In this document: positions 1 through 64,000 of the stretch, piece by piece
Numbering within the stretch: position 1 is the first letter of the stretch
Layout: each line of letters begins with the position of its first letter
Assembly: GCF_003289625.1 (NCBI RefSeq)
Contig: NZ_QMBN01000004.1
Coordinates: 1 to 64,000 of the forward strand
DNA from: Microbacterium sp. SMR1
GTDB lineage: Bacteria > Actinomycetota > Actinomycetes > Actinomycetales > Microbacteriaceae
DNA length: 64,000 bases
Direction of reading: 5' to 3'
Made by a program: the position numbers and the translations under genes
The notes under the pieces: generated by a model
What the model saw: only the letters and a program-made list of their open reading frames with translations
Database searches by the model: none
Told to the model about the DNA's origin: nothing

Positions 1-1016
1 TCCCACGAGGTGGCGTTGCCCGCGAGTTCGCGTGCGGTGTTCGCGTCGATGGGGGAGCGCCCCGCGAGGTCGGCCGGCCCCTCGTCCTGACCCATCAATG
101 TCAGGGCCGACACCGCGACCTGCACGTGAGCGCGGATCGCTCCCAGCGTTCCGTTTCCGTCACCGCTTGCGGTGGGATCGAGAGCGGGCGTCGCGGCGAG
201 GAGGAGGTCGGAGAACACGTCGGCGCGGACCTGGTCGATCGTGCGGGCGTCGTCGACGAACGACGACCCGTCGCGAATCGTCGTGTCGGCATCGGATGCG
301 CCACCGTTTGCGTCGGCTCGAGTGTCAGGCGTGCCAGGCGCATCAGCCTGCGCCCGCGCGTTGATGATCTCCCGCGCCTGCCGGGTGAGCCGGTCCACGA
401 TCCCGTCCGCGATCACCGTCGGCAGCGTCGCGATCAGGTCAGACATCCCATCCGCCCCGGCCTGCACCCACACGCACCGCCCCGCGGCGGCTTCCTCGTG
501 CCGCTCCGTGAACGTCCGCGGGTGCATCCGCTCCGCGATCATCCGCAACGCGTCCCGCACCCGGTTGGGTCTCTCGCCCTCGCACCGCTCGATCGCGACC
601 CGCTCGAACTCCGCCCGGCCCGCCACGGGCACGAGGCATCCGACCTCCTGGATCACCCGCACATGCCCCCGGACGATGCGCCCGTCCTCCCAGGCCGCCA
701 TCGTCACCGGGTAGTTCTCGACGAGATCCCGGGCTTCATCGATGCGTCGCTGCAACGTCCGGTCGGTCGCGACGAACACCCCGGCCAGCTCCGCGGCGAT
801 CCCGCGCAGCGCCATCTCGCGCGCCTTGACCTTCTCCGACGCACCCGCGGTCTGCCTCTCAGCCAGCACCCCGGCCGCGGCGAGCACCCGAACCTCACGG
901 ATCTGCGCCAACCGCGCAGCATCCGAAACGCTCTCGGCGTCCGCGACGAGCTGAGCGAGGGCGTCGACATCGCTGTCGCTGCCCATCCCGCTGCCGAGCC
1001 CGCCATTCGAATGCAT
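1..1016 (-). CDS. DUF222/13E12-family protein (probable HNH endonuclease), 3' end outside window
   Basis: Reading from an ATG at 1016 leftwards, the frame stays open for 338 codons to the window edge. The protein starts MHSNGGLGSGMGSDSDVDALAQ and has the helical DUF222 pattern: an alanine/glutamate-rich N-terminal helix bundle, then VVIQEV-like and ERMHPRTFTERHEEAA segments (about residues 135-185). Family members usually run 400-550 residues and end in an HNH nuclease domain; that part would lie beyond position 1 and cannot be seen. These proteins are numerous in actinobacterial genomes and their role is unclear (retained homing-type or mobile nucleases are suspected). The family call is firm; nuclease activity is inferred only. 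Confidence 0.8.
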   Translation of the reverse strand, partial: MHSNGGLGSGMGSDSDVDALAQLVADAESVSDAARLAQIREVRVLAAAGVLAERQTAGASEKVKAREMALRGIAAELAGVFVATDRTLQRRIDEARDLVENYPVTMAAWEDGRIVRGHVRVIQEVGCLVPVAGRAEFERVAIERCEGERPNRVRDALRMIAERMHPRTFTERHEEAAAGRCVWVQAGADGMSDLIATLPTVIADGIVDRLTRQAREIINARAQADAPGTPDTRADANGGASDADTTIRDGSSFVDDARTIDQVRADVFSDLLLAATPALDPTASGDGNGTLGAIRAHVQVAVSALTLMGQDEGPADLAGRSPIDANTARELAGNATSW

Positions 1017-1167
1017 GTTCTAATGTTGCCACGGACCCCCGACATCGCGCCCTGACTTTCCACAGACGCGCGCGGGGCACCGAACCCGCCCGGTCAGCCC
1101 GACAATGCACCGTGCCCGAGCCCGCCACCGCGCCAAAACGTGCACCGCGCCAGAGTGCTCCACCGCG

Positions 1168-4100
1168 TCAGTCCCAGCGTTCGATGACGGCGAGATCGCC
1201 CGCCACCGCGCCCCCGCGACGCGCCTCTGCCAGGAGGGCGAGTGCTTCCGGGCTGTCGACGAAATGGAGCGTGCACGGACCGACGGTCCGCTGCCAATCC
1301 TCCGCGAAGGAGTGCAGACGCCCGCCGGCCATGCCGAACGACGCGGGCACGGCCAAGAACTGCGACCGGCCCTGCCCGCCACCCCCGCCGCGCGCACCGC
1401 CCCCACCGCGGGCGCGCTTCAGCAGCCACCGTACGAGCGGCGATCGGCCGCCGGCATCCACCTGCAGCAGGAATCGCGGCGTGCGTATCGGTCCGAGCAG
1501 CTCCGACATCGCTCCGGCGAAGACGTGCTGCTCGGCGAGGGTGGCATGGGTCAGGCGCAGTTCGAGGTGCTGGAAGCCGCCGGCATCCGTCGGTCGCTCG
1601 ACGATCACCTCCGGCGTCGCCCCGTTGCCGATGCGTCCCGCGCGCTGCAATGCGGCCACGACGGTGCGCGCGATGCGGCGATGCAGCTCCGGCGCCTCAG
1701 CGTGGGCTCGACGGGAGCCCCACCAGGCGCGAGCGACCGGCGCACCGGCGGCCACGGCGCCGATCAGCGCCACCGCCCCGGCCGTGACCCCTGCCACGCC
1801 GACCGCGCCGACCCCGCCGGCGACCATGAGCGCGAGCGCCGCCGCGGCGACGATGCCTGCGGTTGCCGTGCCGCCCCCGAGCACGGCATCCGCTCGGCGC
1901 CGCGTTCGGAAAGTGGGGTCGGCGGCGCGCCGGACGATCACGGTCTCCGTCGACTCCCGGTCCAGGTAGTCCGTTCCGATCTGCCATGACGCCCGCGAGA
2001 GTTCTCGCGGCTCGACGACCGTCAGGGAATCGAGCTTGTCCGCCGACGGGAGAGAACCCGGCGCGAGCAGGCGTCGCTGCTCGGCCGTCAGCGCGCCGGC
2101 GAGCCCGCGGGCGATGCGGCGGGGATCGTCGCGGTGCACGCCCCACAGGCGCGCCTGCTTGCGCCGCAGTCGCGAGAGATCGGGGGCCGCGTCGATCGGC
2201 GACGACGGCGGAAGCAGCGCGGTGACCGTCCAGATATGCGCGACCTTCTCGGGCCAGTCCGGGTCGAGGCGCAACGCGCGTCCGCGCAGCTGCTGCGTCG
2301 CGGGGGCTGTCGCCACCGATGACAGATCGATGAGCGTGTTCACCGCGGGACAGTCCCACCCCTCGCCGAAGAGGCCGCGGGTACCGACGACGACGTCGAG
2401 CTGGCCGCGGCTCAGCAGGGTCGCGGCGGCACGGACGAAGCCCGCGGCACCGACGCCGGGAGCGGAGATCTCGGTCACCGCCGGATTCTCGGCGACGGCC
2501 GCGGTCGCCACCTCGACCCCCAGGGCCGCTGCCCACGCTTCAGCCAACGAACCGGCGTGACGCGCCGCGATGCGCGTCGTCGATCCGGTGACCAGGGCAC
2601 CGCGCAGGTCGGCGGTCGCGGCATCCGTCGCCAGGACGTCGAAGGTCCGCAACGCGCCCGCGCGGCTGACGAGTCCACCGTGGCGGTTGCCGTGTTCGCT
2701 GAAATCGGACACGACCAGTGCGCGCAAGCGCGTGCCCATCCGGTCGCGTTCGAGGCGGAGGATGTCGCATACCGCGCGGTCCTTCGACAGCGATGACGCC
2801 AGCATCGTGTCGATGGGGTCGCGCGTGCGGCGCAGGCCACGGTCGGTCAGCGAGAAGCCGAAGTCGGCGAGTGCCGACCGGATCCGATCCCACCGGTCTC
2901 GGGCGGCCGGGTCGGGCAGCACGCGGTCGAGCGCGAAACGGCCCAGCAGTCGCAGCGACTCCTCCGTCGTCGGCTTTCGTCGGGCTGCGGCCGGCAGGCG
3001 TGCGACGAGCGGATGGTCGGGATGAACGGTCGCGAGCATCGCCGCCGCAGCCTCGGCGCCCGCGAAATCGTCGGCGAAGGCTCGCGCGAGGCGGATGTCG
3101 GCGTCGTTCGGCGCCGCGCGTGACGATGAGGCCGGCGGCGGGGGAGCGAGCGCCGGCCCCGGCGTCTCGGCGTCGCCGTCCGCATCCGCGCCGGCCTTGC
3201 CCTCGGCCGGAGGCTGGAGCATCCCGATGAGATGTGCGGCCCCGTCGCCGTGGGCGAAGGTCGAGCGGATGAGCACCGTGAGGCCGGTGGCGGCGCCCGA
3301 CAGGAACGCGAGCTCGTCCGTCGTCGGCTCGACGAACCGCACGTACTCGCGGTACGGGGCGAGATTGCCCTCGCGGACGACCGCAGGGATCGGCACCTCG
3401 TAGTCGACCTCGCCGAGGAGCGAGGTGTAGTTGTCGTACGCGTTGCCGTCGTCGGGCGAGGGGAGCGTCGCGGTCAGGCCGACCACGAGCGGAGACCTGC
3501 CCGCGTCGCGCAGCCGTGCCACCAGAGCCGCGACGACGAGCGCCCAGTGGTCGAGCAGGTGATGGCACTCGTCGAGGACGACGGTGTCGACGCCGTGGTC
3601 GACGAGGCGCTCGATCAGCGCGCGAGCATTGGGGTGCAGTGCCCGCGACAGGGCGTCCGGGTCCTCCTGGGCGATGCGGCGTCGCAGCGTGCGCGAGCGC
3701 CGGGCTATCCCGGCGGCGTACGCGCGGTGGTTGCCCGAGCGCAGAGCGTCGAGCCAGGCGGATGCCGCATCCGCCGACCGGCCGTCCGCCTCGAGTTCGT
3801 GCAGCCAGCGCTCGTGGGCGAGCGCTGCGAGGGGATTCTCGCCGTCGAGCACGCTCAGCGACTGGTATGTCAGCGCCGTCAGTTCGCCCGGGGCTTCGCT
3901 CGTGGTCGAGACGGCGCCGGCCTCGGGGGCCAGCCGCCGCGCCTCGGCGGCCCACTGGTCGCGAATGGTGATCGTCGGGGCGAGGACGAGGGTCCGCGTC
4001 CCGCGCCGCATCGCGAGCAGGAGCCCGAGCAGGGTCTTGCCCGAACCGGGCGGAGCGACGATGTGCAGCGGACCGGGGCCGGAGGCGTCGACCCGTTCGA

Positions 4101-4176
4101 GCGCGTCGGCCTGATAGTGCCGCAACCGTCCGTCGAAGAGCCAGCGCCGAAGGGGAGCCTCGACCTCCGGCGACAT
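1168..4176 (-). CDS. DEAD/DEAH-box superfamily 2 helicase with hydrophobic insert
   Basis: 1002 residues. Helicase motifs are readable in order: Walker A APPGSGKT (41-48), LVLAPT (motif Ia), DECH box (202-205), GLTATLP (motif III, 233-239), and a C-terminal RecA lobe with GEGWDCPAVNTLID and QQLRGRALR (motifs V and VI, around 610-650). After the helicase core, near residues 750-800, there are two long Ala/Gly/Val stretches able to span a membrane, ending at VARAWWGSRRAH. A C-terminal domain of about 190 residues follows, interrupted by a Gly-rich linker (ARGGGGARGGGGGQG). The helicase identity is secure; substrate and role are not known. The membrane-like segments are unusual for this fold and may anchor it. 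Transcribed alone, divergent from rpmB. Confidence 0.85.
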   Translation of the reverse strand: MSPEVEAPLRRWLFDGRLRHYQADALERVDASGPGPLHIVAPPGSGKTLLGLLLAMRRGTRTLVLAPTITIRDQWAAEARRLAPEAGAVSTTSEAPGELTALTYQSLSVLDGENPLAALAHERWLHELEADGRSADAASAWLDALRSGNHRAYAAGIARRSRTLRRRIAQEDPDALSRALHPNARALIERLVDHGVDTVVLDECHHLLDHWALVVAALVARLRDAGRSPLVVGLTATLPSPDDGNAYDNYTSLLGEVDYEVPIPAVVREGNLAPYREYVRFVEPTTDELAFLSGAATGLTVLIRSTFAHGDGAAHLIGMLQPPAEGKAGADADGDAETPGPALAPPPPASSSRAAPNDADIRLARAFADDFAGAEAAAAMLATVHPDHPLVARLPAAARRKPTTEESLRLLGRFALDRVLPDPAARDRWDRIRSALADFGFSLTDRGLRRTRDPIDTMLASSLSKDRAVCDILRLERDRMGTRLRALVVSDFSEHGNRHGGLVSRAGALRTFDVLATDAATADLRGALVTGSTTRIAARHAGSLAEAWAAALGVEVATAAVAENPAVTEISAPGVGAAGFVRAAATLLSRGQLDVVVGTRGLFGEGWDCPAVNTLIDLSSVATAPATQQLRGRALRLDPDWPEKVAHIWTVTALLPPSSPIDAAPDLSRLRRKQARLWGVHRDDPRRIARGLAGALTAEQRRLLAPGSLPSADKLDSLTVVEPRELSRASWQIGTDYLDRESTETVIVRRAADPTFRTRRRADAVLGGGTATAGIVAAAALALMVAGGVGAVGVAGVTAGAVALIGAVAAGAPVARAWWGSRRAHAEAPELHRRIARTVVAALQRAGRIGNGATPEVIVERPTDAGGFQHLELRLTHATLAEQHVFAGAMSELLGPIRTPRFLLQVDAGGRSPLVRWLLKRARGGGGARGGGGGQGRSQFLAVPASFGMAGGRLHSFAEDWQRTVGPCTLHFVDSPEALALLAEARRGGAVAGDLAVIERWD

Positions 4177-4238
4177 AGCGGCAGTATGGCAGACCGCCCC
4201 GACGCGGCATCCGCGGGTCTCCTCCGGCCGGTCGCCCG

Positions 4239-4269
4239 GTCAAGGCGACACGCCGTCGCGTGCTAGACT
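4239..4269 (+). promoter_or_regulatory. possible promoter of the rpmB-rpmG-rpsN operon
   Basis: TAGACT at 4264-4269 fits a sigma-A -10 element. The upstream half is weak (GTCAAG at 4239-4244, 19-bp spacing). If used, it gives a leader of about 135 nt before rpmB. The leader contains overlapping small hairpins at about 4374-4395 (CACCG/CGGTG and ACCGT/ACGGT alternatives) just ahead of the AAGGAG ribosome site. No Zur-type operator is visible. Confidence 0.35.
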
Positions 4270-4409
4270 GACTGTTTGTCTGCGCGCACTCCAGCACGCA
4301 GTACGTACCCACTCCCCATCACAGGCCCGAAACGGCCGGATGAGGCGCGGGTGCAGACAAGGGATCTTGGGTGGCACCGTCCGGTGTCACGGTACTAAGG
4401 AGAATCACT

Positions 4410-4646
4410 ATGGCAGCAGTGTGCCAGGTGACCGGAGCAGTTCCCGGCTTCGGTCACAACATCTCGCACTCGCACCGCCGGACGAAGCGTCGCTTCGACC
4501 CGAACGTGCAGAAGAAGACCTACTACGTTCCTTCGCTCGGTCGCAAGATCACGCTGAACGTGTCGGCTAAGGGCATCAAGGTCATCGACGCCCGCGGCAT
4601 CGAGTCGGTCGTCAAGGACCTCATCGCGAAGGGTGTGAAGCTCTAA
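4410..4646 (+). CDS. rpmB: 50S ribosomal protein L28 (cysteine-poor type)
   Basis: 78 residues starting [20 protein letters not shown]. The [18 protein letters not shown] core is diagnostic of L28. The start is set by AAGGAG at 4397-4402 and by alignment with the family; an in-frame ATG 13 codons upstream has no ribosome site. It has a single cysteine and lacks the paired CxxC motifs of zinc-binding L28, so it is the C-minus form, like mycobacterial RpmB2. Its TAA overlaps the ATG of rpmG (TAATG), so the two are translationally coupled. Part of the large ribosomal subunit. Confidence 0.97.
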
Positions 4647-4816
4647 TGGCGAAGAAGGCTCAGGACGTACGTCCGATCATCAAGCTCCGTTCGACCGCCG
4701 GTACGGGGTACACCTACGTGACGCGTAAGAACCGTCGCAACAACCCCGACCGCATCGTGCTCAAGAAGTACGACCCGGTGATCCGCAAGCACGTCGAATT
4801 CCGAGAGGAGCGCTGA
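4646..4816 (+). CDS. rpmG: 50S ribosomal protein L33 (cysteine-free type)
   Basis: 56 residues, starting [19 protein letters not shown] and ending [29 protein letters not shown] is the L33 signature. It contains no cysteine, so it is the zinc-independent C-minus form. The ATG overlaps the rpmB stop codon; rpsN starts 4 nt after its TGA. A structural component of the large ribosomal subunit near the tRNA exit site. Confidence 0.97.
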
Positions 4817-4820
4817 TCTC

Positions 4821-5126
4821 ATGGCTAAGAAGAGCAAGATCGCGCGCAACAACCAGCGTGAAGAGGTCGTCGCCCGCTACGCCGAGAAGCGTGCCGAGCT
4901 GAAGAAGACCCTCGTCGACCCGAACGCGACCGACGAGGCCCGCGAGGCTGCCCGCGTCGGCCTGCAGAAGCTCCCGCGCAACGCGTCGCCGGTCCGCATC
5001 CGCAAGCGTGACGCCATCGACGGTCGCCCCCGTGGCCACCTCTCGAAGTTCGGCATCTCGCGCGTTCGCTTCCGCGACATGGCGCACAAGGGCGAGCTGC
5101 CCGGTGTGACCAAGTCGAGCTGGTAA
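4821..5126 (+). CDS. rpsN: 30S ribosomal protein S14 (zinc-independent, long form)
   Basis: 101 residues, [20 protein letters not shown] at the start and [13 protein letters not shown] at the end. The [21 protein letters not shown] block is the S14 core. The length of about 100 residues and the lack of the four zinc-ligand cysteines place it in the long C-minus class (the zinc form is about 61 residues). Last gene of rpmB-rpmG-rpsN, the same trio as the mycobacterial rpmB2-rpmG1-rpsN2 alternative set. Here the lack of an obvious Zur site suggests it may be the normal set rather than a zinc-starvation one. Confidence 0.97.
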
Positions 5127-5146
5127 GCCAGCCCGCGTAGAGCACC

Positions 5147-5182
5147 GAAGCCCCCGTACCGATTCGTCGGGACGGGGGCTTC
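5147..5182 (+). terminator. hairpin terminator after rpsN
   Basis: Perfect 11-bp stem GAAGCCCCCGT / ACGGGGGCTTC with a 14-nt loop, 20 nt after the rpsN stop. It is followed by only a weak T run (GTCGTT). It also lies at the end of the convergent deoR operon, so it may work in both directions. Confidence 0.8.
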
Positions 5183-5235
5183 GTCGTTCCCCGGCCCGGC
5201 CGCTGCCCCCTGGCCTCAGGCGGGCCTCCGGCCGG

Positions 5236-6015
5236 TCAGGCTCGGACGAGGTCGACGCCGGCCGCGGCGAGGTCGTCGGCTGCGGCGGTCGGCAGGTTGG
5301 CGTCGGTGATGACGCTGCCGAGCTCATCGAGCCGCAGAGCGCGGTACTTGGCGAACCGGCCGTACTTGGAGCTGTCGGCCATCAGCACCGATCGTTCCGC
5401 CGATTCGACCGCCGCGCGTTTCGCCTCGATCTTCGCCTCGACGGGTGTCGTGATGCCGTGGCTCAGGTCCCACGAGCTCGAGGAGATGAACGCCAGGTCG
5501 AGCGACAGCTCGGCGAGCGAGAGGCGGGTGAGGCGCCCGATCGTCGAGAGGTTGGTCTTGTCGACGCGGCCGCCGACGCAGATCAGGTCGACGCTCGGGT
5601 GGTCGATGAAGGTCTGCACGGTCGCGAGGTCGTTCGTCACGACCGTGAGGTCGACGACGTGCTCGAGGTGCGGCCGCATGGCTTGGACGGTCGTTCCCGC
5701 GTCGAGGTAGACCGTCATCGTGTCGCGCACCAGAGCCGCCGCGGCCTGCGCGATGGCGGACTTCTCCGCGACGTCGGTCGCGGCCTTCTCGGCGCGCGTC
5801 GGCTCCGAGAGCAGTCGCGGCGCGAGTTTGACCCCGCCCGTGGTCGAGTGCGCGAGCCCCTGCTCCTCGAGCGCGGCGACATCCCGGCGCACGGTCATCT
5901 GACTCACGCCGAGCAGATCGCTGAGCTGGCGAAAGCTGAGCACGTGTTCGCGGTGCAGGTGCTGGACGATGGTCGCCCGCCGCTGGTCGGGGATCATCGG
6001 AGCCGCATCCGTCAT
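5236..6015 (-). CDS. DeoR/GlpR-family transcriptional regulator of the acid-sugar operon
   Basis: 259 residues. The N-terminal winged helix (LSFRQLSDLLGVSQMTVRRDVAALEEQG, about 26-53) is the DeoR type. The rest is a DeoR C-terminal sugar-phosphate sensor with VYLDAGTTVQAM, VVTNDLATV and VGGRVDKTNLSTIG motifs. A start at the second methionine (MIPDQRRATI) is possible. It is the last gene of a leftward operon after the OtnC-like and OtnK-like genes, 25 bp after the former. DeoR proteins commonly govern tetronate/threonate catabolic clusters, so it probably represses the divergent promoter region around 8000 and releases on a phosphorylated intermediate (inference). Confidence 0.9.
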   Translation of the reverse strand: MTDAAPMIPDQRRATIVQHLHREHVLSFRQLSDLLGVSQMTVRRDVAALEEQGLAHSTTGGVKLAPRLLSEPTRAEKAATDVAEKSAIAQAAAALVRDTMTVYLDAGTTVQAMRPHLEHVVDLTVVTNDLATVQTFIDHPSVDLICVGGRVDKTNLSTIGRLTRLSLAELSLDLAFISSSSWDLSHGITTPVEAKIEAKRAAVESAERSVLMADSSKYGRFAKYRALRLDELGSVITDANLPTAAADDLAAAGVDLVRA

Positions 6016-6040
6016 CGGCGCCCTTTCCGTCCCGGCCAGC

Positions 6041-6688
6041 CTACTGATCCGTGGCGTCGCTCCACGGCATGCCCCACCGTCGCGTGATCGCGGCGACCTG
6101 CGCGGCGGGGATGAGGCGGCGCGGCTTGCCCTCGGTGAGCAGGGCGATGCGGCAGGCCTCCTCGAGCTCTATCGTGCTGTCGACGGCGGTCGCGGCGTCC
6201 TCGCCGCTGACGACCGCGCCGTGGTTGGCGAGCAGCGCGGCGCGGAACGGATGCGGGCTGCCGGTGATGAGCGCCCCCATCGCCGGGTCGCCCGGCGCGA
6301 CGAACTCGAGCAGCGGAGTCTGACCCACGCGCATGAGCGCGTAGGGGGTCAGCGGCGGGATCGCGCTGTGCGCGGACCATGGCTCGAGGCACGACAGGGC
6401 GACGGCGGAGGGCGAGTGGACGTGCACCACGGCACGATGCGCCGGGTTCTTGGTGTAGAGCGCGACGTGCAGCGACACCTCTTTCGACGGGCGCGCCCCG
6501 CCGAGGTGCGCGCCCTCGGGCGAGAGTTCGGCGATGTCCGCCGGCTGCAGGGCGCCGAGGCGCGTTCCCGTCCCCGACATCAGGATGCGGTCGCCCGCGC
6601 GCACGCTCACGTTGCCGGAGCTGCCCGGGCTGAGCCCTGCCTCGACGAGCGCGCGGCCGGCGGCGATGAGGTCGTCGATCGCGGTCAC
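6041..6688 (-). CDS. otnC: class II aldolase/decarboxylase, OtnC-like (3-oxo-tetronate 4-phosphate decarboxylase)
   Basis: 215 residues from a GTG at 6688 whose GTGA overlaps the stop of the upstream kinase gene. It belongs to the class II aldolase/adducin family: SPGSSGNVSVR phosphate loop near residue 20, metal-binding HVH in VVHVHSPSAVAL, and a later LLANHGAVVSG motif. In characterised clusters (Zhang et al. work on DUF1537 kinases) this enzyme decarboxylates the 4-phosphorylated 3-oxo acid made by the neighbouring kinase, giving a triose phosphate such as dihydroxyacetone phosphate. The exact stereochemistry of the substrate cannot be read from sequence; 3-oxo-isoapionate 4-phosphate is an alternative. 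Confidence 0.82.
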   Translation of the reverse strand: MTAIDDLIAAGRALVEAGLSPGSSGNVSVRAGDRILMSGTGTRLGALQPADIAELSPEGAHLGGARPSKEVSLHVALYTKNPAHRAVVHVHSPSAVALSCLEPWSAHSAIPPLTPYALMRVGQTPLLEFVAPGDPAMGALITGSPHPFRAALLANHGAVVSGEDAATAVDSTIELEEACRIALLTEGKPRRLIPAAQVAAITRRWGMPWSDATDQ

Positions 6689-7917
6689 GCGAGCACCTCC
6701 CAGGCCGCGGTGAACAGGTCGGTCGCGCCGAAGTTGCCGCTCTTGAGCGCCAGCGCGACGTGCCGTCCGTCGCTCGTCGTCGCCCCGCTCCAGCAGACCC
6801 CGGGCGCGAGCTGCGGGCCGATGTCGAGCAGCGAGACGCCGAGTCGCTGTACGACGGCCCCGCTCGTCTCGCCGCCCGCGACGATGATCCGGTGCACCGC
6901 CTCGCCCGCGACCAGCTCGGCGGCGACGCCCGCCAGCACGTCCTCCACGGCGGCCGACACGTCGGCGGCCCCGGCGCGGATGTCGCTCAGCTCGGCGACC
7001 GAGTAGACGACGGGCACGTCTTCGACGGGCAGTGACCGCACCCAGGCGACGATCCCGCTGATCTCGTCCTGCGGGTGGTCGAGTGCCCGATCGAGGTCGA
7101 CCTGCCGCAGCGGGCATCCGGCGGCGTCGGCGTGCGCGATCTGCGCTCGCGTGGTGCGCGACGCCGAGCCGCACACGACCAGGCGCCCGGGGCCCACCGG
7201 CGCGAGGCCGCGGGGCGCGGCATCCGCGGGGCCGTCGATGCCCGCCGCGAGCGCGGCCCCGCCCGACAGCACCCGCAGGTGCGCGGAGGCGGCGGCGATG
7301 GTCGCGAGATCGGCATCCGTGACGGCATCGACGATCAGATAGCCCGGTGCGGCGCCGTCGATCACAGCGCGCAGCGCGTCCCGTCCCGCGCGCACGGTGC
7401 TCAGGGGGATCTCGGCGATGGCGGCCCGCGTCTGCGGCCCGAGGATGTCGCGCAGGCGCGAGCGGGTCATCGGCGTCAGCGGGTGGTGGCGCATCGAGGA
7501 GTTCTCGAGCAGGTCGTCACCGACGTAGAGCAGGCCATCGCGCACGGTCCGCCCGTTGGCGGGGAACGCGGGCACGACGACGGTGCGGTCGGCGTCGACG
7601 CGACGGAGGACGGCGTCGAGGACGGGGCCGATGTTGCCCTCGTCCGTGGAATCGAACGTCGAGCAGTACTTCACGTAGAGACGCTCGGCACCGGCGCCGA
7701 GCAGCCGGTCGACCGCGCGCTCGGATGCCGCGACGGCGGTGCTCACGGGAGCCGTCCGCGTCTTGAGGGCGACGACGACGGCGTCGAGTCCGTCGAGGCG
7801 CTCCGGCTCGACCGGGAGGTCTCCGATGACGACCGCGGTGCGCATGCCGCGCTCGCGCAGGGTCGTCGCGAGATCGGTCGCGCCGGTGAAGTCGTCGGCG
7901 ATGGCGCCGATAAGCAT
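6685..7917 (-). CDS. otnK: four-carbon acid sugar kinase (OtnK/DUF1537 family)
   Basis: 410 residues from the ATG at 7917 (MLIGAIADDFTGATDLA), which has an AGAGG site 8-12 nt upstream; a 21-codon longer reading from 7980 lacks family similarity. The ADDFTGATD N-terminal motif is the acid-binding signature and VAGGETSGAVV (near residue 350) belongs to the nucleotide-binding domain. The length matches the family. It phosphorylates a 3-oxo-tetronate (or related 4-5 carbon acid) using ATP. First gene of the leftward kinase-aldolase-DeoR operon, divergent from the dehydrogenase/permease pair. Confidence 0.88.
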   Translation of the reverse strand: MLIGAIADDFTGATDLATTLRERGMRTAVVIGDLPVEPERLDGLDAVVVALKTRTAPVSTAVAASERAVDRLLGAGAERLYVKYCSTFDSTDEGNIGPVLDAVLRRVDADRTVVVPAFPANGRTVRDGLLYVGDDLLENSSMRHHPLTPMTRSRLRDILGPQTRAAIAEIPLSTVRAGRDALRAVIDGAAPGYLIVDAVTDADLATIAAASAHLRVLSGGAALAAGIDGPADAAPRGLAPVGPGRLVVCGSASRTTRAQIAHADAAGCPLRQVDLDRALDHPQDEISGIVAWVRSLPVEDVPVVYSVAELSDIRAGAADVSAAVEDVLAGVAAELVAGEAVHRIIVAGGETSGAVVQRLGVSLLDIGPQLAPGVCWSGATTSDGRHVALALKSGNFGATDLFTAAWEVLA

Positions 7918-8003
7918 GGGGAACCTCTTCGTCGGGGTGGTCCGGTCCGCGGGAGCAGAACCGGGGCGGGGATCGACCATGACGGCGGATCCCCCTCAGT
8001 CTA

Positions 8004-8052
8004 TGTGACTATTTGGGAACATTTTTGACAATCTGTGAGAAACGATTACAGT
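8004..8052 (+). promoter_or_regulatory. promoter and repeated TGTGA boxes between kinase and dehydrogenase genes
   Basis: TTGACA at 8025-8030, 16 bp, then TACAGT at 8047-8052 is a good rightward promoter for the dehydrogenase gene. Direct TGTGA repeats at 8004-8008 and 8034-8038 are 30 bp apart (about three helical turns) and flank the -35, a plausible layout for the DeoR-family repressor encoded in the cluster. The 8000-8055 stretch is notably AT-rich compared with its surroundings. Confidence 0.55.
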
Positions 8053-8118
8053 TGCAGGCGCTCCCCGGGGTCCGCGACGGACCTTCGACCACTCTCGACG
8101 ACGAAAACAGGAACAACG

Positions 8119-9480
8119 GTGATCCAGAGCCCGGCATCCCGCCGCACCTCCGCCATCCGCATCGCCCTCACGGGCGCGAACGGCGGGTACGGGCGCACCC
8201 TGCTCGACCAGCTGCGGCGGCTTCCCGACATGACGGCCGCCCAGCTGATCGACCCCGACGTCGACGGCGTGGTCCGGATGCTGCACGACCTGGGCGTCGG
8301 TGACGACGACCTGGTCCGTGCGACGTCCGTCACCGAGACCGCCGCCGCCGTCGAAGCGGGCAAGGTCGCGGTCGTCAGCGACGGCGCCCACCTCTCCTGG
8401 GAGCACGCCGATGTCCTCGTCGAAGCGACCGGCCGCATCGAGGCGGGGTACGCGTACGCCGACACCGCCCTCGATTCCGGCACCCACGTCGTCATGGTCA
8501 GCAAGGAGATCGAGTCGGTCGCCGGCGTCGCCCTGAGCGCCAAGGCGCGCGAGCGGGGGCTGCGCTACCTGCCGGGAGACGGAGACCAGCCCGCCAACCT
8601 CATCCGGCTCGTCGAGTGGGTGCTTGCCGTCGGATTCGACATCGTCGCGCTCGGGAAGTCGGGCGAGTACGACCTCGTCTTCGACCCGGAGTCGGGCACC
8701 GTCGACCAGAACGGCGTGCAGATCGAGGCGCCCGCGCTCGGCGGGCTGCTCGACCTCGGTGCCGACACCGCCGCGACGCTGGCGGCGCGGGCCGATGCGG
8801 TGTCGGGCCTCAAGCGGGCCGCCGCAGCCGATTCCTGCGAGATGAACGTCGTCTCGCTCTACACGGGCGCCGTCGCCGACCGCGAGGCGATGCACTACCC
8901 CGTCGCGCGACCTGACGAGCTCGCCGACGTGTACGCGGAGCTCGCCGACGGTGGCATCCTCGCTTCGACGGGAGTCGTCGACGTGTTCTCGATGCTCCGC
9001 CTGCCGGGCGAGGCGAGCTTCGCCGGCGGCGTCTTCGCGATCGTCCGCACGGGCGACGACGTGACCTGGGCAACCCTGCGGGGCAAGGGCCACGTGGTCA
9101 GCCGGAACGGCCGATACGCGTGCATCTTCTGGCCCTACCACTTCATGGGCATCGAGACCCCGATGACCGTGGCCGCGGCGGTCGACGGCACCGCCACGAC
9201 CCCCGCTCCTCGCCAGCACACCGTGCTCGCCGCCCGCGCGACGGGTGACCTCGACGCGGGAACGGCCTTCCGCGTCGAAGGGCACCACCACGAGATCTCG
9301 GGGGTGTCGCCCGTGATCGTCGCCCCGGATGCCGGTGAGATCGCGCCGTACTACCTGCTCTCGGGCGCGCGCCTGCGCCGCGACGTCGCCGCCGGAGCCC
9401 TCGTGACGCTCGACGACCTCGACGACGTCCCCGCCGCGGCCCTCGCCGCCTACCGTGCCGGGCTCACGCTCGGCCGCTGA
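8119..9480 (+). CDS. NAD(P)-dependent oxidoreductase with C-terminal SAF domain
   Basis: 453 residues from a GTG at 8119 preceded by AGGA. The Rossmann motif IALTGANGGYGRTLLDQL is at residues 14-31; the middle resembles homoserine-dehydrogenase-type proteins, with VVMVSKEIESVAG and LRYLPGDGDQPANLIRLVEW. The last 60 residues (YYLLSGARLRRDVAAGALVTLDDLDD) are a SAF domain. Such proteins occur next to DUF1537 kinases and are assumed to oxidise the acid sugar, but this is not the classic LtnD or PdxA2 dehydrogenase. First gene of the rightward unit with the permease 138 bp downstream. Function within the pathway is inferred from context. Confidence 0.75.
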   Translation: MIQSPASRRTSAIRIALTGANGGYGRTLLDQLRRLPDMTAAQLIDPDVDGVVRMLHDLGVGDDDLVRATSVTETAAAVEAGKVAVVSDGAHLSWEHADVLVEATGRIEAGYAYADTALDSGTHVVMVSKEIESVAGVALSAKARERGLRYLPGDGDQPANLIRLVEWVLAVGFDIVALGKSGEYDLVFDPESGTVDQNGVQIEAPALGGLLDLGADTAATLAARADAVSGLKRAAAADSCEMNVVSLYTGAVADREAMHYPVARPDELADVYAELADGGILASTGVVDVFSMLRLPGEASFAGGVFAIVRTGDDVTWATLRGKGHVVSRNGRYACIFWPYHFMGIETPMTVAAAVDGTATTPAPRQHTVLAARATGDLDAGTAFRVEGHHHEISGVSPVIVAPDAGEIAPYYLLSGARLRRDVAAGALVTLDDLDDVPAAALAAYRAGLTLGR

Positions 9481-9574
9481 CGGGCGCCTCGCCCGCATCC
9501 TGCCCCTCCGCATCCCCTCATCTCAACCCGATTCCGCCCGCAACCCGATTCCGACGACCTGGAGATCAACGACG

Positions 9575-9622
9575 ATGCACCGTGACCTGACCGACCTCGC
9601 ACGCGGAGGGATGCCCGCATGA
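9575..9622 (+). CDS. possible 15-residue coupling ORF before the permease
   Basis: ATG at 9575 encodes MHRDLTDLARGGMPA and stops at a TGA that overlaps the permease ATG (ATGA at 9619-9622). GGAG at 9561-9564 could serve it. It may be a translational-coupling leader, or chance. Just upstream a 13-bp direct repeat (9524-9536 and 9541-9553) of unknown meaning occurs. Confidence 0.3.
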   Translation: MHRDLTDLARGGMPA

Positions 9623-10929
9623 ACGTGGAGATCATCGCCCTCATCGTCCTGGTCGCCGTTTTCGCCATCTCGGCCATCCGCAATGTCCACATGGGCGCGC
9701 TCGCGCTCGTCGCCGCCGTCCTCGTCGGCGTGCTGGTCGTGGGCGAGCCGCTCGATGACGTCCTCGGGGGCTTCCCCGTCGACGCTCTGCTGATCCTGCT
9801 CGGGATCACCTACCTCTTCGGCATCGCGCGGACGGTCGGTGCGGTCGACTGGCTCGTCGACCGGTCGGTGCGCCTCATCGGAGACCGCGTCGCCCTGATC
9901 CCGTGGGCGATGCTGGTCGTCGGCACGCTCGTCGCGTGCCTCGGCACGTCGCACGCGGCCTTCACCATCGTGCCGATCGCGATGAGCCTGGCGCACAAGC
10001 ACCGCATCCACACGACGATGATGGGCATCGTCATGAGCTCCGCGATCGTCGGCGGGGCGCTCGCCCCGACCAGCATCGTCGGCATCACGGTCATGACCGT
10101 CGCGAACGCCGCGGAGATCCCCTACAACGCCGGCCTCATGTTCGCCCTGTCGATCGGGGTCAACGCCCTCGTCGTGCTCGTGGCGTTCTTCATGTTCGGC
10201 GGGCGCGAGCTCATCGCCCGCGGTCGTGCTGCGAAGGCGCAGCGCGCGGCGGGCGACAACGTTCCGCTCGGCGGCGGCGTCGGGGTCCGGACCCGCACCG
10301 AGACGACGAAGCTCACCGGCTACCAGCTGATGACGCTCATCTCGATTCCGGTCCTCGTGGTCGCGTTCTTCACGCTGACCATCAACGACGTCGACCTCAA
10401 CCTCGGCGCGGTCGCGCTGACGCTCGCCGTGCTGCTCGCCTTCATCAACCCGAAGGTCGGACGCGAGGCGCTCGGCAAGGTCGACTGGGGCACCATCCTG
10501 CTGCTCGGCGGCATCATCACCTACGTCGGCGTCCTCACCCGCCTCGGTGCCATCGATCAGCTCGGCGAGGCCGCCCGCTCGGTCAGCGTCCCGATCATCG
10601 CTGCCGTCGTCCTCTGCGTCATCGCCGCCCTTGTCTCGGCGTTCGCCTCGACCATCGGCATCATCGGCGCGCTCGTTCCCCTCGCTGTGCCGCTGCTCGT
10701 TCCGGGCGGTGGTCTCGAGATGACCGGCTTCATCTACGCCCTCGCGATCTCGGCGTCGCTCGTCGACTGCGCTCCCTTCGGCACGACCGGTGCCACGATC
10801 GTCGCCTCGGGTCCCGAGGAGGACCGACCGCGGCTCTACCGGCACCTCATGATCTGGGGCCTGTCGATGGTGCTGATCGGGCCCGCGATCACGATCCTCC
10901 TGTTCGTCGTGCCCTTCCTGGGGGCCTGA
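9619..10929 (+). CDS. SLC13/CitMHS-type organic acid permease
   Basis: 436 residues and almost entirely hydrophobic, with roughly 11-12 membrane segments. The early TSHAAFTIVPIAMSLAHKH and later DCAPFGTTGATIVASGPEED segments, each within an ion-transporter (ArsB/NhaD/MatC-like) half, place it among sodium- or proton-coupled carboxylate permeases. It follows the SAF dehydrogenase, and the context suggests uptake of the acid sugar (threonate/erythronate-like) degraded by this cluster. A GGAGGG site precedes the ATG. Specificity is inferred. Confidence 0.8.
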   Translation: MNVEIIALIVLVAVFAISAIRNVHMGALALVAAVLVGVLVVGEPLDDVLGGFPVDALLILLGITYLFGIARTVGAVDWLVDRSVRLIGDRVALIPWAMLVVGTLVACLGTSHAAFTIVPIAMSLAHKHRIHTTMMGIVMSSAIVGGALAPTSIVGITVMTVANAAEIPYNAGLMFALSIGVNALVVLVAFFMFGGRELIARGRAAKAQRAAGDNVPLGGGVGVRTRTETTKLTGYQLMTLISIPVLVVAFFTLTINDVDLNLGAVALTLAVLLAFINPKVGREALGKVDWGTILLLGGIITYVGVLTRLGAIDQLGEAARSVSVPIIAAVVLCVIAALVSAFASTIGIIGALVPLAVPLLVPGGGLEMTGFIYALAISASLVDCAPFGTTGATIVASGPEEDRPRLYRHLMIWGLSMVLIGPAITILLFVVPFLGA

Positions 10930-10974
10930 CCCCGGTCCCCGGATCCCGCCCCCGTCCGCCCACGCCCCGACTCG

Positions 10975-10998
10975 GCGGGCGGGGGCGCCCCCGCCCGC
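10975..10998. terminator. perfect 24-bp GC palindrome after the permease gene
   Basis: A self-complementary 24-mer made only of G and C, 45 bp past the permease stop. It could form a very stable hairpin or cruciform; no T-tract follows, so terminator function is a guess. Confidence 0.5.
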
Positions 10999-11091
10999 GG
11001 GCGAGACGGCCGAACCCGATGACCTACACGATGCACGCGTTCCTTCGCACGGGGGATGCGTGCGCGCGGGCTTCCGGCCTAGCGTCGAAGG

Positions 11092-11220
11092 ATGGACGTC
11101 AGCTCGATGATCATGGGTGGCGCGATCGCGTCGGTGATGTGGATCGTCTTCGTGCCGTGGTCGAAGCTCCGGCGGTTGCGCGAGCTCGATGAGCGCACCG
11201 GGCGAACGGACGGAGACTGA
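11092..11220 (+). CDS. small single-pass membrane protein (hypothetical)
   Basis: 42 residues: MDVSSMIMGGAIASVMWIVF, then VPWSKLRRLRELDERTGRTDGD. A hydrophobic helix (residues 5-23) precedes a highly charged cytoplasmic-type tail. GAAGG lies 5 nt before the ATG. It ends 2 bp before the ATG of the following hydrolase gene, so the two should be co-transcribed. No homologue recognised; it could be a regulatory or chaperoning small membrane protein. Confidence 0.5.
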   Translation: MDVSSMIMGGAIASVMWIVFVPWSKLRRLRELDERTGRTDGD

Positions 11221-11222
11221 CC

Positions 11223-12311
11223 ATGCCGCTCGATCCGTTCTTCGCCGAGCGGCTGCGCACGCACCGGCGGTACCTCCTGCGTCAGGCCTGGCGGTCGGTC
11301 ACGTCGGCGGTGGCCGAGCGGATGCCGCGGATGCCGCGGTCTCCCGCCGCCGAGGGCGTGCCGGGCACCGCGCCCGCGCCGAGCCCGGCCCCCGCCAAGC
11401 CCGGCGGCAAGCGCCCGCTCACCCCGCGCGAGCGTCACCGCAAGGCGGCGCTCGCCTGGGACCGCCAGGAGCTCCGCACGGTCGGTACACCGGGACCCGG
11501 GATCGCCACGTCCGAGCACGTCGTCCCCGTGGCCGGATACCCCGACGTGCGCGTCCGGGTCTACCGTCCGAGCACCCTGGCCGAGGGAGAGCCTGCGCCG
11601 GCGTGCCTGGTCTTCGGCGGCGGGGCGTTTCGTATCGGCGGCATCGACTACCCGACGGCGGATGCCGCGTGCCGACGCCGTGCCGAGGCATCCGGAGTCG
11701 TGCTGATAGCGGTCGACTACTCGCTCGCGCCCGAGCATCGCTATCCGACCCAGATCGAGCAGGCGTACGCCGCGTGGGAGTGGCTGCACGACGAGGCGGC
11801 GACGCTCGGCATCGACCCGGACCGCGTCGGCATCTCGGGGTCGTCCGCGGGCGGGAACATCGCCGCCGTGCTGACGCTCATGAACCGCGACCGTGCGCGG
11901 CTGCCGGTCGCCGTGCAGATCCTCGAGGTGCCGGTGACCGACCTCACCGGGCGGTTCATCGATCTGCGCGCGACCTACGCGCTCGGCATCCCGGCCTTCA
12001 TCGCCCTGCGCGAGCTCGTCTCGGTCGCCCGCACGTATCTCGGCGACCGCTCGCGCGCGCACGAGTCGTACGCGTCGCCGATGCGCGCCGATTCGCTCGC
12101 CGACCTGCCGCCGGCGGTCATCCTCACGGCCGAGTACGACCCGTTGCGCGCTGACGGTGCGGCCTATGCCGCGAAGCTCCGCCGCGCCGGCGGGGAGGCG
12201 AGTGCGACCCGGTACCTGGGCGTCACGCACGACACCCCGATCTTCGTCGGAGCGCTTCCCGCCGCGCGTCGCTGGGAGGCGGAGGTCGTCGCCGCCCTCC
12301 GGCGGATCTGA
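11223..12311 (+). CDS. alpha/beta hydrolase of the hormone-sensitive-lipase type
   Basis: 362 residues. The oxyanion motif is FGGGAFRIGG (an HGGG variant), the nucleophile sits in GSSAG (Ser208), Asp306 in AEYDPLRADG and His336 in GVTHDTPIF complete the triad. The ALAPEHRYPTQIEQAYAAWEWL stretch is typical of the HSL/arylacetamide deacetylase group. Residues 1-75 form a basic, Pro/Ala-rich extension that is not part of the fold. Probable carboxylesterase on small acyl esters; natural substrate unknown. Confidence 0.88.
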   Translation: MPLDPFFAERLRTHRRYLLRQAWRSVTSAVAERMPRMPRSPAAEGVPGTAPAPSPAPAKPGGKRPLTPRERHRKAALAWDRQELRTVGTPGPGIATSEHVVPVAGYPDVRVRVYRPSTLAEGEPAPACLVFGGGAFRIGGIDYPTADAACRRRAEASGVVLIAVDYSLAPEHRYPTQIEQAYAAWEWLHDEAATLGIDPDRVGISGSSAGGNIAAVLTLMNRDRARLPVAVQILEVPVTDLTGRFIDLRATYALGIPAFIALRELVSVARTYLGDRSRAHESYASPMRADSLADLPPAVILTAEYDPLRADGAAYAAKLRRAGGEASATRYLGVTHDTPIFVGALPAARRWEAEVVAALRRI

Positions 12312-12390
12312 CCCCCGCCAACGTCACATCCGTCCCACGCGCCCCGAAAACGGGCGACACGCCGGGTGAAAGCGGCCCCCGAAGCCGGTA

Positions 12391-12423
12391 AATCCGCGAA
12401 ATTCCGCGGAATCCGCGTATATT
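12391..12423 (+). promoter_or_regulatory. HU gene promoter with three TCCGCG repeats
   Basis: TATATT at 12418-12423 is a strong -10. Immediately upstream are three TCCGCG copies (12393, 12403, 12412), spaced 10 and 9 bp; the middle one sits in the perfect palindrome ATTCCGCGGAAT (12401-12412). The repeats fill the -35/spacer region, as an operator for a repressor or autoregulation by HU would. Confidence 0.6.
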
Positions 12424-12522
12424 CGGGACCGGTCGAACGACCAACCGTGGGACGCGAGTCCCCCGGGAACCACCCACGCTGTCGGCGGCGCGTCCGTCGT
12501 CCGCCGTCTGGAGGACAACCCT

Positions 12523-12810
12523 ATGGCTGACAAGTCCATCACCAAGACCGAGCTCGTCGCGAGCATCGCCAGCGCCACCGGTCAGAGCCAGGCCGCCGTC
12601 TCGGGCGTGCTCGACTCGCTCTTCACGACCGTCTCCGAGGCCGTCGCCAAGGGCAGCAAGGTCTCGATCCCGGGCTGGATCGCCTTCGAGCAGGTCGACA
12701 CCGCCGCTCGCACCGGCCGCAACCCGCAGACCGGCGAGGAGATCAAGATCGCCGCGGGCAAGCGCGTCAAGGTGACCGCCGGCTCGAAGCTGAAGGCCGC
12801 CGTCAAGTAA
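12523..12810 (+). CDS. hup: HU-family nucleoid protein
   Basis: 95 residues: ITKTELVASIASATGQSQAAV dimerisation helices, then GSKVSIPGWIAFEQVDTAARTGRNPQTGEEI with the conserved GRNPQTGE DNA-arm motif, ending GSKLKAAVK. It bends and compacts DNA as a homodimer. It lacks the long lysine-rich tail of mycobacterial HU. GGAGG sits about 10 nt upstream of the ATG. Monocistronic between its own promoter and a hairpin terminator. Confidence 0.95.
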   Translation: MADKSITKTELVASIASATGQSQAAVSGVLDSLFTTVSEAVAKGSKVSIPGWIAFEQVDTAARTGRNPQTGEEIKIAAGKRVKVTAGSKLKAAVK

Positions 12811-12826
12811 TCGACGACGATTCACC

Positions 12827-12857
12827 GGAGGGGGATGCCGATACGGCGTCCCCCTCC
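12827..12857 (+). terminator. rho-independent-type hairpin after hup
   Basis: Stem GGAGGGGGA / TCCCCCTCC with an inner TGCCG/CGGCG pairing, 17 nt after the hup stop, followed by GTCGTT. Confidence 0.8.
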
Positions 12858-12931
12858 GTCGTTCCCGCCCCGCCCGCCGGGGACCTCGCGGCTGAGAGGC
12901 TCAGACCTCCCGGCCGCCGTAGGCTGGTGGG

Positions 12932-14908
12932 GTGGAATCCCGAGCGCAGCGTCTCGCCGGACCGGCGATCCTCGCTGTGTCGGCTCTCATCGTCGTCCTC
13001 ATCGGCCTCGCGGCCGGAGGCGGCGCCGCACCGCTGCAGCTGCTCGACCCGGGACCGGTCGTGCGCTGGGGCCTGCCGATCATCAAGCTCGTCGTCAATC
13101 TGGCGGCAGCCGGCATGGTCGGTTCCCTCGTCGTGGCGCTGTTCGCCCTGCGCGCAGGCGAGCGCCCGTTCGACACGGCCCTCGACACCGCGTCGATCTC
13201 GGCGGCGGTCTTCACCGTCGCGAGCGCCGGCACCGCGTTCTTCACCTTCCTGAACCTCCTGGGCGCAGCTCCGAGCGCGAGCGCGGAGTTCGGCCAGCAG
13301 CTCGGCCGGTTCCTCGTCGACACCGAGGCCGGGCGCGCCTGGCTGCTGACGACGATCGCGGGCGCGGTGCTGACGGTGCTGACGTTCGCCGTCCGCGGCT
13401 GGACCTCGACGCTGATCGTCGGCATCCTCGCCGCCGCATCCCTCATCCCGATGGCGACACAGGGACACTCGGGCGAAGAGGCGAACCACAACATCGCGGT
13501 CACCGCGCTCGCCCTGCACATCGTCGCCGCCGCCGTCTGGCTCGGCGGTCTGCTGCTGCTCGTGATCATCCGGCCCGTCGTCGACCGTGCCGACATGGTC
13601 GCCGTCGTGTCCCGGTACTCCAGCATCGCTCTCGCGGCCTTCATCGTGGTCGCGGTCTCGGGAACGGTCCGCGCCGCCGTCGCGATCCTCTCGCCCGCCA
13701 ACCTGTTCTCTCCCTACGGGGCGCTGCTGCTGCTCAAGGTCGTCGCGCTCATCGCCATGGGCGTGCTGGGCGCCTCGTACCGCGGGCGGCTCATCACCAA
13801 GCTCGCCTCGTCGGGCGCCGCCCGGGTGTTCTGGCTGCTCGTGACCGTCGAGATCGTCTTCATGGGCATCGCGAGCGGCGCGGCCGCGGCCCTCGCCCGC
13901 ACCCCTCCGCCCGTCGACACGACCCTGCCCGAGCAGCAGACGCCCGCCCAGATCCTGACCGGCACCGTCCTGCCTCCCGAGCTGACGATCGACCGCTGGT
14001 TCACGATGTGGGATGTCGACCTGCTCTGGGTCTTCGCCGTCGGGTTCGGTCTCTTCTTCTACCTGGCCGGAGTGTGGCGCCTGCGCAAGCGCGGCGACCG
14101 CTGGCCGCTGTACCGCACGGTGCTGTGGGTGTTCGGATTGCTCCTGCTGGCATGGGTCACGAGCGGACCCATCAACGCCTACCAGGACTACCTGTTCAGC
14201 CTGCACATGATCGGGCACATGCTGCTCTCGATGGCCATCCCGCTGTGCCTCGTCGCGGGCGCTCCCGTGACCTTGGCCGCACGCGCGATCCGCAAGCGGG
14301 ACGACGGGTCGCGCGGCGGTCGCGAGTGGATCCTCTGGGCCGTTCACACCCCGTTCTCGCGCGTCGTCACCCACCCCGCGTTCGCCGCGGTCATGTTCGT
14401 CGGCTCGCTCTGGGTCTTCTACTACACCGACCTGTTCCGCTGGACGCTGTACGACCACATCGGGCACGAGTGGATGGTCGCCCACTTCCTGATCTCGGGC
14501 TACCTGTTCGTGCTGTCGCTCATCGGCATCGACCCCGTGCCCTACCGTCTGCCCTACCCCTTCCGGCTCCTCACGCTCATCGCGGTCATGGCGACCCACG
14601 CCTTCTTCGGCATGGCGATCATGATGTCGTCCGGCCTGTTCGCCGCGGAGTGGTTCGGCTCGATGGGCCGCATGTGGGGGCCGACGCCGCTCGAGGACCA
14701 GTACATCGGCGGTGGTGTCGCCTGGTCGGTCGGTGAGATCCCGACACTGATCCTCGCGATCACGGTCGCGATCCAGTGGAGCCGCTCGGACGACCGGATG
14801 CAGCGCCGCCGTGACCGGCAGGTCGAGCGAGCCGGCGACACCGAGCTCGACGAGTACAACGAGCGCCTCGCCGAGCTGGCCCGCCGAGACGCCGCGCGCA
14901 GCCGCTGA
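12932..14908 (+). CDS. fused CopD-domain / CtaG-like cytochrome c oxidase assembly membrane protein
   Basis: 658 residues from GTG at 12932. The first half (about 1-320) has eight hydrophobic helices with the CopD features HIVAAAVWLGGLLLLVI and LLLKVVALIAMGVLG. The second half (about 340-630) is a caa3_CtaG domain with FSLHMIGHMLLSMAIPLCLV, WMVAHFLISGYLF and ATHAFFGMAIMMSS, carrying conserved histidines probably used for copper. This fused form is standard in Actinobacteria and is thought to supply copper for cytochrome oxidase assembly. It ends 6 bp before the convergent gene at 14915. Confidence 0.87.
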   Translation: MESRAQRLAGPAILAVSALIVVLIGLAAGGGAAPLQLLDPGPVVRWGLPIIKLVVNLAAAGMVGSLVVALFALRAGERPFDTALDTASISAAVFTVASAGTAFFTFLNLLGAAPSASAEFGQQLGRFLVDTEAGRAWLLTTIAGAVLTVLTFAVRGWTSTLIVGILAAASLIPMATQGHSGEEANHNIAVTALALHIVAAAVWLGGLLLLVIIRPVVDRADMVAVVSRYSSIALAAFIVVAVSGTVRAAVAILSPANLFSPYGALLLLKVVALIAMGVLGASYRGRLITKLASSGAARVFWLLVTVEIVFMGIASGAAAALARTPPPVDTTLPEQQTPAQILTGTVLPPELTIDRWFTMWDVDLLWVFAVGFGLFFYLAGVWRLRKRGDRWPLYRTVLWVFGLLLLAWVTSGPINAYQDYLFSLHMIGHMLLSMAIPLCLVAGAPVTLAARAIRKRDDGSRGGREWILWAVHTPFSRVVTHPAFAAVMFVGSLWVFYYTDLFRWTLYDHIGHEWMVAHFLISGYLFVLSLIGIDPVPYRLPYPFRLLTLIAVMATHAFFGMAIMMSSGLFAAEWFGSMGRMWGPTPLEDQYIGGGVAWSVGEIPTLILAITVAIQWSRSDDRMQRRRDRQVERAGDTELDEYNERLAELARRDAARSR

Positions 14909-14914
14909 CGCCGA

Positions 14915-16042
14915 TCAGCCCTGGTCGGCCGACACCTGGATGGATGCCGTGCCGTCGGGGAGGATCGTAATCTTGCCGGTCAAGAAGAACTCGACGTCCT
15001 CCGAGACCTCGTTGAGTCGTCCGTCGTAGAGGGAGCGGATGTCGACGTCGATGTGGGCGACCGCGCGGGTGCTCGGGATCGCCCACTGCGCGCCGTCGGG
15101 CACGACCTCGATCTCGGGGTTCTGTGCGATCGACCACTGCGGGGCGCCCTCGACACGGTTGCGGACGAAGTAGCCGAACGGGCATCCCGTCGGCTGCAGC
15201 ACCTGCTGGGTCGCGCAGGAGGCGAGGAACTCGTCGACGCGGTCTTGCACGACCTCGATGAACTCCGGCGTGGGCTCGGTCTGCAGATCGACCGGCACGG
15301 ACTTCTGCGGGGCATCCGAGAGCACGGCCACTCCGGGGGTCTGCGCCGTCGGGGTGTCGACCGAGATGGAGTAGGCGCCGGGAGAGAACACGAGCATCGA
15401 CACGGGCACGAGCGGGTCGGCATCCACGCCCTCGGGGGCGACCTGCCGGGTATCGAGCTCGAAGCCGTTGACGGAGAACCGCGTGGCTCCTCGCACCGTG
15501 AGGTCGATCGCCGAGAGAGGGCTGTGCGCGAAGCGCCAGGCCGGGGCGACGCCGATCCAGCCGTCCTGCTCGACGTCGAACTGGGTGCGGCCGCGATGAC
15601 CGTTCGCGAGGTAGGTGACGGTGATCTCGGTCACGTCGCCGCGGACGCGCTCACCGATGACCGCGACCTCGGACAGCGGTGCGAGGGCAGCGCGGCGCAG
15701 CAGCACCTCGGATGTCGTCGACGGCAGCTCCGCCGCGGCGAGCTCGGCGGAGTCCATGGCGACGCCGGGCAGTCGCAGCGCATCGGCGGCGCTGCCGCTG
15801 CTCAGCAGCGACAGGTAGCGCTCGACGAAGGCCGCAGGGCTGTAGAGCGTGCGGTACACCGCGACACCGCCGACGCCGAGCGCGCCGAGGGCGAGCACCG
15901 AGAGGAGCCCGATCGCGGTGAGGTCGAAAGCAAGGCGTCGCCGGGCACGTCGCCGGCCCTGTCCGGTCCGTCGCACGCTTTCGGGCGCGTTCGACTCATC
16001 GTCGCCGATCGCGGCGTCCGGAGTCGTCTGCGCCTCGTGCAC
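14915..16042 (-). CDS. hypothetical protein with one N-terminal membrane anchor
   Basis: 375 residues. A basic cytoplasmic head (GQGRRRARRRL, about 28-38) precedes one membrane helix (AIGLLSVLALGALGVGGVAVY, about 43-63). The remaining about 310 residues should be outside the membrane. They begin with a helical segment AAFVERYLSLLSSGSAADALRLPG that looks like the NTF2-like/DUF4878 start seen in many anchored actinobacterial proteins, and contain two cysteines (in LASCATQ and PTGCPFGYFV) that could form a disulfide. No function recognised. Divergent from the Pif1-like gene with 42 bp between them. Confidence 0.75.
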   Translation of the reverse strand: MHEAQTTPDAAIGDDESNAPESVRRTGQGRRRARRRLAFDLTAIGLLSVLALGALGVGGVAVYRTLYSPAAFVERYLSLLSSGSAADALRLPGVAMDSAELAAAELPSTTSEVLLRRAALAPLSEVAVIGERVRGDVTEITVTYLANGHRGRTQFDVEQDGWIGVAPAWRFAHSPLSAIDLTVRGATRFSVNGFELDTRQVAPEGVDADPLVPVSMLVFSPGAYSISVDTPTAQTPGVAVLSDAPQKSVPVDLQTEPTPEFIEVVQDRVDEFLASCATQQVLQPTGCPFGYFVRNRVEGAPQWSIAQNPEIEVVPDGAQWAIPSTRAVAHIDVDIRSLYDGRLNEVSEDVEFFLTGKITILPDGTASIQVSADQG

Positions 16043-16084
16043 AGCACAAGTCTAGGAAGGCTCACCTGTGGCTACCATGAATCG

Positions 16085-17464
16085 GTGACCTTGCCGCCTC
16101 TCTCCGCTGAGCAGGAGGCGCTGTTCCGTCGCATCGAGACGACCCGAGACCACGTCTTCGTCACCGGACGCGCGGGCACCGGCAAGTCGACCCTGCTGCA
16201 GCACCTGGCGTGGAACACCGACAAGCAGATCGCGATCTGCGCGCCGACGGGGGTCGCCGCACTCAACGTCGAGGGTCAGACGATCCACTCCCTCTTCCGG
16301 CTGCCGATCGGTCTCGTCGCCGACAGCGAGCTGGAGCAGTCCGAGCCGACCCGCCGCATCCTGAACGCGATCGACACGCTCGTCATCGACGAGATCTCGA
16401 TGGTCAACGCCGACGTGATGGATGCGATCGACCGGTCGCTCCGGCAGGCGCGCCGACGGCGCTCCGAGGCGTTCGGCGGTGTGCAGATCGTCATGTTCGG
16501 TGATCCGTATCAGCTGTCGCCGGTGCCGCCCCGCGGCGACGAGCTGAAATACATCCGCGACCACTACCGGTCGTTCTGGTTCTTCGACGCGCAGGTGTGG
16601 GCGGGGCCCAAGGCGGAGGCCGGCGCCATCCGCTCGGACGGACTGCTCGATCTCGGACGCGTCGGCGCCCCGCTGCACATCGCGGAGCTGGGGGAGATCC
16701 ACCGTCAGGCCGACCCGGGCTTCAAGGAGATGCTGAACGCCGTGCGGTACGGCGTCGTCACGGCCGACATCGCCGCGGCGCTCAATGCGGCGGGAGCCCG
16801 CACGCCGCCGCCGCCCACCGGCGACGAGCCTCCCGTGATCACGCTCGCGACGCGCAACGACGCCGTCAACCGCATCAACCAGCGTCACCTCGACGCGCTC
16901 ACCGGCCCGGTGCAGACGGCGAAGGCCGACGTGAGCGGCGACTTCGGCCGCGGCGAGACGTCGTACCCGGCCGACCCCGAGCTGCAGCTGAAGGTCGGTG
17001 CGCAGGTGATGTTCCTCCGCAACGACGTCGCGGGGTACGCCGGCGACGGCCCCCGCTGGGTGAACGGCTCGATCGGCACCGTCACCCGCATCGCGGGGTC
17101 GTCGGTGCGCGTCGAGCTCGACGGCGAGGAGCACGACGTCGAGCCCGCGGTGTGGGAGAGGTTCCGCTACGCCTACGATCCCGGCTCGCGCAAGCTGACG
17201 CGCGAGATCGTCGCGGAGTTCACGCAGTTCCCGCTGCGGCTGGCGTGGGCTGTGACGATCCACAAGTCTCAGGGCAAGACCTACGACCGCGCGATCGTCG
17301 ACCTCGGATCGGGTGCCTTCGCGCCGGGGCAGACCTACGTGGCGCTCTCACGCCTGACCTCGCTCGACGGGCTCTACCTGTCGCGGCCGCTCCGGCCCAG
17401 CGACATCCTGGTCGACCACGACGTGCGGCGGTTCATGGCCGCCGTCCGCGCGGCCGGCATGTGA
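16085..17464 (+). CDS. Pif1-like AAA-family helicase
   Basis: 459 residues from GTG at 16085; longer readings upstream run back through the opposite-strand gene. Superfamily 1B motifs: Walker A TGRAGTGKSTLL (about 27-38), ICAPTGVAALNVEGQTIHSLF (motif Ia), VIDEISMVNADVMDAID (Walker B), MFGDPYQLSPVPP (motif III), and C-terminal AWAVTIHKSQGKTYDRAIVDLG and YVALSRLTSLDGLYL (motifs V and VI). Predicted 5'-3' DNA helicase in replication or repair. It is a compact form common in Actinobacteria, lacking extra nuclease domains. Confidence 0.9.
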   Translation: MTLPPLSAEQEALFRRIETTRDHVFVTGRAGTGKSTLLQHLAWNTDKQIAICAPTGVAALNVEGQTIHSLFRLPIGLVADSELEQSEPTRRILNAIDTLVIDEISMVNADVMDAIDRSLRQARRRRSEAFGGVQIVMFGDPYQLSPVPPRGDELKYIRDHYRSFWFFDAQVWAGPKAEAGAIRSDGLLDLGRVGAPLHIAELGEIHRQADPGFKEMLNAVRYGVVTADIAAALNAAGARTPPPPTGDEPPVITLATRNDAVNRINQRHLDALTGPVQTAKADVSGDFGRGETSYPADPELQLKVGAQVMFLRNDVAGYAGDGPRWVNGSIGTVTRIAGSSVRVELDGEEHDVEPAVWERFRYAYDPGSRKLTREIVAEFTQFPLRLAWAVTIHKSQGKTYDRAIVDLGSGAFAPGQTYVALSRLTSLDGLYLSRPLRPSDILVDHDVRRFMAAVRAAGM

Positions 17465-17473
17465 CCGGCAGGG

Positions 17474-18151
17474 TCACGCCACGACGGAGGCCCCGGATGC
17501 CGCTGCGGCCGCGTCCTTCGCCCGCGCGAGGTCGGTGAACAGGTCGGTGTTGAACTGGTAGGCGACCAGCACCTCGTCGATCACCCGCTGCTGCTCGGCC
17601 TCGTCCCACGGCGCGGCATCGAGCTGCTCTCGATAGCGCTCTTTGAACGCGGCCGGATCGGCGATGTCGCCGAAGATGTAGAACCCGATGCCGTTGGTCT
17701 CGAACCCGAACTGGCGGGCCATGAGCTTGCCGATGAACAGCCCGCCCGACAGGTCGCCCAGGTACCGGGTGTAGTGATGCGCGACGAAGCCGCCGGCCCA
17801 GGTGGCCCCGACCTCGTCGATGCGGGCGACATACCGCTCGGTGGTCGGCAGCGGAGTGATCCGCTCGCGCCAGTCCGGGCCGATGAGGAACTCGAGGTCG
17901 GCCTCGAGGGCGGGAAGCCGGGTGAGCTTCTCGCTGATGAACGGAGCGGCCACCGGGTCGGCCGCCATGCGGGATGCCGCGCCCTCGAGCGCTGCGTAGA
18001 TGAACCAGTGCTGCGCGACCAGGGCGACGTAGTCGTCGCGCGTGCCCTTGCCGCGCATGAGGTCGGACATGAAGCCGGCGCCCTCGCTGCCGGAGTGCGC
18101 AGAGCTGGACCGCTCGCGCAGAGCGGTCGAGAACGGGATCGGTTCGAGCAT
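17474..18151 (-). CDS. biliverdin-producing heme oxygenase
   Basis: 225 residues from ATG at 18151 (longer reading upstream lacks similarity). The proximal heme ligand is His19 in SSSAHSGSEGAGFMSDLM. The distal-helix glycine motif is HHYTRYLGDLSGGLFIGKL, and FYIFGDIADPAAFKERYREQLD is typical of the HmuO/HO-1 fold. It opens heme to biliverdin, CO and iron, giving the cell iron from heme. An iron-box operator lies directly upstream (18168-18186). The DUF2470 gene behind it is oriented the same way and probably belongs to the same function. Confidence 0.93.
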   Translation of the reverse strand: MLEPIPFSTALRERSSSAHSGSEGAGFMSDLMRGKGTRDDYVALVAQHWFIYAALEGAASRMAADPVAAPFISEKLTRLPALEADLEFLIGPDWRERITPLPTTERYVARIDEVGATWAGGFVAHHYTRYLGDLSGGLFIGKLMARQFGFETNGIGFYIFGDIADPAAFKERYREQLDAAPWDEAEQQRVIDEVLVAYQFNTDLFTDLARAKDAAAAASGASVVA

Positions 18152-18167
18152 GGCCCGACGATAGCAC

Positions 18168-18186
18168 TTAGGTACAGCTAACCTGA
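18168..18186. promoter_or_regulatory. DtxR/IdeR-type iron box upstream of heme oxygenase
   Basis: TTAGGTACAGCTAACCTGA matches 15 of 19 positions of the DtxR/IdeR consensus TTAGGTTAGSCTAACCTAA, including both TTAGGT and CTAACCT arms. It is 17 bp from the heme oxygenase start, as expected for iron-dependent repression. The spacing and arm match make this a confident call. Confidence 0.88.
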
Positions 18187-18222
18187 AGGTTTTTCGTCGA
18201 GCTCTTAACGACTTCATAACGC

Positions 18223-18531
18223 TCAGTCGTGCGGGCGCGGCTCCACACCGAGGCGCTCGCAGGCGGCGTCGTAGAGCGCGACGATCTCCCGGCGCACCTC
18301 GCGACGCTCGGTGATCGGGCCACCGGGCCAGGCCACCCGGAGCTCCCGGGTGCCGCCGTCGGCCCGAATCGCCTGCCAATCCCCGCCATCGCCGTCGAAG
18401 AACGTCATCGTCGCCGCCGCGGCATCCGGTTCGCCGAACGCGCGCACGATGAGGAGATTGTCGGTGCGGTGATCGTCGTTCATGTGACCGAGCACACCCG
18501 AGATGGCGTCGGCGTCGAAAGCGTGTGTCAT
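18223..18531 (-). CDS. DUF2470-domain protein
   Basis: 102 residues. The pattern ISGVLGHMNDDHRTDNLLIVRAFG (about 10-33) with HMNDDH and the ending DAACERLGVEPR are characteristic of DUF2470, the small domain found at the C-terminus of HugZ-type heme-degrading proteins and near heme oxygenases. It stands directly upstream of the heme oxygenase gene on the same strand, with the iron box between them, so a role in heme handling is likely but unproven. Confidence 0.85.
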   Translation of the reverse strand: MTHAFDADAISGVLGHMNDDHRTDNLLIVRAFGEPDAAAATMTFFDGDGGDWQAIRADGGTRELRVAWPGGPITERREVRREIVALYDAACERLGVEPRPHD

Positions 18532-18609
18532 GCGTCCACCCTAGGTTCGCAGGTTCCACGGGAGCGGTGTGCTTCACTGGAGGCATACATCTCGGGGGGT
18601 GGCTCAGGA

Positions 18610-19857
18610 ATGCGTGCGACTCGACGCCGTCGAAGCGCAGGGATCGCCGTTGCGGTCGCGCTCGCGCTCGGTCTTTCGGCGTGCGCTCCGGCGAGCGTCA
18701 GCAGTGTCGAGATGCCCCCGCAGGTCGACGGCGAGATCGGTGGCGACACGCAGGCGCAGCTCACCGCCGCGGTCGAGCGCGCGATGGCGATGACCGGCTC
18801 GGCCGGCGCGATCGCCGGCGTCTGGGTGCCGTGGTCGGGCGAGTGGGTGGCCGGCTTCGGCACCAACCCCGACGGAACCGAGGTCACCGCAGACGACTCC
18901 TTCAAAGCCGGCCCGGTCACGCGCGCGATGACGTGCGACGTGCTCTACGGCATGGCCGCAGACGGCACCGTCGAGCTCGATGACCCCGTGACGGAATGGA
19001 TCGTCGGATTCCCCGCCACCCCGGTCGTGACGCTCGAGCAGCTCTGCGACAGCACATCGGGGCTCGGGTCGTACCAGCCGCGTCTGCAGGCCCGGTGGGA
19101 AGCGAATCCCGCGCGTCCGTGGGCTCCGCACGAACTCCTCGCCTACGGGCTGGCCGCCTCGGGCCCGACGGGCGGCACGTCGTTCGCCAACTCGGACGCC
19201 GGATATGTCCTCCTCGGCATGGCTCTCGAGCGGGCCGCGAACAGCACCGCCGCGGAGCTGTTCCAGCGCTACGTCTTCGAGCCCCTCGGCATGGGCGGAT
19301 CGTCGCTGCCGGATCGGCAGGCCGACGTCGGCCTGCACGGCACGCAGTCGGTGCTGACCCCCGAGGGTGCGCCCGATTGCGCGACGGCTGCCGACCTCAC
19401 CGCGTGGTCTCCCTCGGCTGGATTCACGTCGTCGGGCGTCGTCACGACGGCGGCGGACCTGGGGCGGTACGCGCGCGCACTCGCAACCGGCCTGCGCTCG
19501 TTCGACGACGACCAGCGGTTCGGCTCGCCCATCCCCGTCGGAGAGGGCGTACCGACCTGGTACACCGTCGACGGCGGCGCGTACCAGGCGGGCACCCTCA
19601 TCGGCCAGTACGGCTCGATCCCCGGGTATCAGACCGCGGCTTTCGCCGACCGTGAGACGGGCCTGACCGTCGTCGCCGTGCTGAACAACTCCCGCGCCTC
19701 GGCCGAGGCGATCCGCGTGCTCGGGTGGGAGCTCGCCGCGATCGCGTCGAAGGCGCCCGCCGCCTCGGGAGAGACCGCCCCACCGGCGGGTCTGCCCTGG
19801 ACGCCCGAGCAGATGGACGGCGACCTCGCCTCGGTCGCGATCTGCCCGCTTCCCTGA
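18610..19857 (+). CDS. serine-hydrolase (beta-lactamase-like) lipoprotein lacking catalytic residues
   Basis: 415 residues from ATG at 18610. Signal peptide with lipobox LSAC (Cys25), so a membrane-anchored exported lipoprotein. The fold is the penicillin-binding/DD-peptidase type (Streptomyces R61 class), but each active-site motif is altered. SxxK is PVTR (102-105; Ser to Pro, Lys to Arg), YxN is FAN (192-194), and the HxG motif is QYG (333-335). The surrounding scaffold is well preserved (NSDAGYVLLGMALERA, YVFEPLGMGGSSL, GYQTAAFADRETGLTVVAVLNNS). A non-catalytic binding or regulatory protein is inferred. Confidence 0.85.
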   Translation: MRATRRRRSAGIAVAVALALGLSACAPASVSSVEMPPQVDGEIGGDTQAQLTAAVERAMAMTGSAGAIAGVWVPWSGEWVAGFGTNPDGTEVTADDSFKAGPVTRAMTCDVLYGMAADGTVELDDPVTEWIVGFPATPVVTLEQLCDSTSGLGSYQPRLQARWEANPARPWAPHELLAYGLAASGPTGGTSFANSDAGYVLLGMALERAANSTAAELFQRYVFEPLGMGGSSLPDRQADVGLHGTQSVLTPEGAPDCATAADLTAWSPSAGFTSSGVVTTAADLGRYARALATGLRSFDDDQRFGSPIPVGEGVPTWYTVDGGAYQAGTLIGQYGSIPGYQTAAFADRETGLTVVAVLNNSRASAEAIRVLGWELAAIASKAPAASGETAPPAGLPWTPEQMDGDLASVAICPLP

Positions 19858-20074
19858 CCGCGGCCGCGCTGCCTCGCGAACGTCGGAGGATGTCGTCGGC
19901 GTCGGAGTGAAGCCGCGAAGGCATCCGATATCGCCGTGATTCTCCGAGTCTCGCGCGCCGCGACCGACGCCCGTCGTGTTTCGGGCGTGTGAAAAGACGG
20001 CCGGATCTCGTGACGATCGTGTCACACCGCCCTCCCTGACCCGCTCGACTCGGTAGAACGGATGCAGCGTGATC

Positions 20075-20109
20075 GTGCAATTGCACATTGCACCGTGATG
20101 TTGTTTTAT
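20075..20109 (+). promoter_or_regulatory. promoter and palindromic operator of the hydroxyproline-glycopeptide operon
   Basis: GTGCAATTGCAC (20075-20086) is a perfect 12-bp palindrome. Its right half supplies TTGCAC (20081-20086), a -35 box placed 17 bp before TTTTAT (20104-20109), a -10. A repressor on the palindrome would block polymerase. The core TGCAATTGCA recurs at 31012, ahead of the hydroxyproline genes. The obvious candidate binder is the GntR protein encoded at 33991. The rest of 19858-20154 holds no gene that I can support. Confidence 0.6.
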
Positions 20110-20154
20110 GGACAGCACTCGACGCAATGGAGCAGAGAAAGGGAAGGTCCACCG

Positions 20155-21849
20155 ATGACCACCACCAGGAGATTCGCCGGCATCCTCGCCGCGGGAACGG
20201 CCATGGCACTCGCCCTCACGGCGTGCGGCGCCGGCGGCGGTTCGCCGCAGCAGACCGGCACCGACGGCACGCCGCAGGCCGGCGGAACCGTCCACATGCT
20301 CCAGAACGCCGACTTCTCGTACCTCGACCCGGCCCGCGGCTGGGACGGCGGCGTCAACGCGTTCTACCGTCTGCTCTACCGCGGCCTCACGATGCAGGCC
20401 GCCGGCGACTCGGATGACCCGAACGCCATCGTGCCCGACCTCGCGACAGGTCTCGGCGAGGTCTCCGACGACGGACTCACCTGGACCTACACGCTGAAGG
20501 ACGACCTCTTCTTCGACAACGGCGACCCGATCACGTCCGCCGAGATGGAGTTCGGCATCTCTCGCGCGTGGGACCCGCAGATCGGCATCGGCTCGCCCTA
20601 CCTGAAGTCCGTCATCGACGCGCCCGCGGACTACCAGGGCCCGTACGTCTCGGGCGACCTCCCGACGATCGAGACCCCGGATGAGAAGACGATCGTCTTC
20701 CACCTCAAGGCCCCGTTCCCCGAGTTCGACAACGTGCTCGCCCAGCCCAATGCCGTGCCCTTCCCGATCGGTTCCGGCGGCGGCGACGAGTTCATCAACG
20801 ACGTCATCGCCTCGGGCCCCTACACGCTCGACGCTTACACCCCCGGCAGCACCATCAAGCTCGTGCGCAACGAGCACTGGGAGCCCGAGACCGACGACGT
20901 CCGCAAGGCGTACCCCGACCAGTGGCAGTTCGACATCGGCATCGACGGCGCGACGATCGACGAGCGCATGATCGCCGGTCAGGGCGCCGACCAGAACGCG
21001 ATCGCGGGCAAGATCGCGGGCGCCACGCTGCCCCGCATCCAGACGCCGCAGCTGCAGGAGCGTGCCATCACCGCCCCCGCGTACTGCACGACCTACATGT
21101 CGCTCAACACGTCGAAGCCGCCGTTCGACGACGTCCGCGTGCGCCAGGCCGTGAACTGGGCGCTCGACCGTGCCAGCATCCAGAACGCCTCGGGCGGGAA
21201 TCAGCTGGCGGATGTCGCGACGACGATCATTCCGCCCGCCGTCAGCGGTCACCTGGACTACGACCTGTACCCCTCCGACGACAACACCGGCGACGTCGAC
21301 GAGGCCATGGCGCTGTTGGAGGAAGCCGGGCTCGGCGACGGGTTCGAGTTCACGCTCGACATCCGCTCGAACCCCGTTGCGCAGGCGCAGGCCGAGGCGG
21401 TGCAGCAGGGCCTCGAGCGCATCGGGGCGAACGTGAAGCTCAACGTCATCGACACCTCGATCTACTACGAGACGATCGCGACGCCGTCGCAGCAGAACAA
21501 CGCTGCGATCACCGGGTGGTGCCCGGACTGGGCCTCGAGCGCCAGCACCTTCATCCCGCCGCTGTTCGACGGCGCGGGCATCACCGAGAAGGGCAACCAG
21601 AACCTCGCCCAGCTCAACGATGCGGCCGTCAACGACCGGATCGCCGAGATCCGGGCGATGACCGACGTCGATGCGGCCAACGAGGCGTGGGGCGAGCTCG
21701 ACAAGCAGATCATGGAGCTCGCGCCGATCGCCCCGATGGTGTTCGAGAACGGCATCTTCCTGCCGGGGTCGAACATCGCCGGCTACATCCCCAACACCAA
21801 CATGACCGACCTCACGATCGTCGGTCTGAAGGACCCCTCGAAGGGCTGA
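20155..21849 (+). CDS. oligopeptide ABC transporter substrate-binding lipoprotein
   Basis: 564 residues from ATG at 20155. Signal peptide with lipobox LTAC (Cys24). It is a cluster C solute-binding protein (DppA/OppA, SBP_bac_5): GLTWTYTLKDDLFFDNGDPITSAEM, AVNWALDRASIQNA and WCPDWASSASTFIPPLF are family landmarks. It captures peptides outside the membrane and hands them to the two permeases that follow. The downstream peptidases and hydroxyproline enzymes suggest its cargo is hydroxyproline-rich (perhaps arabinosylated) peptide. First gene of the 16-gene run; the next gene starts 1 bp after its stop. Confidence 0.92.
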   Translation: MTTTRRFAGILAAGTAMALALTACGAGGGSPQQTGTDGTPQAGGTVHMLQNADFSYLDPARGWDGGVNAFYRLLYRGLTMQAAGDSDDPNAIVPDLATGLGEVSDDGLTWTYTLKDDLFFDNGDPITSAEMEFGISRAWDPQIGIGSPYLKSVIDAPADYQGPYVSGDLPTIETPDEKTIVFHLKAPFPEFDNVLAQPNAVPFPIGSGGGDEFINDVIASGPYTLDAYTPGSTIKLVRNEHWEPETDDVRKAYPDQWQFDIGIDGATIDERMIAGQGADQNAIAGKIAGATLPRIQTPQLQERAITAPAYCTTYMSLNTSKPPFDDVRVRQAVNWALDRASIQNASGGNQLADVATTIIPPAVSGHLDYDLYPSDDNTGDVDEAMALLEEAGLGDGFEFTLDIRSNPVAQAQAEAVQQGLERIGANVKLNVIDTSIYYETIATPSQQNNAAITGWCPDWASSASTFIPPLFDGAGITEKGNQNLAQLNDAAVNDRIAEIRAMTDVDAANEAWGELDKQIMELAPIAPMVFENGIFLPGSNIAGYIPNTNMTDLTIVGLKDPSKG

Positions 21850-21850
21850 C

Positions 21851-22825
21851 ATGACCTTCAGTTCGGCCCCCCTCGAGGTCGAGGCCACGCCGGGCGGTGA
21901 TTCCACTCTCGATGAGTCGGCGGAATCCCGTCCGGCGTCCGGCCGGAAACTCCTCCGAGGCTTCCTCACCGATGTGCCCGCGATGCTGTCGCTGGCCTAC
22001 ATCGTGCTCGTGCTGCTCATGGCGGTGTTCGCTCCCCTCATCGTGCAGATCAGCGGCTGGTCGCCCTACCAGTTCGACCAGAGCGCGATCGATCCCAACA
22101 TGGGCGCGATCCCGATCGGGCCGCTCGGCGGCATCAGCGCCGAGCACTGGTTCGGCGTCGAGCCCGGCAACGGCCGCGACATCTTCGCCCGCATCGTCTA
22201 CGGCGCCCAGGTCTCGATGACGGTCGCCCTCTCGGCGACGCTGCTGACGACGGTGCTCGGAGTCGTGTTCGGGATGCTGGCGGGTTACCTCGGCGGCTGG
22301 GTCGACACGGTCATCTCGCGGGTCATGGAGTTCCTCATGGCCTTCCCCGCGCTCATCTTCATGATCGCGATCCTCTCGGCGCTCCCCGCCGACAACCGCG
22401 TGCTGCTGCTCGTCGTCGTGATCTCGCTGTTCGGCTGGCCCTACCTCGCCCGCATCGTGCGCTCGCAGACGCTCTCGCTCAAGGAGCGCGAGTTCGTCGA
22501 GTCGGCTCGTGCGTCGGGTGCGTCGAGCGTGCAGATCATCTTCCGCGAGATCCTGCCGAACCTCTCGTCGACGATCATCGTCATGGCGACCCTCGCGGTG
22601 CCGGGCTACGTCGGCACCGAGGCGGGGCTCTCGTTCCTCGGCGTGGGCGTCGTGCCGCCGACCCCCAGCTGGGGCCAGATGATCGCTTCGGCGGCGCCCT
22701 GGTACGCCGTCGATCCCATGTACTTCCTCATCCCGGGCGCCTTCCTCTTCCTCCTGGTGCTCTCGTTCACGACCCTGGGCGACCGCATCCGCGCGCTCGT
22801 CGGCAGCGCGGAGGTGCGCGCGTGA
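21851..22825 (+). CDS. oligopeptide ABC transporter permease (DppC type)
   Basis: 324 residues with about six membrane helices and a cytoplasmic lead of 40 residues. The EAA loop reads EFVESARASGASSVQIIFREILPNL and the C-terminus GLSFLGVGVVPPTPSWGQMI is the DppC/OppC signature. It forms the membrane channel with the next gene product. Its TGA overlaps the GTG of the next gene (GTGA). The order permease-C before permease-B is the reverse of the common arrangement. Confidence 0.92.
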   Translation: MTFSSAPLEVEATPGGDSTLDESAESRPASGRKLLRGFLTDVPAMLSLAYIVLVLLMAVFAPLIVQISGWSPYQFDQSAIDPNMGAIPIGPLGGISAEHWFGVEPGNGRDIFARIVYGAQVSMTVALSATLLTTVLGVVFGMLAGYLGGWVDTVISRVMEFLMAFPALIFMIAILSALPADNRVLLLVVVISLFGWPYLARIVRSQTLSLKEREFVESARASGASSVQIIFREILPNLSSTIIVMATLAVPGYVGTEAGLSFLGVGVVPPTPSWGQMIASAAPWYAVDPMYFLIPGAFLFLLVLSFTTLGDRIRALVGSAEVRA

Positions 22826-23820
22826 CCCGCTTCGTCCTCTCGCGCGCGACCGGCATGGTCGTGGTGCTGTTCCTCGTGACGCTGTTCACGTTCGTGATCT
22901 TCTTCGTGCTCTCGCCCGACCCGGCGGTGCAGATCTGCGGCAAGAACTGCACGCCCGAGCGCATCGACCAGATCCGGGCGAACCTCGGGCTCGACCAGCC
23001 CTTCCTCACGCAGTTCTTCACGTACGTCTCGGGCCTGTTCGTCGGCCGTGAGTACGAGATCGCGGGCGCGACGGTCGCGTGCGGCGCCCCGTGCCTCGGG
23101 TACTCGTTCCAGACCGGGCAGCTCGTGGGCGACATGATCGTGCAGCGCCTGCCGATCTCGGCGACGATCGCGATCGGCGCGGCGGTGCTCTGGCTCGTCG
23201 GCGGCGTCGTCGGGGGCGTCCTCAGCGCGGTGCGCGAGGGGAAGTTCACCGATCGGTTCATCGCCGGGCTGACCCTTGGGTCGATGTCGATCCCGAACTA
23301 CGTGCTCGCTCTCGCGCTGCAGTTCGTCCTCGTCGTCTCGCTCGCCTGGCTGCCGTTTCCGCAGGCCGTTCCCTTCGCCGACGATCCGGTGCAGTGGTTC
23401 CTGAACTTCCTCATGCCGTGGATCGTGCTCGCGGTCGGATATGCCGCCGTCTACACGCGGCTCACGCGAGCGAACGTGATCGACACCCTGCAGGAGAACT
23501 TCGTGCGCACGGCGCACGCGAAGGGGCTGCGGCCGAGCCTGGTGTGGCGCCGCCACGCGCTGCGCCCGGCGCTGACCCCCATCGTGACGATCTTCGGGAT
23601 GGACGTCGCGGGCCTTCTCGGCGGTGCGGTGATCACCGAGACCGTGTTCGGCATCAACGGCGTGGGAAAGCTCACCGCCGACTCGATCTCGTCGAACGAC
23701 CAGCCGGTCATCATGGCGGTGACGCTGCTCTCGGCGTTCTTCGTCATCGTCGGCAACCTCGTCGTCGACCTGCTCTACGCGGCGATCGATCCTCGCGTGC
23801 GAACGGCGGCGAAGGCATGA
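22822..23820 (+). CDS. oligopeptide ABC transporter permease (DppB type)
   Basis: 332 residues from GTG at 22822. Six membrane helices and an EAA loop NFVRTAHAKGLRPSLVWRRHALRPAL. The large external loop after helix 1 carries four cysteines in two CxxxC pairs (QICGKNC and VACGAPC), likely disulfides. ETVFGINGVGKLTADSI is a conserved DppB motif. Partner of the preceding permease. Confidence 0.92.
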   Translation: MTRFVLSRATGMVVVLFLVTLFTFVIFFVLSPDPAVQICGKNCTPERIDQIRANLGLDQPFLTQFFTYVSGLFVGREYEIAGATVACGAPCLGYSFQTGQLVGDMIVQRLPISATIAIGAAVLWLVGGVVGGVLSAVREGKFTDRFIAGLTLGSMSIPNYVLALALQFVLVVSLAWLPFPQAVPFADDPVQWFLNFLMPWIVLAVGYAAVYTRLTRANVIDTLQENFVRTAHAKGLRPSLVWRRHALRPALTPIVTIFGMDVAGLLGGAVITETVFGINGVGKLTADSISSNDQPVIMAVTLLSAFFVIVGNLVVDLLYAAIDPRVRTAAKA

Positions 23821-24701
23821 GCGGCGAAAGGATGCCGATGACGGATGACCTCCTGCGCGTCGATGACCTGACGGTGCAGTTCCGCACCGCCGGGGGCACC
23901 GCCCGCGTCGTCGACGGCCTGAGCTTCGCGATCCCGCGCGGCGGGGCGCTCGGCATCGTCGGCGAGTCGGGCTCGGGCAAGTCGATGACGAGCCTCGCGA
24001 TCATGGGGCTGCTCCCGAAGGGAGGCAGCGCCACGGGCTCGGTCACCTTCGACGGACGCGATCTGCTCACCCTTCCCGGCCGGGAGATGCGTCAGGTCCG
24101 CGGTGACCGGATCGCGATGATCTTCCAGGACCCTCTGTCGTCGCTGAACCCCTATTACACCGTCGGCACGCAGATCGCCGAGGCGTACCGCTCGCACCGG
24201 TCGGGCGTCTCGCGTCGCGAGGCCCGGCGGGTCGCGATCGAGGCGATGGAGCGGGTGCACATCCGGGATGCCGCGAAGCGTGTCGACCACTACCCGCACC
24301 AGTTCTCGGGCGGGATGCGGCAGCGCATCATGATCGCGATGGCTCTCAGCATGGAGCCCGAGCTGATCATCGCCGACGAGCCGACCACGGCGCTCGACGT
24401 GACGGTGCAGGCGCAGATCCTCGACCTGCTCGCGGAGATCCGTCGCGACACGGGCGCCGGTCTCGTCCTCATCACCCACGACCTCGCGGTCGTCAGCGAG
24501 GTGGCGGAGCAGATCGTCGTCATGCGAGCCGGTCGCATGGTCGAGAGGGGCAGCGTCGAAGAGGTCTTCAGCGACCCGCAGGAGGAGTACACGCGGCGAC
24601 TGCTCGACGCCGTGCCCCGCATCGACGACGCGATCGGCGAGCTGCGCACGACCGACATCGCGATCGTGCCGGACAGCGAGATCGAGGAGGAGACGGCATG
24701 A
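23817..24701 (+). CDS. oligopeptide ABC transporter ATPase (DppD type)
   Basis: 294 residues from the ATG overlapping the previous stop; ATG at 23838 (MTDDLLRVDDLTVQF) has the better ribosome site (GAAAGG, 6 nt) and may be the true start. Walker A GESGSGKS, Q-loop FQDPLSSLNP, signature FSGGMRQRIMIA, Walker B LIIADEPTTALD and H-loop THDLAVV are all intact. Energises peptide import. The last nucleotides overlap the next ATPase gene (ATGA). Confidence 0.93.
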   Translation: MSGERMPMTDDLLRVDDLTVQFRTAGGTARVVDGLSFAIPRGGALGIVGESGSGKSMTSLAIMGLLPKGGSATGSVTFDGRDLLTLPGREMRQVRGDRIAMIFQDPLSSLNPYYTVGTQIAEAYRSHRSGVSRREARRVAIEAMERVHIRDAAKRVDHYPHQFSGGMRQRIMIAMALSMEPELIIADEPTTALDVTVQAQILDLLAEIRRDTGAGLVLITHDLAVVSEVAEQIVVMRAGRMVERGSVEEVFSDPQEEYTRRLLDAVPRIDDAIGELRTTDIAIVPDSEIEEETA

Positions 24702-25588
24702 CCGACCAGACCGCGCCGCTGTGCCGCGCGACGGGCCTCGTGAAGGAGTTCGCGAGCCCCGGCGCGACGATGTTCTCGCGCAGCAGTCGCTTCCGCGCCG
24801 TGGACGGCGTCGACCTCGACATCCGGCGGGGCGAGACCCTCGCGCTCGTCGGCGAGTCGGGCTCGGGCAAGTCGACCGCCGCGCGACTGATCGCCCGTCT
24901 CATGGACACCACGGCGGGGACGATCGAGTTCGAGGGACGGGATGTCACGCACCTGCAGGGGCGCGATCTCCTGGCGTTCCGCAGCGACGTGCAGGTGATC
25001 TTCCAGGACCCGTATTCGTCGCTCAACCCCAAGCACACCGTCGAGCGACTCGTGACGGCGCCGCTGCGGTATCAGAACCGGAAGATCCCGGGTGGGGCGC
25101 GCGCCTTCACGCGGTCGCTGATGGACCGGGTGGGGCTCAATCCCGACCATTCCGACCGCTACCCGGCGCAGTTCTCGGGAGGTCAGGCGCAGCGCATCGG
25201 AATCGCCCGGGCGCTCGCGGTCGGCCCGAAGATGGTGATCTGCGATGAGGCCGTGTCGGCGCTCGACGTCTCGGTGCAGGCGCAGGTCATCAACCTGCTG
25301 ACCGCGTTGCAGCGCGACGAGGGCTTCGCGTACCTCTTCATCGCGCACGACCTCGCCGTCGTGCGCCAGATCGCTACGCGCATCGCCGTGATGAGCCGCG
25401 GTTCCATCGTGGAGACGGGGGAGCGCGACCGCGTCTTCGAGAGCCCTCAGCACGAGTACACCCGTACGCTGCTCGCGGCGGTGCCCCGCATCAATCCCGA
25501 GTGGGACCGCCGCCGGCGCGCCGCCGAGAAGGCCCGCCGGGCCCGCGCGGCAGCCGCGGCATCCGATACCCAGACGGAGGCGTCATGA
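24698..25588 (+). CDS. oligopeptide ABC transporter ATPase (DppF type)
   Basis: 296 residues. Walker A GESGSGKSTAARL, Q-loop FQDPYSSLNP, signature FSGGQAQRIGIAR, Walker B MVICDEAVSALD (Glu present; the usual DEPTSALD is DEAVSALD, typical of DppF) and H-loop AHDLAVV. Ends in a basic Ala/Arg tail. Completes the importer. Overlaps the following peptidase gene by ATGA. Confidence 0.93.
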   Translation: MTDQTAPLCRATGLVKEFASPGATMFSRSSRFRAVDGVDLDIRRGETLALVGESGSGKSTAARLIARLMDTTAGTIEFEGRDVTHLQGRDLLAFRSDVQVIFQDPYSSLNPKHTVERLVTAPLRYQNRKIPGGARAFTRSLMDRVGLNPDHSDRYPAQFSGGQAQRIGIARALAVGPKMVICDEAVSALDVSVQAQVINLLTALQRDEGFAYLFIAHDLAVVRQIATRIAVMSRGSIVETGERDRVFESPQHEYTRTLLAAVPRINPEWDRRRRAAEKARRARAAAAASDTQTEAS

Positions 25589-26874
25589 CGAACGAGTACC
25601 ACCTACCCGGCATCCGCGTCGCGGAGCGTCGCATCGACGTCCCGCTCGACTGGAGCGGCGGCACAGCAGCGGCCGGCACGATCGAGCTGCTCGTCCGCGA
25701 GCTCGTCGATCCCGATCGCGCGCGCGACGACCTCCCGCTGCTCGCGTTCCTGCAGGGCGGGCCCGGCGGGGCGAACCCGCGGCCGCTGCGCCGAGACGGA
25801 TGGATCGACGAGGCGCTGCGGGACTATCGCGTGGTGCTCGTCGACCAGCGCGGCACCGGGGGCAGCACGCCCCTCGAAGCCGTCGACGTGGCGGGGCTCG
25901 ACGCCGCGGCCGGCGCTGACCTCCTCGCCCTCCACCGGGCCGACTCGATCGTCCGCGACCTCGAGCACGTGCGCGAGACGCTCTTCGGCGGTCGGCGATG
26001 GGCCACCCTCGGACAGAGCTACGGCGGCTTCCTGACCCTCACCTACCTGTCGCTCGCGCCCCAGGCGCTGACGGCCTGTTACGTCTGCGGCGGTATCCCC
26101 GGCACCCCGCCGCGCGCGGCCGAGGTCTACGCCCGCACTTTCGACCGCGTCGCGGCGAAGACGGCTGAGCTGTACCGGCGATTCCCCGAGGACACCGAGG
26201 CGATCGCGCGCATCGCCGACCGACTCGCCGAGGGCGACGTGAGGCTCCCGGACGGCGACGTGCTGACCGTGCGCCGCTTCCAGTCGCTCGGGATCGACCT
26301 CGGGATGAAGCCCGGCCACGAGCGCCTGCACTGGCTCGTCGAGAAGGCGTTCGCCCGGCCGGGGCGGCTGTCGGAGGCGTTCCTCGCCGACGTGCAGTCG
26401 CTCAGCTCCAGCGCGGGCAACCCGCTGTTCTGGACCCTGCAGGAATCGATCTACGGCGACCCGGCCAGCGGCCCGACCGCGTGGGCGGCGCAGGCCGAGC
26501 GCGACCGTCGTCCCGAGTTCGACGAGGACCGGCGGCCGCTGCTGTTCACGGGCGAGATGGCCTTCCCCTGGATGTTCGACGAGGTGCGGCTGCTGCGCGG
26601 ATTCCGGGATGCCGTCCATGCGCTGGCCGGCCGCGACACCTGGACGCCGTTGTACGACCTCGACCGGCTCGCCGCGAACGACGTGCCGCTCGCGGCGGCG
26701 GTGTACTTCGACGACATGTACGTCGATGCCGGGCTGCAGCTCGACACGCTGTCGCGCATCGGCAACGCCCAGTCGTGGGTGACGAACGAGTTCGAGCACG
26801 ACGGCATCGGCTCCGGTCGCACGTTCACGCGACTGCGCGAGCTGGTCCGAGACCGCGGAGGAGAGAAGCGATGA
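25585..26874 (+). CDS. proline iminopeptidase (S33 family alpha/beta hydrolase)
   Basis: 429 residues from ATG at 25585 with GGAGG upstream. Prolyl aminopeptidase hallmarks: oxyanion loop LQGGPGGANP, VLVDQRGTGGSTPLE, and nucleophile elbow LGQSYGGFLTLTY. The late NEFEHDGIGSG supplies the histidine, and YFDDMYVD the acid. It removes N-terminal proline (and in related enzymes hydroxyproline) from peptides in the cytoplasm. Its position between the peptide importer and the M24 peptidase fits digestion of imported Pro/Hyp-rich peptides. Confidence 0.9.
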   Translation: MTNEYHLPGIRVAERRIDVPLDWSGGTAAAGTIELLVRELVDPDRARDDLPLLAFLQGGPGGANPRPLRRDGWIDEALRDYRVVLVDQRGTGGSTPLEAVDVAGLDAAAGADLLALHRADSIVRDLEHVRETLFGGRRWATLGQSYGGFLTLTYLSLAPQALTACYVCGGIPGTPPRAAEVYARTFDRVAAKTAELYRRFPEDTEAIARIADRLAEGDVRLPDGDVLTVRRFQSLGIDLGMKPGHERLHWLVEKAFARPGRLSEAFLADVQSLSSSAGNPLFWTLQESIYGDPASGPTAWAAQAERDRRPEFDEDRRPLLFTGEMAFPWMFDEVRLLRGFRDAVHALAGRDTWTPLYDLDRLAANDVPLAAAVYFDDMYVDAGLQLDTLSRIGNAQSWVTNEFEHDGIGSGRTFTRLRELVRDRGGEKR

Positions 26875-28313
26875 CCGCTGCCGACACCACCCGTCCCCCC
26901 TACGCCGGCACACGATACCCGCGCCTCGCGCAGGTACCGGCGTTCACCGAGTTCGTCTCGCGCGACTGGGCCGACGTGCCGACCAGACCGCACCTGCCCG
27001 CGGGCGCCGCGGCCGCGGCATCCGCTCATCGCGATCGCCTCAGCGCCGCCCTTCCCGGGCACGTGATCGTCGCCGCGGCGGGGCACGCGCCTGTCCGCAA
27101 CGACGACGCGCACTACGGCTTCCGCGCCGACAGCGGCTTCGTCTGGCTGACGGCGTGCCAGGTCGAGGGCGCCGTGGTCGTGCTGTGGCCCGCCGCCGGC
27201 GGACACGACGCCGTGCTGTACCTCCCGCCGCCGTTCCGCCCCGGCGATGCCGGGTTCTTCTCGGATGCGAACCACGGCGAGCTCTGGGTCGGCCCGTCTG
27301 CCGGTCTGCCGGAGTGGGCCGACGCGCTGGGGATGACCGTCGAGCCTCTCGCTGCGCTGGAGCGCCGCCACTCCGAGCTGCGGGGCGCCTCGGCCGCGCG
27401 TTCGGCCGCCGCGCTCGCCGCCGAGGTCGGCGCGGAGGTGTCGGCTGAGCTCGAACGTGCCCTCGCCCGCCTGCGCATGGTGAAGGACGAGTGGGAGATC
27501 GGGCAGCTCCGCGCGGCCGTCGACGCCACGGTCGCCGGATTCGGTGCGGTCGTGGCCGAGGTGCCGCAAGCCATCGCCGACGGCCTCGGCGAGCGGTGGC
27601 TGCAGGGGACGTTCGACCGGCACGCCCGCACGTTCGGGAACGGGCCCGGCTACTCCACGATCGTCGGGTCGGGAGCGCACGCGCCGATCCTGCACTGGGT
27701 GCGATGCGACGGCGACGTCGTGCCGGATGCCGCGCTGCTGCTCGACATGGGCGTCGAGGCCCGGTCGCTCTACACCGCCGACGTGACCCGCACGGTTCCC
27801 GCGAGCGGTACGTTCTCGGAGACCCAGCGTGCGGTGCACGACCTGGTCGAGAAGGCGCACCGCGCGGGACTCGACCGCATCCGCCCGGGCGTGGCGTATC
27901 TCGATTTCCACTTCGCCGCGATGGAGGTCGTCGCGCAGGGCCTGCACGACTGGGGGCTGCTGCCGGTCTCGGTCGACGAGGCCCTGTCGCCCGAGGGCCA
28001 GCAGCACCGGCGATACCTCGCCTGCGGGATCGGGCATCACCTCGGTCTCGACGTGCACGACTGCAGTCAGGCGCACTACGAGGACTACATGGGCGCGGCG
28101 CTCGAGCCGGGCGTCGTCATGACCGTCGAGCCGGGCCTGTACTTCCACGCGCATGACCTCACGCTGCCGCCCGAGCTGCGCGGCATCGGCGTGCGCCTCG
28201 AAGACGACCTGCTCGTGACCGACTCGGGCTCGGAGGTCCTGTCGGCGGCGCTCCCGATCTCCGCCGCCGAGGTCGAGGCGTGGACGCGCGCGCAGTGGAC
28301 GGGCGAGCGATGA
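26871..28313 (+). CDS. M24-family Xaa-Pro aminopeptidase
   Basis: 480 residues. An AMP_N-type N-terminal domain (to about 200) precedes a pita-bread catalytic domain. The five metal ligands are recognisable: Asp in LLLDMGVEA, Asp in YTADVTRTV, His in GIGHHLGLDVHD, Glu in MTVEPGLYF and Glu in GVRLEDDLLVT. The first motif shows DMG rather than DxG with some variation, but all ligands are present, so activity is expected. Cleaves the bond before proline, or before hydroxyproline in related enzymes. ATGA overlaps on both sides tie it to the peptidase and glycosidase genes. Confidence 0.9.
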   Translation: MTAADTTRPPYAGTRYPRLAQVPAFTEFVSRDWADVPTRPHLPAGAAAAASAHRDRLSAALPGHVIVAAAGHAPVRNDDAHYGFRADSGFVWLTACQVEGAVVVLWPAAGGHDAVLYLPPPFRPGDAGFFSDANHGELWVGPSAGLPEWADALGMTVEPLAALERRHSELRGASAARSAAALAAEVGAEVSAELERALARLRMVKDEWEIGQLRAAVDATVAGFGAVVAEVPQAIADGLGERWLQGTFDRHARTFGNGPGYSTIVGSGAHAPILHWVRCDGDVVPDAALLLDMGVEARSLYTADVTRTVPASGTFSETQRAVHDLVEKAHRAGLDRIRPGVAYLDFHFAAMEVVAQGLHDWGLLPVSVDEALSPEGQQHRRYLACGIGHHLGLDVHDCSQAHYEDYMGAALEPGVVMTVEPGLYFHAHDLTLPPELRGIGVRLEDDLLVTDSGSEVLSAALPISAAEVEAWTRAQWTGER

Positions 28314-31066
28314 CGGATGCCGCACCCCGCGCGCTGCCGTTCCCCTCCGGGGCGGTGCGACTGAAGCCGACGAGCGCGTTCGCGCCGGCCCGTGACCGCA
28401 TGCTGCACCTCGCCCAGGTCTATCCGATCGACCGGCTCCTCGCGGTGTTCCGGGCGGGTGCCGGGCTCGACACCCGCGGCGCGGAGCCTCCGGGCGCGTG
28501 GGAAGGATTCGGTCACCCGGCGGAGGAGCCGTGGGGCGAGTACGACTATCCCGGTCGTGAGGCCGCGCAGACGGCGAACCTGCTGCGCGGCCATTACGCG
28601 GGCCATTTCCTCTCGATGCTCGCGCTGGCCGCCGCGGGCGAGGACGACGACGAGCTGCGTTCGCGGGTCGACGAGCTCGTGGGCGGTCTCGCCGAGGTGC
28701 AGCAGGCGCTCGCCGCCACCGGGCGATATTCGCACCCGGGGCTGCTCTTCGCCTCGGGGGAGTGGCAGTTCGCGCGGCTGGAGCACTTCGCCCCCTACGG
28801 CGAGATCTGGGCGCCGTACTACACGTGTCACAAGCTCATGGCGGGGCTGCTCGACGCGTACGAGCTCGCGGGCAACAAGCAGGCGCTCGAGGTCGTCACG
28901 GGCATGGCGCACTGGATCTCGGGGCGACTCGAGAAGCTCGATCACGACCACCGCCAGCGCATGTGGTCGCTCTACATCGCGGGCGAGTTCGGCGGCATGA
29001 ACGAGACGCTCGCGCGGCTTAGCGCCATCGTCGACGAGCCGCGCTTCCTCGCGGCGGCGCGAGCGTTCGATCAGGGAGACCTGCTCGAGGCGGGGTCGTC
29101 GGGCCACGACATCCTCGACGGCATGCACGCCAACCAGCACCTGCCTCAGCTCGTCGGCTACGTGCGCGAGTACGAACTGACCGGCGAACGCCGGTATCTC
29201 GCCGCCGCGATCGGCGTCTTCGACCAGGTCGTGCCGGGGCGGATGTACGCGCACGGCGGCACCGGGGAGAACGAGCTCTGGGGCCCGCCGCGCACGGTCG
29301 CCGGCGACATCGGCCGGCGCAACGCGGAGACGTGCGCGACCTACAACCTCGTCAAGCTCGCCGAGGCGCTGTTCACTCATACGCTCGCGCCGCGCTTCCT
29401 CGACTACGCCGAGCGGGCGCGGCAGAACCACATCCTCGGCTCGCGGCGCGCGGTCGACTCCGACGACAGCCCCGAGGTGACGTACATGTTCCCGGTGCAC
29501 GCCGGGGCGCTGCCCGAATACGACAACGTCGGCACGTGCTGCGGCGGAACCGGGCTCGAGAACCACGTGGGTCACCAGGCCGGGATCTTCTTCCGCGACA
29601 CCGGCGCGGAGCCCGCGCTGTGGGTCGCCCGTTACACGCCTGCCGAGCTCCGCTGGGACGAGCGCGGCGTGAGCGTCGAGGTCGATCAGGAGCATCCCTT
29701 CGCTGATCGCGTGACCCTCCGGGTGCAGACGACGGCCGGCCGTCCGGTGCGGCTCGCGGTGCATCTCCGCGTCCCGGACTGGGTGGCCGGCGGGGTCGAG
29801 GTCGCCGTCGACGGACATTGGGTCGACGTCGATGCCGCGCCGGGCGGCTTCGTCACCATCGACCGGACCTGGCGGGGCGATGAGCGCATCGAGCTGACCC
29901 TGCCCGCCGCGCTTCGGTCCGAGCCGACGATCGACGACCCGGGGCTGCGCAGCCTGAGGTACGGGCCGCATGCGCTCGTCGCCCACGACGGGTCGACGAC
30001 CCCGATCGAGCGAGCGTGGGATGCGCGTCGGATGCCGGGAGGCGTGATCCGAGCCGACCTCGACGATGTCTCCGCGGCGCTCGCCGCGACCGGCGCGGTA
30101 TCGATCGCCGGGCTCCGCCACGAACCGGTCTGGAACGGCTCCGACGAGCGGTACCACCTGTACTCGCGAGCCGACGACCGCACGATCGGATTCGCCGGCG
30201 TCGAGACGGGGGTCCCTGCTCGGCGGCGCGCCGACGGGACCACACTGATCGACGCCCTGTGGGCCGAGCCCGCGCCGCAGGACGACGCCGAGCTGCTCGA
30301 CCGCCTCGTCGCGGTGTGCCGGATCGGGATGACGGACTCGCTCGTGAGTGCTTCCGAGGCGCGGGCCGTCATCGGTGCGGGGCTCGACGCAGGCCTCGGG
30401 ATCGACGGCGCGTCGGCCGCGACCGCGGATGCCGCGCGCCGCGCCCGGGACTTCGCCGGGGCACTCACCACGACGCCGGATGCCGTCATGCCGCCGACCG
30501 TCGACATCGTGGTCTCACCCGCACCGGCGGCCTCGGGCTGGTTCACCGCCCCGCCGACCGTCGAGGTGCGGGCCGCCGGCGTGACCAGCGACCGGTTGCG
30601 CCTCGAGCTGCGCATCGACGACGGCCCCTGGCGCGCGGTCGACGGTCCCGTCGTCGTCGTCGATCGCGAGGGTGTGGTGCGCCTCGCGGCGCGCGCGGTC
30701 GATGCCGCCGGGCGGTCGAGTGCCGTACGACGCGAACTCGCGATCGACACCGAGCCGCCGCGGAGCGAGGCTCGGGTGAAGCAGCTCGGCGCCGCCGTCG
30801 AGATCACCCTCATCGCGGCCGACGACGTCTCCGGCGTCGATGCCATCCGCTGGGAAGGCGAGGGCACCTTCTGGGCGACGTTCCAGGAGGCCTTCGTGCG
30901 AGCCCTCACCGATCACGAGCAGGTGATCGAGTTCGCCGCGACCGACCGCGCCGGGAATGAGGAGGCCCGTCGCCGGATCACGCTTCCGCCCGCCTCGAAA
31001 ATGGATACCATTGCAATTGCACTGACATCGGCGCCTGACATCGCCAGATCGGAGAACGATTCATGA
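28310..31066 (+). CDS. GH127 beta-L-arabinofuranosidase with C-terminal Ig-like domains
   Basis: 918 residues. The glycoside hydrolase 127 (DUF1680) core covers about residues 20-640. Its catalytic zinc site is intact: Glu340 and Cys342 in NAETCATYN, Cys410 and Cys411 in GTCCGGTGLENH, nearly the same numbering as Bifidobacterium HypBA1, whose nucleophile is a cysteine. That family removes beta-L-arabinofuranose, classically from arabinosylated hydroxyproline of plant extensin. Residues about 700-900 look like two beta-sandwich (OmpL47/Ig-like) domains, usually seen on secreted proteins. No signal peptide is present, so it should act in the cytoplasm on imported glycopeptide. The last about 20 residues are translated from DNA resembling an intergenic region. 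Confidence 0.88.
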   Translation: MTDAAPRALPFPSGAVRLKPTSAFAPARDRMLHLAQVYPIDRLLAVFRAGAGLDTRGAEPPGAWEGFGHPAEEPWGEYDYPGREAAQTANLLRGHYAGHFLSMLALAAAGEDDDELRSRVDELVGGLAEVQQALAATGRYSHPGLLFASGEWQFARLEHFAPYGEIWAPYYTCHKLMAGLLDAYELAGNKQALEVVTGMAHWISGRLEKLDHDHRQRMWSLYIAGEFGGMNETLARLSAIVDEPRFLAAARAFDQGDLLEAGSSGHDILDGMHANQHLPQLVGYVREYELTGERRYLAAAIGVFDQVVPGRMYAHGGTGENELWGPPRTVAGDIGRRNAETCATYNLVKLAEALFTHTLAPRFLDYAERARQNHILGSRRAVDSDDSPEVTYMFPVHAGALPEYDNVGTCCGGTGLENHVGHQAGIFFRDTGAEPALWVARYTPAELRWDERGVSVEVDQEHPFADRVTLRVQTTAGRPVRLAVHLRVPDWVAGGVEVAVDGHWVDVDAAPGGFVTIDRTWRGDERIELTLPAALRSEPTIDDPGLRSLRYGPHALVAHDGSTTPIERAWDARRMPGGVIRADLDDVSAALAATGAVSIAGLRHEPVWNGSDERYHLYSRADDRTIGFAGVETGVPARRRADGTTLIDALWAEPAPQDDAELLDRLVAVCRIGMTDSLVSASEARAVIGAGLDAGLGIDGASAATADAARRARDFAGALTTTPDAVMPPTVDIVVSPAPAASGWFTAPPTVEVRAAGVTSDRLRLELRIDDGPWRAVDGPVVVVDREGVVRLAARAVDAAGRSSAVRRELAIDTEPPRSEARVKQLGAAVEITLIAADDVSGVDAIRWEGEGTFWATFQEAFVRALTDHEQVIEFAATDRAGNEEARRRITLPPASKMDTIAIALTSAPDIARSENDS
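31012..31021. promoter_or_regulatory. second TGCAATTGCA palindrome, ahead of the hydroxyproline genes
   Basis: Same 10-bp core as at 20075-20086 and also followed by C (TGCAATTGCAC shared). It lies 41 bp before the deaminase ATG, but within the 3' end of the GH127 reading frame. This points to an internal, co-regulated promoter for the hydroxyproline genes. No convincing -10 was found beside it. Confidence 0.55.
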
Positions 31067-31965
31067 CCGACCGCAAGCCCTGGCACGGCGTCAACCTCGC
31101 GACCACGCTGCCGTTCCACGACGACCTGTCCGTCGACTACGACGCCTACGCCGAGCTCGTGCGCTTCACGACGCAGAACGGCGTGACCGGCATCATCCCG
31201 AACGGCTCGCTCGGCGAGTATCAGACGCTCACCGAGGAGGAGCGCAAGCGCGTCTTCCTCACCGCCGTCGAGGCCGCGCCCGACGCCGCCGTCATCCCGG
31301 GCGTCGGAGCCTACGGCGCGCTCGAGAGCGTGCGCTTCGCCGAGCACGCCGCCGAGAACGGCGCGCCGGCCGTCATGCTGCTGCCGCCCAACGCCTACCG
31401 GGCGAGCGACGACGAGGTCGTCGACCACTATCGCCGGGTCGCCGCGGTCGGCCTGCCGATCCTCGCGTACAACAACCCGATCGACACGAAGGTCGACCTG
31501 CGTCCCGACCTGCTCGCGCGGCTGTTCGCCGAGGGGCTCATCGTCTCGGTCAAGGAGTTCTCGGGCGACGTCCGTCACGCCTACGAGATCCGCGAGCTCG
31601 CGCCCGGCCTCGACATCTCGATCGGGTCGGATGACGTCGTGTTCGAGCTGGGCCTCAACGGCGCCGTGGGCTGGGTCGCCGGTTACCCCAACGCGATCCC
31701 CGCGTCGACGGTCGAGCTCTACACGCTCTCCACCTCCGACGACCCGCAGGACTGGGTGCGGGCGCGCGAGATCTACCGCGACCTGCACCCGCTGCTGCGC
31801 TGGGACTCGAAGACCTGGTTCGTCCAGGCGATCAAGCTCTCGCAGCAGGTCGCCGGCGTGCTCACGAGCACGACGACGCGTCCGCCGCGGCTGGCTCTGC
31901 CCGACGAGGTGGCCGCGCGTATCATCGCCGACACCGAGGCCGTGCTGAGCAAGGGCTACCGCTGA
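31063..31965 (+). CDS. Delta1-pyrroline-4-hydroxy-2-carboxylate deaminase (DapA superfamily)
   Basis: 300 residues, a DHDPS/NAL-type barrel. Schiff-base Lys164 in VSVKEFSGDVRHAYEI and Tyr136 in LAYNNPIDTK; the pyruvate-binding GSLGEYQTL (usually GTTGE) motif near 47. In the hydroxyproline pathway this enzyme (EC 3.5.4.22) deaminates and dehydrates the product of D-hydroxyproline oxidation to alpha-ketoglutarate semialdehyde. The call rests on the adjacent epimerase, dehydrogenase and aldehyde dehydrogenase; by sequence alone it could be another aldolase of the family. GGAG 8 nt upstream of the ATG. Confidence 0.85.
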   Translation: MTDRKPWHGVNLATTLPFHDDLSVDYDAYAELVRFTTQNGVTGIIPNGSLGEYQTLTEEERKRVFLTAVEAAPDAAVIPGVGAYGALESVRFAEHAAENGAPAVMLLPPNAYRASDDEVVDHYRRVAAVGLPILAYNNPIDTKVDLRPDLLARLFAEGLIVSVKEFSGDVRHAYEIRELAPGLDISIGSDDVVFELGLNGAVGWVAGYPNAIPASTVELYTLSTSDDPQDWVRAREIYRDLHPLLRWDSKTWFVQAIKLSQQVAGVLTSTTTRPPRLALPDEVAARIIADTEAVLSKGYR

Positions 31966-32018
31966 CCCGCGGCGTCCGCCCCCGCTGAACCCGCCGCCGA
32001 CGATCGAAAGGCTCCTTC

Positions 32019-33020
32019 ATGCGCACGAAGCGCGTCTTCCACGCCGTGGACTCCCACACCGAGGGGATGCCGACCCGTGTCATCGTCGGCGGCGTCGGCC
32101 CCCTGCCCGGCGCCACGATGGAGGAGCGGCGGCAGCGGTTCATGGCCGAGAACGACGGGCTGCGACGCCTGCTCATGAACGAGCCGCGGGGCCACAGCGC
32201 GATGAGCGGTGCGATCCTGCAGCCGCCCACCCGGCCGGATGCCGACTTCGGCGTGCTCTACATCGAGGTGTCGGGATGCCTGCCGATGTGCGGCCACGGC
32301 ACGATCGGGGTCGCCACCGTGCTGGTCGAGACCGGCATGGTGCCCGTCGTCGAGCCCGTCACGACGATCCGGCTCGACACCCCCGCGGGACTCGTCGTCG
32401 CCGAGGTCGCGGTGTCGGACGGCCATGCCGAGCGGGTCACCATCCGCAACGTGCCCTCGTTCGCCGTCGGGCTCGGCCGCACGGTCGACGTCCCGGGGTT
32501 CGGTGCGGTGACCTATGACCTCGCGTTCGGCGGCAACTTCTACGCGATCGTGCGCCTCGACGACCTCGGTCTGCCGTTCGACCGGTCGCGCAAGGACGAC
32601 CTGCTGCGCGCGGGGCTGGCGATCATGGCGGCGGTCGACGAGGCCGACAGCCCCGTTCATCCGGTCGACGGCACCATCCGCGGCTGCCATCACGTCTATC
32701 TCGAAGCGCCCGGATCGACCGCGCGGCACTCGCGGCACGCGATGGCCATCCACCCGGGCTGGTTCGACCGGTCGCCCTGCGGAACCGGCACCAGCGCGCG
32801 CATGGCGCAGCTCCACGCCCGCGGCGAGCTTCCGCTGCACACCGACTTCGTCAACGAGTCGTACATCGGCACCGCCTTCACGGGTCGCCTCGTCGAGCAG
32901 ACCGAGGTCGCCGGCATCCCGGCGGTGATCCCGACGATCACCGGCCGCGCGTGGGTCACCGGCACGGCGCAGTACATGCTCGACCCGAGCGATCCGTTCC
33001 CCGAGGGGTTCGTCCTGTGA
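32019..33020 (+). CDS. 4-hydroxyproline 2-epimerase (proline racemase superfamily)
   Basis: 333 residues. Both catalytic cysteines are present: Cys91 in PMCGHGTIG and Cys254 in RSPCGTGTSARMA, which marks an epimerase rather than the Thr-containing 3-hydroxyproline dehydratase. DSHTEGMPTRVIVGGV near the N-terminus and FGGNFYAIV are family hallmarks. Converts trans-4-hydroxy-L-proline to cis-4-hydroxy-D-proline (EC 5.1.1.8), the first step of the pathway. A 53-bp gap separates it from the deaminase gene, the longest gap inside the run. GTGA overlap with the next gene. Confidence 0.93.
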   Translation: MRTKRVFHAVDSHTEGMPTRVIVGGVGPLPGATMEERRQRFMAENDGLRRLLMNEPRGHSAMSGAILQPPTRPDADFGVLYIEVSGCLPMCGHGTIGVATVLVETGMVPVVEPVTTIRLDTPAGLVVAEVAVSDGHAERVTIRNVPSFAVGLGRTVDVPGFGAVTYDLAFGGNFYAIVRLDDLGLPFDRSRKDDLLRAGLAIMAAVDEADSPVHPVDGTIRGCHHVYLEAPGSTARHSRHAMAIHPGWFDRSPCGTGTSARMAQLHARGELPLHTDFVNESYIGTAFTGRLVEQTEVAGIPAVIPTITGRAWVTGTAQYMLDPSDPFPEGFVL

Positions 33021-33994
33021 GCGCGGGATCGGTCGCCGTGCCCGTCGTCTCGGCGGCCGACATCGAGCGCGCGATGACGCCGGCCGCGGCCGTCGAAGCG
33101 ATCGATGCGGCGCTGCGATCGGGGCTCGACGTCGAGGCCGACCACGAACGGATCTTCGCGCCGCTGTCGGCGGGCGACTTCCTGCTGATGCCGTCGGAGT
33201 CACCGGATGCCGTCGGCATCAAGGTGGCGACGATCGCGCCCGGCAACACCCGGCTCGGGCTGCCGAAGATCAGTGCCTGGTACCTGGTGTTCGATCGCGA
33301 GACCCTGCAGCCTGCGGCGATCGTCGACGGCACGCGGCTGACGACGCTGCGGACGCCCGCGGTCACCGCCGTCGCCGTCCGCGACCTGCTCGCCGCCGAC
33401 CCGCGCGGTGCCCGGCGGCGGATCGACCGTCTCGCGGTGCTGGGCTCGGGCCCCCAGGCGATCGAGCACGCGACGACGCTCGCGGCGATCCTGCCGGTCG
33501 GCGACGTGACGATCACCGGGCGGACACCCGAACGGGTCGAGGATGCCGTCGTGACCCTTCGCGAGCGGGGTATCGATGCCCACGCCGGGACGCTCGCGAC
33601 TGCACGGGACGCGGATGTCGTCGTCACCGCGACCTCCTCGAGCACGCCGGTCATCGATCTGGGCGACATCGCGCCGAGCGCCGTCGTCGCAGCCGTCGGG
33701 GCGCACGGGCTCGATCACCGTGAGCTCGGCGCCGACCTCGTGCGGGCCGCCGATGTCGTCGTCGAGGCCCGCGCCTCGGCCCGGCGCGAGAGCGGCAACC
33801 TCGCGGGCGCGGCTGGCGGCGCGCCGCTCGCCGAGCCCGCCAACCTCGTCGAGCTGGTCTCGGGCCGCGTCTCACGCCGGCCCGGAGCGCCCGCCGTGTA
33901 CACCGGCGTCGGCATGGCCTGGGAAGACCTCGCCGTCGTGCAGGGGATCATGGAGGTCATGCGGCGGGGGTCCGCATCGGAGGAGACGACATGA
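33017..33994 (+). CDS. ornithine cyclodeaminase/mu-crystallin family, probable Delta1-pyrroline-2-carboxylate reductase
   Basis: 325 residues from GTG at 33017. The NAD(P) motif is LAVLGSGPQAIEHATTLA (about 140-157); the substrate-binding N-domain has GIKVATIAPGN and the ending is YTGVGMAWEDLAVVQGIME. In hydroxyproline clusters these homologues (LhpI type) reduce Delta1-pyrroline-2-carboxylate to proline, which serves the trans-3-hydroxyproline branch. A matching 3-hydroxyproline dehydratase is not seen in the window, so its precise substrate here is open. Confidence 0.8.
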   Translation: MSAGSVAVPVVSAADIERAMTPAAAVEAIDAALRSGLDVEADHERIFAPLSAGDFLLMPSESPDAVGIKVATIAPGNTRLGLPKISAWYLVFDRETLQPAAIVDGTRLTTLRTPAVTAVAVRDLLAADPRGARRRIDRLAVLGSGPQAIEHATTLAAILPVGDVTITGRTPERVEDAVVTLRERGIDAHAGTLATARDADVVVTATSSSTPVIDLGDIAPSAVVAAVGAHGLDHRELGADLVRAADVVVEARASARRESGNLAGAAGGAPLAEPANLVELVSGRVSRRPGAPAVYTGVGMAWEDLAVVQGIMEVMRRGSASEETT

Positions 33995-34701
33995 GCACGC
34001 CCGAGTTCCGCAACGTGGTCCGGCTGGACAAGCAGCCCAGCATCCGCTCGACCGTCACGCGTGCGCTCCGCGCGGCTGTCATCAGCGGCGAGCTGCAGCC
34101 CGGCCGGGTGTACTCGGCGCCGAGCCTCGGTGAGCAGTTCGGCGTCTCGGCCACGCCCATCCGCGAGGCGATGCTCGACCTCGCCCGCGAGGGTCTCGTC
34201 GTCACGATCCCCAATCGCGGCTTCCAGATCACCGAGGTGTCCGAGCGCGACCTCCGCGAGGTGACCGAACTGCGCCTCATGCTCGAGCCGCCCGCCATGG
34301 AGCGCGCGACCCCGCTCATCCCGGCCTCGGCGCTGCCGGACCTGCGGCGCAAGGCCGCCGACATCGTCGCGGGCGCCCAGTCGGGCGACCTGGTGGAATA
34401 CCTCGCCGCCGACAGCGACTTCCACCTCGCGCTGCTGCAGTACGCCGGTAACGCCCGGCTCGTCGACCTCGTCGCCGGGCTCCGCTCGCAGACGCGCCTG
34501 TTCGGTCTGGCGAACCTGCACGAGCAGGGGCGGCTCGTCGCCTCGGCCCACGAGCACGACCTGATGCTCGACGCGATCGAGGCGGGCGATGCCGCGGGCG
34601 CTCGCGACCTCGTCCACCGCCACATCGAGCACGTGCTGACCGACTGGTCGGGCGAAGCCCCCGCGCGCTCGGATGTCGCGGACGGCGGTGTCGGCACGTG
34701 A
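33991..34701 (+). CDS. GntR-family regulator, FCD subfamily
   Basis: 236 residues. N-terminal GntR winged helix LRAAVISGELQPGRVYSAPSLGEQFGVSATPIREAMLDL (about 28-66) and C-terminal helical FCD ligand domain with ELRLMLEP, AADSDFHLAL and HEHDLMLDAIEAGD metal-ligand patterns. It sits inside the operon with ATGA overlaps, so it likely senses hydroxyproline or an intermediate and acts on the shared TGCAATTGCA palindromes (inference). Confidence 0.9.
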   Translation: MSTPEFRNVVRLDKQPSIRSTVTRALRAAVISGELQPGRVYSAPSLGEQFGVSATPIREAMLDLAREGLVVTIPNRGFQITEVSERDLREVTELRLMLEPPAMERATPLIPASALPDLRRKAADIVAGAQSGDLVEYLAADSDFHLALLQYAGNARLVDLVAGLRSQTRLFGLANLHEQGRLVASAHEHDLMLDAIEAGDAAGARDLVHRHIEHVLTDWSGEAPARSDVADGGVGT

Positions 34702-35864
34702 CGGAACGCCCCGGAAATCCCGACGTCCTCGTCATCGGCGCGGGCATCGTCGGCGCGGCGGTCGCCCGTGCGGCGGCGGAGGCCGGGTTCTCGGTGACCG
34801 TCGTCGAGCGAGGAACGATCGCGGCCGGCACGACGAGCCGGTGCGAGGGCAACCTCCTCGTCTCCGACAAGGAGGTCGGACCCGAGCTCGAACTCGCTCT
34901 CCACTCGCAGCGCATCTGGCGCGGTGAGCTCGCCGAACACGCGGCGCGGTGGGAGTTCGAGGCAAAAGGCGGACTCGTCGTCGCGGCGAGCGAGGGCGGC
35001 AAGACGGCCCTCGACGCGCTCGCCGAACATCAGCGCTCGCTCGGCATCCGGGCCGACGACGTCCCCGACATCGCCGCGCTCCACGACATCGAGCCGTACC
35101 TGAACCCCGCGATGGCCGGTGGCGTCTACTACCCCGACGACGCCCAGGTGCAGCCCGTCCTCGCCGCGCACCATCTGCTGCGGCTCGCCCGCGACCGCGG
35201 AGCCCGACTACTGACCGGCGTCACGGTCACCGGCATCCGCACCCGCGCCGGACGTGCGATCGGCATCGATTCCTCCGCGGGCGCGATGGACGCGGGTGTC
35301 GTCGTCAACTGCGCCGGGCCATGGGCGGGCGAGATCGCCGCGCTCGCCGGGCTCGAGCTGCCCGTCCTGCCCCGGCGCGGCTTCGTGCTCGTGACCGAGC
35401 CCGTCCCCGTGACCGTGCGGCACAAGGTGTACGCGGCCGAGTACGTGCAGAACGTCGCGTCGTCGGATGCGGGGCTCCAGGTCTCTTCGGTCGTCGAGGG
35501 GACGCCGAGCGGCACGATCCTCATGGGGGCGAGCCGCGAACGCGTCGGCTTCGACACGTCGTTCTCGGCCGAAGCCGTCGGACGCGTCGCGCGCGCGGGC
35601 GCCGAGCTGTTCCCGGTGCTCGCCGATGTGCAGATCCTTCGCACGTACTCGGGTTTCCGGCCGTACTGCCCCGACCACCTGCCGGTCATCGGGCCGGATG
35701 CCCGGCTTCCGGGGCTCTGGCACGCCGCCGGACACGAGGGCGCGGGCATCGGACTCTCCGTCGGCACGGCCGCCCTCATCGTGCAGGCGCTCCGCGGCGA
35801 GCCGACCGACCTGCCGCTCGACGCCTTCCGGCCCGAGCGCTTCGCGGAGCGGGTCGCGGCATGA
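34698..35864 (+). CDS. FAD-dependent D-amino-acid oxidase-type subunit of D-hydroxyproline dehydrogenase
   Basis: 388 residues from GTG at 34698. FAD Rossmann motif VLVIGAGIVGAAVARAAAEAG (10-30) and DAO-fold features GGVYYPDDAQVQP, VVNCAGPWA and the C-terminal FAD contact GLWHAAGHEGAGIGLSVGTAAL. With the next two genes it makes the three-component, HcnABC-like D-hydroxyproline dehydrogenase (LhpBEF-type) that oxidises cis-4-hydroxy-D-proline to Delta1-pyrroline-4-hydroxy-2-carboxylate. Glycine/sarcosine oxidase-like alternatives are excluded mainly by context. Confidence 0.87.
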   Translation: MTERPGNPDVLVIGAGIVGAAVARAAAEAGFSVTVVERGTIAAGTTSRCEGNLLVSDKEVGPELELALHSQRIWRGELAEHAARWEFEAKGGLVVAASEGGKTALDALAEHQRSLGIRADDVPDIAALHDIEPYLNPAMAGGVYYPDDAQVQPVLAAHHLLRLARDRGARLLTGVTVTGIRTRAGRAIGIDSSAGAMDAGVVVNCAGPWAGEIAALAGLELPVLPRRGFVLVTEPVPVTVRHKVYAAEYVQNVASSDAGLQVSSVVEGTPSGTILMGASRERVGFDTSFSAEAVGRVARAGAELFPVLADVQILRTYSGFRPYCPDHLPVIGPDARLPGLWHAAGHEGAGIGLSVGTAALIVQALRGEPTDLPLDAFRPERFAERVAA

Positions 35865-36169
35865 GCGCGGAGATCACGAGCGACGAGACCTTCCGCTTCG
35901 ACGGGGCGCCGGTGCCGTTCCGCCCCGGCCAGACCGTGGGCGGCGCGCTCGCGGCATCCGGCGTCGTGTCGTGGCGGACGACGCGGGGAAGCGGCGAGCC
36001 CCGCGGGCTCTTCTGCGGCATCGGGGTCTGCTACGACTGCTTGCTGAGCGTGGACGGACAGCGCTCGCAGCGGGCCTGCGTCACGCCCGCACGGGCCGGG
36101 CAGGACGTCCGCAGCGACAATCCGGACGCGCCCCTGCCGCTGCCCGCGCCGGAGGGGGCTGAGCCGTGA
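35861..36169 (+). CDS. (2Fe-2S) ferredoxin-like subunit of D-hydroxyproline dehydrogenase
   Basis: 102 residues. The plant-type cluster cysteines are in LFCGIGVCYDCLLSV and, further on, RSQRACVTP. This is the small HcnA/SoxA-like gamma subunit that carries electrons between the flavin subunits. ATGA overlap with the preceding gene and GTGA with the next. Ends in a short Pro/Ala tail. Confidence 0.88.
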   Translation: MSAEITSDETFRFDGAPVPFRPGQTVGGALAASGVVSWRTTRGSGEPRGLFCGIGVCYDCLLSVDGQRSQRACVTPARAGQDVRSDNPDAPLPLPAPEGAEP

Positions 36170-37755
36170 GCGTCGAGAATCGCGCCGACCTCGCCGTCGT
36201 CGGGGCCGGACCGGCGGGCCTGTCGGCGGCCGTCACTGCGGCCGAGGCCGGGTTGCGGGTCGTCCTCGTCGACGCGGGCACGCAAACGGGCGGCCAGTAC
36301 TGGCGGCACCCCGACGAACGGCACCTCGATGCCTTCGCCGATCCCGAGCACAGGGGGCACCACCACTGGGAGCACTATCGCGGGCTGCGCGATCGGCTGC
36401 GGCGTCAGGTCGAGACCGGAGGCGTCGTCCACCGCGCCGGCCGGCAGGTGTGGCGGATCGACGGCGAGGCGGCCGGCGGGTTCCTGATGCGGACGACCGC
36501 CGTGACCGGGGTGGATGCCGCGGCGGCGGTCGATCGCGCGATCCGCGCCGAGCGCGTGGTGCTCGCGCCCGGAGCCTACGACCGTCAGCTGCCCGTGCCG
36601 GGCTGGACGCTGCCCGGCGTCATGGCCGCCGGCGGCGTGCAGGCGATGCTGAAGGCGAACCAGGTCGCGGCCGGCCGTCGCGCCGTCGTCGCGGGAACCG
36701 GGCCGTTCCTCCTGTCGGTGGCGGCGGGACTCGCGCGAGCGGGCGTCGAGGTCGTGGCCGTCTGCGACGCGAACGCGCTGTCGCGCTGGGCCGCGACGCC
36801 GCTGCGGGCGCTGCAGGAGCCGGGCAAGCTCATCGAAGGGGTCGGCTATGCGACGACCTTCGTCCGCGAACGCATCCCGCTCCGCACACGCACGATCGTG
36901 ACGTCCGTCGCGGGGGAGGGGCGAGTGACCGGCGCGACGGTCGCCCGGGTGGATGCCGCCGGGCGCGTGCGTCCGGGGACGGAGCGCACCCTCGACGTCG
37001 ATCTCGTCGCCTTCGGCTGGGGCTTCACCCCGCAGATCGAGCTCGTGGTCGGTGCCGGGGCGGAAACCCGGATCGACGTCGACGGCTCGCTCGTCGCGGT
37101 CGTCGACGGCGACCAGCGCACGAGTGTTCCCGGTCTCTACGCAGCCGGCGAGGCGACCGGCATCGGTGGCGCCGTGCAGTCGTGCGCCGAGGGTGAGCTG
37201 GCAGCCCTCGCGGCGGCCGTCGACGCGGGTCTCGCGGTGCCGATGGCATCGGCCCGGCGTCTGCGGCGGCGGATCGCGCGCGGTCGGAGCTTCGCGGTCG
37301 GGATGCATCGGGCGAGCCCCGTGCCCGAGCAGTGGGCGACCTGGCTCCGCGACGACACCCTCGTCTGCCGGTGCGAGGAGGTGCCGGTCTCGGCCGTCCG
37401 CGACACGGTGACCGACCTCGCAGCCGACGACGCGCGGGATGTGCGCGTGACCGCGCGCCCCGGAATGGGGATGTGCCAGGGGCGCGTGTGCGGGTTCGCG
37501 CTCTCGTGCCTCGTCGGCCAGGAGACCGGACGTCCCCGGCGGGCGGCCGACGTCGAGCCCCTCGTGCGCCGGCCGATCGGTACGCCCCTCCGCGTCGCAG
37601 ATCTCGCCGAGCTGGCCGAGCCCACGGCGCAGGCCGAGCCCCCGGGTTCCGCCGACCTCGCGGGCTTCGCCGGTCCCGCCGGGTTCACCGCCGCCGCCGA
37701 CCCCGCAGACCTCCCTGACTCCGCAGACCTCTCTCCCCGGAAGGAACGCTCATGA
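36166..37755 (+). CDS. FAD/NAD(P)-binding oxidoreductase subunit with C-terminal BFD-like iron-sulfur domain
   Basis: 529 residues from GTG at 36166. N-terminal FAD motif LAVVGAGPAGLSAAVTAAEAG, second nucleotide fold AVVAGTGPFLLSVAAGLARAG, and GLYAAGEATGIGGA near 325. Residues 395-450 hold CRCEE and MCQGRVCG cysteines of a bacterioferritin-associated-ferredoxin-like [2Fe-2S] domain. Large HcnB-like partner of the D-hydroxyproline dehydrogenase. The last about 45 residues are a Pro/Ala/Asp-rich, low-complexity tail built from AGF/SADL-like repeats. Confidence 0.86.
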   Translation: MSVENRADLAVVGAGPAGLSAAVTAAEAGLRVVLVDAGTQTGGQYWRHPDERHLDAFADPEHRGHHHWEHYRGLRDRLRRQVETGGVVHRAGRQVWRIDGEAAGGFLMRTTAVTGVDAAAAVDRAIRAERVVLAPGAYDRQLPVPGWTLPGVMAAGGVQAMLKANQVAAGRRAVVAGTGPFLLSVAAGLARAGVEVVAVCDANALSRWAATPLRALQEPGKLIEGVGYATTFVRERIPLRTRTIVTSVAGEGRVTGATVARVDAAGRVRPGTERTLDVDLVAFGWGFTPQIELVVGAGAETRIDVDGSLVAVVDGDQRTSVPGLYAAGEATGIGGAVQSCAEGELAALAAAVDAGLAVPMASARRLRRRIARGRSFAVGMHRASPVPEQWATWLRDDTLVCRCEEVPVSAVRDTVTDLAADDARDVRVTARPGMGMCQGRVCGFALSCLVGQETGRPRRAADVEPLVRRPIGTPLRVADLAELAEPTAQAEPPGSADLAGFAGPAGFTAAADPADLPDSADLSPRKERS

Positions 37756-39245
37756 CCACCGCAGCATCCCCCGCCACGGCGACGCCCGTCGCCGACACCC
37801 CGATCGCCGAGGTCGACGCGTTCGTCGGGCTCGCCGCCGAGGCGTCATCGGCCTGGCGAGCGGCGTCGATCGCCGTCCGGGGCGAGGCACTGCGCGCGGT
37901 GGCCGAAGGGCTCGACGCGCGTGCCGACGACCTCGTGCTCCTCGCCGACCGTGAGACGCATCTCGCCGAGGCGCGGCTGCGCGGCGAGCTGAAGCGCACG
38001 ACGTTCCAGCTGCGCCTGTTCGCCGAGGTGCTCGCCGAGGGCTCCTGGCTCGATGCTCGCATCGACCACGCGGTCGCCGACTATCCGATGGGGGCACCGC
38101 GCCCCGACATCCGGCGTCAGCTCGAGGGCATCGGCACGGTGCTGGTGTTCGCGGCGAGCAACTTCCCCTTCGCGTTCTCCGTCGCCGGCGGCGACACCGC
38201 CAGCGCGCTCGCGGCGGGGAACGCCGTCGTGCTCAAGGCTCACCCGGGCCACCCGCACCTGTCGCAGCTGACCGGCGAGATCGTCACGGCGGCCCTCTCG
38301 GCGGCGGGCGCGCCCGCGGGTATCTTCACGGTCATCCACGGGACGGATGCCGGGGTGCACGCGCTGCGGCATCCCGAGGTCCGTGCCGCAGCCTTCACCG
38401 GGTCGATCGCCGGCGGCCGCGCGCTGTTCGACATCGCGATGTCGCGGCCCGAGCCGATCCCGTTCTACGGCGAGCTCGGCAGCGTGAACCCCGCGTTCGT
38501 CACGCGCGGTACCGCCGAGTCGCGGCCGGCGGAGATCGCCGAGCAATTCGTCGCCTCGGTCGTCGGCAGCGCGGGGCAGCTGTGTACCAAGCCCGGCCTG
38601 CTGCTCGTGCCCGCCGGGTCGGGAGTCGTCGACGCGCTCGCCTCGATCGTGCTGCCGGGGCCTGCGCCGCTGCTCAACGATTCGATCGCGTCGGGCTTCC
38701 GCCGGGCGTTCGACGGCGCCGCGCAGCACGACGGGGTCGACGTGCTCGTCGGGGCTCCCTCGTCGGACAGCGACACGCCGCCCGCGCCCGCCCTGCTGCG
38801 GACGACCGCCGCCGCGGTGATCGCCGACCCCGACGCCCTCGTGTCGGAGATGTTCGGGCCGGCGGCCCTCGTCGCCGAGTACGACGACGATGCCCAGCTC
38901 GTTGCGGTCGCGAAGCTGCTCGAGGGTCAGTTGACCGCGACGATCGTCGCCGAGGAGGGCGACGCGGTGGCGGCCGAGCTGCTGCCGGTGCTCGCGACGA
39001 AGGCCGGCCGCGTGCTGTGGAACCAGTGGCCGACCGGTGTCTCCGTGACGTGGGCGCAGCAGCACGGCGGCCCGTACCCCGCCACGACAGCGGTCGGGAC
39101 GACGTCGGTCGGAACCGCTGCGATCACCCGCTTCCTGCGGCCGGTCGCGTATCAGAACGTGCCCGAGGCGCTGCTGCCCGCCGCCTTGCAGGAGGCCAAC
39201 CCGCTCGGCATCCCCCGCCGCGTCGACGGCATCCTGCAGCCCTGA
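37752..39245 (+). CDS. alpha-ketoglutarate semialdehyde dehydrogenase (aldehyde dehydrogenase family)
   Basis: 497 residues. The NFPFAFSVAGGDTASALAAGN loop and AHPGHP are typical of the ketoglutarate-semialdehyde dehydrogenase group. Catalytic Cys278 in SAGQLCTKPG; Glu in YGELGSVNPAFV. Oxidises the semialdehyde to alpha-ketoglutarate (EC 1.2.1.26), the last step of hydroxyproline degradation. ATGA overlap with the previous gene. Last gene of the run; a palindromic repeat follows at its 3' end. Confidence 0.88.
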   Translation: MTTAASPATATPVADTPIAEVDAFVGLAAEASSAWRAASIAVRGEALRAVAEGLDARADDLVLLADRETHLAEARLRGELKRTTFQLRLFAEVLAEGSWLDARIDHAVADYPMGAPRPDIRRQLEGIGTVLVFAASNFPFAFSVAGGDTASALAAGNAVVLKAHPGHPHLSQLTGEIVTAALSAAGAPAGIFTVIHGTDAGVHALRHPEVRAAAFTGSIAGGRALFDIAMSRPEPIPFYGELGSVNPAFVTRGTAESRPAEIAEQFVASVVGSAGQLCTKPGLLLVPAGSGVVDALASIVLPGPAPLLNDSIASGFRRAFDGAAQHDGVDVLVGAPSSDSDTPPAPALLRTTAAAVIADPDALVSEMFGPAALVAEYDDDAQLVAVAKLLEGQLTATIVAEEGDAVAAELLPVLATKAGRVLWNQWPTGVSVTWAQQHGGPYPATTAVGTTSVGTAAITRFLRPVAYQNVPEALLPAALQEANPLGIPRRVDGILQP

Positions 39246-39263
39246 ACCGCCCCTGCTCTTCCA

Positions 39264-39327
39264 CGTCGAGTCGCCAGGGAATGCGGATGCTGGCATCCTC
39301 GCATCCGCACTCTTTGGCGACTCGACG
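39264..39327. repeat. palindromic intergenic repeat, copy 1
   Basis: Perfect 13-bp outer arms CGTCGAGTCGCCA / TGGCGACTCGACG with an inner TGCGGATGC/GCATCCGCA stem. It lies between the convergent aldehyde dehydrogenase and RpiR genes. One of six related copies in the window; probably a hairpin-forming REP-like or bidirectional terminator element. Confidence 0.85.
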
Positions 39328-39341
39328 GGGATGGGCCCGGG

Positions 39342-40211
39342 TCACCGGGTCAGGTGCTGGGTGCCGACGGCGGCGCGGGTGGCGCTGAGGGCGGCGTCGA
39401 GGTCGGGGTAGCGCAGCTGGGCGACCCGGATGAAGACGAAGTCCGCGACGGCGAGCTGCGCCATCCGGCTCGCAAGCGCTGCAGCGCGCAGGGTCGCCTC
39501 GCGGGCGGGGGTGCGCAGGGTGGCGGATGCGGCAGCGGCGAGGGGCGAGTCGGTGTCGTTGGTGATCGCGACCGTGAACGCTCCGGCGTTCGACGCGATC
39601 TCGACGGCGCGCAGTACATCGATCGTGCCGCCGCTGAACGAGAACGCGATCGCGGTGGTGCGCGCGTCGGCGAGCGCGGCGTGCACGAGCTGAACGTGCG
39701 TGTCGTGGGAGCTCAGGCACATGATGCCGATGCGCTGCAGCTTCTGCGCGAGGTCGGCCGCGGCGAGGCCCGACGCACCGACGCCGAAGGTGACGACCCG
39801 CTCGCTGTCGGCGATCGCTCGGGCGATGCGCTCGAGGGCGTCGAGATCGAGCATCCGGCCGGTCTGCTCGATCGTCCGCGCCTCGTGGAACGCGACCTTC
39901 GCGACCATCTCGGCGGGGGAGTCGGAGGGGTTCAGCTCGCCCTCGGCGATATTCGAGCGCTCGAGCTCGATCGCTCGCCGTGAGACCTCCTGGGCGAGCT
40001 CGACGCGGAACGAGGGGTACCCCGCGAATCCGAGGCTCTTCGCGAAGCGGACGACCGACGCCTGCGAGACCGACGCGCGCTCGGCGAGTGTCGTGACGGT
40101 CGCGGTCACGGCGAAAGCGGGGTCGTCGAGCACCGCGCGAGCCACCTGCACCTCGGCCGGGCGCAGACGGGGGATGATCGCGCGGGTCGCTTCGAGGACG
40201 TCGCCGTCCAT
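39342..40211 (-). CDS. RpiR/MurR-family regulator
   Basis: 289 residues. N-terminal RpiR helix-turn-helix (TTLAERASVSQASVVRFAKSLGF, about 40-62) and C-terminal SIS sugar-phosphate domain with VVTFGVGASGLAAADLAQKL and AFSFSGGTIDVLRA. Divergent from murQ, so it very likely senses MurNAc-6-phosphate and controls the salvage operon through the palindrome at 40273-40293. Confidence 0.9.
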   Translation of the reverse strand: MDGDVLEATRAIIPRLRPAEVQVARAVLDDPAFAVTATVTTLAERASVSQASVVRFAKSLGFAGYPSFRVELAQEVSRRAIELERSNIAEGELNPSDSPAEMVAKVAFHEARTIEQTGRMLDLDALERIARAIADSERVVTFGVGASGLAAADLAQKLQRIGIMCLSSHDTHVQLVHAALADARTTAIAFSFSGGTIDVLRAVEIASNAGAFTVAITNDTDSPLAAAASATLRTPAREATLRAAALASRMAQLAVADFVFIRVAQLRYPDLDAALSATRAAVGTQHLTR

Positions 40212-40249
40212 GTGCCTCCTCGGGAAGTCGGTTCAGTCTTCCACAGATC

Positions 40250-40293
40250 TTGACAAAAGTTGCCGCCAAGAGCACTCTGTGTGAAACAAAGTG
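40250..40293 (+). promoter_or_regulatory. murQ promoter with 21-bp palindromic operator
   Basis: TTGACA at 40250-40255 is a consensus -35; CACTCT (40273-40278) is a plausible -10 at 17 bp. A 21-bp imperfect palindrome, CACTCTGTGTG then AAACAAAGTG (40273-40293, arms matching at 8 of 10 positions), overlaps the -10 and start point and is a strong candidate for the RpiR/MurR site. Confidence 0.6.
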
Positions 40294-40337
40294 CCACGCG
40301 CCCATCGGCGTGCGCCGCAGCCCGACGAGGAGCATCC

Positions 40338-41243
40338 GTGACCACCCCGCACCCGACCCCCGCTACCGAGACGCGCAACCCGCTGACGGGCGAGCTCGAC
40401 GCGATGACCGTCGACGAGATCCTCCGCGTCATGAACGACGAGGATGCCGGGGTGGCCGGGGCCGTCGCGGCCGCGATCCCCGCGATCGCCCGAGCCGTCG
40501 ATCTCGCCGTCACCGCGCTCTCGTCCGGAGGGCGTCTCGTCTACCAGGGGGCGGGCACGAGCGGCCGTCTCGGCGTCCTCGATGCGGCGGAGTGTCCGCC
40601 GACGTTCGGCACCGACCCCGCGCAGGTCGTCGGCCTGCTCGCCGGCGGTCACGAGGCGATGTTCCGCGCGATCGAAGGTGCGGAGGACTCCCGCGAGCTC
40701 GGCGCCGACGACCTGACCGGCATCGGACTCACCGAGCGCGACGTCGTCGTCGGCATCGCGGCATCCGGTCGCACGCCCTACGTCATCGGCGGACTCGACG
40801 AAGCCCGTCGAGTCGGCGCCGCGACGGTGGCGATCTCGTGCAGCCCGAACGCCGAGATCAGCGCCCACGCCGACGTCGCGATCGAGGTCGACAACGGTCC
40901 CGAGGTGCTCACTGGCTCGACCCGGCTCAAGGCGGGCACGAGTCAGAAGCTCGTCCTCAACATGATCTCGACGGCGACGATGGTGCGTCTCGGCAAGGTC
41001 TACGGCAACCTCATGGTCGACGTGCGCCCGAGCAACGAGAAGCTCGTCGCCCGCGCCGTCCGCATCGTCCAGGCCGCGACCGATTGCGATACCGCCACCG
41101 CCCGCCGCTCGCTCGACGAGGCCGATGGTCACGCCAAGACGGCGATCGTCGCGATCCTCTGCGACGTCGACGCGGCGACCGCCCGTGAGCGGCTCAGCGC
41201 GGGCGCGGGCTTCGTCCGTGAAGCCGTGCGCGACCGCGCCTGA
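40338..41243 (+). CDS. murQ: N-acetylmuramic acid 6-phosphate etherase
   Basis: 301 residues from GTG at 40338 with GAGGAG upstream. SIS-domain enzyme with YQGAGTSGRLGVLDAAECPPTFG (substrate loop and catalytic Glu), GIAASGRTPYVIGGL, and STRLKAGTSQKLVLNMIST. Cleaves the lactyl ether of MurNAc-6-P to GlcNAc-6-P and D-lactate (EC 4.2.1.126) in cell-wall recycling. First gene of murQ-EIIBC-mupG. Confidence 0.95.
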   Translation: MTTPHPTPATETRNPLTGELDAMTVDEILRVMNDEDAGVAGAVAAAIPAIARAVDLAVTALSSGGRLVYQGAGTSGRLGVLDAAECPPTFGTDPAQVVGLLAGGHEAMFRAIEGAEDSRELGADDLTGIGLTERDVVVGIAASGRTPYVIGGLDEARRVGAATVAISCSPNAEISAHADVAIEVDNGPEVLTGSTRLKAGTSQKLVLNMISTATMVRLGKVYGNLMVDVRPSNEKLVARAVRIVQAATDCDTATARRSLDEADGHAKTAIVAILCDVDAATARERLSAGAGFVREAVRDRA

Positions 41244-41311
41244 CGCGCCGACCGCCCGCACCCCGAACCCAGCACCCGACACCCGACACCCGTCCGCCGG
41301 AAGGAATCACC

Positions 41312-42847
41312 GTGGATTACCCCGAACTCAGCGAGGAGATCCTGCCGCTCGTCGGCGGCTCGCAGAACATCGCCTCGTACACGAACTGCATGACGCGCCT
41401 GCGGCTCAATCTTCATGACCCGTCGAAGGCGGATGTCGCGGCGCTCCGGCGCCTCGACGGCGTCATGGGCGTCGTCGACGGCCCGCAGCTGCAGGTCGTC
41501 GTCGGTCCCGGTCACGCGCAGCGCCTGCGCGACGCCTTCGCCGAGGTCGTCGACGCTCCCGCCGAGGCTGCTGTCGACGATCCCGCGGACGAGGTCGCCG
41601 ACATCGCGGCGGCCGCGGCGGGGAGCCGGGCTGCGGGCGCGCGAGCAGCCGGCGGCGGCGAGCCCGTCGACGCGGCGACCGACCTGCGCACGCTGCAGCA
41701 GCAGAACACGCAGAAGGTGAAGTCGCGGCACACCTCGAGGGTGCACGGGCTGTTCCGCCACATCGCGAACATCTTCGTGCCGATCATCCCCGGGTTCATC
41801 GCCTGCGGACTCGTCGTGGCGATCGGCAACATCTGGAAGCTCATCGACCCGAGCGTCACCGCCAACCCGTGGTTCCTGGTGTTCGCGGCCCTCGGCACGA
41901 TCGTCGTCACCTCGCTCAACCTCATCGTGGGGCTCAACACGGCGAAGGAGTTCGGCGGCACCCCCGTGCTCGGCCTCATCGCCGGCGCCATCTCATACCT
42001 CCCCGCGCTCGCCGGCATCGCCGCGACGACGGCCGCCGACGGCACGGTCACTCCGGCTCAGCCGCTCGTGCTCCCGCTGTTCGGCGAACTCAAGCCCGCG
42101 CTCGGCGGCATCATCGGCGTCATGGTCACGGCGTGGCTGTTCACGGTCATCGAGAAGTGGATCCGCAAGCGCGTTCCCGCCTGGGCCGACCTCTTCGTCG
42201 TGCCGGTCGTGACGCTTCTCATCGGCGCCGTCATCTGCATCTTCGTGATCATGCCGATCTCGGGTCTGCTCATGCAGGGCATCAACTGGCTGCTCATCGA
42301 CTTCGCCCTCGAGCGGGGCGGCGTCATCGGCGGATACCTGCTGTCGTCGCTGTTCCTCCCGCTCGTCATGCTCGGCATCCACCAGGGCCTGACGCCGATC
42401 CACGCGCAGCTCATCACCGACCACGGCTTCACGGAACTGCTGCCGGTACTGGCGATGGCGGGGGCGGGCGAGGTCGGCATGGCGATCGCGATCTTCCTGA
42501 AGACCAAGAGCACCCGGCTTAAGAACATCATCCGTGCGGCGCTGCCCATCGGCGTGCTCGGCGTCGGGGAACCGCTCATCTACGGCGTCTCGCTGCCCCT
42601 CTTCTACCCCCTCATCACGGCCTGCCTCGGCGGTGGCTTCGGCGGCGCGTTCGTGGCCTTCGGCATTCAGGCCAGCGGCGGGTTCGGCGCCGGTGCTCTC
42701 GGGCTCTCGGGCGTGCTCATGACCGCCGTCATCACCAACGGCGCGTGGCTCTGGTACGTCGGCGGCCTCGTGATCTCGTACATCATGGGCTTCGTGCTGA
42801 CCTGGTTCTTCGGGTTCAAGGAGCACATGGTCGAGCGGCTCGGCTGA
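41312..42847 (+). CDS. murP: PTS EIIBC transporter, MurNAc/glucose-family (MurP-like)
   Basis: 511 residues from GTG at 41312. Residues 1-75 are an EIIB domain with phosphocysteine Cys26 in YTNCMTRLRLNL. An Ala/Glu linker follows (90-140), and then an EIIC domain of about ten membrane helices with GVGEPLIYGVSLPLFYPL. It imports and phosphorylates MurNAc or MurNAc-GlcNAc, the substrate inferred from murQ and mupG. No EIIA domain is present, so a general EIIA must be supplied from elsewhere. Confidence 0.88.
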   Translation: MDYPELSEEILPLVGGSQNIASYTNCMTRLRLNLHDPSKADVAALRRLDGVMGVVDGPQLQVVVGPGHAQRLRDAFAEVVDAPAEAAVDDPADEVADIAAAAAGSRAAGARAAGGGEPVDAATDLRTLQQQNTQKVKSRHTSRVHGLFRHIANIFVPIIPGFIACGLVVAIGNIWKLIDPSVTANPWFLVFAALGTIVVTSLNLIVGLNTAKEFGGTPVLGLIAGAISYLPALAGIAATTAADGTVTPAQPLVLPLFGELKPALGGIIGVMVTAWLFTVIEKWIRKRVPAWADLFVVPVVTLLIGAVICIFVIMPISGLLMQGINWLLIDFALERGGVIGGYLLSSLFLPLVMLGIHQGLTPIHAQLITDHGFTELLPVLAMAGAGEVGMAIAIFLKTKSTRLKNIIRAALPIGVLGVGEPLIYGVSLPLFYPLITACLGGGFGGAFVAFGIQASGGFGAGALGLSGVLMTAVITNGAWLWYVGGLVISYIMGFVLTWFFGFKEHMVERLG

Positions 42848-42862
42848 GACAGGAGCGTCCCG

Positions 42863-43945
42863 ATGCTGTTCTCGATCTACCCCACGGATGCCGCCGAGAC
42901 GCGGCGGACCGTCATCGATCAGGTGCTCGCGACGGCGCCGTCGTCCTCGCCGGCGCCCGGCGCGTCCGGCGACTCCGGCGATGAGCGGATGCTGTTCACC
43001 TCGCTGCACATGGTCGACACCGGCGAGCTCGCCGCGTTCGGCGAGGTGCTGCGCGCGGCGCACGACGATGACGGCGTGACCTTCTGCGCCGACGTCTCGC
43101 CCGTCGCGCTCGAGCACGTCGTGGCCGGCGACGAGGGGTGGGGCTGGTTCGCGCGCCGCGGCATCACGATGCTGCGACTCGACTACGGCTTCGACGCCGA
43201 TGAGATCGGCCGGGTCGCCGAGGCATCGGGATGCCGCATCGCCGTCAACGCCAGCACGGTCGACGCGGCGTTCCTCGACGAGCTGGCGGGGCTGCCCGTC
43301 GTGGGCTGGCACAACTTCTACCCGCGCCCCGAGACCGGACTGACGGCGTCGTTCCTCGTGGCGCAGTCGCGGCTGTTGCTCGACCGGGGGATGACGGTGC
43401 TCGCGTTCATCCCCGGCGAGCGCGAGCTGCGCGCGCCGCTGCATCTCGGCCTGCCGACGCTCGAGGAGCAGCGGCACCGCAACGCCTGGCGCTCGTACCT
43501 CCAGCTGCGACGGCTCGTTCCCGAGGCGGTCGTCGTCTGCGCCGAGGGCGCGGTGGCCGATGACCACGCCGCCTGGATCGCGGAGTTCGAGGCGACCGGC
43601 ACGGTCACGCTGCCGGTCGTGGGACTGGATGCCGCGGCATCCGTGCTGCTGGAGCGGCCCTGGCGGCTGCGGGTCGAGGAGGCGGCGGCATCCTTCCGGC
43701 TGGACGAGACGCGCGGCGGCATCCGCCCCTCCCGCATCCGCAACGCCGATGCGCGTGAGCGCGGCAGCCTGCAGGTCGACCTCGACGCCTACGGGCGGTA
43801 TCGGGGCGAGGTGCACCTCATGCGGGCCGATCGCCCGCTCGATGCAGGCCAGGCGCGCATCGGCGAGGTCGCCGCGTCGTACCGCGGCATCGTCGACGAC
43901 CTCCGCCCCGGGCAGACCGTCCGCCTGATCCCGCTGCCTGCCTGA
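42863..43945 (+). CDS. mupG: MupG-type 6-phospho-N-acetylmuramidase (DUF871)
   Basis: 360 residues. The DUF871 barrel is marked by LFTSLHMVD, FCADVSPVALEHV, MLRLDYGFDADEI and VVGWHNFYPRPETGL, with a C-terminal cyclophilin-like part ending VRLIPLPA. In Staphylococcus the enzyme cleaves MurNAc-6-P-GlcNAc to MurNAc-6-P and GlcNAc. An Ala/Ser/Pro-rich insert (about 24-42) follows the first strand. Together with murQ and EIIBC it gives a disaccharide salvage pathway. Confidence 0.87.
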   Translation: MLFSIYPTDAAETRRTVIDQVLATAPSSSPAPGASGDSGDERMLFTSLHMVDTGELAAFGEVLRAAHDDDGVTFCADVSPVALEHVVAGDEGWGWFARRGITMLRLDYGFDADEIGRVAEASGCRIAVNASTVDAAFLDELAGLPVVGWHNFYPRPETGLTASFLVAQSRLLLDRGMTVLAFIPGERELRAPLHLGLPTLEEQRHRNAWRSYLQLRRLVPEAVVVCAEGAVADDHAAWIAEFEATGTVTLPVVGLDAAASVLLERPWRLRVEEAAASFRLDETRGGIRPSRIRNADARERGSLQVDLDAYGRYRGEVHLMRADRPLDAGQARIGEVAASYRGIVDDLRPGQTVRLIPLPA

Positions 43946-43957
43946 CCCTGCCTCGAC

Positions 43958-44036
43958 CCGTCGACTCGCCACAAATTGCGGGTCTGGGGGCGCCAGCATC
44001 CGCAGTTCCTGGCGACTCGACGGGCGACTCGACGGG
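43958..44036. repeat. palindromic intergenic repeat, copy 2 (with duplicated 3' half)
   Basis: Arms CCGTCGACTCGCCA / TGGCGACTCGACGG (one mismatch) and an inner TGCGGGT/GCATCCGCA stem; the right arm is partly repeated (GGCGACTCGACGG then GCGACTCGACGGG, to about 44036). Downstream of mupG, close to the next start at 44059. Confidence 0.8.
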
Positions 44037-44058
44037 TGTCGGGCTTACGCTCGGGGGC

Positions 44059-44814
44059 GTGTGGGATGGGGAGGAAGAGCCGCTCGAAGGCGGCAACGCG
44101 AGCGGCGGTGTGGTGCGCGTCGGCGACACCGTACGCAAAGCCTGGACGACGTCGACCCCGAGCGTCGTCGCGTTCGTCGAGGCGCTGCGAGAGCAGGGTG
44201 TCGACGCGCCCGAGCCGCTGGGGCGCGACGGGGCCGGTCGGCAGGTGACCGAATTCGTCGACGGGGTGCTTGCCATCGACGCCGGCCCGCTGGACCTCGG
44301 TCAGCTGCATCGCGTGGGTGCGCTCGTGCGCCGCATCCACGACGCCGCGGCGGGGTTCGTCGCTCCGGCCGACGCGATCTGGGAGACGGCGATCGCGGCC
44401 CCGGGCGACGAGCTCGTCTGTCACAACGACCTCGCGCCGTGGAACCTCGTGATGGGGGAGCGGTGGGTCTTCATCGACTGGGATGCCGCGGCCCCCAGTA
44501 CGCGACTGTGGGACCTCGCCTACGCGGCGCAGTCCTTCGCCCTCGGCGACCCTGCGGAGGATCTGGCGACGGCAGCCCAGCGGCTCCGCTCGTTCATCGA
44601 CGGCTACGGCGCGTCGGCCGAGCTGCGCGCCCAGTTGCCGGACGCGATGAGCGAGCGTGTCGCGGCGATGCACACCCTGCTCGAGGGCTCGCACCGGTCG
44701 GGCCGTGAACCGTGGGCGACCATGTACGTCGAGGGGCACGGCGCGCACTGGGCCACCGTCCGCGACTTCGTCGCCCGCCACAGCCTGACCTGGACCCGCG
44801 CCCTGACCGCCTGA
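44059..44814 (+). CDS. aminoglycoside-phosphotransferase (APH) family kinase
   Basis: 251 residues from GTG at 44059. Kinase-like fold with Brenner motif LVCHNDLAPWNLVM (catalytic Asp) and metal-binding FIDWDAAAPSTRLWDLAYAA. The ATP-binding start is short and the natural substrate cannot be told; many such genes act on small metabolites, not antibiotics. Stands between two palindromic repeats, so probably transcribed alone or by read-through from mupG. Confidence 0.82.
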   Translation: MWDGEEEPLEGGNASGGVVRVGDTVRKAWTTSTPSVVAFVEALREQGVDAPEPLGRDGAGRQVTEFVDGVLAIDAGPLDLGQLHRVGALVRRIHDAAAGFVAPADAIWETAIAAPGDELVCHNDLAPWNLVMGERWVFIDWDAAAPSTRLWDLAYAAQSFALGDPAEDLATAAQRLRSFIDGYGASAELRAQLPDAMSERVAAMHTLLEGSHRSGREPWATMYVEGHGAHWATVRDFVARHSLTWTRALTA

Positions 44815-44834
44815 CTCGGCCCCGAGCCCCCGGC

Positions 44835-44900
44835 CCGTCGACTCGCTGGAAACTGCGGGTCTGGGGTCGCCCGCATCCGCAGTTCCTGGCGACCCGACCG
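44835..44900. repeat. palindromic intergenic repeat, copy 3
   Basis: CCGTCGACTCGCTGGAAACT with matching AGTTCCTGGCGACCCGACCG right arm; inner CTGCGGGT/GCATCCGCAG. Between the convergent phosphotransferase and substrate-binding protein genes. Confidence 0.8.
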
Positions 44901-44917
44901 AGACGAGCCCGGCGGGT

Positions 44918-46222
44918 TCAGTTCGCGGCGTCGATCGAGGCCCGGACGTCGGCGACGAATCCGCTCGCCGCCGTCTCCGGTGTGGTCCGCTCGAACATCA
45001 CCTCCTGCAGGTAGCGCATGAAGATCGCGTCGACATCGGACGTGCCCAGCGGCGGCGGGGCCGGCGCGGCGCCGAGCACGGGCATCCGCGACTCCGAGTA
45101 GGCCACGGCCTTCGTCTCTTCCGGGGTGAGGCCCGGCTTGATCAGATCGAGGTTCCTCGTGCTCGCCGGGAGGCCGCGCTCGCTGCCGATGATCTTCGTC
45201 GCCTCGGGGTCGTTGAGCAGGAAGTCCACGAGCGCGGCGGCCTCGGCGGGATGCCGCGACTGCGACGAGATCGACCAGTACATCCCCGGCTTGAAGTAGT
45301 CGAACCCCGGGTCACCGTCGTCCTGATTCGGCATGGGGACGAGCTCGACGTTCGCGCCGGATGCCTGGGTATACGCCGAGATCAGCGTCGCCGGAGCGAA
45401 GAACGACGCAGCCTTCCCGACCGAGAACGGCAGCTGGTCGAGCGGAAGGGAGCTGGTCTCCGACCACACCGATGCCGGAGCCGATGCCCCGCTGCGCGTC
45501 AGATCGAGGCTCGTCCGGAAGAAGTCCGCGACGGTCTCGGGCGAGACCGCGACCTCGTCACCGTCGTACAGCCGCTCACCGACCTGACGAGCGAACAGCT
45601 GCAGCTGCCAGCTGCCGGAGAGGATGCTCGTGCCGTAGACGCCGGCCGGTGCGGCATCCGTGACGGTCTGGGCCCAGCCGTCGAACTCGTCCCACGTCCA
45701 CGACTGCGTGTCGTCGGGAAGGCCCACGCCGATGCTGTCGAGCAGATCGGTGTTGACCAGCAGAGCGGTGCTCGAGGTCGAGATCGGAATCGCGTACAGG
45801 GTCTCGTCGTAGCGTCCCATCTGCAGGACCGAATCGTCGAGGCCGTCGGTGTCGATGCGCAGAGCGTCCAGGTCGCTGAGCGCTCCCCGCGCGGCGTAGG
45901 ACGAGAGGTAGAGCTCGTCCATCTGGATGACGTCCGCAGCGTTCTTGCCCGCCGTGGCGGTTGCGAGCTTCTCCCAGTAGCCGTTCCAGTCGGAGAACTC
46001 CGGGACGACGGTGATGTTCGGGTACTTCGCCTCGAAGAGATCGATGACCTGCTGCGTGCGTTCGTGGCGGCTGTCGCCGCCCCACCACGCCATGCGCAGC
46101 GTGACCGGGCCGTCGCTGAGTTCGGTCGAGGCGGCGCGGTTGCCGATCCCACAGCCGCTGAGGGCCAGCAGGACCGCGGCGCCGGCGGCGATGCCGGCGA
46201 TCAGACGCTTCGGTACGTGCAT
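44918..46222 (-). CDS. sugar ABC transporter substrate-binding lipoprotein
   Basis: 434 residues. Lipobox LSGC near residue 25, then VTLRMAWWGGDSRHERTQQVIDLFEAKYPNI, a cluster D (SBP_bac_1, carbohydrate) binding protein, with ATAGKNAADVIQMDELYLSSYAARG in the ligand cleft. Last gene of a leftward operon after two permeases. No cognate ATPase is present; a shared MsiK-like ATPase elsewhere is expected in Actinobacteria. The sugar is unknown and no glycosidase sits beside it. Confidence 0.92.
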   Translation of the reverse strand: MHVPKRLIAGIAAGAAVLLALSGCGIGNRAASTELSDGPVTLRMAWWGGDSRHERTQQVIDLFEAKYPNITVVPEFSDWNGYWEKLATATAGKNAADVIQMDELYLSSYAARGALSDLDALRIDTDGLDDSVLQMGRYDETLYAIPISTSSTALLVNTDLLDSIGVGLPDDTQSWTWDEFDGWAQTVTDAAPAGVYGTSILSGSWQLQLFARQVGERLYDGDEVAVSPETVADFFRTSLDLTRSGASAPASVWSETSSLPLDQLPFSVGKAASFFAPATLISAYTQASGANVELVPMPNQDDGDPGFDYFKPGMYWSISSQSRHPAEAAALVDFLLNDPEATKIIGSERGLPASTRNLDLIKPGLTPEETKAVAYSESRMPVLGAAPAPPPLGTSDVDAIFMRYLQEVMFERTTPETAASGFVADVRASIDAAN

Positions 46223-46263
46223 GATGACACTCCTGTTTCAGGTGATTCTGGGGGAGGCGCGGG

Positions 46264-47169
46264 TCACTTGAGCCCGCTGGTGGCGATGCCCCGGATGAGG
46301 AAGCGCTGACCGAATGCGAACACGAGGATCAGCGGGATGATCGAGACGACGCTCATCGCGAACATCGCGCCGAACGACGACGACGATTGCGCGTCGATGA
46401 ACGACCGCAGGGCGATCGGCACGGTGTAGTTGTCGGGGCTCGTGAGGAAGATCAGCTGCGAGAAGAAGTCGTTCCACACCCAGATGAAGGTGAAGATCGT
46501 CGTCGTCGCGAGTGCCGGGACCATGAGCGGCAGGATGATCTGGAAGAAGATGCGGGCGTGCCCGGCGCCGTCGATCCGCGCCGCTTCATCCAGCTCGCGC
46601 GGCAGCCCGCGGATGAACTGCACCATGAGGAAGATGAAGAACGCGTCGGTCGCGAGGAACTTCGGCACGATCAGCGGCCAGAACGAGTCCGTGAGGCCGA
46701 CCTGCGCCCACAGGATGTACTGGGGCACGATCACGACGTGGATCGGGAGCATCAACGTCGCCAGCATGTAGACGAAGGCGGTCCGCTGGAAACGGAACCG
46801 CAGTCGTGCGAAGGCGTACGCGGCGAGCGAGCAGCTGAACAGGTTTCCGATGATCGAACCCACGACAACCAGAAGCGAATTGGCGATGTACTGCCCGAAT
46901 GGAGCGCCGAGAGCGTTCCACCCGTAGGCGTAGTTCTCCCAGACGATGTCGGTCGGAATGGGTGAGGGGTTGCCGAAGATGCTGCCGTCGGGCCGCAGTG
47001 AGCTCACCACCATCCAGAGGACGGGGTAGAGCGAGATCACGACCACCGCGAGCATGAGCGTATGACGCAGGATGCTGCGCAGTCGCGCGCGCGAGGCGCC
47101 GCCCGGGTGAGCAGCTCGCTCGCCCCGCGTGCGGGCCGGTCGGCCGGTGATGAGGGTTTCAGTCGTCAT
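46264..47169 (-). CDS. sugar ABC transporter permease (MalG type)
   Basis: 301 residues with six membrane helices after a 38-residue basic head. EAA loop LPRELDEAARIDGAGHARIFFQIILPLM. Overlaps the partner permease by 11 nt. Works with the SBP at 44918. Confidence 0.92.
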   Translation of the reverse strand: MTTETLITGRPARTRGERAAHPGGASRARLRSILRHTLMLAVVVISLYPVLWMVVSSLRPDGSIFGNPSPIPTDIVWENYAYGWNALGAPFGQYIANSLLVVVGSIIGNLFSCSLAAYAFARLRFRFQRTAFVYMLATLMLPIHVVIVPQYILWAQVGLTDSFWPLIVPKFLATDAFFIFLMVQFIRGLPRELDEAARIDGAGHARIFFQIILPLMVPALATTTIFTFIWVWNDFFSQLIFLTSPDNYTVPIALRSFIDAQSSSSFGAMFAMSVVSIIPLILVFAFGQRFLIRGIATSGLK

Positions 47170-48106
47170 AGTGCACCCAGTACTTCGAGAGCCAGAAGTT
47201 GATCGCCGTGACGGCGCCGATGATGAGCAGCAGGAGCCAGGCGAGGGCCGAGGCGTAGCCCATGCGGAAGGCCCCGAATCCCTCCTGGTAGAGGTAGAGC
47301 GTGTAGAACAGCAGCAAGTCGGCGGGTCCGCCCGAGCCGCCCGAGACGACGAAGGCCTGCGTGAACGCCGAGAAGGAGTTGATGACGGCGAGCACGAGGT
47401 TGAAGAAGATGATCGGCGTCAGCAGCGGGAGTGTGATCGCCCGGAACCGCGACCACGCGTGTGCGCCGTCGACGGCAGCGGCTTCGTACAGCTCGCCCGG
47501 GATCTGCCGAAGGCCCGCGAGGAAGATCACCATGGGCGAGCCGAACGTCCATACGTGCAACAGGATGATCGTGCTCAGCGAGGTGTCGGGGCTGCCGATC
47601 CAACTGGTGTGCGATTCGATTCCGACGAAGCCGAGCAGGGAGTTGAAGAGTCCGTCTGCGCCGAAGATCAGCCGCCAGAGCATGGCGATCGCGACAGACG
47701 TGCCCAGCAGGCTCGGGAGGTAGAACGCGGAGCGGTAGAACGGCAGCGCCCGCATCCCCTTGTCGAGCACCACCGCGAGCAGGAGCGCGACCGCCAGTTG
47801 CAGCGGCACGCCCACGATGACGTAGGTGAAGGTGACGGCGAGGGAGGTATGCAGCCGCGTGTCGGTCAGCATCCGCTCGTAGTTGGTCAGCCCGACCCAG
47901 CCGGGGTCTTGAAGCAGGTTGTAGTCGGTGAACGACAGATAGAGCGACATGATGATCGGCCCGAGTGTCAGCGCCACCGCGCCGATGGCGAACGGCGCGA
48001 GGAACAGCACCGCCGCTCTGTTGTCGGGCAGCCGGATCCGCCGCCCCACTCTCGGGCCGGCTTCGCCGGCGGTTCGGGTCACGCGTCGCAATTCGGCGAT
48101 GCTCAT
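47159..48106 (-). CDS. sugar ABC transporter permease (MalF type)
   Basis: 315 residues, about six helices. EAA loop IPGELYEAAAVDGAHAWSRFRAITLPLLTPI. First gene of the operon; its start is 76 bp from the LacI operator. Confidence 0.92.
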   Translation of the reverse strand: MSIAELRRVTRTAGEAGPRVGRRIRLPDNRAAVLFLAPFAIGAVALTLGPIIMSLYLSFTDYNLLQDPGWVGLTNYERMLTDTRLHTSLAVTFTYVIVGVPLQLAVALLLAVVLDKGMRALPFYRSAFYLPSLLGTSVAIAMLWRLIFGADGLFNSLLGFVGIESHTSWIGSPDTSLSTIILLHVWTFGSPMVIFLAGLRQIPGELYEAAAVDGAHAWSRFRAITLPLLTPIIFFNLVLAVINSFSAFTQAFVVSGGSGGPADLLLFYTLYLYQEGFGAFRMGYASALAWLLLLIIGAVTAINFWLSKYWVHYDD

Positions 48107-48182
48107 CGGCCACGCATCCTCTCTGATGGCGGTGTGCAGGACCGCCGCCGCGCGGGCCGCGCGCTGTTCGTCCTGCCATACG

Positions 48183-48200
48183 AACTAATACGTAGTAGTT
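48183..48200. promoter_or_regulatory. LacI-family operator between permease and lacI-type genes
   Basis: AACTAATACGTAGTAGTT is an 18-bp palindrome with a single mismatched pair around the central CG, the usual form of LacI/GalR operators. It sits in the 152-bp divergent region between the transporter operon and its probable regulator gene. Confidence 0.75.
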
Positions 48201-48258
48201 GTCGGTAGTAGGATGATGCCGACGAACGTCGATAGAGTCCATGCCAAGAAAGGCAGTC

Positions 48259-49257
48259 ATGGGGAAACGGCCCACGAGCCGCGACGTCGCCGCCCGCGCG
48301 GGGGTCTCGCAATCGACGGTCTCGCAAGTGTTCACGGGGCGCGCGGGTATCTCCGCGGCCACCCGGGAACGGGTCTTGGAGGCCGCGCGCGAGATCGATT
48401 ACCGGCCGAACCTAGCCGCCCGCTCGATGCGCACGACGCGAACGGGCCGTCTCGCCGCAGTGCTGCCGATCACCGCGTTCCACTCGGCTCCGCTGATCGC
48501 CGGCACGATCGAACGGGCCCGTGCCGCCGGGTACGAGGTCGAGGTTCAGAGCATTCCCAACGCGCCGGACCAGCGTCGACCGCGACTGCTCGAGATGATC
48601 GATTCCCGTCAGTTCGAGGGCATCCTCTGTTACGCCCCCGTCCCCGGTGACGACCTCGCGCGGGTCGACCCGAACGTGCCGGTGCTGACGCTCGAGGAGT
48701 TCGACGACGACATGCGCGTCTCGGGCGAGATGCTCGACGTCCACCCACTCGAGAGCATGGTAGAGCGGCTCGCCGAGCTCGGGCACCGGAGGTTCCTGCA
48801 CATCACCGGCGCGCGCAGCTACCCATCGGCGGATGCACGACGCCGTGCCTATGAAGCGACGGTCGCTCGCTTGGGCGTGCAGTCCGTCGGCGTCGTCGAG
48901 GGCGATTGGAGCGCGCAGTCGGGCCTCGACGCCATCCGTTCGCTCGATGGCGACTCACTGCCGCTCGCCGTCATCGCGGCGAACGACTTCATCGCGACGG
49001 GCGTCGTCCGGGGCGCGCTCGAGCGAGGCTGGACCGTGCCGGGGGATGTCAGCGTGACCGGGTGGGACGATTCGCCGACGAGTGCGTTCCAGGTGCCGTC
49101 GCTCACGAGCGTGTCGATGGACTACGTCGAGCTCGGCCGCCGCACCGCCGACCGGCTCATCGCCCTCATGCGGGGCGAGCAGGCGCCGTCTCCCACCGAG
49201 CCGCTGCAGCACGTGGTCTGGCGGGAGTCGACCGCCGCTCCCGCCTCCGCCTCCTGA
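48259..49257 (+). CDS. LacI-family transcriptional regulator
   Basis: 332 residues from ATG at 48259, the better start because GAAAGG precedes it (an in-frame ATG lies at 48241). Helix-turn-helix RPTSRDVAARAGVSQSTVSQVFTGRAGISAATRERVLEAAREIDYRPN, then a periplasmic-binding-like ligand domain. Divergent from the sugar transporter operon, which it presumably represses until the sugar is present. Confidence 0.92.
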   Translation: MGKRPTSRDVAARAGVSQSTVSQVFTGRAGISAATRERVLEAAREIDYRPNLAARSMRTTRTGRLAAVLPITAFHSAPLIAGTIERARAAGYEVEVQSIPNAPDQRRPRLLEMIDSRQFEGILCYAPVPGDDLARVDPNVPVLTLEEFDDDMRVSGEMLDVHPLESMVERLAELGHRRFLHITGARSYPSADARRRAYEATVARLGVQSVGVVEGDWSAQSGLDAIRSLDGDSLPLAVIAANDFIATGVVRGALERGWTVPGDVSVTGWDDSPTSAFQVPSLTSVSMDYVELGRRTADRLIALMRGEQAPSPTEPLQHVVWRESTAAPASAS

Positions 49258-49322
49258 CGTCGAGTCGCCACGATCTGCGGGTCCCAGATGCCCGGCATCC
49301 ACGATCCTCGGCGAGTCGACGG
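49258..49322. repeat. palindromic intergenic repeat, copy 4
   Basis: Arms CGTCGAGTCGCCACGATC / GATCCTCGGCGAGTCGACGG with inner CTGCGGGT and GCATCCACG. It begins one base past the TGA of the LacI-type gene. Confidence 0.8.
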
Positions 49323-49358
49323 TGGTGTGGCACGGGGAGAGGGGCGTAGCGTTCGGGC

Positions 49359-49760
49359 ATGCCCGCACCGGTGCCCTACCTCCACTTCCCCGGCGATGCC
49401 GCCGACGCGCTCCGCTTCTACCGGTCGGTGTTCGGCGGTGAGCTCCAGCTGCACACCTTCGCCGACTTCGGCCGCGAGGACGGCCCGCCCGACCTCATCG
49501 CACACGGCGAACTGCGCGGCCCGGTCGACCTCTTCGGCGCCGATGATCCGGGGGATGCCGCCCGGCCGTCGATGACCGGGATCATGCTGGCCCTCCTCGG
49601 GGCCGGCGACGCGGAGACCTCGCATCGCTGGTTCGACGCCCTCGCCGCCGGAGGAACGGTCGTCGACCCCCTGCAACGCCGGGCGTGGGGAGACTCCGAC
49701 GGCCAGGTCACCGACCGTTACGGCCTCACCTGGCTGATCGGCTTCTCTGCCGCATCCTGA
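49359..49760 (+). CDS. VOC-superfamily (PhnB-like) protein
   Basis: 133 residues. VPYLHFPGDAADALRFYRSVFGGELQLHTFADF is the first beta-alpha-beta-beta-beta unit and RAWGDSDGQVTDRYGLTWLIGF the last, as in PhnB/glyoxalase-like proteins. Metal ligands and substrate are not established; related proteins are a mixed group. Monocistronic between repeats. Confidence 0.85.
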   Translation: MPAPVPYLHFPGDAADALRFYRSVFGGELQLHTFADFGREDGPPDLIAHGELRGPVDLFGADDPGDAARPSMTGIMLALLGAGDAETSHRWFDALAAGGTVVDPLQRRAWGDSDGQVTDRYGLTWLIGFSAAS

Positions 49761-49773
49761 CCCCCGCCGCAGT

Positions 49774-49839
49774 CCGTCGAGTCGCCAGGATGTGCGGATC
49801 CGGCGCCCCGCGCATCCGCCAATCCTGGCGAGTCGACCG
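49774..49839. repeat. palindromic intergenic repeat, copy 5
   Basis: CCGTCGAGTCGCCAGGAT / ATCCTGGCGAGTCGACCG arms, inner GCGGATCCGGCGCC and GCATCCGC. Between the convergent VOC and DUF4232 genes. Its first ~50 bp are identical to copy 6, 9.3 kb away. Confidence 0.9.
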
Positions 49840-49843
49840 CCGG

Positions 49844-50998
49844 CTACTCCTGGCCGGTCGGGGTGGTATCCAGCTTCCAGGCGGTGACGGCCACGGTGGA
49901 GCCCTCGACGATGTCGAGGTCGATCGGCCACGAGCCGCGCGTCATGCCCGGGCTTGCAGCGGCGTAGACCCGCTTCGTGACGAGCGCTCCGTGGGTCGAG
50001 GCGGCGTCCCAGCCGAGGAACGCCACGGCGTACCCGCCCGCCGGCACCTCGATACGTTCCGGCCCCGGATCCTGCGCCATGAAGGAACTGCCGGGGGTGA
50101 GCTCGACCGTCAGCAGATGCTCGTTCTGATCGCCGAACGCGACGTCGGGGTATCCCTCGATCACGCACGATTCCTCTGAGAAGTTCATCAGCCGGATGGG
50201 CATCCCGCGGTGACCGGTGGCGGCATCCGGTTCGCCCTTCAGGACCATGGCCCGGTCTTCCGTGCACCATCGCGGATCGGTCGGCGCGGAGGTCCCGGAT
50301 GTCTCGGAAACCGGCACCCCGGGCGCGGCGGGATCGGGCATCGCCCCGAACGTCACGGCGGCCTCCGCCTCTTGCTGAGCGGCGACGTCGTCGTTGATGG
50401 CGGCGGTTCGTGCAGCATCGCTTCCCGCGCCGAGGCCGGCCGCCGCAATGGTGGCGACCGCGGCGGCGGAACCGATCCACAGCAGGGGCCGCGATCGCGG
50501 TGTCACGACGTCTGCCGGCATGCGAGCGTCCCATGTGCGGACGCCCCGCGTGCGGGCGACGAGGCCGGGCAGCCACCCGATCGCGAGCCCCCACAGGGCG
50601 CCGGATGCCGCGGCCGCGCCGAACTCGCCCACGACGAGCCCCCGCGGGCCGAACATCGCGAGCGAGCTCCACGCGGCACCGAGGTCGAGCGCGAGTCCGA
50701 CCAGCGCCCCTGCCGCGACCGCCGCGAACCACGCCGCGAGGAGCAGGCTGCTGCGCGTGTGCACGAGGGCCGTGACCCAGAGGAACACGAGCCCGACGGC
50801 GACCGCGCCGATGGCGACGCTCAGGACCAGCCACGGACCGCTGTCGCCCCACATCAGGCCCGCGGGCACGACGGGGGGCACGAGGTTCGCGAGTTGCGCG
50901 GCTCCGCTCGGGATTCGCGAGAAGCCCCAGCGGGTCAGCGCGACGGCCGCCCAGAGCGCCGCGGTGAGCCCGCCGGCGGCGACGAGTCGCCGGGTCAT
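49844..50998 (-). CDS. membrane protein with C-terminal DUF4232 domain
   Basis: 384 residues from ATG at 50998. Residues 1-165 hold about four or five membrane helices, then another at about 173-190 (LLWIGSAAAVATIAAAGLG). The exported C-terminal part (from about 240) is DUF4232: CTEDRAMVLKG, RLMNFSEESCVIEGYPDVAF with two cysteines likely disulfide-bonded, and GYAVAFLGWD. Function unknown. ATGA overlap with the upstream symporter gene, so the two are co-expressed. Confidence 0.8.
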   Translation of the reverse strand: MTRRLVAAGGLTAALWAAVALTRWGFSRIPSGAAQLANLVPPVVPAGLMWGDSGPWLVLSVAIGAVAVGLVFLWVTALVHTRSSLLLAAWFAAVAAGALVGLALDLGAAWSSLAMFGPRGLVVGEFGAAAASGALWGLAIGWLPGLVARTRGVRTWDARMPADVVTPRSRPLLWIGSAAAVATIAAAGLGAGSDAARTAAINDDVAAQQEAEAAVTFGAMPDPAAPGVPVSETSGTSAPTDPRWCTEDRAMVLKGEPDAATGHRGMPIRLMNFSEESCVIEGYPDVAFGDQNEHLLTVELTPGSSFMAQDPGPERIEVPAGGYAVAFLGWDAASTHGALVTKRVYAAASPGMTRGSWPIDLDIVEGSTVAVTAWKLDTTPTGQE

Positions 50999-52509
50999 CG
51001 GCGGTCGTGCAGGTGGTCGCGGTGCTTGGCGGCCTGGCGTGCACGCACGGGCAGGTCGATCGGGCCGGTGACGGTGAGCTCGTCTTCCCAGCACTCGATG
51101 CCGCGGACACCGGGCAGTCGCTCGCGCGTGAACACGGGGTCGAGCCCGGCGCGCCGCTGCTCGGTGTAGTCCTTGAGCAGGCGGAAAGCGATGCCCGACA
51201 GCAACGCGATCGCGATGAGGTTCGTCAGCGCCATCAGCCCCATCACGCCGTCGGCGAAGTTCCACACGAGGTCGGCTCCGACGACCGATCCGCCGAGGAC
51301 GGCGGCGACGACGAGCACGCGGTACCCCGTCAGCACGGCGCGGTTGGTCGAGATGAACTCGATGTTCGACTCGCCGTAGTAGTAGTTCCCGAGGATCGAC
51401 GAGAACGCGAGCATGAAGATGATGATGCTCAGGGCGATGTTCGACCACTCACCGAGGGTGTCGACGAGGGCTCCCTGGGTCAGGTCGATTCCCCGTGTAG
51501 CTCCGGCCAGATCGGGGACGGAGACCAGGATGATGAACGCGGTCACCGAGCACACGAGGAATGTGTCGAAGTAGACGCCGAGGGTCTGCACGAGGCCCTG
51601 CTTCACCGGATGAGTCACAGCGGCGCTCGCGCCGGCGTTCGGAGCCGAGCCGAGCCCCGCCTCGTTCGAGAACATGCCGCGCTTGACGCCGGTGAGGACG
51701 ATGTATCCGAACGCGGCCCCGACGACCTCGTTGAAGCCCCAGGCCGACGTGAAGATCTCGGCGAACACCGGCCCGATCCGATCGAGGTGCAGCGCGACGA
51801 CGATCACGCCGAGCACGAGATAGGCGAGCGCCATGATCGGCACGAGCACCTGCGTCACCGAGGCGATGCGGCGCACCCCGCCGAACACGACGAGCCCGGT
51901 GAGGAGGGCGACTCCCGCCCCGATGACCCACGGTAGCCAGGGCAGGTCGCCGCCGACGCTCGAGCTGATGGTGGCCGAGATCGTGTTGGCCTGCAGCGAG
52001 CTGAACGCGAAGGGGAAGCAGACGATCAGGATGACGGCGAAGAGGATGCCGAGCCAACGCGCACCCAGCCCGCGCTGCATGTAGTACGCCGGGCCACCGC
52101 GGAAACTGCCGCGGTCGCGCGTCTTGAACAGCTGCGCCAGCGACGACTCGATGAAGCTCGACGCTCCGCCGACGAACGCCATGACCCACATCCAGAACAC
52201 CGCGCCCGGGCCGCCCACCGCGATGGCGGTGCCGACGCCGGCGATGTTCCCCACTCCCACGCGGGAGGCCGCGGAGATCGTGAAGGCCTGGAAGGCGGAG
52301 ACCGACTGCGGCTTGCCGTCCGCGGTCTGCGGCGTCTTGTCGGTCAGCGTGCGGAACATCTCGGGGATCAGGCGGAACTGCACGACGCCCGACCGAACGG
52401 TGAAGTAGAGCCCGAGGAGGACCACGACCGGGAGGACGATCCAGGTCCAGAGGTGGTCGCCCCACGTGAGCAGCCAGTCGTTCACGGCATCCATGCCCGT
52501 CGAATCCAT
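50995..52509 (-). CDS. sodium:alanine/glycine symporter (AGCS family)
   Basis: 504 residues, about ten membrane helices. SRVGVGNIAGVGTAIAVGGPGAVFWMW is the AGCS signature; GMFSNEAGLGSAPNAGASAAVTHPVKQG is also typical. Imports small neutral amino acids with sodium. Divergent from the Mrp operon, whose antiporter would restore the sodium gradient. Cytoplasmic C-tail (VRGIECWEDELTVTGPIDLP) is charged. Confidence 0.93.
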   Translation of the reverse strand: MDSTGMDAVNDWLLTWGDHLWTWIVLPVVVLLGLYFTVRSGVVQFRLIPEMFRTLTDKTPQTADGKPQSVSAFQAFTISAASRVGVGNIAGVGTAIAVGGPGAVFWMWVMAFVGGASSFIESSLAQLFKTRDRGSFRGGPAYYMQRGLGARWLGILFAVILIVCFPFAFSSLQANTISATISSSVGGDLPWLPWVIGAGVALLTGLVVFGGVRRIASVTQVLVPIMALAYLVLGVIVVALHLDRIGPVFAEIFTSAWGFNEVVGAAFGYIVLTGVKRGMFSNEAGLGSAPNAGASAAVTHPVKQGLVQTLGVYFDTFLVCSVTAFIILVSVPDLAGATRGIDLTQGALVDTLGEWSNIALSIIIFMLAFSSILGNYYYGESNIEFISTNRAVLTGYRVLVVAAVLGGSVVGADLVWNFADGVMGLMALTNLIAIALLSGIAFRLLKDYTEQRRAGLDPVFTRERLPGVRGIECWEDELTVTGPIDLPVRARQAAKHRDHLHDRR

Positions 52510-52621
52510 GCTCGCCAGTATGACGACTCGACGACCCCCGTGTGAGGCGGACGCGTCTGATCAGCTCGGAATGGCCGGTGAGAAATGACTCATGACCGCG
52601 TTGTCAAGCATCCGCGCGCAC

Positions 52622-52651
52622 CTGATTTCCCCAGGTGACCCCCGGTACGCT
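52622..52651 (+). promoter_or_regulatory. probable promoter of the Mrp operon
   Basis: TACGCT at 52646-52651 fits a -10 and CTGATT (52622-52627) a weak -35 at 18 bp. A start about 52657 would place the structured RNA at the very 5' end of the transcript. Confidence 0.45.
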
Positions 52652-52658
52652 GTCAGCT

Positions 52659-52721
52659 GGTGAGCCGGGAAGTCTGGTCGGCACGTAGTCGTCGATCGAA
52701 CCCGGAGAATCCGTGCTCACC
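52659..52721 (+). ncRNA. candidate cis-regulatory structured RNA (riboswitch-like), copy 1, before the Mrp operon
   Basis: Closing stem GGTGAGC (52659-52665) / GCTCACC (52715-52721); inner stem CGGG (52666-52669) / CCCG (52701-52704); third stem GGTCG (52676-52680) / CGATC (52693-52697, one G-T pair). It contains the 20-nt block GCCGGGAAGTCTGGTCGGCA (52664-52683) found unchanged in copy 2. The 3' side carries GGAG (52703-52706), a ribosome site 6 nt before GTG 52713, so folding would hide the initiation region. Class not identified; an ion-responsive riboswitch is plausible given the antiporter genes. Confidence 0.65.
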
Positions 52722-52784
52722 GTCCTGCCTGCCCTCTGTTGCCGCGCGCCCGCGAACGCTCTGACCGGGCGGCGGCGCGCATGA
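52713..52784 (+). CDS. leader ORF translationally coupled to mrpA
   Basis: GTG at 52713, 6 nt after GGAG, opens a 23-residue frame (MLTVLPALCCRAPANALTGR plus RRA) whose TGA overlaps the mrpA ATG (ATGA at 52781-52784). No separate ribosome site precedes mrpA, so mrpA is probably translated by coupling from this leader, whose start lies inside the RNA motif. Confidence 0.5.
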   Translation: MLTVLPALCCRAPANALTGRRRA

Positions 52785-55558
52785 CCCTCCTCGTCGCGGT
52801 CGCCGCAGCCTGGTTGCTCGTGGCGCTCGCCCCCGCGTTCGTGCGGCTGACCGGACGGCACGCGGGGTGGCCTCTGGCCGCCGGCGTGCTCGCGGTGCTC
52901 GGGCTCGTCATCTCGGCGTGGAACCCACGGCAGGTCGTCCGCGAATCACTGCCGTGGATCCCGGCACTCGATGTCGCGCTGCGCCTGCGGCTGAACGGGC
53001 TCGCGCTGCTGTTCGCCGTGGTGGTGCTCGCGATCGGCGCGGTGGTGCTCATCTACTCGTCCTCGTACCTGCGTCAGCCTCGCTCGCAGGGCTTCTACGG
53101 CCTGATGACGGCGTTCGCGGCGGCGATGCTCACCCTCGTCCTCGCCGACGACCTCGTCGTGCTCTTCGTGGCGTGGGAGCTGACGACCCTGTGCTCGTAC
53201 CTGCTGATCCTCCGATCGGGCCCCGCGGCGAAAGAGCCCGCGACGCGCACGCTGCTCGTCACCGCCGCCGGTGGTCTCGCCCTGCTCGCCGCCGTCGTGA
53301 CCCTGATCGCGCGCACCGGCACGACCGAGCTCACCGCCGCCCTCGCCCACCCGCTGTGGCGCGAGGACCCGGGATTAGCGACCGTCGTCGCGGTGCTCGT
53401 CGCCCTCGCGGCCATGACGAAATCGGCGCAGTTCCCATTCCACGCCTGGCTTCCGGATGCCATGGTGGCGCCCGCCCCGGTGAGCGCTTATCTGCACGCG
53501 GCGGCGATGGTGAAGGCCGGGATCTTCCTGCTCATGCTCTTCGCGCCGGCCGCGTCGGAGGCGGCGATCTGGTCGCCGCTCCTCGTGGGCGTCGGGCTCT
53601 GGACAGCTCTCATGGGGGCGTTCTTCGCGGTTCGCCGCGCCGATATGAAGGAGCTGCTGGCGTACTCGACAGTCAGTCAGCTCGGCCTCCTGGTCGCGGT
53701 GATCGGCGCCGGCACGCCGACGGCGATGCTCGCGGCGAGCGCGCATGTGGTCGCTCATGCGCTGTTCAAGTCCGCCGGCTTCATGGGCGTCGGGCTGGTC
53801 GAGAAGCGCACCGGGACCCGGATCCTGACTGAGCTCCGCGGATCATGGCGGATGCTGCGCTGGGATGCCGCGATGCTGATCCTCGCGGCGGTCAGCATGG
53901 CCGGCATCCCTCCGATGCTCGGTTTCATCAGCAAGGAGCTGCTTCTCGACTCGTTCCTCGCGGCGGCTTCGCCTGCGCTGTCATGGACGCTCGCGATCGT
54001 GGCCACCGCTGGAGCCGTGCTGACGGTGGCGTACAGCCTGCGCCTGGTGCTTCCCCTGCTGCCCGGTCGCCTCGGTGCCGCTCGGCCCGGTGAGCACGGG
54101 CCGCAGGCACGCGCCTGGCGCGACACGCGAGCGATGTCGGTCGCGGTATCCGTCCCGGCGATCCTGGGGTTGGCTCTCGGTGCGGGCGCACCGCTGCTCG
54201 ACCCCCTCGTGCGACCCGCGGCAGCGGGGGCGGCGGGTGCCGACGCGGCATCCGTCTCGGGCATCTACCTCTGGCACGGTGTGAACGCGGCTCTGCTGCT
54301 GTCGGTGACGGCGATCGTGCTCGGAACGCTGGTCGGCCTCCGGCTGCGCGGTACGCCCGTGCCGCCGACACCGCAGCGGTGGTCAGGCGTCCTCGCCGTC
54401 CAGTATGCGCAGCGGGGCATCATCGCGCTCGGCCGTCGTGTCGGCGACCTGACGCGCTCCGACGCCCCCGCCGCGAACCTCGTGGTGCCGATCGTGCTGA
54501 TCGGTGCCGCCGCCGCAGCGCTTCCCGCGATGTGGCGCGGCTGGCCGCGCTACGACGAGCCGTTCCTCGTGCTCGATCTGCTCCTGCTCCTCCTCGTCGC
54601 GGCCGGGGTGATCGCGGTCTCGGTCGCCACCCGCCGCCTGACCGCGATCATCAGCGTGGGTGTGGCCGGGTTCGCCGTCGTGCTGTGGTTCCTGGTTCTG
54701 GGGGCCTCGGATGTCGCGGTGACGCAGCTCCTCGTCGAGATCCTGACCGTCGTCGTGATGGTGCTCGTACTGCGCCGGATGCCGCGCCGCCTGCGCCCGT
54801 CGCGCCCGCGACGACGCGTGCTCGCGGTCATCGCCGCGCTCGCCGCCGGGGGGACCGCGACGCTCGCCGCGCTCGTGTTCACCGGACACCGCGAGATCTC
54901 GGATGTCGCCGCCTTCTTCCTCCGCGAGGCGAAGGAACTGACCGGCGGCACCAACATCGTGAACACGATCCTGGTCGACTTCCGAGCGCTCGACACGCTC
55001 GGCGAGCTCGTCGTCCTGGGGATCGCAGCGGTATCGATCACCGCGCTTCTCGAGGCACGTCGAGCCGTTGACCGCCCGGTGCGGGAGGGAACCTCCGCCG
55101 CGCTCTCCGACGCCCGCGCCAACGCGGTCTTCCTCACCACTGTGGGACGCATCGTCGCCCCGGTGATGGTGGTCGGGTCGGCCTACGCGCTGCTGCGCGG
55201 TCACAACGACCCGGGCGGCGGCTTCATCGCGGCGCTCATCGGAGCCGCGGCCATCGCGCTGATCTACCTCGCCGCCCCGAGCGACGAGATCCCACGGATC
55301 GAGCGTTCGTACCTGGCGATCGCCGGAGCGGGTGTCGTCATCGCGGTCGGCACCGGTCTGCTGGGGCTTCTCGACGGCTCGTTCCTCCGGCCGCTGCACT
55401 TCGACATCGGCAGCCTGCACCTCACCACGGCCCTCGTCTTCGACCTGGGCGTGTATCTCGCGGTCTTCGGGGTCATCCTCGCCGCCATCAATCGCCTCGG
55501 TCTGTCTCCCGCCGAAGCGGTCCGAACCGACCGTTCGTCAGAAAGGAGCGTCCGGTGA
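52781..55558 (+). CDS. mrpA: Na+/H+ antiporter subunit A (MrpA/MnhA with fused MrpB domain)
   Basis: 925 residues from ATG at 52781. Residues 1-500 resemble NADH-quinone oxidoreductase L/M subunits: YGLMTAFAAAMLTLVLADDLVVLFVAWELTTLCSYLLI, and KSAQFPFHAWLPDAMVAPAPVSAYLHAAAMVKAGIFLL with the conserved proton-path lysines. The C-terminal 140 residues are an MrpB domain (FLTTVGRIVAPVMVVGSAYALLRGHNDPGGGFIAAL). Part of the multi-subunit membrane antiporter for sodium and alkali resistance. Overlaps mrpC by 4 nt (GTGA). Confidence 0.95.
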   Translation: MTLLVAVAAAWLLVALAPAFVRLTGRHAGWPLAAGVLAVLGLVISAWNPRQVVRESLPWIPALDVALRLRLNGLALLFAVVVLAIGAVVLIYSSSYLRQPRSQGFYGLMTAFAAAMLTLVLADDLVVLFVAWELTTLCSYLLILRSGPAAKEPATRTLLVTAAGGLALLAAVVTLIARTGTTELTAALAHPLWREDPGLATVVAVLVALAAMTKSAQFPFHAWLPDAMVAPAPVSAYLHAAAMVKAGIFLLMLFAPAASEAAIWSPLLVGVGLWTALMGAFFAVRRADMKELLAYSTVSQLGLLVAVIGAGTPTAMLAASAHVVAHALFKSAGFMGVGLVEKRTGTRILTELRGSWRMLRWDAAMLILAAVSMAGIPPMLGFISKELLLDSFLAAASPALSWTLAIVATAGAVLTVAYSLRLVLPLLPGRLGAARPGEHGPQARAWRDTRAMSVAVSVPAILGLALGAGAPLLDPLVRPAAAGAAGADAASVSGIYLWHGVNAALLLSVTAIVLGTLVGLRLRGTPVPPTPQRWSGVLAVQYAQRGIIALGRRVGDLTRSDAPAANLVVPIVLIGAAAAALPAMWRGWPRYDEPFLVLDLLLLLLVAAGVIAVSVATRRLTAIISVGVAGFAVVLWFLVLGASDVAVTQLLVEILTVVVMVLVLRRMPRRLRPSRPRRRVLAVIAALAAGGTATLAALVFTGHREISDVAAFFLREAKELTGGTNIVNTILVDFRALDTLGELVVLGIAAVSITALLEARRAVDRPVREGTSAALSDARANAVFLTTVGRIVAPVMVVGSAYALLRGHNDPGGGFIAALIGAAAIALIYLAAPSDEIPRIERSYLAIAGAGVVIAVGTGLLGLLDGSFLRPLHFDIGSLHLTTALVFDLGVYLAVFGVILAAINRLGLSPAEAVRTDRSSERSVR

Positions 55559-55938
55559 TCCTCGCCCTCACCATCGGTGTGCTCGTCGCCGGAGCGGTCT
55601 ACCTGCTGCTGCAGGAAGACCGGCTGCGCGTCATCCTCGGCTTCGTGCTGCTCTCGCACGCGGTCAATCTGCTGCTGTTCAGCGCCGGCGGCATCGACTC
55701 GCGCGAGGAGCCGCTCGGCGAGGCGCTGGATCCGGCGACCACGGCCGATCCGCTGCCGCAGGCGTTCGTCCTGACCGCGATCGTCATCGCCTTCGCGATC
55801 ACCATCTACCTGCTCGTCCTCGCCGTGACGGGCAACCCGTCCGAAGACGCCGGGCTCGAGGATGCGGGCGTCGACGATGCAGGGCCCGACGATGCGAAGG
55901 CCGCGGCCCCGGCCCCGACCCGAGGAGGACGCCGATGA
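55555..55938 (+). CDS. mrpC: Na+/H+ antiporter subunit C (MrpC/MnhC)
   Basis: 127 residues from GTG at 55555; NuoK-like. Three helices with LRVILGFVLLSHAVNLLLFSAGG and PLPQAFVLTAIVIAFAITIYLLVL. The C-terminal 30 residues are an acidic repeat (EDAGLEDAGVDDAGPDDA) that is not part of the fold. Overlaps mrpD by ATGA. Confidence 0.95.
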   Translation: MILALTIGVLVAGAVYLLLQEDRLRVILGFVLLSHAVNLLLFSAGGIDSREEPLGEALDPATTADPLPQAFVLTAIVIAFAITIYLLVLAVTGNPSEDAGLEDAGVDDAGPDDAKAAAPAPTRGGRR

Positions 55939-57464
55939 ACGACGCTCTGCTTCCGCTCATCGTCGCGGTGCCGCTCCTCGCGAGCGGTGTCGCCGCGTTC
56001 GCGCGCCGTCGTCATCGATGGGCGATCGTCCTGCTCCTGATCGTGCTGACGGCGAACCTCATCGCGGCGGCTGCGCTCGTGTGGGCGACAGCCGACGGAT
56101 CAGTCGTCGCCCACGGGATCGGCGGATGGCCCAACGGCATCGCCATCCCGTTCGTCGCCGACGCCTTCTCCGCCCTCATGCTCACGGTCGCTGGGCTGCT
56201 CACCCTCGTCTGCGTGGTCTTCGCGATCGTCGCGGACACCGGTCGCAACCGGCTCTTCCCCGCACTCGTCCTCGTGCTGACGGCGGGAGTGAACGGTGCG
56301 CTCCTGACGGCCGACCTGTTCAACCTCTTCGTCTTCATCGAGGTCATGCTGCTGCCCTCGTACGGGCTTCTGGTGCTCTCGCGTCGCGGTCGCGGCACCG
56401 ACGAGTCGGTGACCGGCTCGAGGCTCTACGTCACCTTCAACCTGTTCGTCTCCACGGTCTTCCTGGCCGGGGTGGCGCTCGTCTACGGCGTGGCGGGCAC
56501 GGTGAACCTCGCCGAGCTCGCCGGTGCCGCTCAGGAGTCGCCTCTGGTGGCGGCAGCGCTCGGGGTCTGCCTCTTCGCGCTCGCGATGAAGGCCGCCGTG
56601 GTGCCCGTGCACGGGTGGCTCGCCCGTGCGTACCCGTCGACGTCGCCGGCCATCACCGCGATGTTCTCGGGTCTGCACACGAAGGTCGCGATCTACGCCA
56701 TCTACCGCATCTACGCCGTCGGCTTCGAGGGCGACCAGGCCTACCTCTGGATCGGCGTCGCCGTCTTCAGCGCGACGATGCTGATCGGTGTGCTCGGCGC
56801 GGTGGGGGAGGACCGGATGCGGTCGATCCTCGCCTTCCACATGGTCAGCCAGATCGGCTACATCCTGCTCGGCGTCGCGCTGTTCACGCCCCTGGGTCTG
56901 GCCGCTGGCATCTTCTACCTGCTTCATCACATGATCGTGAAGGCATCGCTGTTCCTGTCTGCGGGCGCCATCGAGACCCCATTCGGGACGGATCGCCTCG
57001 ACGACCTGCGCGGTCGTGTCGGCCGGGAACCCATGCTGATGGTCGCCTTCGGCGTCGCGGCGCTGTCGCTCGCCGGCATCCCGCCGTTCTCGGGCTTCTT
57101 CGCGAAGCTCATGCTGCTCGTCGCGGCGGTCGAGGACGGACAGGTCGCGGCGGCGGTCATCGCGATCGTGGTGAGCCTGATCACCCTGCTGTCGATGCTG
57201 AAGATCTTCAACGCCGTCTTCGCCCGCACGGTCACCGGTGGTGAGCCGGCCGAGCCGGCCGAGCCGGTCAGGCCGGTCGGGCGCGGCGGGCTCGCGGTGG
57301 CGCAGCGCTCCACGACCCGCGCAGCGCTCGCCGCGCCGGCTGTCGTGCTGGCTGCGGCGACCCTCGCCCTCGGGCTCGGTGCGCAGGGGCTGTTCGCACT
57401 CGCGGAGGTCGCGGCCGCTGGCCTGCTCGATACGACCGCCTACGTCGGGGCGGTGCTGCCGTGA
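55935..57464 (+). CDS. mrpD: Na+/H+ antiporter subunit D (MrpD/MnhD)
   Basis: 509 residues, about 14 helices, NuoN/M-like. FNLFVFIEVMLLPSYGLLVLSRRG and AMKAAVVPVHGWLARAYPSTSPAITAMFSGLHTKVAIYAIYR hold conserved Glu and Lys residues of the proton path. A run of GEPAEPAEPVRPV near 435 is a short repeat in a cytoplasmic loop. Starts at ATG 55935 inside the mrpC stop. Confidence 0.95.
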   Translation: MNDALLPLIVAVPLLASGVAAFARRRHRWAIVLLLIVLTANLIAAAALVWATADGSVVAHGIGGWPNGIAIPFVADAFSALMLTVAGLLTLVCVVFAIVADTGRNRLFPALVLVLTAGVNGALLTADLFNLFVFIEVMLLPSYGLLVLSRRGRGTDESVTGSRLYVTFNLFVSTVFLAGVALVYGVAGTVNLAELAGAAQESPLVAAALGVCLFALAMKAAVVPVHGWLARAYPSTSPAITAMFSGLHTKVAIYAIYRIYAVGFEGDQAYLWIGVAVFSATMLIGVLGAVGEDRMRSILAFHMVSQIGYILLGVALFTPLGLAAGIFYLLHHMIVKASLFLSAGAIETPFGTDRLDDLRGRVGREPMLMVAFGVAALSLAGIPPFSGFFAKLMLLVAAVEDGQVAAAVIAIVVSLITLLSMLKIFNAVFARTVTGGEPAEPAEPVRPVGRGGLAVAQRSTTRAALAAPAVVLAAATLALGLGAQGLFALAEVAAAGLLDTTAYVGAVLP

Positions 57465-57823
57465 TCCTCAGCATCCTCACTCTGCCTTTCCGGTTCGCGG
57501 CTTTCGTCTGCTGGTTCGCCGCGCAGCTCACGCTGACGTCCGTGAGAGTGCTCGGCGACATCCTCAGTCCGGGGCTGGCCGCGACCCCGCGCGTCGTGCG
57601 GCTCCCGCTGGGGTCGGCGGGTGACCTGCACGTCACCGCGATCAGTGTCCTCATCACGCTGACTCCCGGCACGCTGGCCCTTGGCGCGGCACGAGATGAT
57701 GCCGGGGCGCGTTTCGTCATCGTGCATTCGCTGTACCACCGCGACACCGATTCGGCGCTGGCCGACTTCGCCGACATGGACCGCCGGATGACGCGCGCGG
57801 TCGCACTGGGGGGACCGAGATGA
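57461..57823 (+). CDS. mrpE: Na+/H+ antiporter subunit E (MrpE/MnhE)
   Basis: 120 residues from GTG at 57461. One or two N-terminal helices (ILTLPFRFAAFVCWFAAQLTLTSVRVLGDIL), then a soluble part with TAISVLITLTPGTLALGA and VIVHSLYHRD, typical of MrpE though shorter than the roughly 160-residue form. Overlaps mrpD and mrpF by 4 nt. Confidence 0.93.
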   Translation: MILSILTLPFRFAAFVCWFAAQLTLTSVRVLGDILSPGLAATPRVVRLPLGSAGDLHVTAISVLITLTPGTLALGAARDDAGARFVIVHSLYHRDTDSALADFADMDRRMTRAVALGGPR

Positions 57824-58077
57824 ATCTGCTGGATCTCGCCGCGGCGGGATGCGCGATCGCGATGATCGCGTCCGTCGTGCACATCCTGCGCGGCCCGACC
57901 CCCGCCGACCGTGTCATCGCCGCCGACCTGCTCACCTTCAGCCTGGTCGGGCTCGTGGCGCTCGTCGGCGTACGTCTGGCGCGCGAGGGCACGTTCGACC
58001 TCGTGCTGGTCGCGACCCTCGTCGCCTTCCTCGCCGCGGTCTCGCTCGCCCGCGCGTTGACGGGAGGGCGTCGATGA
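57820..58077 (+). CDS. mrpF: Na+/H+ antiporter subunit F (MrpF/MnhF)
   Basis: 85 residues, three helices. HILRGPTPADRVIAADLLTFSLVGLVAL is the MrpF/PhaF signature; FDLVLVATLVAFLAAVSLAR closes the last helix. Overlaps the subunit G start by ATGA. Confidence 0.95.
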   Translation: MNLLDLAAAGCAIAMIASVVHILRGPTPADRVIAADLLTFSLVGLVALVGVRLAREGTFDLVLVATLVAFLAAVSLARALTGGRR

Positions 58078-58403
58078 CGATCCTCGAGCTCATCGGTCAG
58101 ATCATCGCCCTGCTGGGCGCGCTCATCTTCGTCGTCGCCGCGGTCGGCCTGCGGCGCTTCCCCGACCCCTACGCGCGCATCTCGGCCGTCGCCACCGCGG
58201 CCGGTCTGGGGGTCGCGTTCATCACGGTCGGCGCGGTGCTGCAGGTTCCGACCGTGGACAACGTCGTCAAAGTCGTGCTCGCCGTACTCCTTCAGCTGAT
58301 CACCTCGGCGGTGGCGGCCATCGTCATCGCCCGCGCCGCGGTGAGCTCGGGGCATCGGTTCACCGACGGCACCGATACCGCGGCTCTCGACGAGGACGGA
58401 TGA
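58074..58403 (+). CDS. mrpG: Na+/H+ antiporter subunit G (MrpG/MnhG)
   Basis: 109 residues from ATG at 58074, three helices. GLRRFPDPYARISAVATAAGLGVAFITVG is the MrpG/PhaG motif. Last antiporter gene; the second structured RNA copy lies 74 bp further on. Confidence 0.95.
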   Translation: MTILELIGQIIALLGALIFVVAAVGLRRFPDPYARISAVATAAGLGVAFITVGAVLQVPTVDNVVKVVLAVLLQLITSAVAAIVIARAAVSSGHRFTDGTDTAALDEDG

Positions 58404-58443
58404 CACGCTGGGCGGGGCGGCCCGGGGCGCGGGCGCCGTGGCA

Positions 58444-58529
58444 TATGGTGAGGGAGTTCGGCCGCGAGGCCGAGCAGGTGCGCCGGGAAGTCTGGTCGGC
58501 AAGACGATGACCGCTACCCGAAGGGCACC
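58444..58529 (+). ncRNA. candidate cis-regulatory structured RNA, copy 2, before the gene at 58531
   Basis: A possible -10, TATGGT, lies at 58444-58449 and a small GGCC(GCGA)GGCC hairpin at 58461-58472. The motif proper is 58477-58529: GGTGC (58477-58481) / GCACC (58525-58529), CGGG (58484-58487) / CCCG (58517-58520), GGTC (58494-58497) / GACC (58509-58512). The 20-nt block at 58482-58501 is identical to copy 1, while the stems differ in sequence yet pair, which supports the fold. GAAGGG (58520-58525) is a ribosome site 5 nt before GTG 58531, within the 3' strands. Confidence 0.62.
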
Positions 58530-58530
58530 C

Positions 58531-59022
58531 GTGAACCCTCGCATCGCCGTTGCCGGTGACCGACCCGAACCGATGGCGGCCGCCATCGAGGCACTCGCGA
58601 CCGACGGGGAACCCACCTGCCTCGTGTGGACGGTGGATCTGGAGTCGGAGCCGACGGTCCGTCGCTCCCGCACCGAGCTCAAGCAGCGCTACGAATCCCT
58701 CCTCGCCCACGCGTCGGGTCTCGCGGCGCTGCGCAACCTGGTCGTCCTGCTCCGGCACGCCGACCGTATCCCCGAACGCAAGATGCACGCCGCTGCTGCA
58801 GCGCTCGCCACCCGGCTGCACGCCGACCTCGAACGGGCGCGCGGTCGCTACGTGGATGTCGCCGTCGTCGACATCAGCTCGTGCACCGACACCCGGCGCT
58901 TGCTCGACCGCGTCGAAGAGGTCGCGGGAACGGCGGCCGGTCCGGTCGGGAACGTCGCGCTGACCTGGCACGAGATCCGCGACCGCAGCATTCACGCCGC
59001 CGCTGCCGCGTCGCAGTTCTGA
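58531..59022 (+). CDS. hypothetical protein under the structured RNA motif
   Basis: 163 residues from GTG at 58531, preceded by GAAGGG; an in-frame ATG at 58507 lies inside the RNA motif and lacks a ribosome site. It begins MNPRIAVAGDRPEPMAAAIE and looks like an alpha/beta (Rossmann-like) single-domain protein: strands TCLVWTVDLES, RNLVVLLRHAD and YVDVAVVDISSC alternate with helices. The cofactor glycine motif of dehydrogenases is missing. Helix-rich middle RSRTELKQRYESLLAHASGLAAL. No family recognised; sharing its RNA element with the Mrp operon suggests a role in ion or pH stress. Confidence 0.7.
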   Translation: MNPRIAVAGDRPEPMAAAIEALATDGEPTCLVWTVDLESEPTVRRSRTELKQRYESLLAHASGLAALRNLVVLLRHADRIPERKMHAAAAALATRLHADLERARGRYVDVAVVDISSCTDTRRLLDRVEEVAGTAAGPVGNVALTWHEIRDRSIHAAAAASQF

Positions 59023-59035
59023 GCGCCGCCACCGT

Positions 59036-59101
59036 CCGTCGAGTCGCCAGGATGTGCGGATCCGGCGCCCCGCGCATCCGCAGCTTCTGGCGAGTCGACC
59101 G
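59036..59101. repeat. palindromic intergenic repeat, copy 6
   Basis: CCGTCGAGTCGCCAGGATGT start and CTGGCGAGTCGACCG end, almost identical to copy 5. Between the convergent hypothetical and GNAT genes. Confidence 0.9.
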
Positions 59102-59114
59102 CTCGGCGGAGGGG

Positions 59115-59522
59115 TCAGCCGCCGGCGACGACGTCCATGCCCGGGCCATCTGCCGGACGCGGCACGAAGCCGTGGCGCTCGTAGAAGGCGGCGCGGCCAC
59201 GCGCGGCGAAGAGCTGGATGTCGTCGACGCCGCGCCGCCGTGATTCATCGACCAGCATGCGCAGGATTTCGCTCCCGATGCCGCCGCCCCGCGCCGATTC
59301 CGCGACGATCATCTCGGTGACGAACGCGTGCAGCGCACCGTCGCTGATGAGGCGCCCGATGCCGACGAGCCTGCCGTCGTCGTCACGCGCCGAGCACACG
59401 ACCCAGCTGCCCGCGAGGGCCCGTTCGAAGGCCTCGGGTGACCACTCGGCCCAGCCCGTCTCGGCGTAGAGCGCGGCGAACTCGGCGGCCGTGGGCGGCG
59501 TGAGGGAGTAGTGGACGGTCAC
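59115..59522 (-). CDS. GNAT-family N-acetyltransferase
   Basis: 135 residues. The acetyl-CoA motif is MIVAESARGGGIGSEILRMLVDESRRRG (R/Q-x-x-G-x-G/A in variant form: ARGGGIG), followed by DIQLFAARGRAAFYERHGFVPRP, the usual GNAT end. Substrate unknown. Overlaps the start of its upstream neighbour (4 nt), in a three-gene leftward unit. Confidence 0.88.
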   Translation of the reverse strand: MTVHYSLTPPTAAEFAALYAETGWAEWSPEAFERALAGSWVVCSARDDDGRLVGIGRLISDGALHAFVTEMIVAESARGGGIGSEILRMLVDESRRRGVDDIQLFAARGRAAFYERHGFVPRPADGPGMDVVAGG

Positions 59523-60082
59523 GCTGCACCTCCGAGGAGCGTGTGCCGCCAGGTCGCCCCGTCGCGTTCGTAGACGACGCGGGTGTGGCGACGGTCGAGC
59601 GATCCCTGCCAGAACTCCACGCGGGTCGCCTCGACGCGCCAGAGCGCCCAGTCGCCTTCCGCGACGCCCCGGCGTGCCGCCTCCGACCGTGCCGCGAGGT
59701 CGGCTGCGGTGTCGTCCGCGCTCGCCTCACAGACCGACCCGCGCACGCGCACCGCCCGCATGACCGGCTGCCACCAGAAGGCGAGGGCTGCTGCGGGCTG
59801 CGCTGCGAGCTGCCCGCCCTTCGCGGACGACCGTGTGCTCGCGAACGCCCAGCCGCGGTCCTCGACGTCTTTGACGATCAGCGTCCGCGCATCGGGGATG
59901 CCGTCGGCGTCGACCGTCGCGAGGGTCGCGGAGTGGGGCTCGGCGACACCCGCGGCGGCTGCCTGGCGGATCCACTCCTCGAACAGCGTCACCGGCGATG
60001 CGGGGAGCCGGTCGGTGTCGAACACCGGAGGTGTGCCCGTCAGCGAGGGCTGCGAGCGCAGCCACTCCCGCAACGCGCTCAT
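59519..60082 (-). CDS. pyridoxamine 5'-phosphate oxidase-family protein
   Basis: 187 residues from ATG at 60082. FMN-binding PNPOx fold: ATLATVDADGIPDARTLIVKDVEDRGWAFAST (35-75 region), ALAFWWQPVMRAVRVRGSV, and the C-terminal dimerisation part ATRVEFWQGSLDRRHTRVVYERD that is typical of PdxH. Shorter than canonical PdxH (about 215). It may oxidise pyridoxamine phosphate or act in another flavin-dependent reaction. Overlaps the CatA-like gene by ATGA. Confidence 0.8.
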   Translation of the reverse strand: MSALREWLRSQPSLTGTPPVFDTDRLPASPVTLFEEWIRQAAAAGVAEPHSATLATVDADGIPDARTLIVKDVEDRGWAFASTRSSAKGGQLAAQPAAALAFWWQPVMRAVRVRGSVCEASADDTAADLAARSEAARRGVAEGDWALWRVEATRVEFWQGSLDRRHTRVVYERDGATWRHTLLGGAA

Positions 60083-60735
60083 GCCGCGAGCCACGCGACG
60101 TCGGCGAAGAGCTCGCGCAGGTCGTTGACGAGCCGAGCGGTGTGGAAGCCGTCGGCCGCGGCGTGGTGCACCTGCACGGCCACGGGCAGCAGCGTCCGCC
60201 CCTCGCGCTCGCTGTAGCGGCCGAGCGTGAAGATCGGAGCGAGGTGGCCCCCGCCGCCGTCGACATTCAGGTTGAACCCGGTGAAGTCCGTCCACGGCAG
60301 GCTCGACACGTCGAAGCTGTTCGCCGGCGGCGGACCCTGCGGGAAGAGCTCGGTGCTGCCGGCATGGTCGGCGATGACCCGGGCCGCGGCGTCGTGGAAG
60401 GCGGCGAAGTCGCGGTCGAAGGCCACCGAGACGCTCGAGAACGTCTCGGTCTCGGGGTGGAAGACCGTGAACGACGGGTGGACCTCCGGCCAGACCGCCG
60501 GCTCGTCGTCGCCGGTGAGCGTGATGCGGAACTCCGGGTGACGGTTGACGATCGACGCGATCGCCCAGATCTGCGCGATGTAGGTGCGGCGCCCGGAGGC
60601 GCGCACCGCCCCGACGAAGTCCGTCACGTCGATCTCGACCGTCATCGAGTAGGTGCAGCGAACGGTGCGGAGGTAGTGCTCGAAATGCCGCCGACGCGGC
60701 CAGGTGTCGAGGTCGATGGGGATGGCGTCGTCCAT
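60079..60735 (-). CDS. CatA-like acetyltransferase (type A chloramphenicol acetyltransferase family)
   Basis: 218 residues from ATG at 60735 with GGAGG upstream. CAT fold with catalytic His191 in VQVHHAAADGFHTARL and start FEHYLRTVRCTYSMTVEIDVT. Length and motif match type A CAT, but such homologues in soil actinobacteria often have other acyl acceptors, so resistance to chloramphenicol cannot be assumed. First gene of the leftward trio. Confidence 0.82.
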   Translation of the reverse strand: MDDAIPIDLDTWPRRRHFEHYLRTVRCTYSMTVEIDVTDFVGAVRASGRRTYIAQIWAIASIVNRHPEFRITLTGDDEPAVWPEVHPSFTVFHPETETFSSVSVAFDRDFAAFHDAAARVIADHAGSTELFPQGPPPANSFDVSSLPWTDFTGFNLNVDGGGGHLAPIFTLGRYSEREGRTLLPVAVQVHHAAADGFHTARLVNDLRELFADVAWLAA

Positions 60736-60792
60736 GACCTCATCCTCCCAAAGTGGCCTGTCGCGGCACAGATGCGGGAGAGTAGAGGCATC

Positions 60793-61194
60793 ATGACCGA
60801 CACCACGCCCTCCGTCCTCTTCGTCTGCGTGCACAACGCCGGTCGCTCGCAGATGGCCGCGGGGTTCCTCCGCGACATCGCGGGCGATCGCATCGAGGTC
60901 CGCTCGGCCGGGTCCCTGCCCGCCGATCGGATCAACCCTGTCGCGGTCGAGGCGATGGCCGAGCTCGGCATCGACATCACCGCCGAGCAGCCGAAGGTCC
61001 TCACGACAGAAGCTGTGCAGGCGTCCGACGTCGTCATCACGATGGGATGCGGGGATGCCTGCCCGTTCTTCCCCGGCAAGCGCTACGAGGACTGGAAGCT
61101 CGACGATCCCGCAGGGCAGGGCATCGAAGCCGTCCGCCCCATCCGCGACGACATCCGCGAGCGCATCCGCCAGCTGGTCGACGAGCTCATCTGA
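60793..61194 (+). CDS. arsC: arsenate reductase (low-molecular-weight phosphatase type)
   Basis: 133 residues from ATG at 60793. P-loop VLFVCVHNAGRSQMAAGFL with nucleophile Cys12, and MGCGDACPFFPGKRYEDWKLDDPAG, which is characteristic of actinobacterial (mycothiol/mycoredoxin-linked) ArsC. Reduces arsenate to arsenite. No arsR or efflux gene lies nearby, so it is an isolated copy. Convergent with the lipoprotein gene at 61290. Confidence 0.9.
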   Translation: MTDTTPSVLFVCVHNAGRSQMAAGFLRDIAGDRIEVRSAGSLPADRINPVAVEAMAELGIDITAEQPKVLTTEAVQASDVVITMGCGDACPFFPGKRYEDWKLDDPAGQGIEAVRPIRDDIRERIRQLVDELI

Positions 61195-61215
61195 CGACAC
61201 GTCGGCCCCGAACGA

Positions 61216-61255
61216 CGATCGCCCGCCAGGGACGGATGTCCACAGCGGGCGATCG
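61216..61255. terminator. bidirectional hairpin between arsC and the lipoprotein gene
   Basis: Perfect 11-bp stem CGATCGCCCGC / GCGGGCGATCG with an 18-nt loop, centred between the two convergent stops. Confidence 0.75.
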
Positions 61256-61289
61256 CGCCGGTCGCCTCGAGGGCGATGGCGGAAAAGCG

Positions 61290-61805
61290 TCAGCGCGCGG
61301 CGCCGGCGAGGGTGCCGGTCACCTGGCCCTGCGGGTCGCCGATGAGGCAGAGGATCTCGCGGTCGCCGGCGTCCCAGCTGCCCTGGGTGGGGACGTAGTA
61401 GTTGTACCCGAGGACCGACTCCTCGTACGAGATGCCGACGAACGGCGCGAACGCGTCGTAGCAGACCTGCTCGGCTTCGGTCTGCGCCGCCTCGATGCCG
61501 GGGAACTCGTCGGCCTCGATGTCCTGCGCGTGGTAGGCCTCGAGGTCGTGGGCCTCGCCGCAGGGGACGGTCGGGGTCTCGGTGACCTCGGTGTCGGCCG
61601 TGCCCGAGTCGAGCATGCAGTCGCCCACGCGGATCGCGAAGACATCGGTGCTCTCGTTCGACTCGGCGATCGCGCCCGACTCGTCGCGGACGGGGGCGGC
61701 GGCTCCGCCACCGGTGAAGGCGTTGAGCGTGGAGCAACCGGTCGCGAGCAGAGCGACGGTCAGTGCGGCGGCGGGCAGGACGAGGAGTCGACGAGTAGCG
61801 TTCAC
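61290..61805 (-). CDS. septum-formation-family lipoprotein
   Basis: 171 residues from GTG at 61805; an upstream ATG would extend it with no signal-peptide benefit. Lipobox LATGC near residue 24. The exported part has VGDCMLDSG, VPCGEAHDLEAYHAQDI, VCYDAFAPFVG and ILCLIGDPQG, the cysteine layout of the Septum_form domain (PF13845). Role not defined; homologues are implicated near cell division only by name. Confidence 0.82.
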   Translation of the reverse strand: MNATRRLLVLPAAALTVALLATGCSTLNAFTGGGAAAPVRDESGAIAESNESTDVFAIRVGDCMLDSGTADTEVTETPTVPCGEAHDLEAYHAQDIEADEFPGIEAAQTEAEQVCYDAFAPFVGISYEESVLGYNYYVPTQGSWDAGDREILCLIGDPQGQVTGTLAGAAR

Positions 61806-61891
61806 GTCGAACGACTCTAGCCAGTTTCGGCTGTTTCTGGGAAACCCTGATGATTTTCCTGAGTGTTCATCCGGGGGATGCATGAAACGCT

Positions 61892-62275
61892 TCACGCCAC
61901 GCCGGGCACATCGCGGAGGGCCGTGTAGACCGGGATGCCGCGCTCTCGGGCGATCGCGACATCCTCATCCGCGCCGCGCGACTCTCCGGGCAGGCGGAGA
62001 ACCGCGTCGCAACGTTGCAGCAGGCGGCGAGCCACCGGATACATCACCTTCTCGGCCAGGGGGTCGGTGGGGCCCGAGGCTCCCGCGCTCGCGAGGACGG
62101 GCAGCGCGACCCACTCGCCGATCATCGGGATGTGTCCCGCCTCGAAGAGCGGCCATGCCGCCTCTTCGAGGCGGTCCAGGTTGCGCCGCATCAGGGCGGG
62201 ATCGCCGCCGGTGCCCGAGGCGTAGGGCCCGGCGATGAGGATCATGAGGGAATCGGTCGTGGCTTGTGCGGTCAT
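61892..62275 (-). CDS. DUF4406-type nucleoside 2-deoxyribosyltransferase-like protein
   Basis: 127 residues from ATG at 62275 (alternative at 62245, MILIAGPYASG). LIAGPYASGTGGDPALMRRNLDRLEEAAWPLFEAGHIPMIGEW is the nucleotide-handling loop, and RLLQRCDAVLRLPGESRGADEDVAIARERGIPVY matches DUF4406/deoxyribosyltransferase proteins. Substrate unknown. Divergent from the DeoR-type gene, with 45 bp between them. Confidence 0.8.
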   Translation of the reverse strand: MTAQATTDSLMILIAGPYASGTGGDPALMRRNLDRLEEAAWPLFEAGHIPMIGEWVALPVLASAGASGPTDPLAEKVMYPVARRLLQRCDAVLRLPGESRGADEDVAIARERGIPVYTALRDVPGVA

Positions 62276-62282
62276 GACTCGA

Positions 62283-62302
62283 TAGTATGCATAAACGTGC
62301 AC
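62283..62302. promoter_or_regulatory. short divergent promoter with small palindromes
   Basis: TAGTAT (62283-62288) can act as a -10 for the DeoR-type gene. TATGCATA (62286-62293) and GTGCAC (62297-62302) are two adjacent palindromes in the 45-bp divergent region, possible sites for the adjacent regulator. Confidence 0.35.
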
Positions 62303-62320
62303 AAATGTGAAGGAGTCGGA

Positions 62321-63076
62321 ATGCTTGCTGCATCACGAAAAGATCTGTTGCTCGCGCGCCTCCGTGCCGACGGGCGTGTCATCGCCAAGGAGCTCGCCGC
62401 TGAGCTAGGGGTCTCCGAAGACAGCATCCGCCGCGATCTTCGCGAGCTGGATGCCGCCGGCCTCGCCGTTCGCGTCTACGGGGGAGCGGTTCCGGCGTCG
62501 CCCGCCGTCGCCGACTATGCGACTCGTCAGGCGGTCGCGACCGAGAGCAAGCAGCGCATCGCACGCTTCGCCGCGAGCCTCATCGAACCGGGCAGCACCG
62601 TCATCGTCGACGGCGGCACGACCGCCCTCGCCACGGTGCGGGCGCTCGACCCGGCGCTGGCCTGCACCATCGTCACCCACAGTCCGACCGTGGCGGCGGC
62701 GCTCCTCGATTACGCAGCCGACGTCATCATCATCGGCGGGCGGCTGTTCAAGCATTCCGCGGTCGCGAGCGGCGCCGCGGCTGTCGAGGCCGCACGCATG
62801 GTGCGGGCCGACCGCTTCCTCCTCGGTGTCACCGGGATCCACGCCGACGCGGGCCTGACGACCGGCGACGCGGACGAAGCGGCGATGAAGCGCGTGCTCG
62901 CCGAACGCGCTGCCGAGACCTACGTCCTCGGCAGCGAGGAGAAGATCGGTGCGGTGTCGCCGTTCGCGGTGCTGCCGTTCGACGAGGTCACGGGGGTCAT
63001 CGTCGATCCCGCGGCTCCGGCCACCAGCCTGGAGGCCCTCGACCGCCGCGGCGTCCCGCTGCTCCGCGCCGGGTGA
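62321..63076 (+). CDS. DeoR/GlpR-family transcriptional regulator
   Basis: 251 residues from ATG at 62321 with AAGGAG. Winged helix RVIAKELAAELGVSEDSIRRDLRELDAAGLAVRVYGGAV, then the DeoR sensor domain with IVDGGTTALATVRAL, TIVTHSPTVAAALL and IIIGGRLFKHSAVASG. Sugar-phosphate ligand unknown; likely controls its divergent DUF4406 neighbour or itself. Different from the DeoR at 5236. Confidence 0.92.
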   Translation: MLAASRKDLLLARLRADGRVIAKELAAELGVSEDSIRRDLRELDAAGLAVRVYGGAVPASPAVADYATRQAVATESKQRIARFAASLIEPGSTVIVDGGTTALATVRALDPALACTIVTHSPTVAAALLDYAADVIIIGGRLFKHSAVASGAAAVEAARMVRADRFLLGVTGIHADAGLTTGDADEAAMKRVLAERAAETYVLGSEEKIGAVSPFAVLPFDEVTGVIVDPAAPATSLEALDRRGVPLLRAG

Positions 63077-63193
63077 CACGTTCCGGGTGACGCCCTCGCG
63101 GCTGCTCGCTAGGCTGAGCCCCATGCAATGCCGGTGAATTCGCTTCCGATCCCCATCCGCGCGTCGACGCCGACGCGATCGAAAGGTTCACTC

Positions 63194-64000
63194 ATGCACG
63201 CATACTCTTCCGCGCCCGTTCTGCCGCTCACCGGGAAGACCGCCCTGGTCACGGGCGTCTCACGCCGCCGGGGCATCGGCTTCGCCGTCGCCACGACTCT
63301 CGCCCGGCTCGGAGCGAGCGTCGTCGCCCACCACCACCGGCCCCACGACCTCGACCTGCCGTGGGGCGGCGACGACCTCGATGCCGTCCGGGCCGGTATC
63401 CGCTCCCACCTCGTGGGCGACGCGAGCTTCGCCGACATCGCCGGCGATCTGAGCGTCGCGACGGCGGCGGCCGACCTGGCCGATGAGGCGGCCGCGGTGA
63501 CGGGCGCGCTCGACATCCTCGTCTGCAACCATGCCAAGAGCGGCGACGACGGCAGCATCCTCGATATGACGCCCGAGCGTCTCGACGCGTTCTGGGACGT
63601 CAATACCCGCGCGACCCTCCTCCTCACCGCGGCCTTCGCCCGCCGCTTCACCGACGTCCCGTCGGCGCCGCGCCGGCCGGGCGACCGGATCTCGGGGTCG
63701 AAGCCCTACGACGCGCCCCGGGGGCACGTCGTGTGGATGACCTCGGGCCAGATCCACGGGCCGATGGTCGGCGAGGCGGCCTACGCGACCAGCAAAGCCG
63801 CCCTCGCGGGCGTGACCGGAACGGTCGCCGCGGAGCTGCTCGAGCTCGGCATCATCCTCAACACCGTGAACCCTGGACCGGTGAACACGGGCTACCTCGA
63901 CCCCGACACCACCGACCGCTCGCTCGACGGCCTCGACGACTGGCTGGCGACGACGGCGTTCGGACGCGTCGGTCGGCCCCAGGATCCCGCTGAGCTGATC
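63194..64000 (+). CDS. short-chain dehydrogenase/reductase, 3' end outside window
   Basis: 269 codons from ATG at 63194 to the window edge. Cofactor motif TALVTGVSRRRGIGFAVATTLARLG; LVCNHAKSGDDGS (NHA in place of NNAG); catalytic Ser in VVWMTSGQIHGPM and Tyr/Lys in AAYATSKAALAGV. The opening TGxxxRRGIG and inserted HHHRPHDLDLPWGGDDLD resemble a subgroup annotated as FabG-like oxidoreductases. GAAAGG ribosome site upstream. Substrate unknown. Confidence 0.85.
   Translation, partial: MHAYSSAPVLPLTGKTALVTGVSRRRGIGFAVATTLARLGASVVAHHHRPHDLDLPWGGDDLDAVRAGIRSHLVGDASFADIAGDLSVATAAADLADEAAAVTGALDILVCNHAKSGDDGSILDMTPERLDAFWDVNTRATLLLTAAFARRFTDVPSAPRRPGDRISGSKPYDAPRGHVVWMTSGQIHGPMVGEAAYATSKAALAGVTGTVAAELLELGIILNTVNPGPVNTGYLDPDTTDRSLDGLDDWLATTAFGRVGRPQDPAELI

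Follow-up and report, generated by a model that had tools for sequence, protein, structure and literature searches.

The 64,000-nt window from Microbacterium sp. SMR1 analysed here, by which we mean the whole stretch of DNA, holds a 20-nt block, GCCGGGAAGTCTGGTCGGCA, at 52664-52683 and again at 58482-58501, both on the + strand, and the two copies flank the Mrp operon. The question raised by this locus is whether the copies belong to one regulatory element and what such an element would sense. The identity described in the initial annotation is exact and, with up to 3 mismatches allowed, the two copies are the only matches in the window (shuffled sequences gave a mean of 0.04 matches and 0 of 100 shuffles reached two). 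The flanking of the operon holds as well, mrpA being recognised by Pfam and the other subunits by reading of their frames. We read the element at best as a riboswitch-like orphan RNA that would answer to cation stress, Na+ being the most likely cation, with a ligand and a mechanism that we infer.

The repeated element and its two copies

The block lies within an element of 25 nt, GGNGN-GCCG-GGAAGNCTGGT-CGGC-N, which is widespread in Actinomycetota and in which a 4-bp stem, GCCG/CGGC, closes a conserved 11-nt loop, GGAAGNCTGGT. Conservation is limited to these 25 nt and the positions after the element carry little information. The 25 positions at 1.633 bits amount to about 41 bits, a figure that is inflated because the model was built from near-identical sequences. 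A model search of the window's own genome returned three strong copies, the third of which precedes nhaA elsewhere in the genome and carries two paired changes; the weak matches, one at C2:898378 (24 bits) and two weaker ones, are chance-like, as judged from inspection of the first. Furthermore, the exact 11-nt loop occurs three times in this genome and every occurrence is inside the element. Features around the two copies in the window are collected in the table.

Features at the two copies of the element (positions in the window)
Feature	Position	Strand	Remarks
-10-like hexamer TACGCT, copy 1	52646..52651	+	starts 13 nt before the element; read from sequence
25-nt element, copy 1	52659..52683	+	stem 52664-52667 with 52679-52682, loop 52668-52678; 45.3 bits
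CGATC, candidate competing strand, copy 1	52693..52697	+	complement of GGTCG (52676-52680)
GGAG, Shine-Dalgarno-like	52704..52707	+	before GTG 52713
Upstream reading frame, 23 codons, GTG...TGA	52713..52784	+	overlaps mrpA start
mrpA, first gene of the Mrp operon, ATG start	52781..55558	+	Pfam Proton_antipo_M, MnhB, MbhE, MbhD
GC-rich hairpin, directly 5' of copy 2	58456..58475	+	fold prediction
25-nt element, copy 2	58477..58501	+	stem 58482-58485 with 58497-58500, loop 58486-58496; 46.1 bits
GACC, candidate competing strand, copy 2	58509..58512	+	complement of GGTC (58494-58497); so paired in the minimum-energy fold
GAAGGG, Shine-Dalgarno-like	58520..58525	+	before GTG 58531; read from sequence
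Gene under copy 2, 163-aa protein	58531..59022	+	no family found; confident alpha/beta model

A GTG start does follow both copies, as had been noted, but the one after copy 1 opens the short upstream frame and not mrpA. This frame is a candidate for translational coupling with mrpA, and the same layout before mrpA is seen at two loci of the same genus (20 codons each) and at one further locus (25 codons). A strict sigma-70 scan found no promoter at the copy 1 hexamer, and no intrinsic terminator was found in 52500-52760.

Distribution, stem changes, genes and position

A pattern that left three of the four stem pairs free matched 142 of 216 genomes of the class, compared with 8 of 216 for a reversed control pattern (counted by eye). 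Among the 142 genomes at least three have only a chance-like match, and three of the pattern matches listed carry a broken stem pair. In searches scored by E value, the element was detected in 45 of 59 genomes of the genus at E <= 0.01, in 271 of 394 genomes of the class at E <= 0.1, a cut-off that admits some chance matches, and, with the covariance model, in 100 of 396 genomes of the phylum at E <= 0.005.

When the stem was left fully free, 16 of the 17 matches were fully paired, three of them through double changes, and the 17th was chance-like. Across 45 distinct 25-mers, 9 cells were changed on both sides compared with 1.2 in shuffles, none of 500 shuffles being as high, and slid controls all scored lower than the true stem. 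The compensatory changes fall at two pairs of the GCCG/CGGC stem, hence inside the block.

The genes under the element belong to several families. The 194 readable downstream frames comprise NhaA (132), CBS (13), CPA (13), ABC ATPase (7), MrpA (4) and TrkH (2) proteins. CBS genes are found together with CitMHS-like ones, and inspection by eye of 11 readable CBS loci showed an ion-transporter-like gene next in line in 10 of them. NhaA, Mrp and CitMHS-like genes are found under the element again outside the class. A Crp-type regulator, STAS proteins, a SpoIIE-type phosphatase and proteins without known family occur under it as well.

Position was studied in a set of up to 230 non-redundant homologous leaders. 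A TANNNT hexamer lies within -16 to -6 of the element in 160 of 230 leaders, compared with 8.6 in shuffles, and its start is most often at -13 (103 leaders), followed by -14 (34) and -12 (15); the start codon comes a few tens of nucleotides 3' of the element. Given this box just 5' of it, the element probably forms the 5' end of the mRNA and would hence be transcribed. Two of the features expected of a riboswitch, a conserved and structured 5' leader RNA with compensatory changes and a functionally coherent set of genes from unrelated families, were found. Conservation, compensatory changes, position and genes all favour the riboswitch-type antiporter RNA suggested by the initial annotation, although only one of its three stems recurs in the family.

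Downstream complements and a possible switch

Complements of GGTCGGC, the 3' half of the hairpin, are enriched downstream of the element (68 against 31.7 +- 4.8 in shuffles, 230 leaders) and complements of the 5' half, GCCGGG, are depleted (24 against 51.1 +- 6.1, 230 leaders), which is what a two-state switch would need. The full 7-nt complement is present in at most 68 of the 230 leaders. Enrichment is likewise seen for complements of GAAGTCT, which is part of the loop (11 against 4.2), and a model with two folds does not account for them. Variants of the stem give a further comparison: TCGACC is found downstream in 8 of 12 GTCG/CGAC variants (one of the eight has CCGACC too), while the 238 common forms include 35 with TCGACC and 51 with CCGACC only (Fisher p 0.0013), all eight TCGACC-bearing variants being from the window's genus and several of them nearly identical. 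None of three GCTG/CAGC variants has the complement predicted by the model; one has CCGACC.

On these grounds, GGTCGGC may have two alternative partners, one within the hairpin and one in a strand farther downstream (typically GYCGACC), so that two exclusive folds would exist. The hairpin with its loop would be the sensing form, and an excess of cation, most likely intracellular Na+ and less likely Li+, K+ or alkaline pH, would shift the balance between the folds and raise expression of the export gene. That both copies represent one cis-regulatory RNA class of Actinomycetota, apparently undescribed and acting as a two-fold cation-sensing switch, is a reading to which we give slightly less than an even chance. 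With somewhat more reserve, we propose a new riboswitch class that spans the phylum Actinomycetota. Its core of some 25 nt would sense an alkali cation directly, most likely Na+, and, placed at the very start of the mRNA, would control Na+/H+ antiporters of several unrelated types.

The expression platform of this proposed switch is less apparent from modelling: the competing strand is enriched and shows no modelled effect on access to the Shine-Dalgarno sequence. Over 178 leaders the unpaired probability of that sequence was 0.421 in the free ensemble and 0.425 with the hairpin constrained (0.411 and 0.409 in shuffles). Control by masking of this site agrees with the predicted fold of copy 1, which covers the site, but is unsupported by the energy model across the leaders. 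Moreover, the hairpin has a frequency of 0.012 in the free ensemble, against 0.052 in shuffled leaders; being so rare, it would need a stabiliser from outside, or it is not the resting form.

If the riboswitch reading is true, a large phylum of medical and industrial importance controls sodium and pH homeostasis through an RNA of its own, which is present in about two thirds of the sampled class genomes (the 142 of 216) although it matches no family of Rfam 15. It would show how Actinomycetota sense salt at the level of the gene and would offer a very small RNA for the study of ion recognition.

Known RNAs and competing explanations

At gathering score, none of the 4227 families of Rfam 15 (among which we take the nhaA-II and DUF1646 models to be counted) matched the window. 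With E up to 10 there was none in 52560-52800, and the three matches to other families in 58400-58600 are chance-like, so that the comparison with known classes advised in the initial annotation, nhaA-I, nhaA-II and DUF1646 included, produced no credible assignment. For nhaA-I (RF03057), none of 148 class genomes passed the cut-off; five sub-threshold matches all lie away from the element, and the three inspected are unlike antiporter leaders. No covariance model match to nhaA-II or DUF1646 (Na+-I) was found in the window or around the copies. For 18 of the 119 homologous loci retrieved, Rfam gave no match other than Ms_IGR-5, which lies about 1.5 kb away from the element, and a search of the open-access literature found no description of an RNA with this 25-nt element.

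Several known RNAs are nevertheless comparable. The nhaA-I and nhaA-II RNAs (Li+-I and Li+-II riboswitches) are short leaders mostly before nhaA, for which their authors propose control via ribosome access (PMC9646797); the present element is likewise a short leader RNA most often before nhaA, but it has a smaller conserved core and no Rfam match. The DUF1646 motif (Na+-I riboswitch) resembles it as one RNA class over several unrelated Na+-related transporters, whereas that motif is reported in other phyla (Firmicutes, Proteobacteria, Acidobacteria and Verrucomicrobia) and has a larger predicted structure (PMC9337991). The ydaO c-di-AMP riboswitch is actinobacterial and discussed with osmotic and K+ biology, but in Streptomyces it is reported to precede cell-wall hydrolase genes (PMC10117811). 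Neither the DUF1646 nor the ydaO family matched the element in Rfam.

Apart from a riboswitch, the hairpin could, though we think it unlikely, be an RNA site whose conserved loop is bound by a trans-acting factor such as a regulatory protein, and the sensing of salt or pH would then fall to that factor. Small hairpins that lie close to the 5' end of the mRNA and have a conserved loop are typical of protein sites, and this arrangement is probable here; the weakness of the hairpin in the energy model fits as well. In one genome the element occurs nine times, the genes under it encoding antiporters, STAS and other small proteins, in the manner of a regulon. No candidate factor emerged in the course of these comparisons, and a search of the opposite strand of this genome for a perfect antisense partner to the 11-nt loop gave no match.

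Rather less likely is a DNA operator just 3' of the transcription start, at which a repressor would read GYCG...CGRC half-sites. The fixed spacing to the -10-like box would suit such a site, and paired changes in the inverted repeat would also arise in a palindromic operator; yet the 11-nt centre is conserved without being palindromic, and the information content (about 41 bits, an inflated figure) exceeds that of usual operators. Nor would a DNA site give a reason for complements of one arm to be enriched and those of the other depleted. As for the 70 leaders that lack a near box, hexamers farther upstream are at chance frequency (37 such leaders) and hence give no argument for or against an operator.

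The initial annotation had proposed a compact riboswitch with three conserved, covarying stems (GGTG outer, CGGG/CCCG and GGTCG/CGATC), which as the functional fold we regard as very improbable. In each copy the sequences of its arms are complementary, and copy 2 shows all three stems in its minimum-energy fold, but copy 1 shows only the outer one, GGTGAGC/GCTCACC. In the fold of copy 1 the element hairpin is absent and CGATC and GGTCG are not paired in the proposed register; CGGG pairs with TCCG, and TCTGG pairs with CCGGA over the Shine-Dalgarno sequence (52704-52706 with 52673-52675 of the element). Copy 1 does fold better than its shuffles (z -2.99); copy 2 alone does not (z -0.92), and with the preceding hairpin it does (z -2.46). 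Across the family, complements of the outer GGTGnG arm are at chance (62 against 60.2 shuffled) and those of CCGGG near it (51 of 117 against 47.0, in simpler shuffles), so that only the GGTCG pairing recurs.

A mobile or coding repeat without regulatory role would suit the presence of multiple copies in a genome (this one has three that are strong) but is hardly credible, given conservation confined to 25 nt, a theme shared by the downstream genes, a place between -10-like box and start codon, absence of the exact common form from viral contigs (in a scan confined to that form among the stem and loop variants) and, in this genome, 0 cases of the exact loop outside leaders.

The gene under copy 2 extends the set beyond known families. 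Its 163-aa product has no Pfam or NCBIfam match and no match in the PDB by structure at E <= 0.001, and the AlphaFold model has a mean pLDDT of 91. Under the riboswitch reading, several unknown proteins would be grouped with Na+ physiology. The element is missing directly upstream of 6 of 7 further matches to its family, and it stands directly upstream of the relatives at four homologous loci.

Copies and distribution of the element

The 20-nt block that the initial annotation had reported at 52664 and 58482 is exactly identical at these two positions, which are its sole matches in the window at up to three mismatches. The element has its 5' end five nt before the block, with GGNGN. A third strong copy in the genome, with two changes, is observed at contig position 150560 with an NhaA gene (Pfam) downstream. 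The 3.26-Mb genome contains the 11-nt loop GGAAGTCTGGT just three times, always inside the element.

Features at the two copies of the element in the window
Feature	Coordinates	Strand	Context
Copy 1	52659-52683	+	before mrpA
Short frame, 23 codons (GTG...TGA)	52713-52784		GGAG upstream; TGA overlaps the mrpA ATG at 52781 (ATGA)
GC-rich hairpin	58456-58475		5' of copy 2
Copy 2	58477-58501	+	before the gene of a 163-aa protein
Gene of the 163-aa protein	58531-59022		directly under copy 2; alpha/beta

An exact 20-mer scan displayed at least 119 loci and, among those listed, the record titles are actinobacterial except for one metagenome bin labelled Dehalococcoides, which is probably misassigned. 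A pattern with all stem pairs free matched 17 times, in 15 of 296 genomes of the phylum; when three pairs were free, 142 of 216 genomes of the class had matches. Among the matches listed for the latter, five double-changed stems and three with a broken pair (genomes G402, G468 and G096) were counted by eye, eight rows are chance-like, which is the number of the reversed control, and G345, G388 and G480 each have a chance-like row only. A covariance model found the element in 45 of 59 genomes of the genus at E <= 0.01, in 100 of 396 genomes of the phylum at E <= 0.005 and in 271 of 394 genomes of the class at E <= 0.1, a threshold at which as many as a few tens may be chance matches. This model favours paired matches since the stem was built into it; both patterns are without paired-stem bias on their free pairs.

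Against Rfam 15, the window shows zero matches at the gathering score; a search to E = 10 gave no match around copy 1 and only three chance-like ones around copy 2 (two archaeal snoRNAs and one rhizobial sRNA). In 18 of the 119 listed scan loci, the single Rfam match is Ms_IGR-5, ~1.5 kb from the element. The nhaA-I class (RF03057), initially put forward for comparison, reached its cut-off in none of 148 genomes of the class; five sub-threshold matches were seen there, none at element positions, and three of these, on inspection, did not resemble leaders of antiporter genes. Searches of an open-access library gave no description of this RNA, and two large surveys of noncoding RNA (PMC8632094, PMC11109978) do not mention 'nhaA', at least in their main text.

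Stem, -10-like box and possible alternative pairing

With the whole stem free, 16 of the 17 matches exhibit a fully paired stem, two being GTCG/CGAC and one GCTG/CAGC, while the remaining one (L136) looks like chance. A collection of 254 distinct contexts was filtered with GGGAAG fixed, one change tolerated in nine other core letters, one broken pair tolerated and the two middle stem pairs free; the stem is GCCG/CGGC in 238, GTCG/CGAC in 12, GCTG/CAGC in 3 and CCCG/CGGC in 1. The loop GGAAGNCTGGT is present in 252 of the 254 (N is T in 214, C in 30, A in 7 and G in 1), a constancy partly by construction, given the filter and the many loci taken from the exact scan. GTCG/CGAC is found in three families, namely the window's, f4 (L125) and f102 (L192). 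Across 45 distinct 25-mers, 98.3% of the cells are paired, all slid-register controls being lower, and both sides are changed in 9 cases compared to 1.2 in shuffles (0 of 500 as high). Locus L216, with a GCTG/CAGC stem, has an altered loop and only a short downstream frame, and may be a chance match. At L219 (genome G316) an element with the changed loop GGAAGACGGGT nonetheless precedes NhaA, and other genomes of this genus display similar covariance-model scores; it might represent a variant of different specificity.

A TANNNT hexamer is observed within -16 to -6 in 160 of 230 non-redundant leaders versus 8.6 in shuffles, starting at -13 in 103 leaders, at -14 in 34 and at -12 in 15. It lies at exactly -13 for copy 1 and for the nhaA copy. 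Copy 2 has no hexamer at -13; given TATGGT at 58444 and the GC-rich hairpin upstream, its transcription may start further upstream. Across 245 leaders, a median of 36 nt separates the element from the start codon. Among the 70 leaders without a near box, 33 have no hexamer within -45 and 37 have one only further upstream. That the element would be a DNA operator seems unlikely to us, although these distant -10 boxes, occurring at about the chance rate, provide no argument against it.

Our best explanation, held tentatively and just short of even confidence, is a cis-regulatory RNA in which the 3' half of the hairpin (GGTCGGC) would alternatively pair with a downstream strand. Between element and start codon, 68 leaders out of up to 230 contain complements of GGTCGGC, compared to 31.7 +- 4.8 expected from dinucleotide shuffles (z 7.6). 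Downstream complements of TCTGGTC (33 versus 18.2 in shuffles), CTGGTCG (34 versus 23.9) and GAAGTCT (11 versus 4.2) are mildly enriched, those of CCGGGAA are at chance (4 versus 4.3) and those of GCCGGG are depleted (24 versus 51.1, z -4.4). Of the stems initially annotated in both copies, the GGTCG pairing recurs, and complements of the 5' GGTGnG arm are at chance (62 versus 60.2).

TCGACC is present within 40 nt in 8 of the 12 GTCG/CGAC variants (one with CCGACC too; neither in 4), whereas the 238 common forms have TCGACC in 35, only CCGACC in 51, [CT]TGACC in 10 and none of these in 142 (Fisher p 0.0013 for TCGACC), a link that represents few independent events since the eight all belong to the window's genus, with several near-identical leaders among them. 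None of the three GCTG/CAGC variants fits this pattern. Taken together, the counts are consistent with, but do not prove, competition of a downstream strand with the hairpin's 5' arm for its 3' half. The energy model speaks against a simple form of this: in 178 leaders, forcing the hairpin left the modelled Shine-Dalgarno accessibility unchanged, from 0.421 to 0.425 (shuffles 0.411 to 0.409), although the modelled hairpin cost was above that of shuffles (9.4 versus 6.7 kcal/mol). In the minimum-energy fold of copy 1, the Shine-Dalgarno at 52704-52706 is paired with element loop positions 15-17.

Downstream genes and candidate signal

For copy 1, the GTG start noted initially is at 52713 and opens the short frame that overlaps the mrpA ATG. 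Similarly arranged 20-codon frames are seen in two same-genus mrpA leaders (L223, L224) and a 25-codon frame at L177; judged from this recurrence before mrpA, translational coupling between leader and mrpA is plausible. The protein under copy 2 has no Pfam or NCBIfam match, and its confident AlphaFold model (mean pLDDT 91) gave no match in the PDB at E <= 0.001. Relatives were found through the element at L236, L226 and L008, and a protein search across 80 genomes of the taxonomic family added seven matches; the element is directly upstream of one (L256) and not of the other six. In L008 and L256, the relatives with the element upstream are located near antiporter or TrkH genes. The string MCGSGAPRIR..WRVD is shared by two frames close to gene ends, at ~49700-49800 and 59030-59120, and may point to a sequence repeated behind two window genes.

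A readable downstream frame is present in 194 of 198 distinct contexts. The main clusters, named via Pfam on representatives, are NhaA (132), CBS-domain proteins (13), CPA antiporters (13), ABC ATPase (7) and MrpA (4), followed by pairs of TrkH, of the copy-2 family and of a protein that was named, by eye, as methyltransferase-like, and by 19 singletons. For the ABC ATPase, DrrA-type models are closest, below cut-off. Judged by eye, 10 of 11 readable loci have an ion-transporter-like gene after the CBS gene, similar to that of L094 (CitMHS, ArsB, NhaB). At L012, L102, L105, L109, L140, L141 and L147, the CBS-domain gene and a CitMHS/NhaB-like transporter gene overlap by 4 nt, and the two are candidates for a cation exporter and its regulatory subunit. 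Outside the class, 14 loci comprise six NhaA (one by Pfam, five by eye), three Mrp and one CitMHS-like transporter (by Pfam), two related membrane proteins without Pfam match, one Crp-type regulator and one without frame.

The shared theme is monovalent-cation transport, mainly Na+ export, beside which TrkH and a Na+/Ca2+-exchanger-like protein (L213) are found. Known Li+ classes are described as favouring nhaA (PMC9646797) and the known Na+ class as favouring several transporter types (PMC9337991); the range under the element is likewise broad, and because of this breadth we lean to Na+ as the ligand. Alkaline pH is a possible signal as well, since an S. coelicolor nhaA gene is reportedly involved in alkaline stress (PMC12892944).

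In three genomes (L182, L272, L275) the element precedes membrane proteins that lack a Pfam match and share the string DPVSSVAYAIEA. In genome G128 (L133, L277-L279) the element is present nine times, in part clustered; the genes below it encode three NhaA, two CPA antiporters, two STAS-like proteins and other, unknown small proteins (partly by eye).
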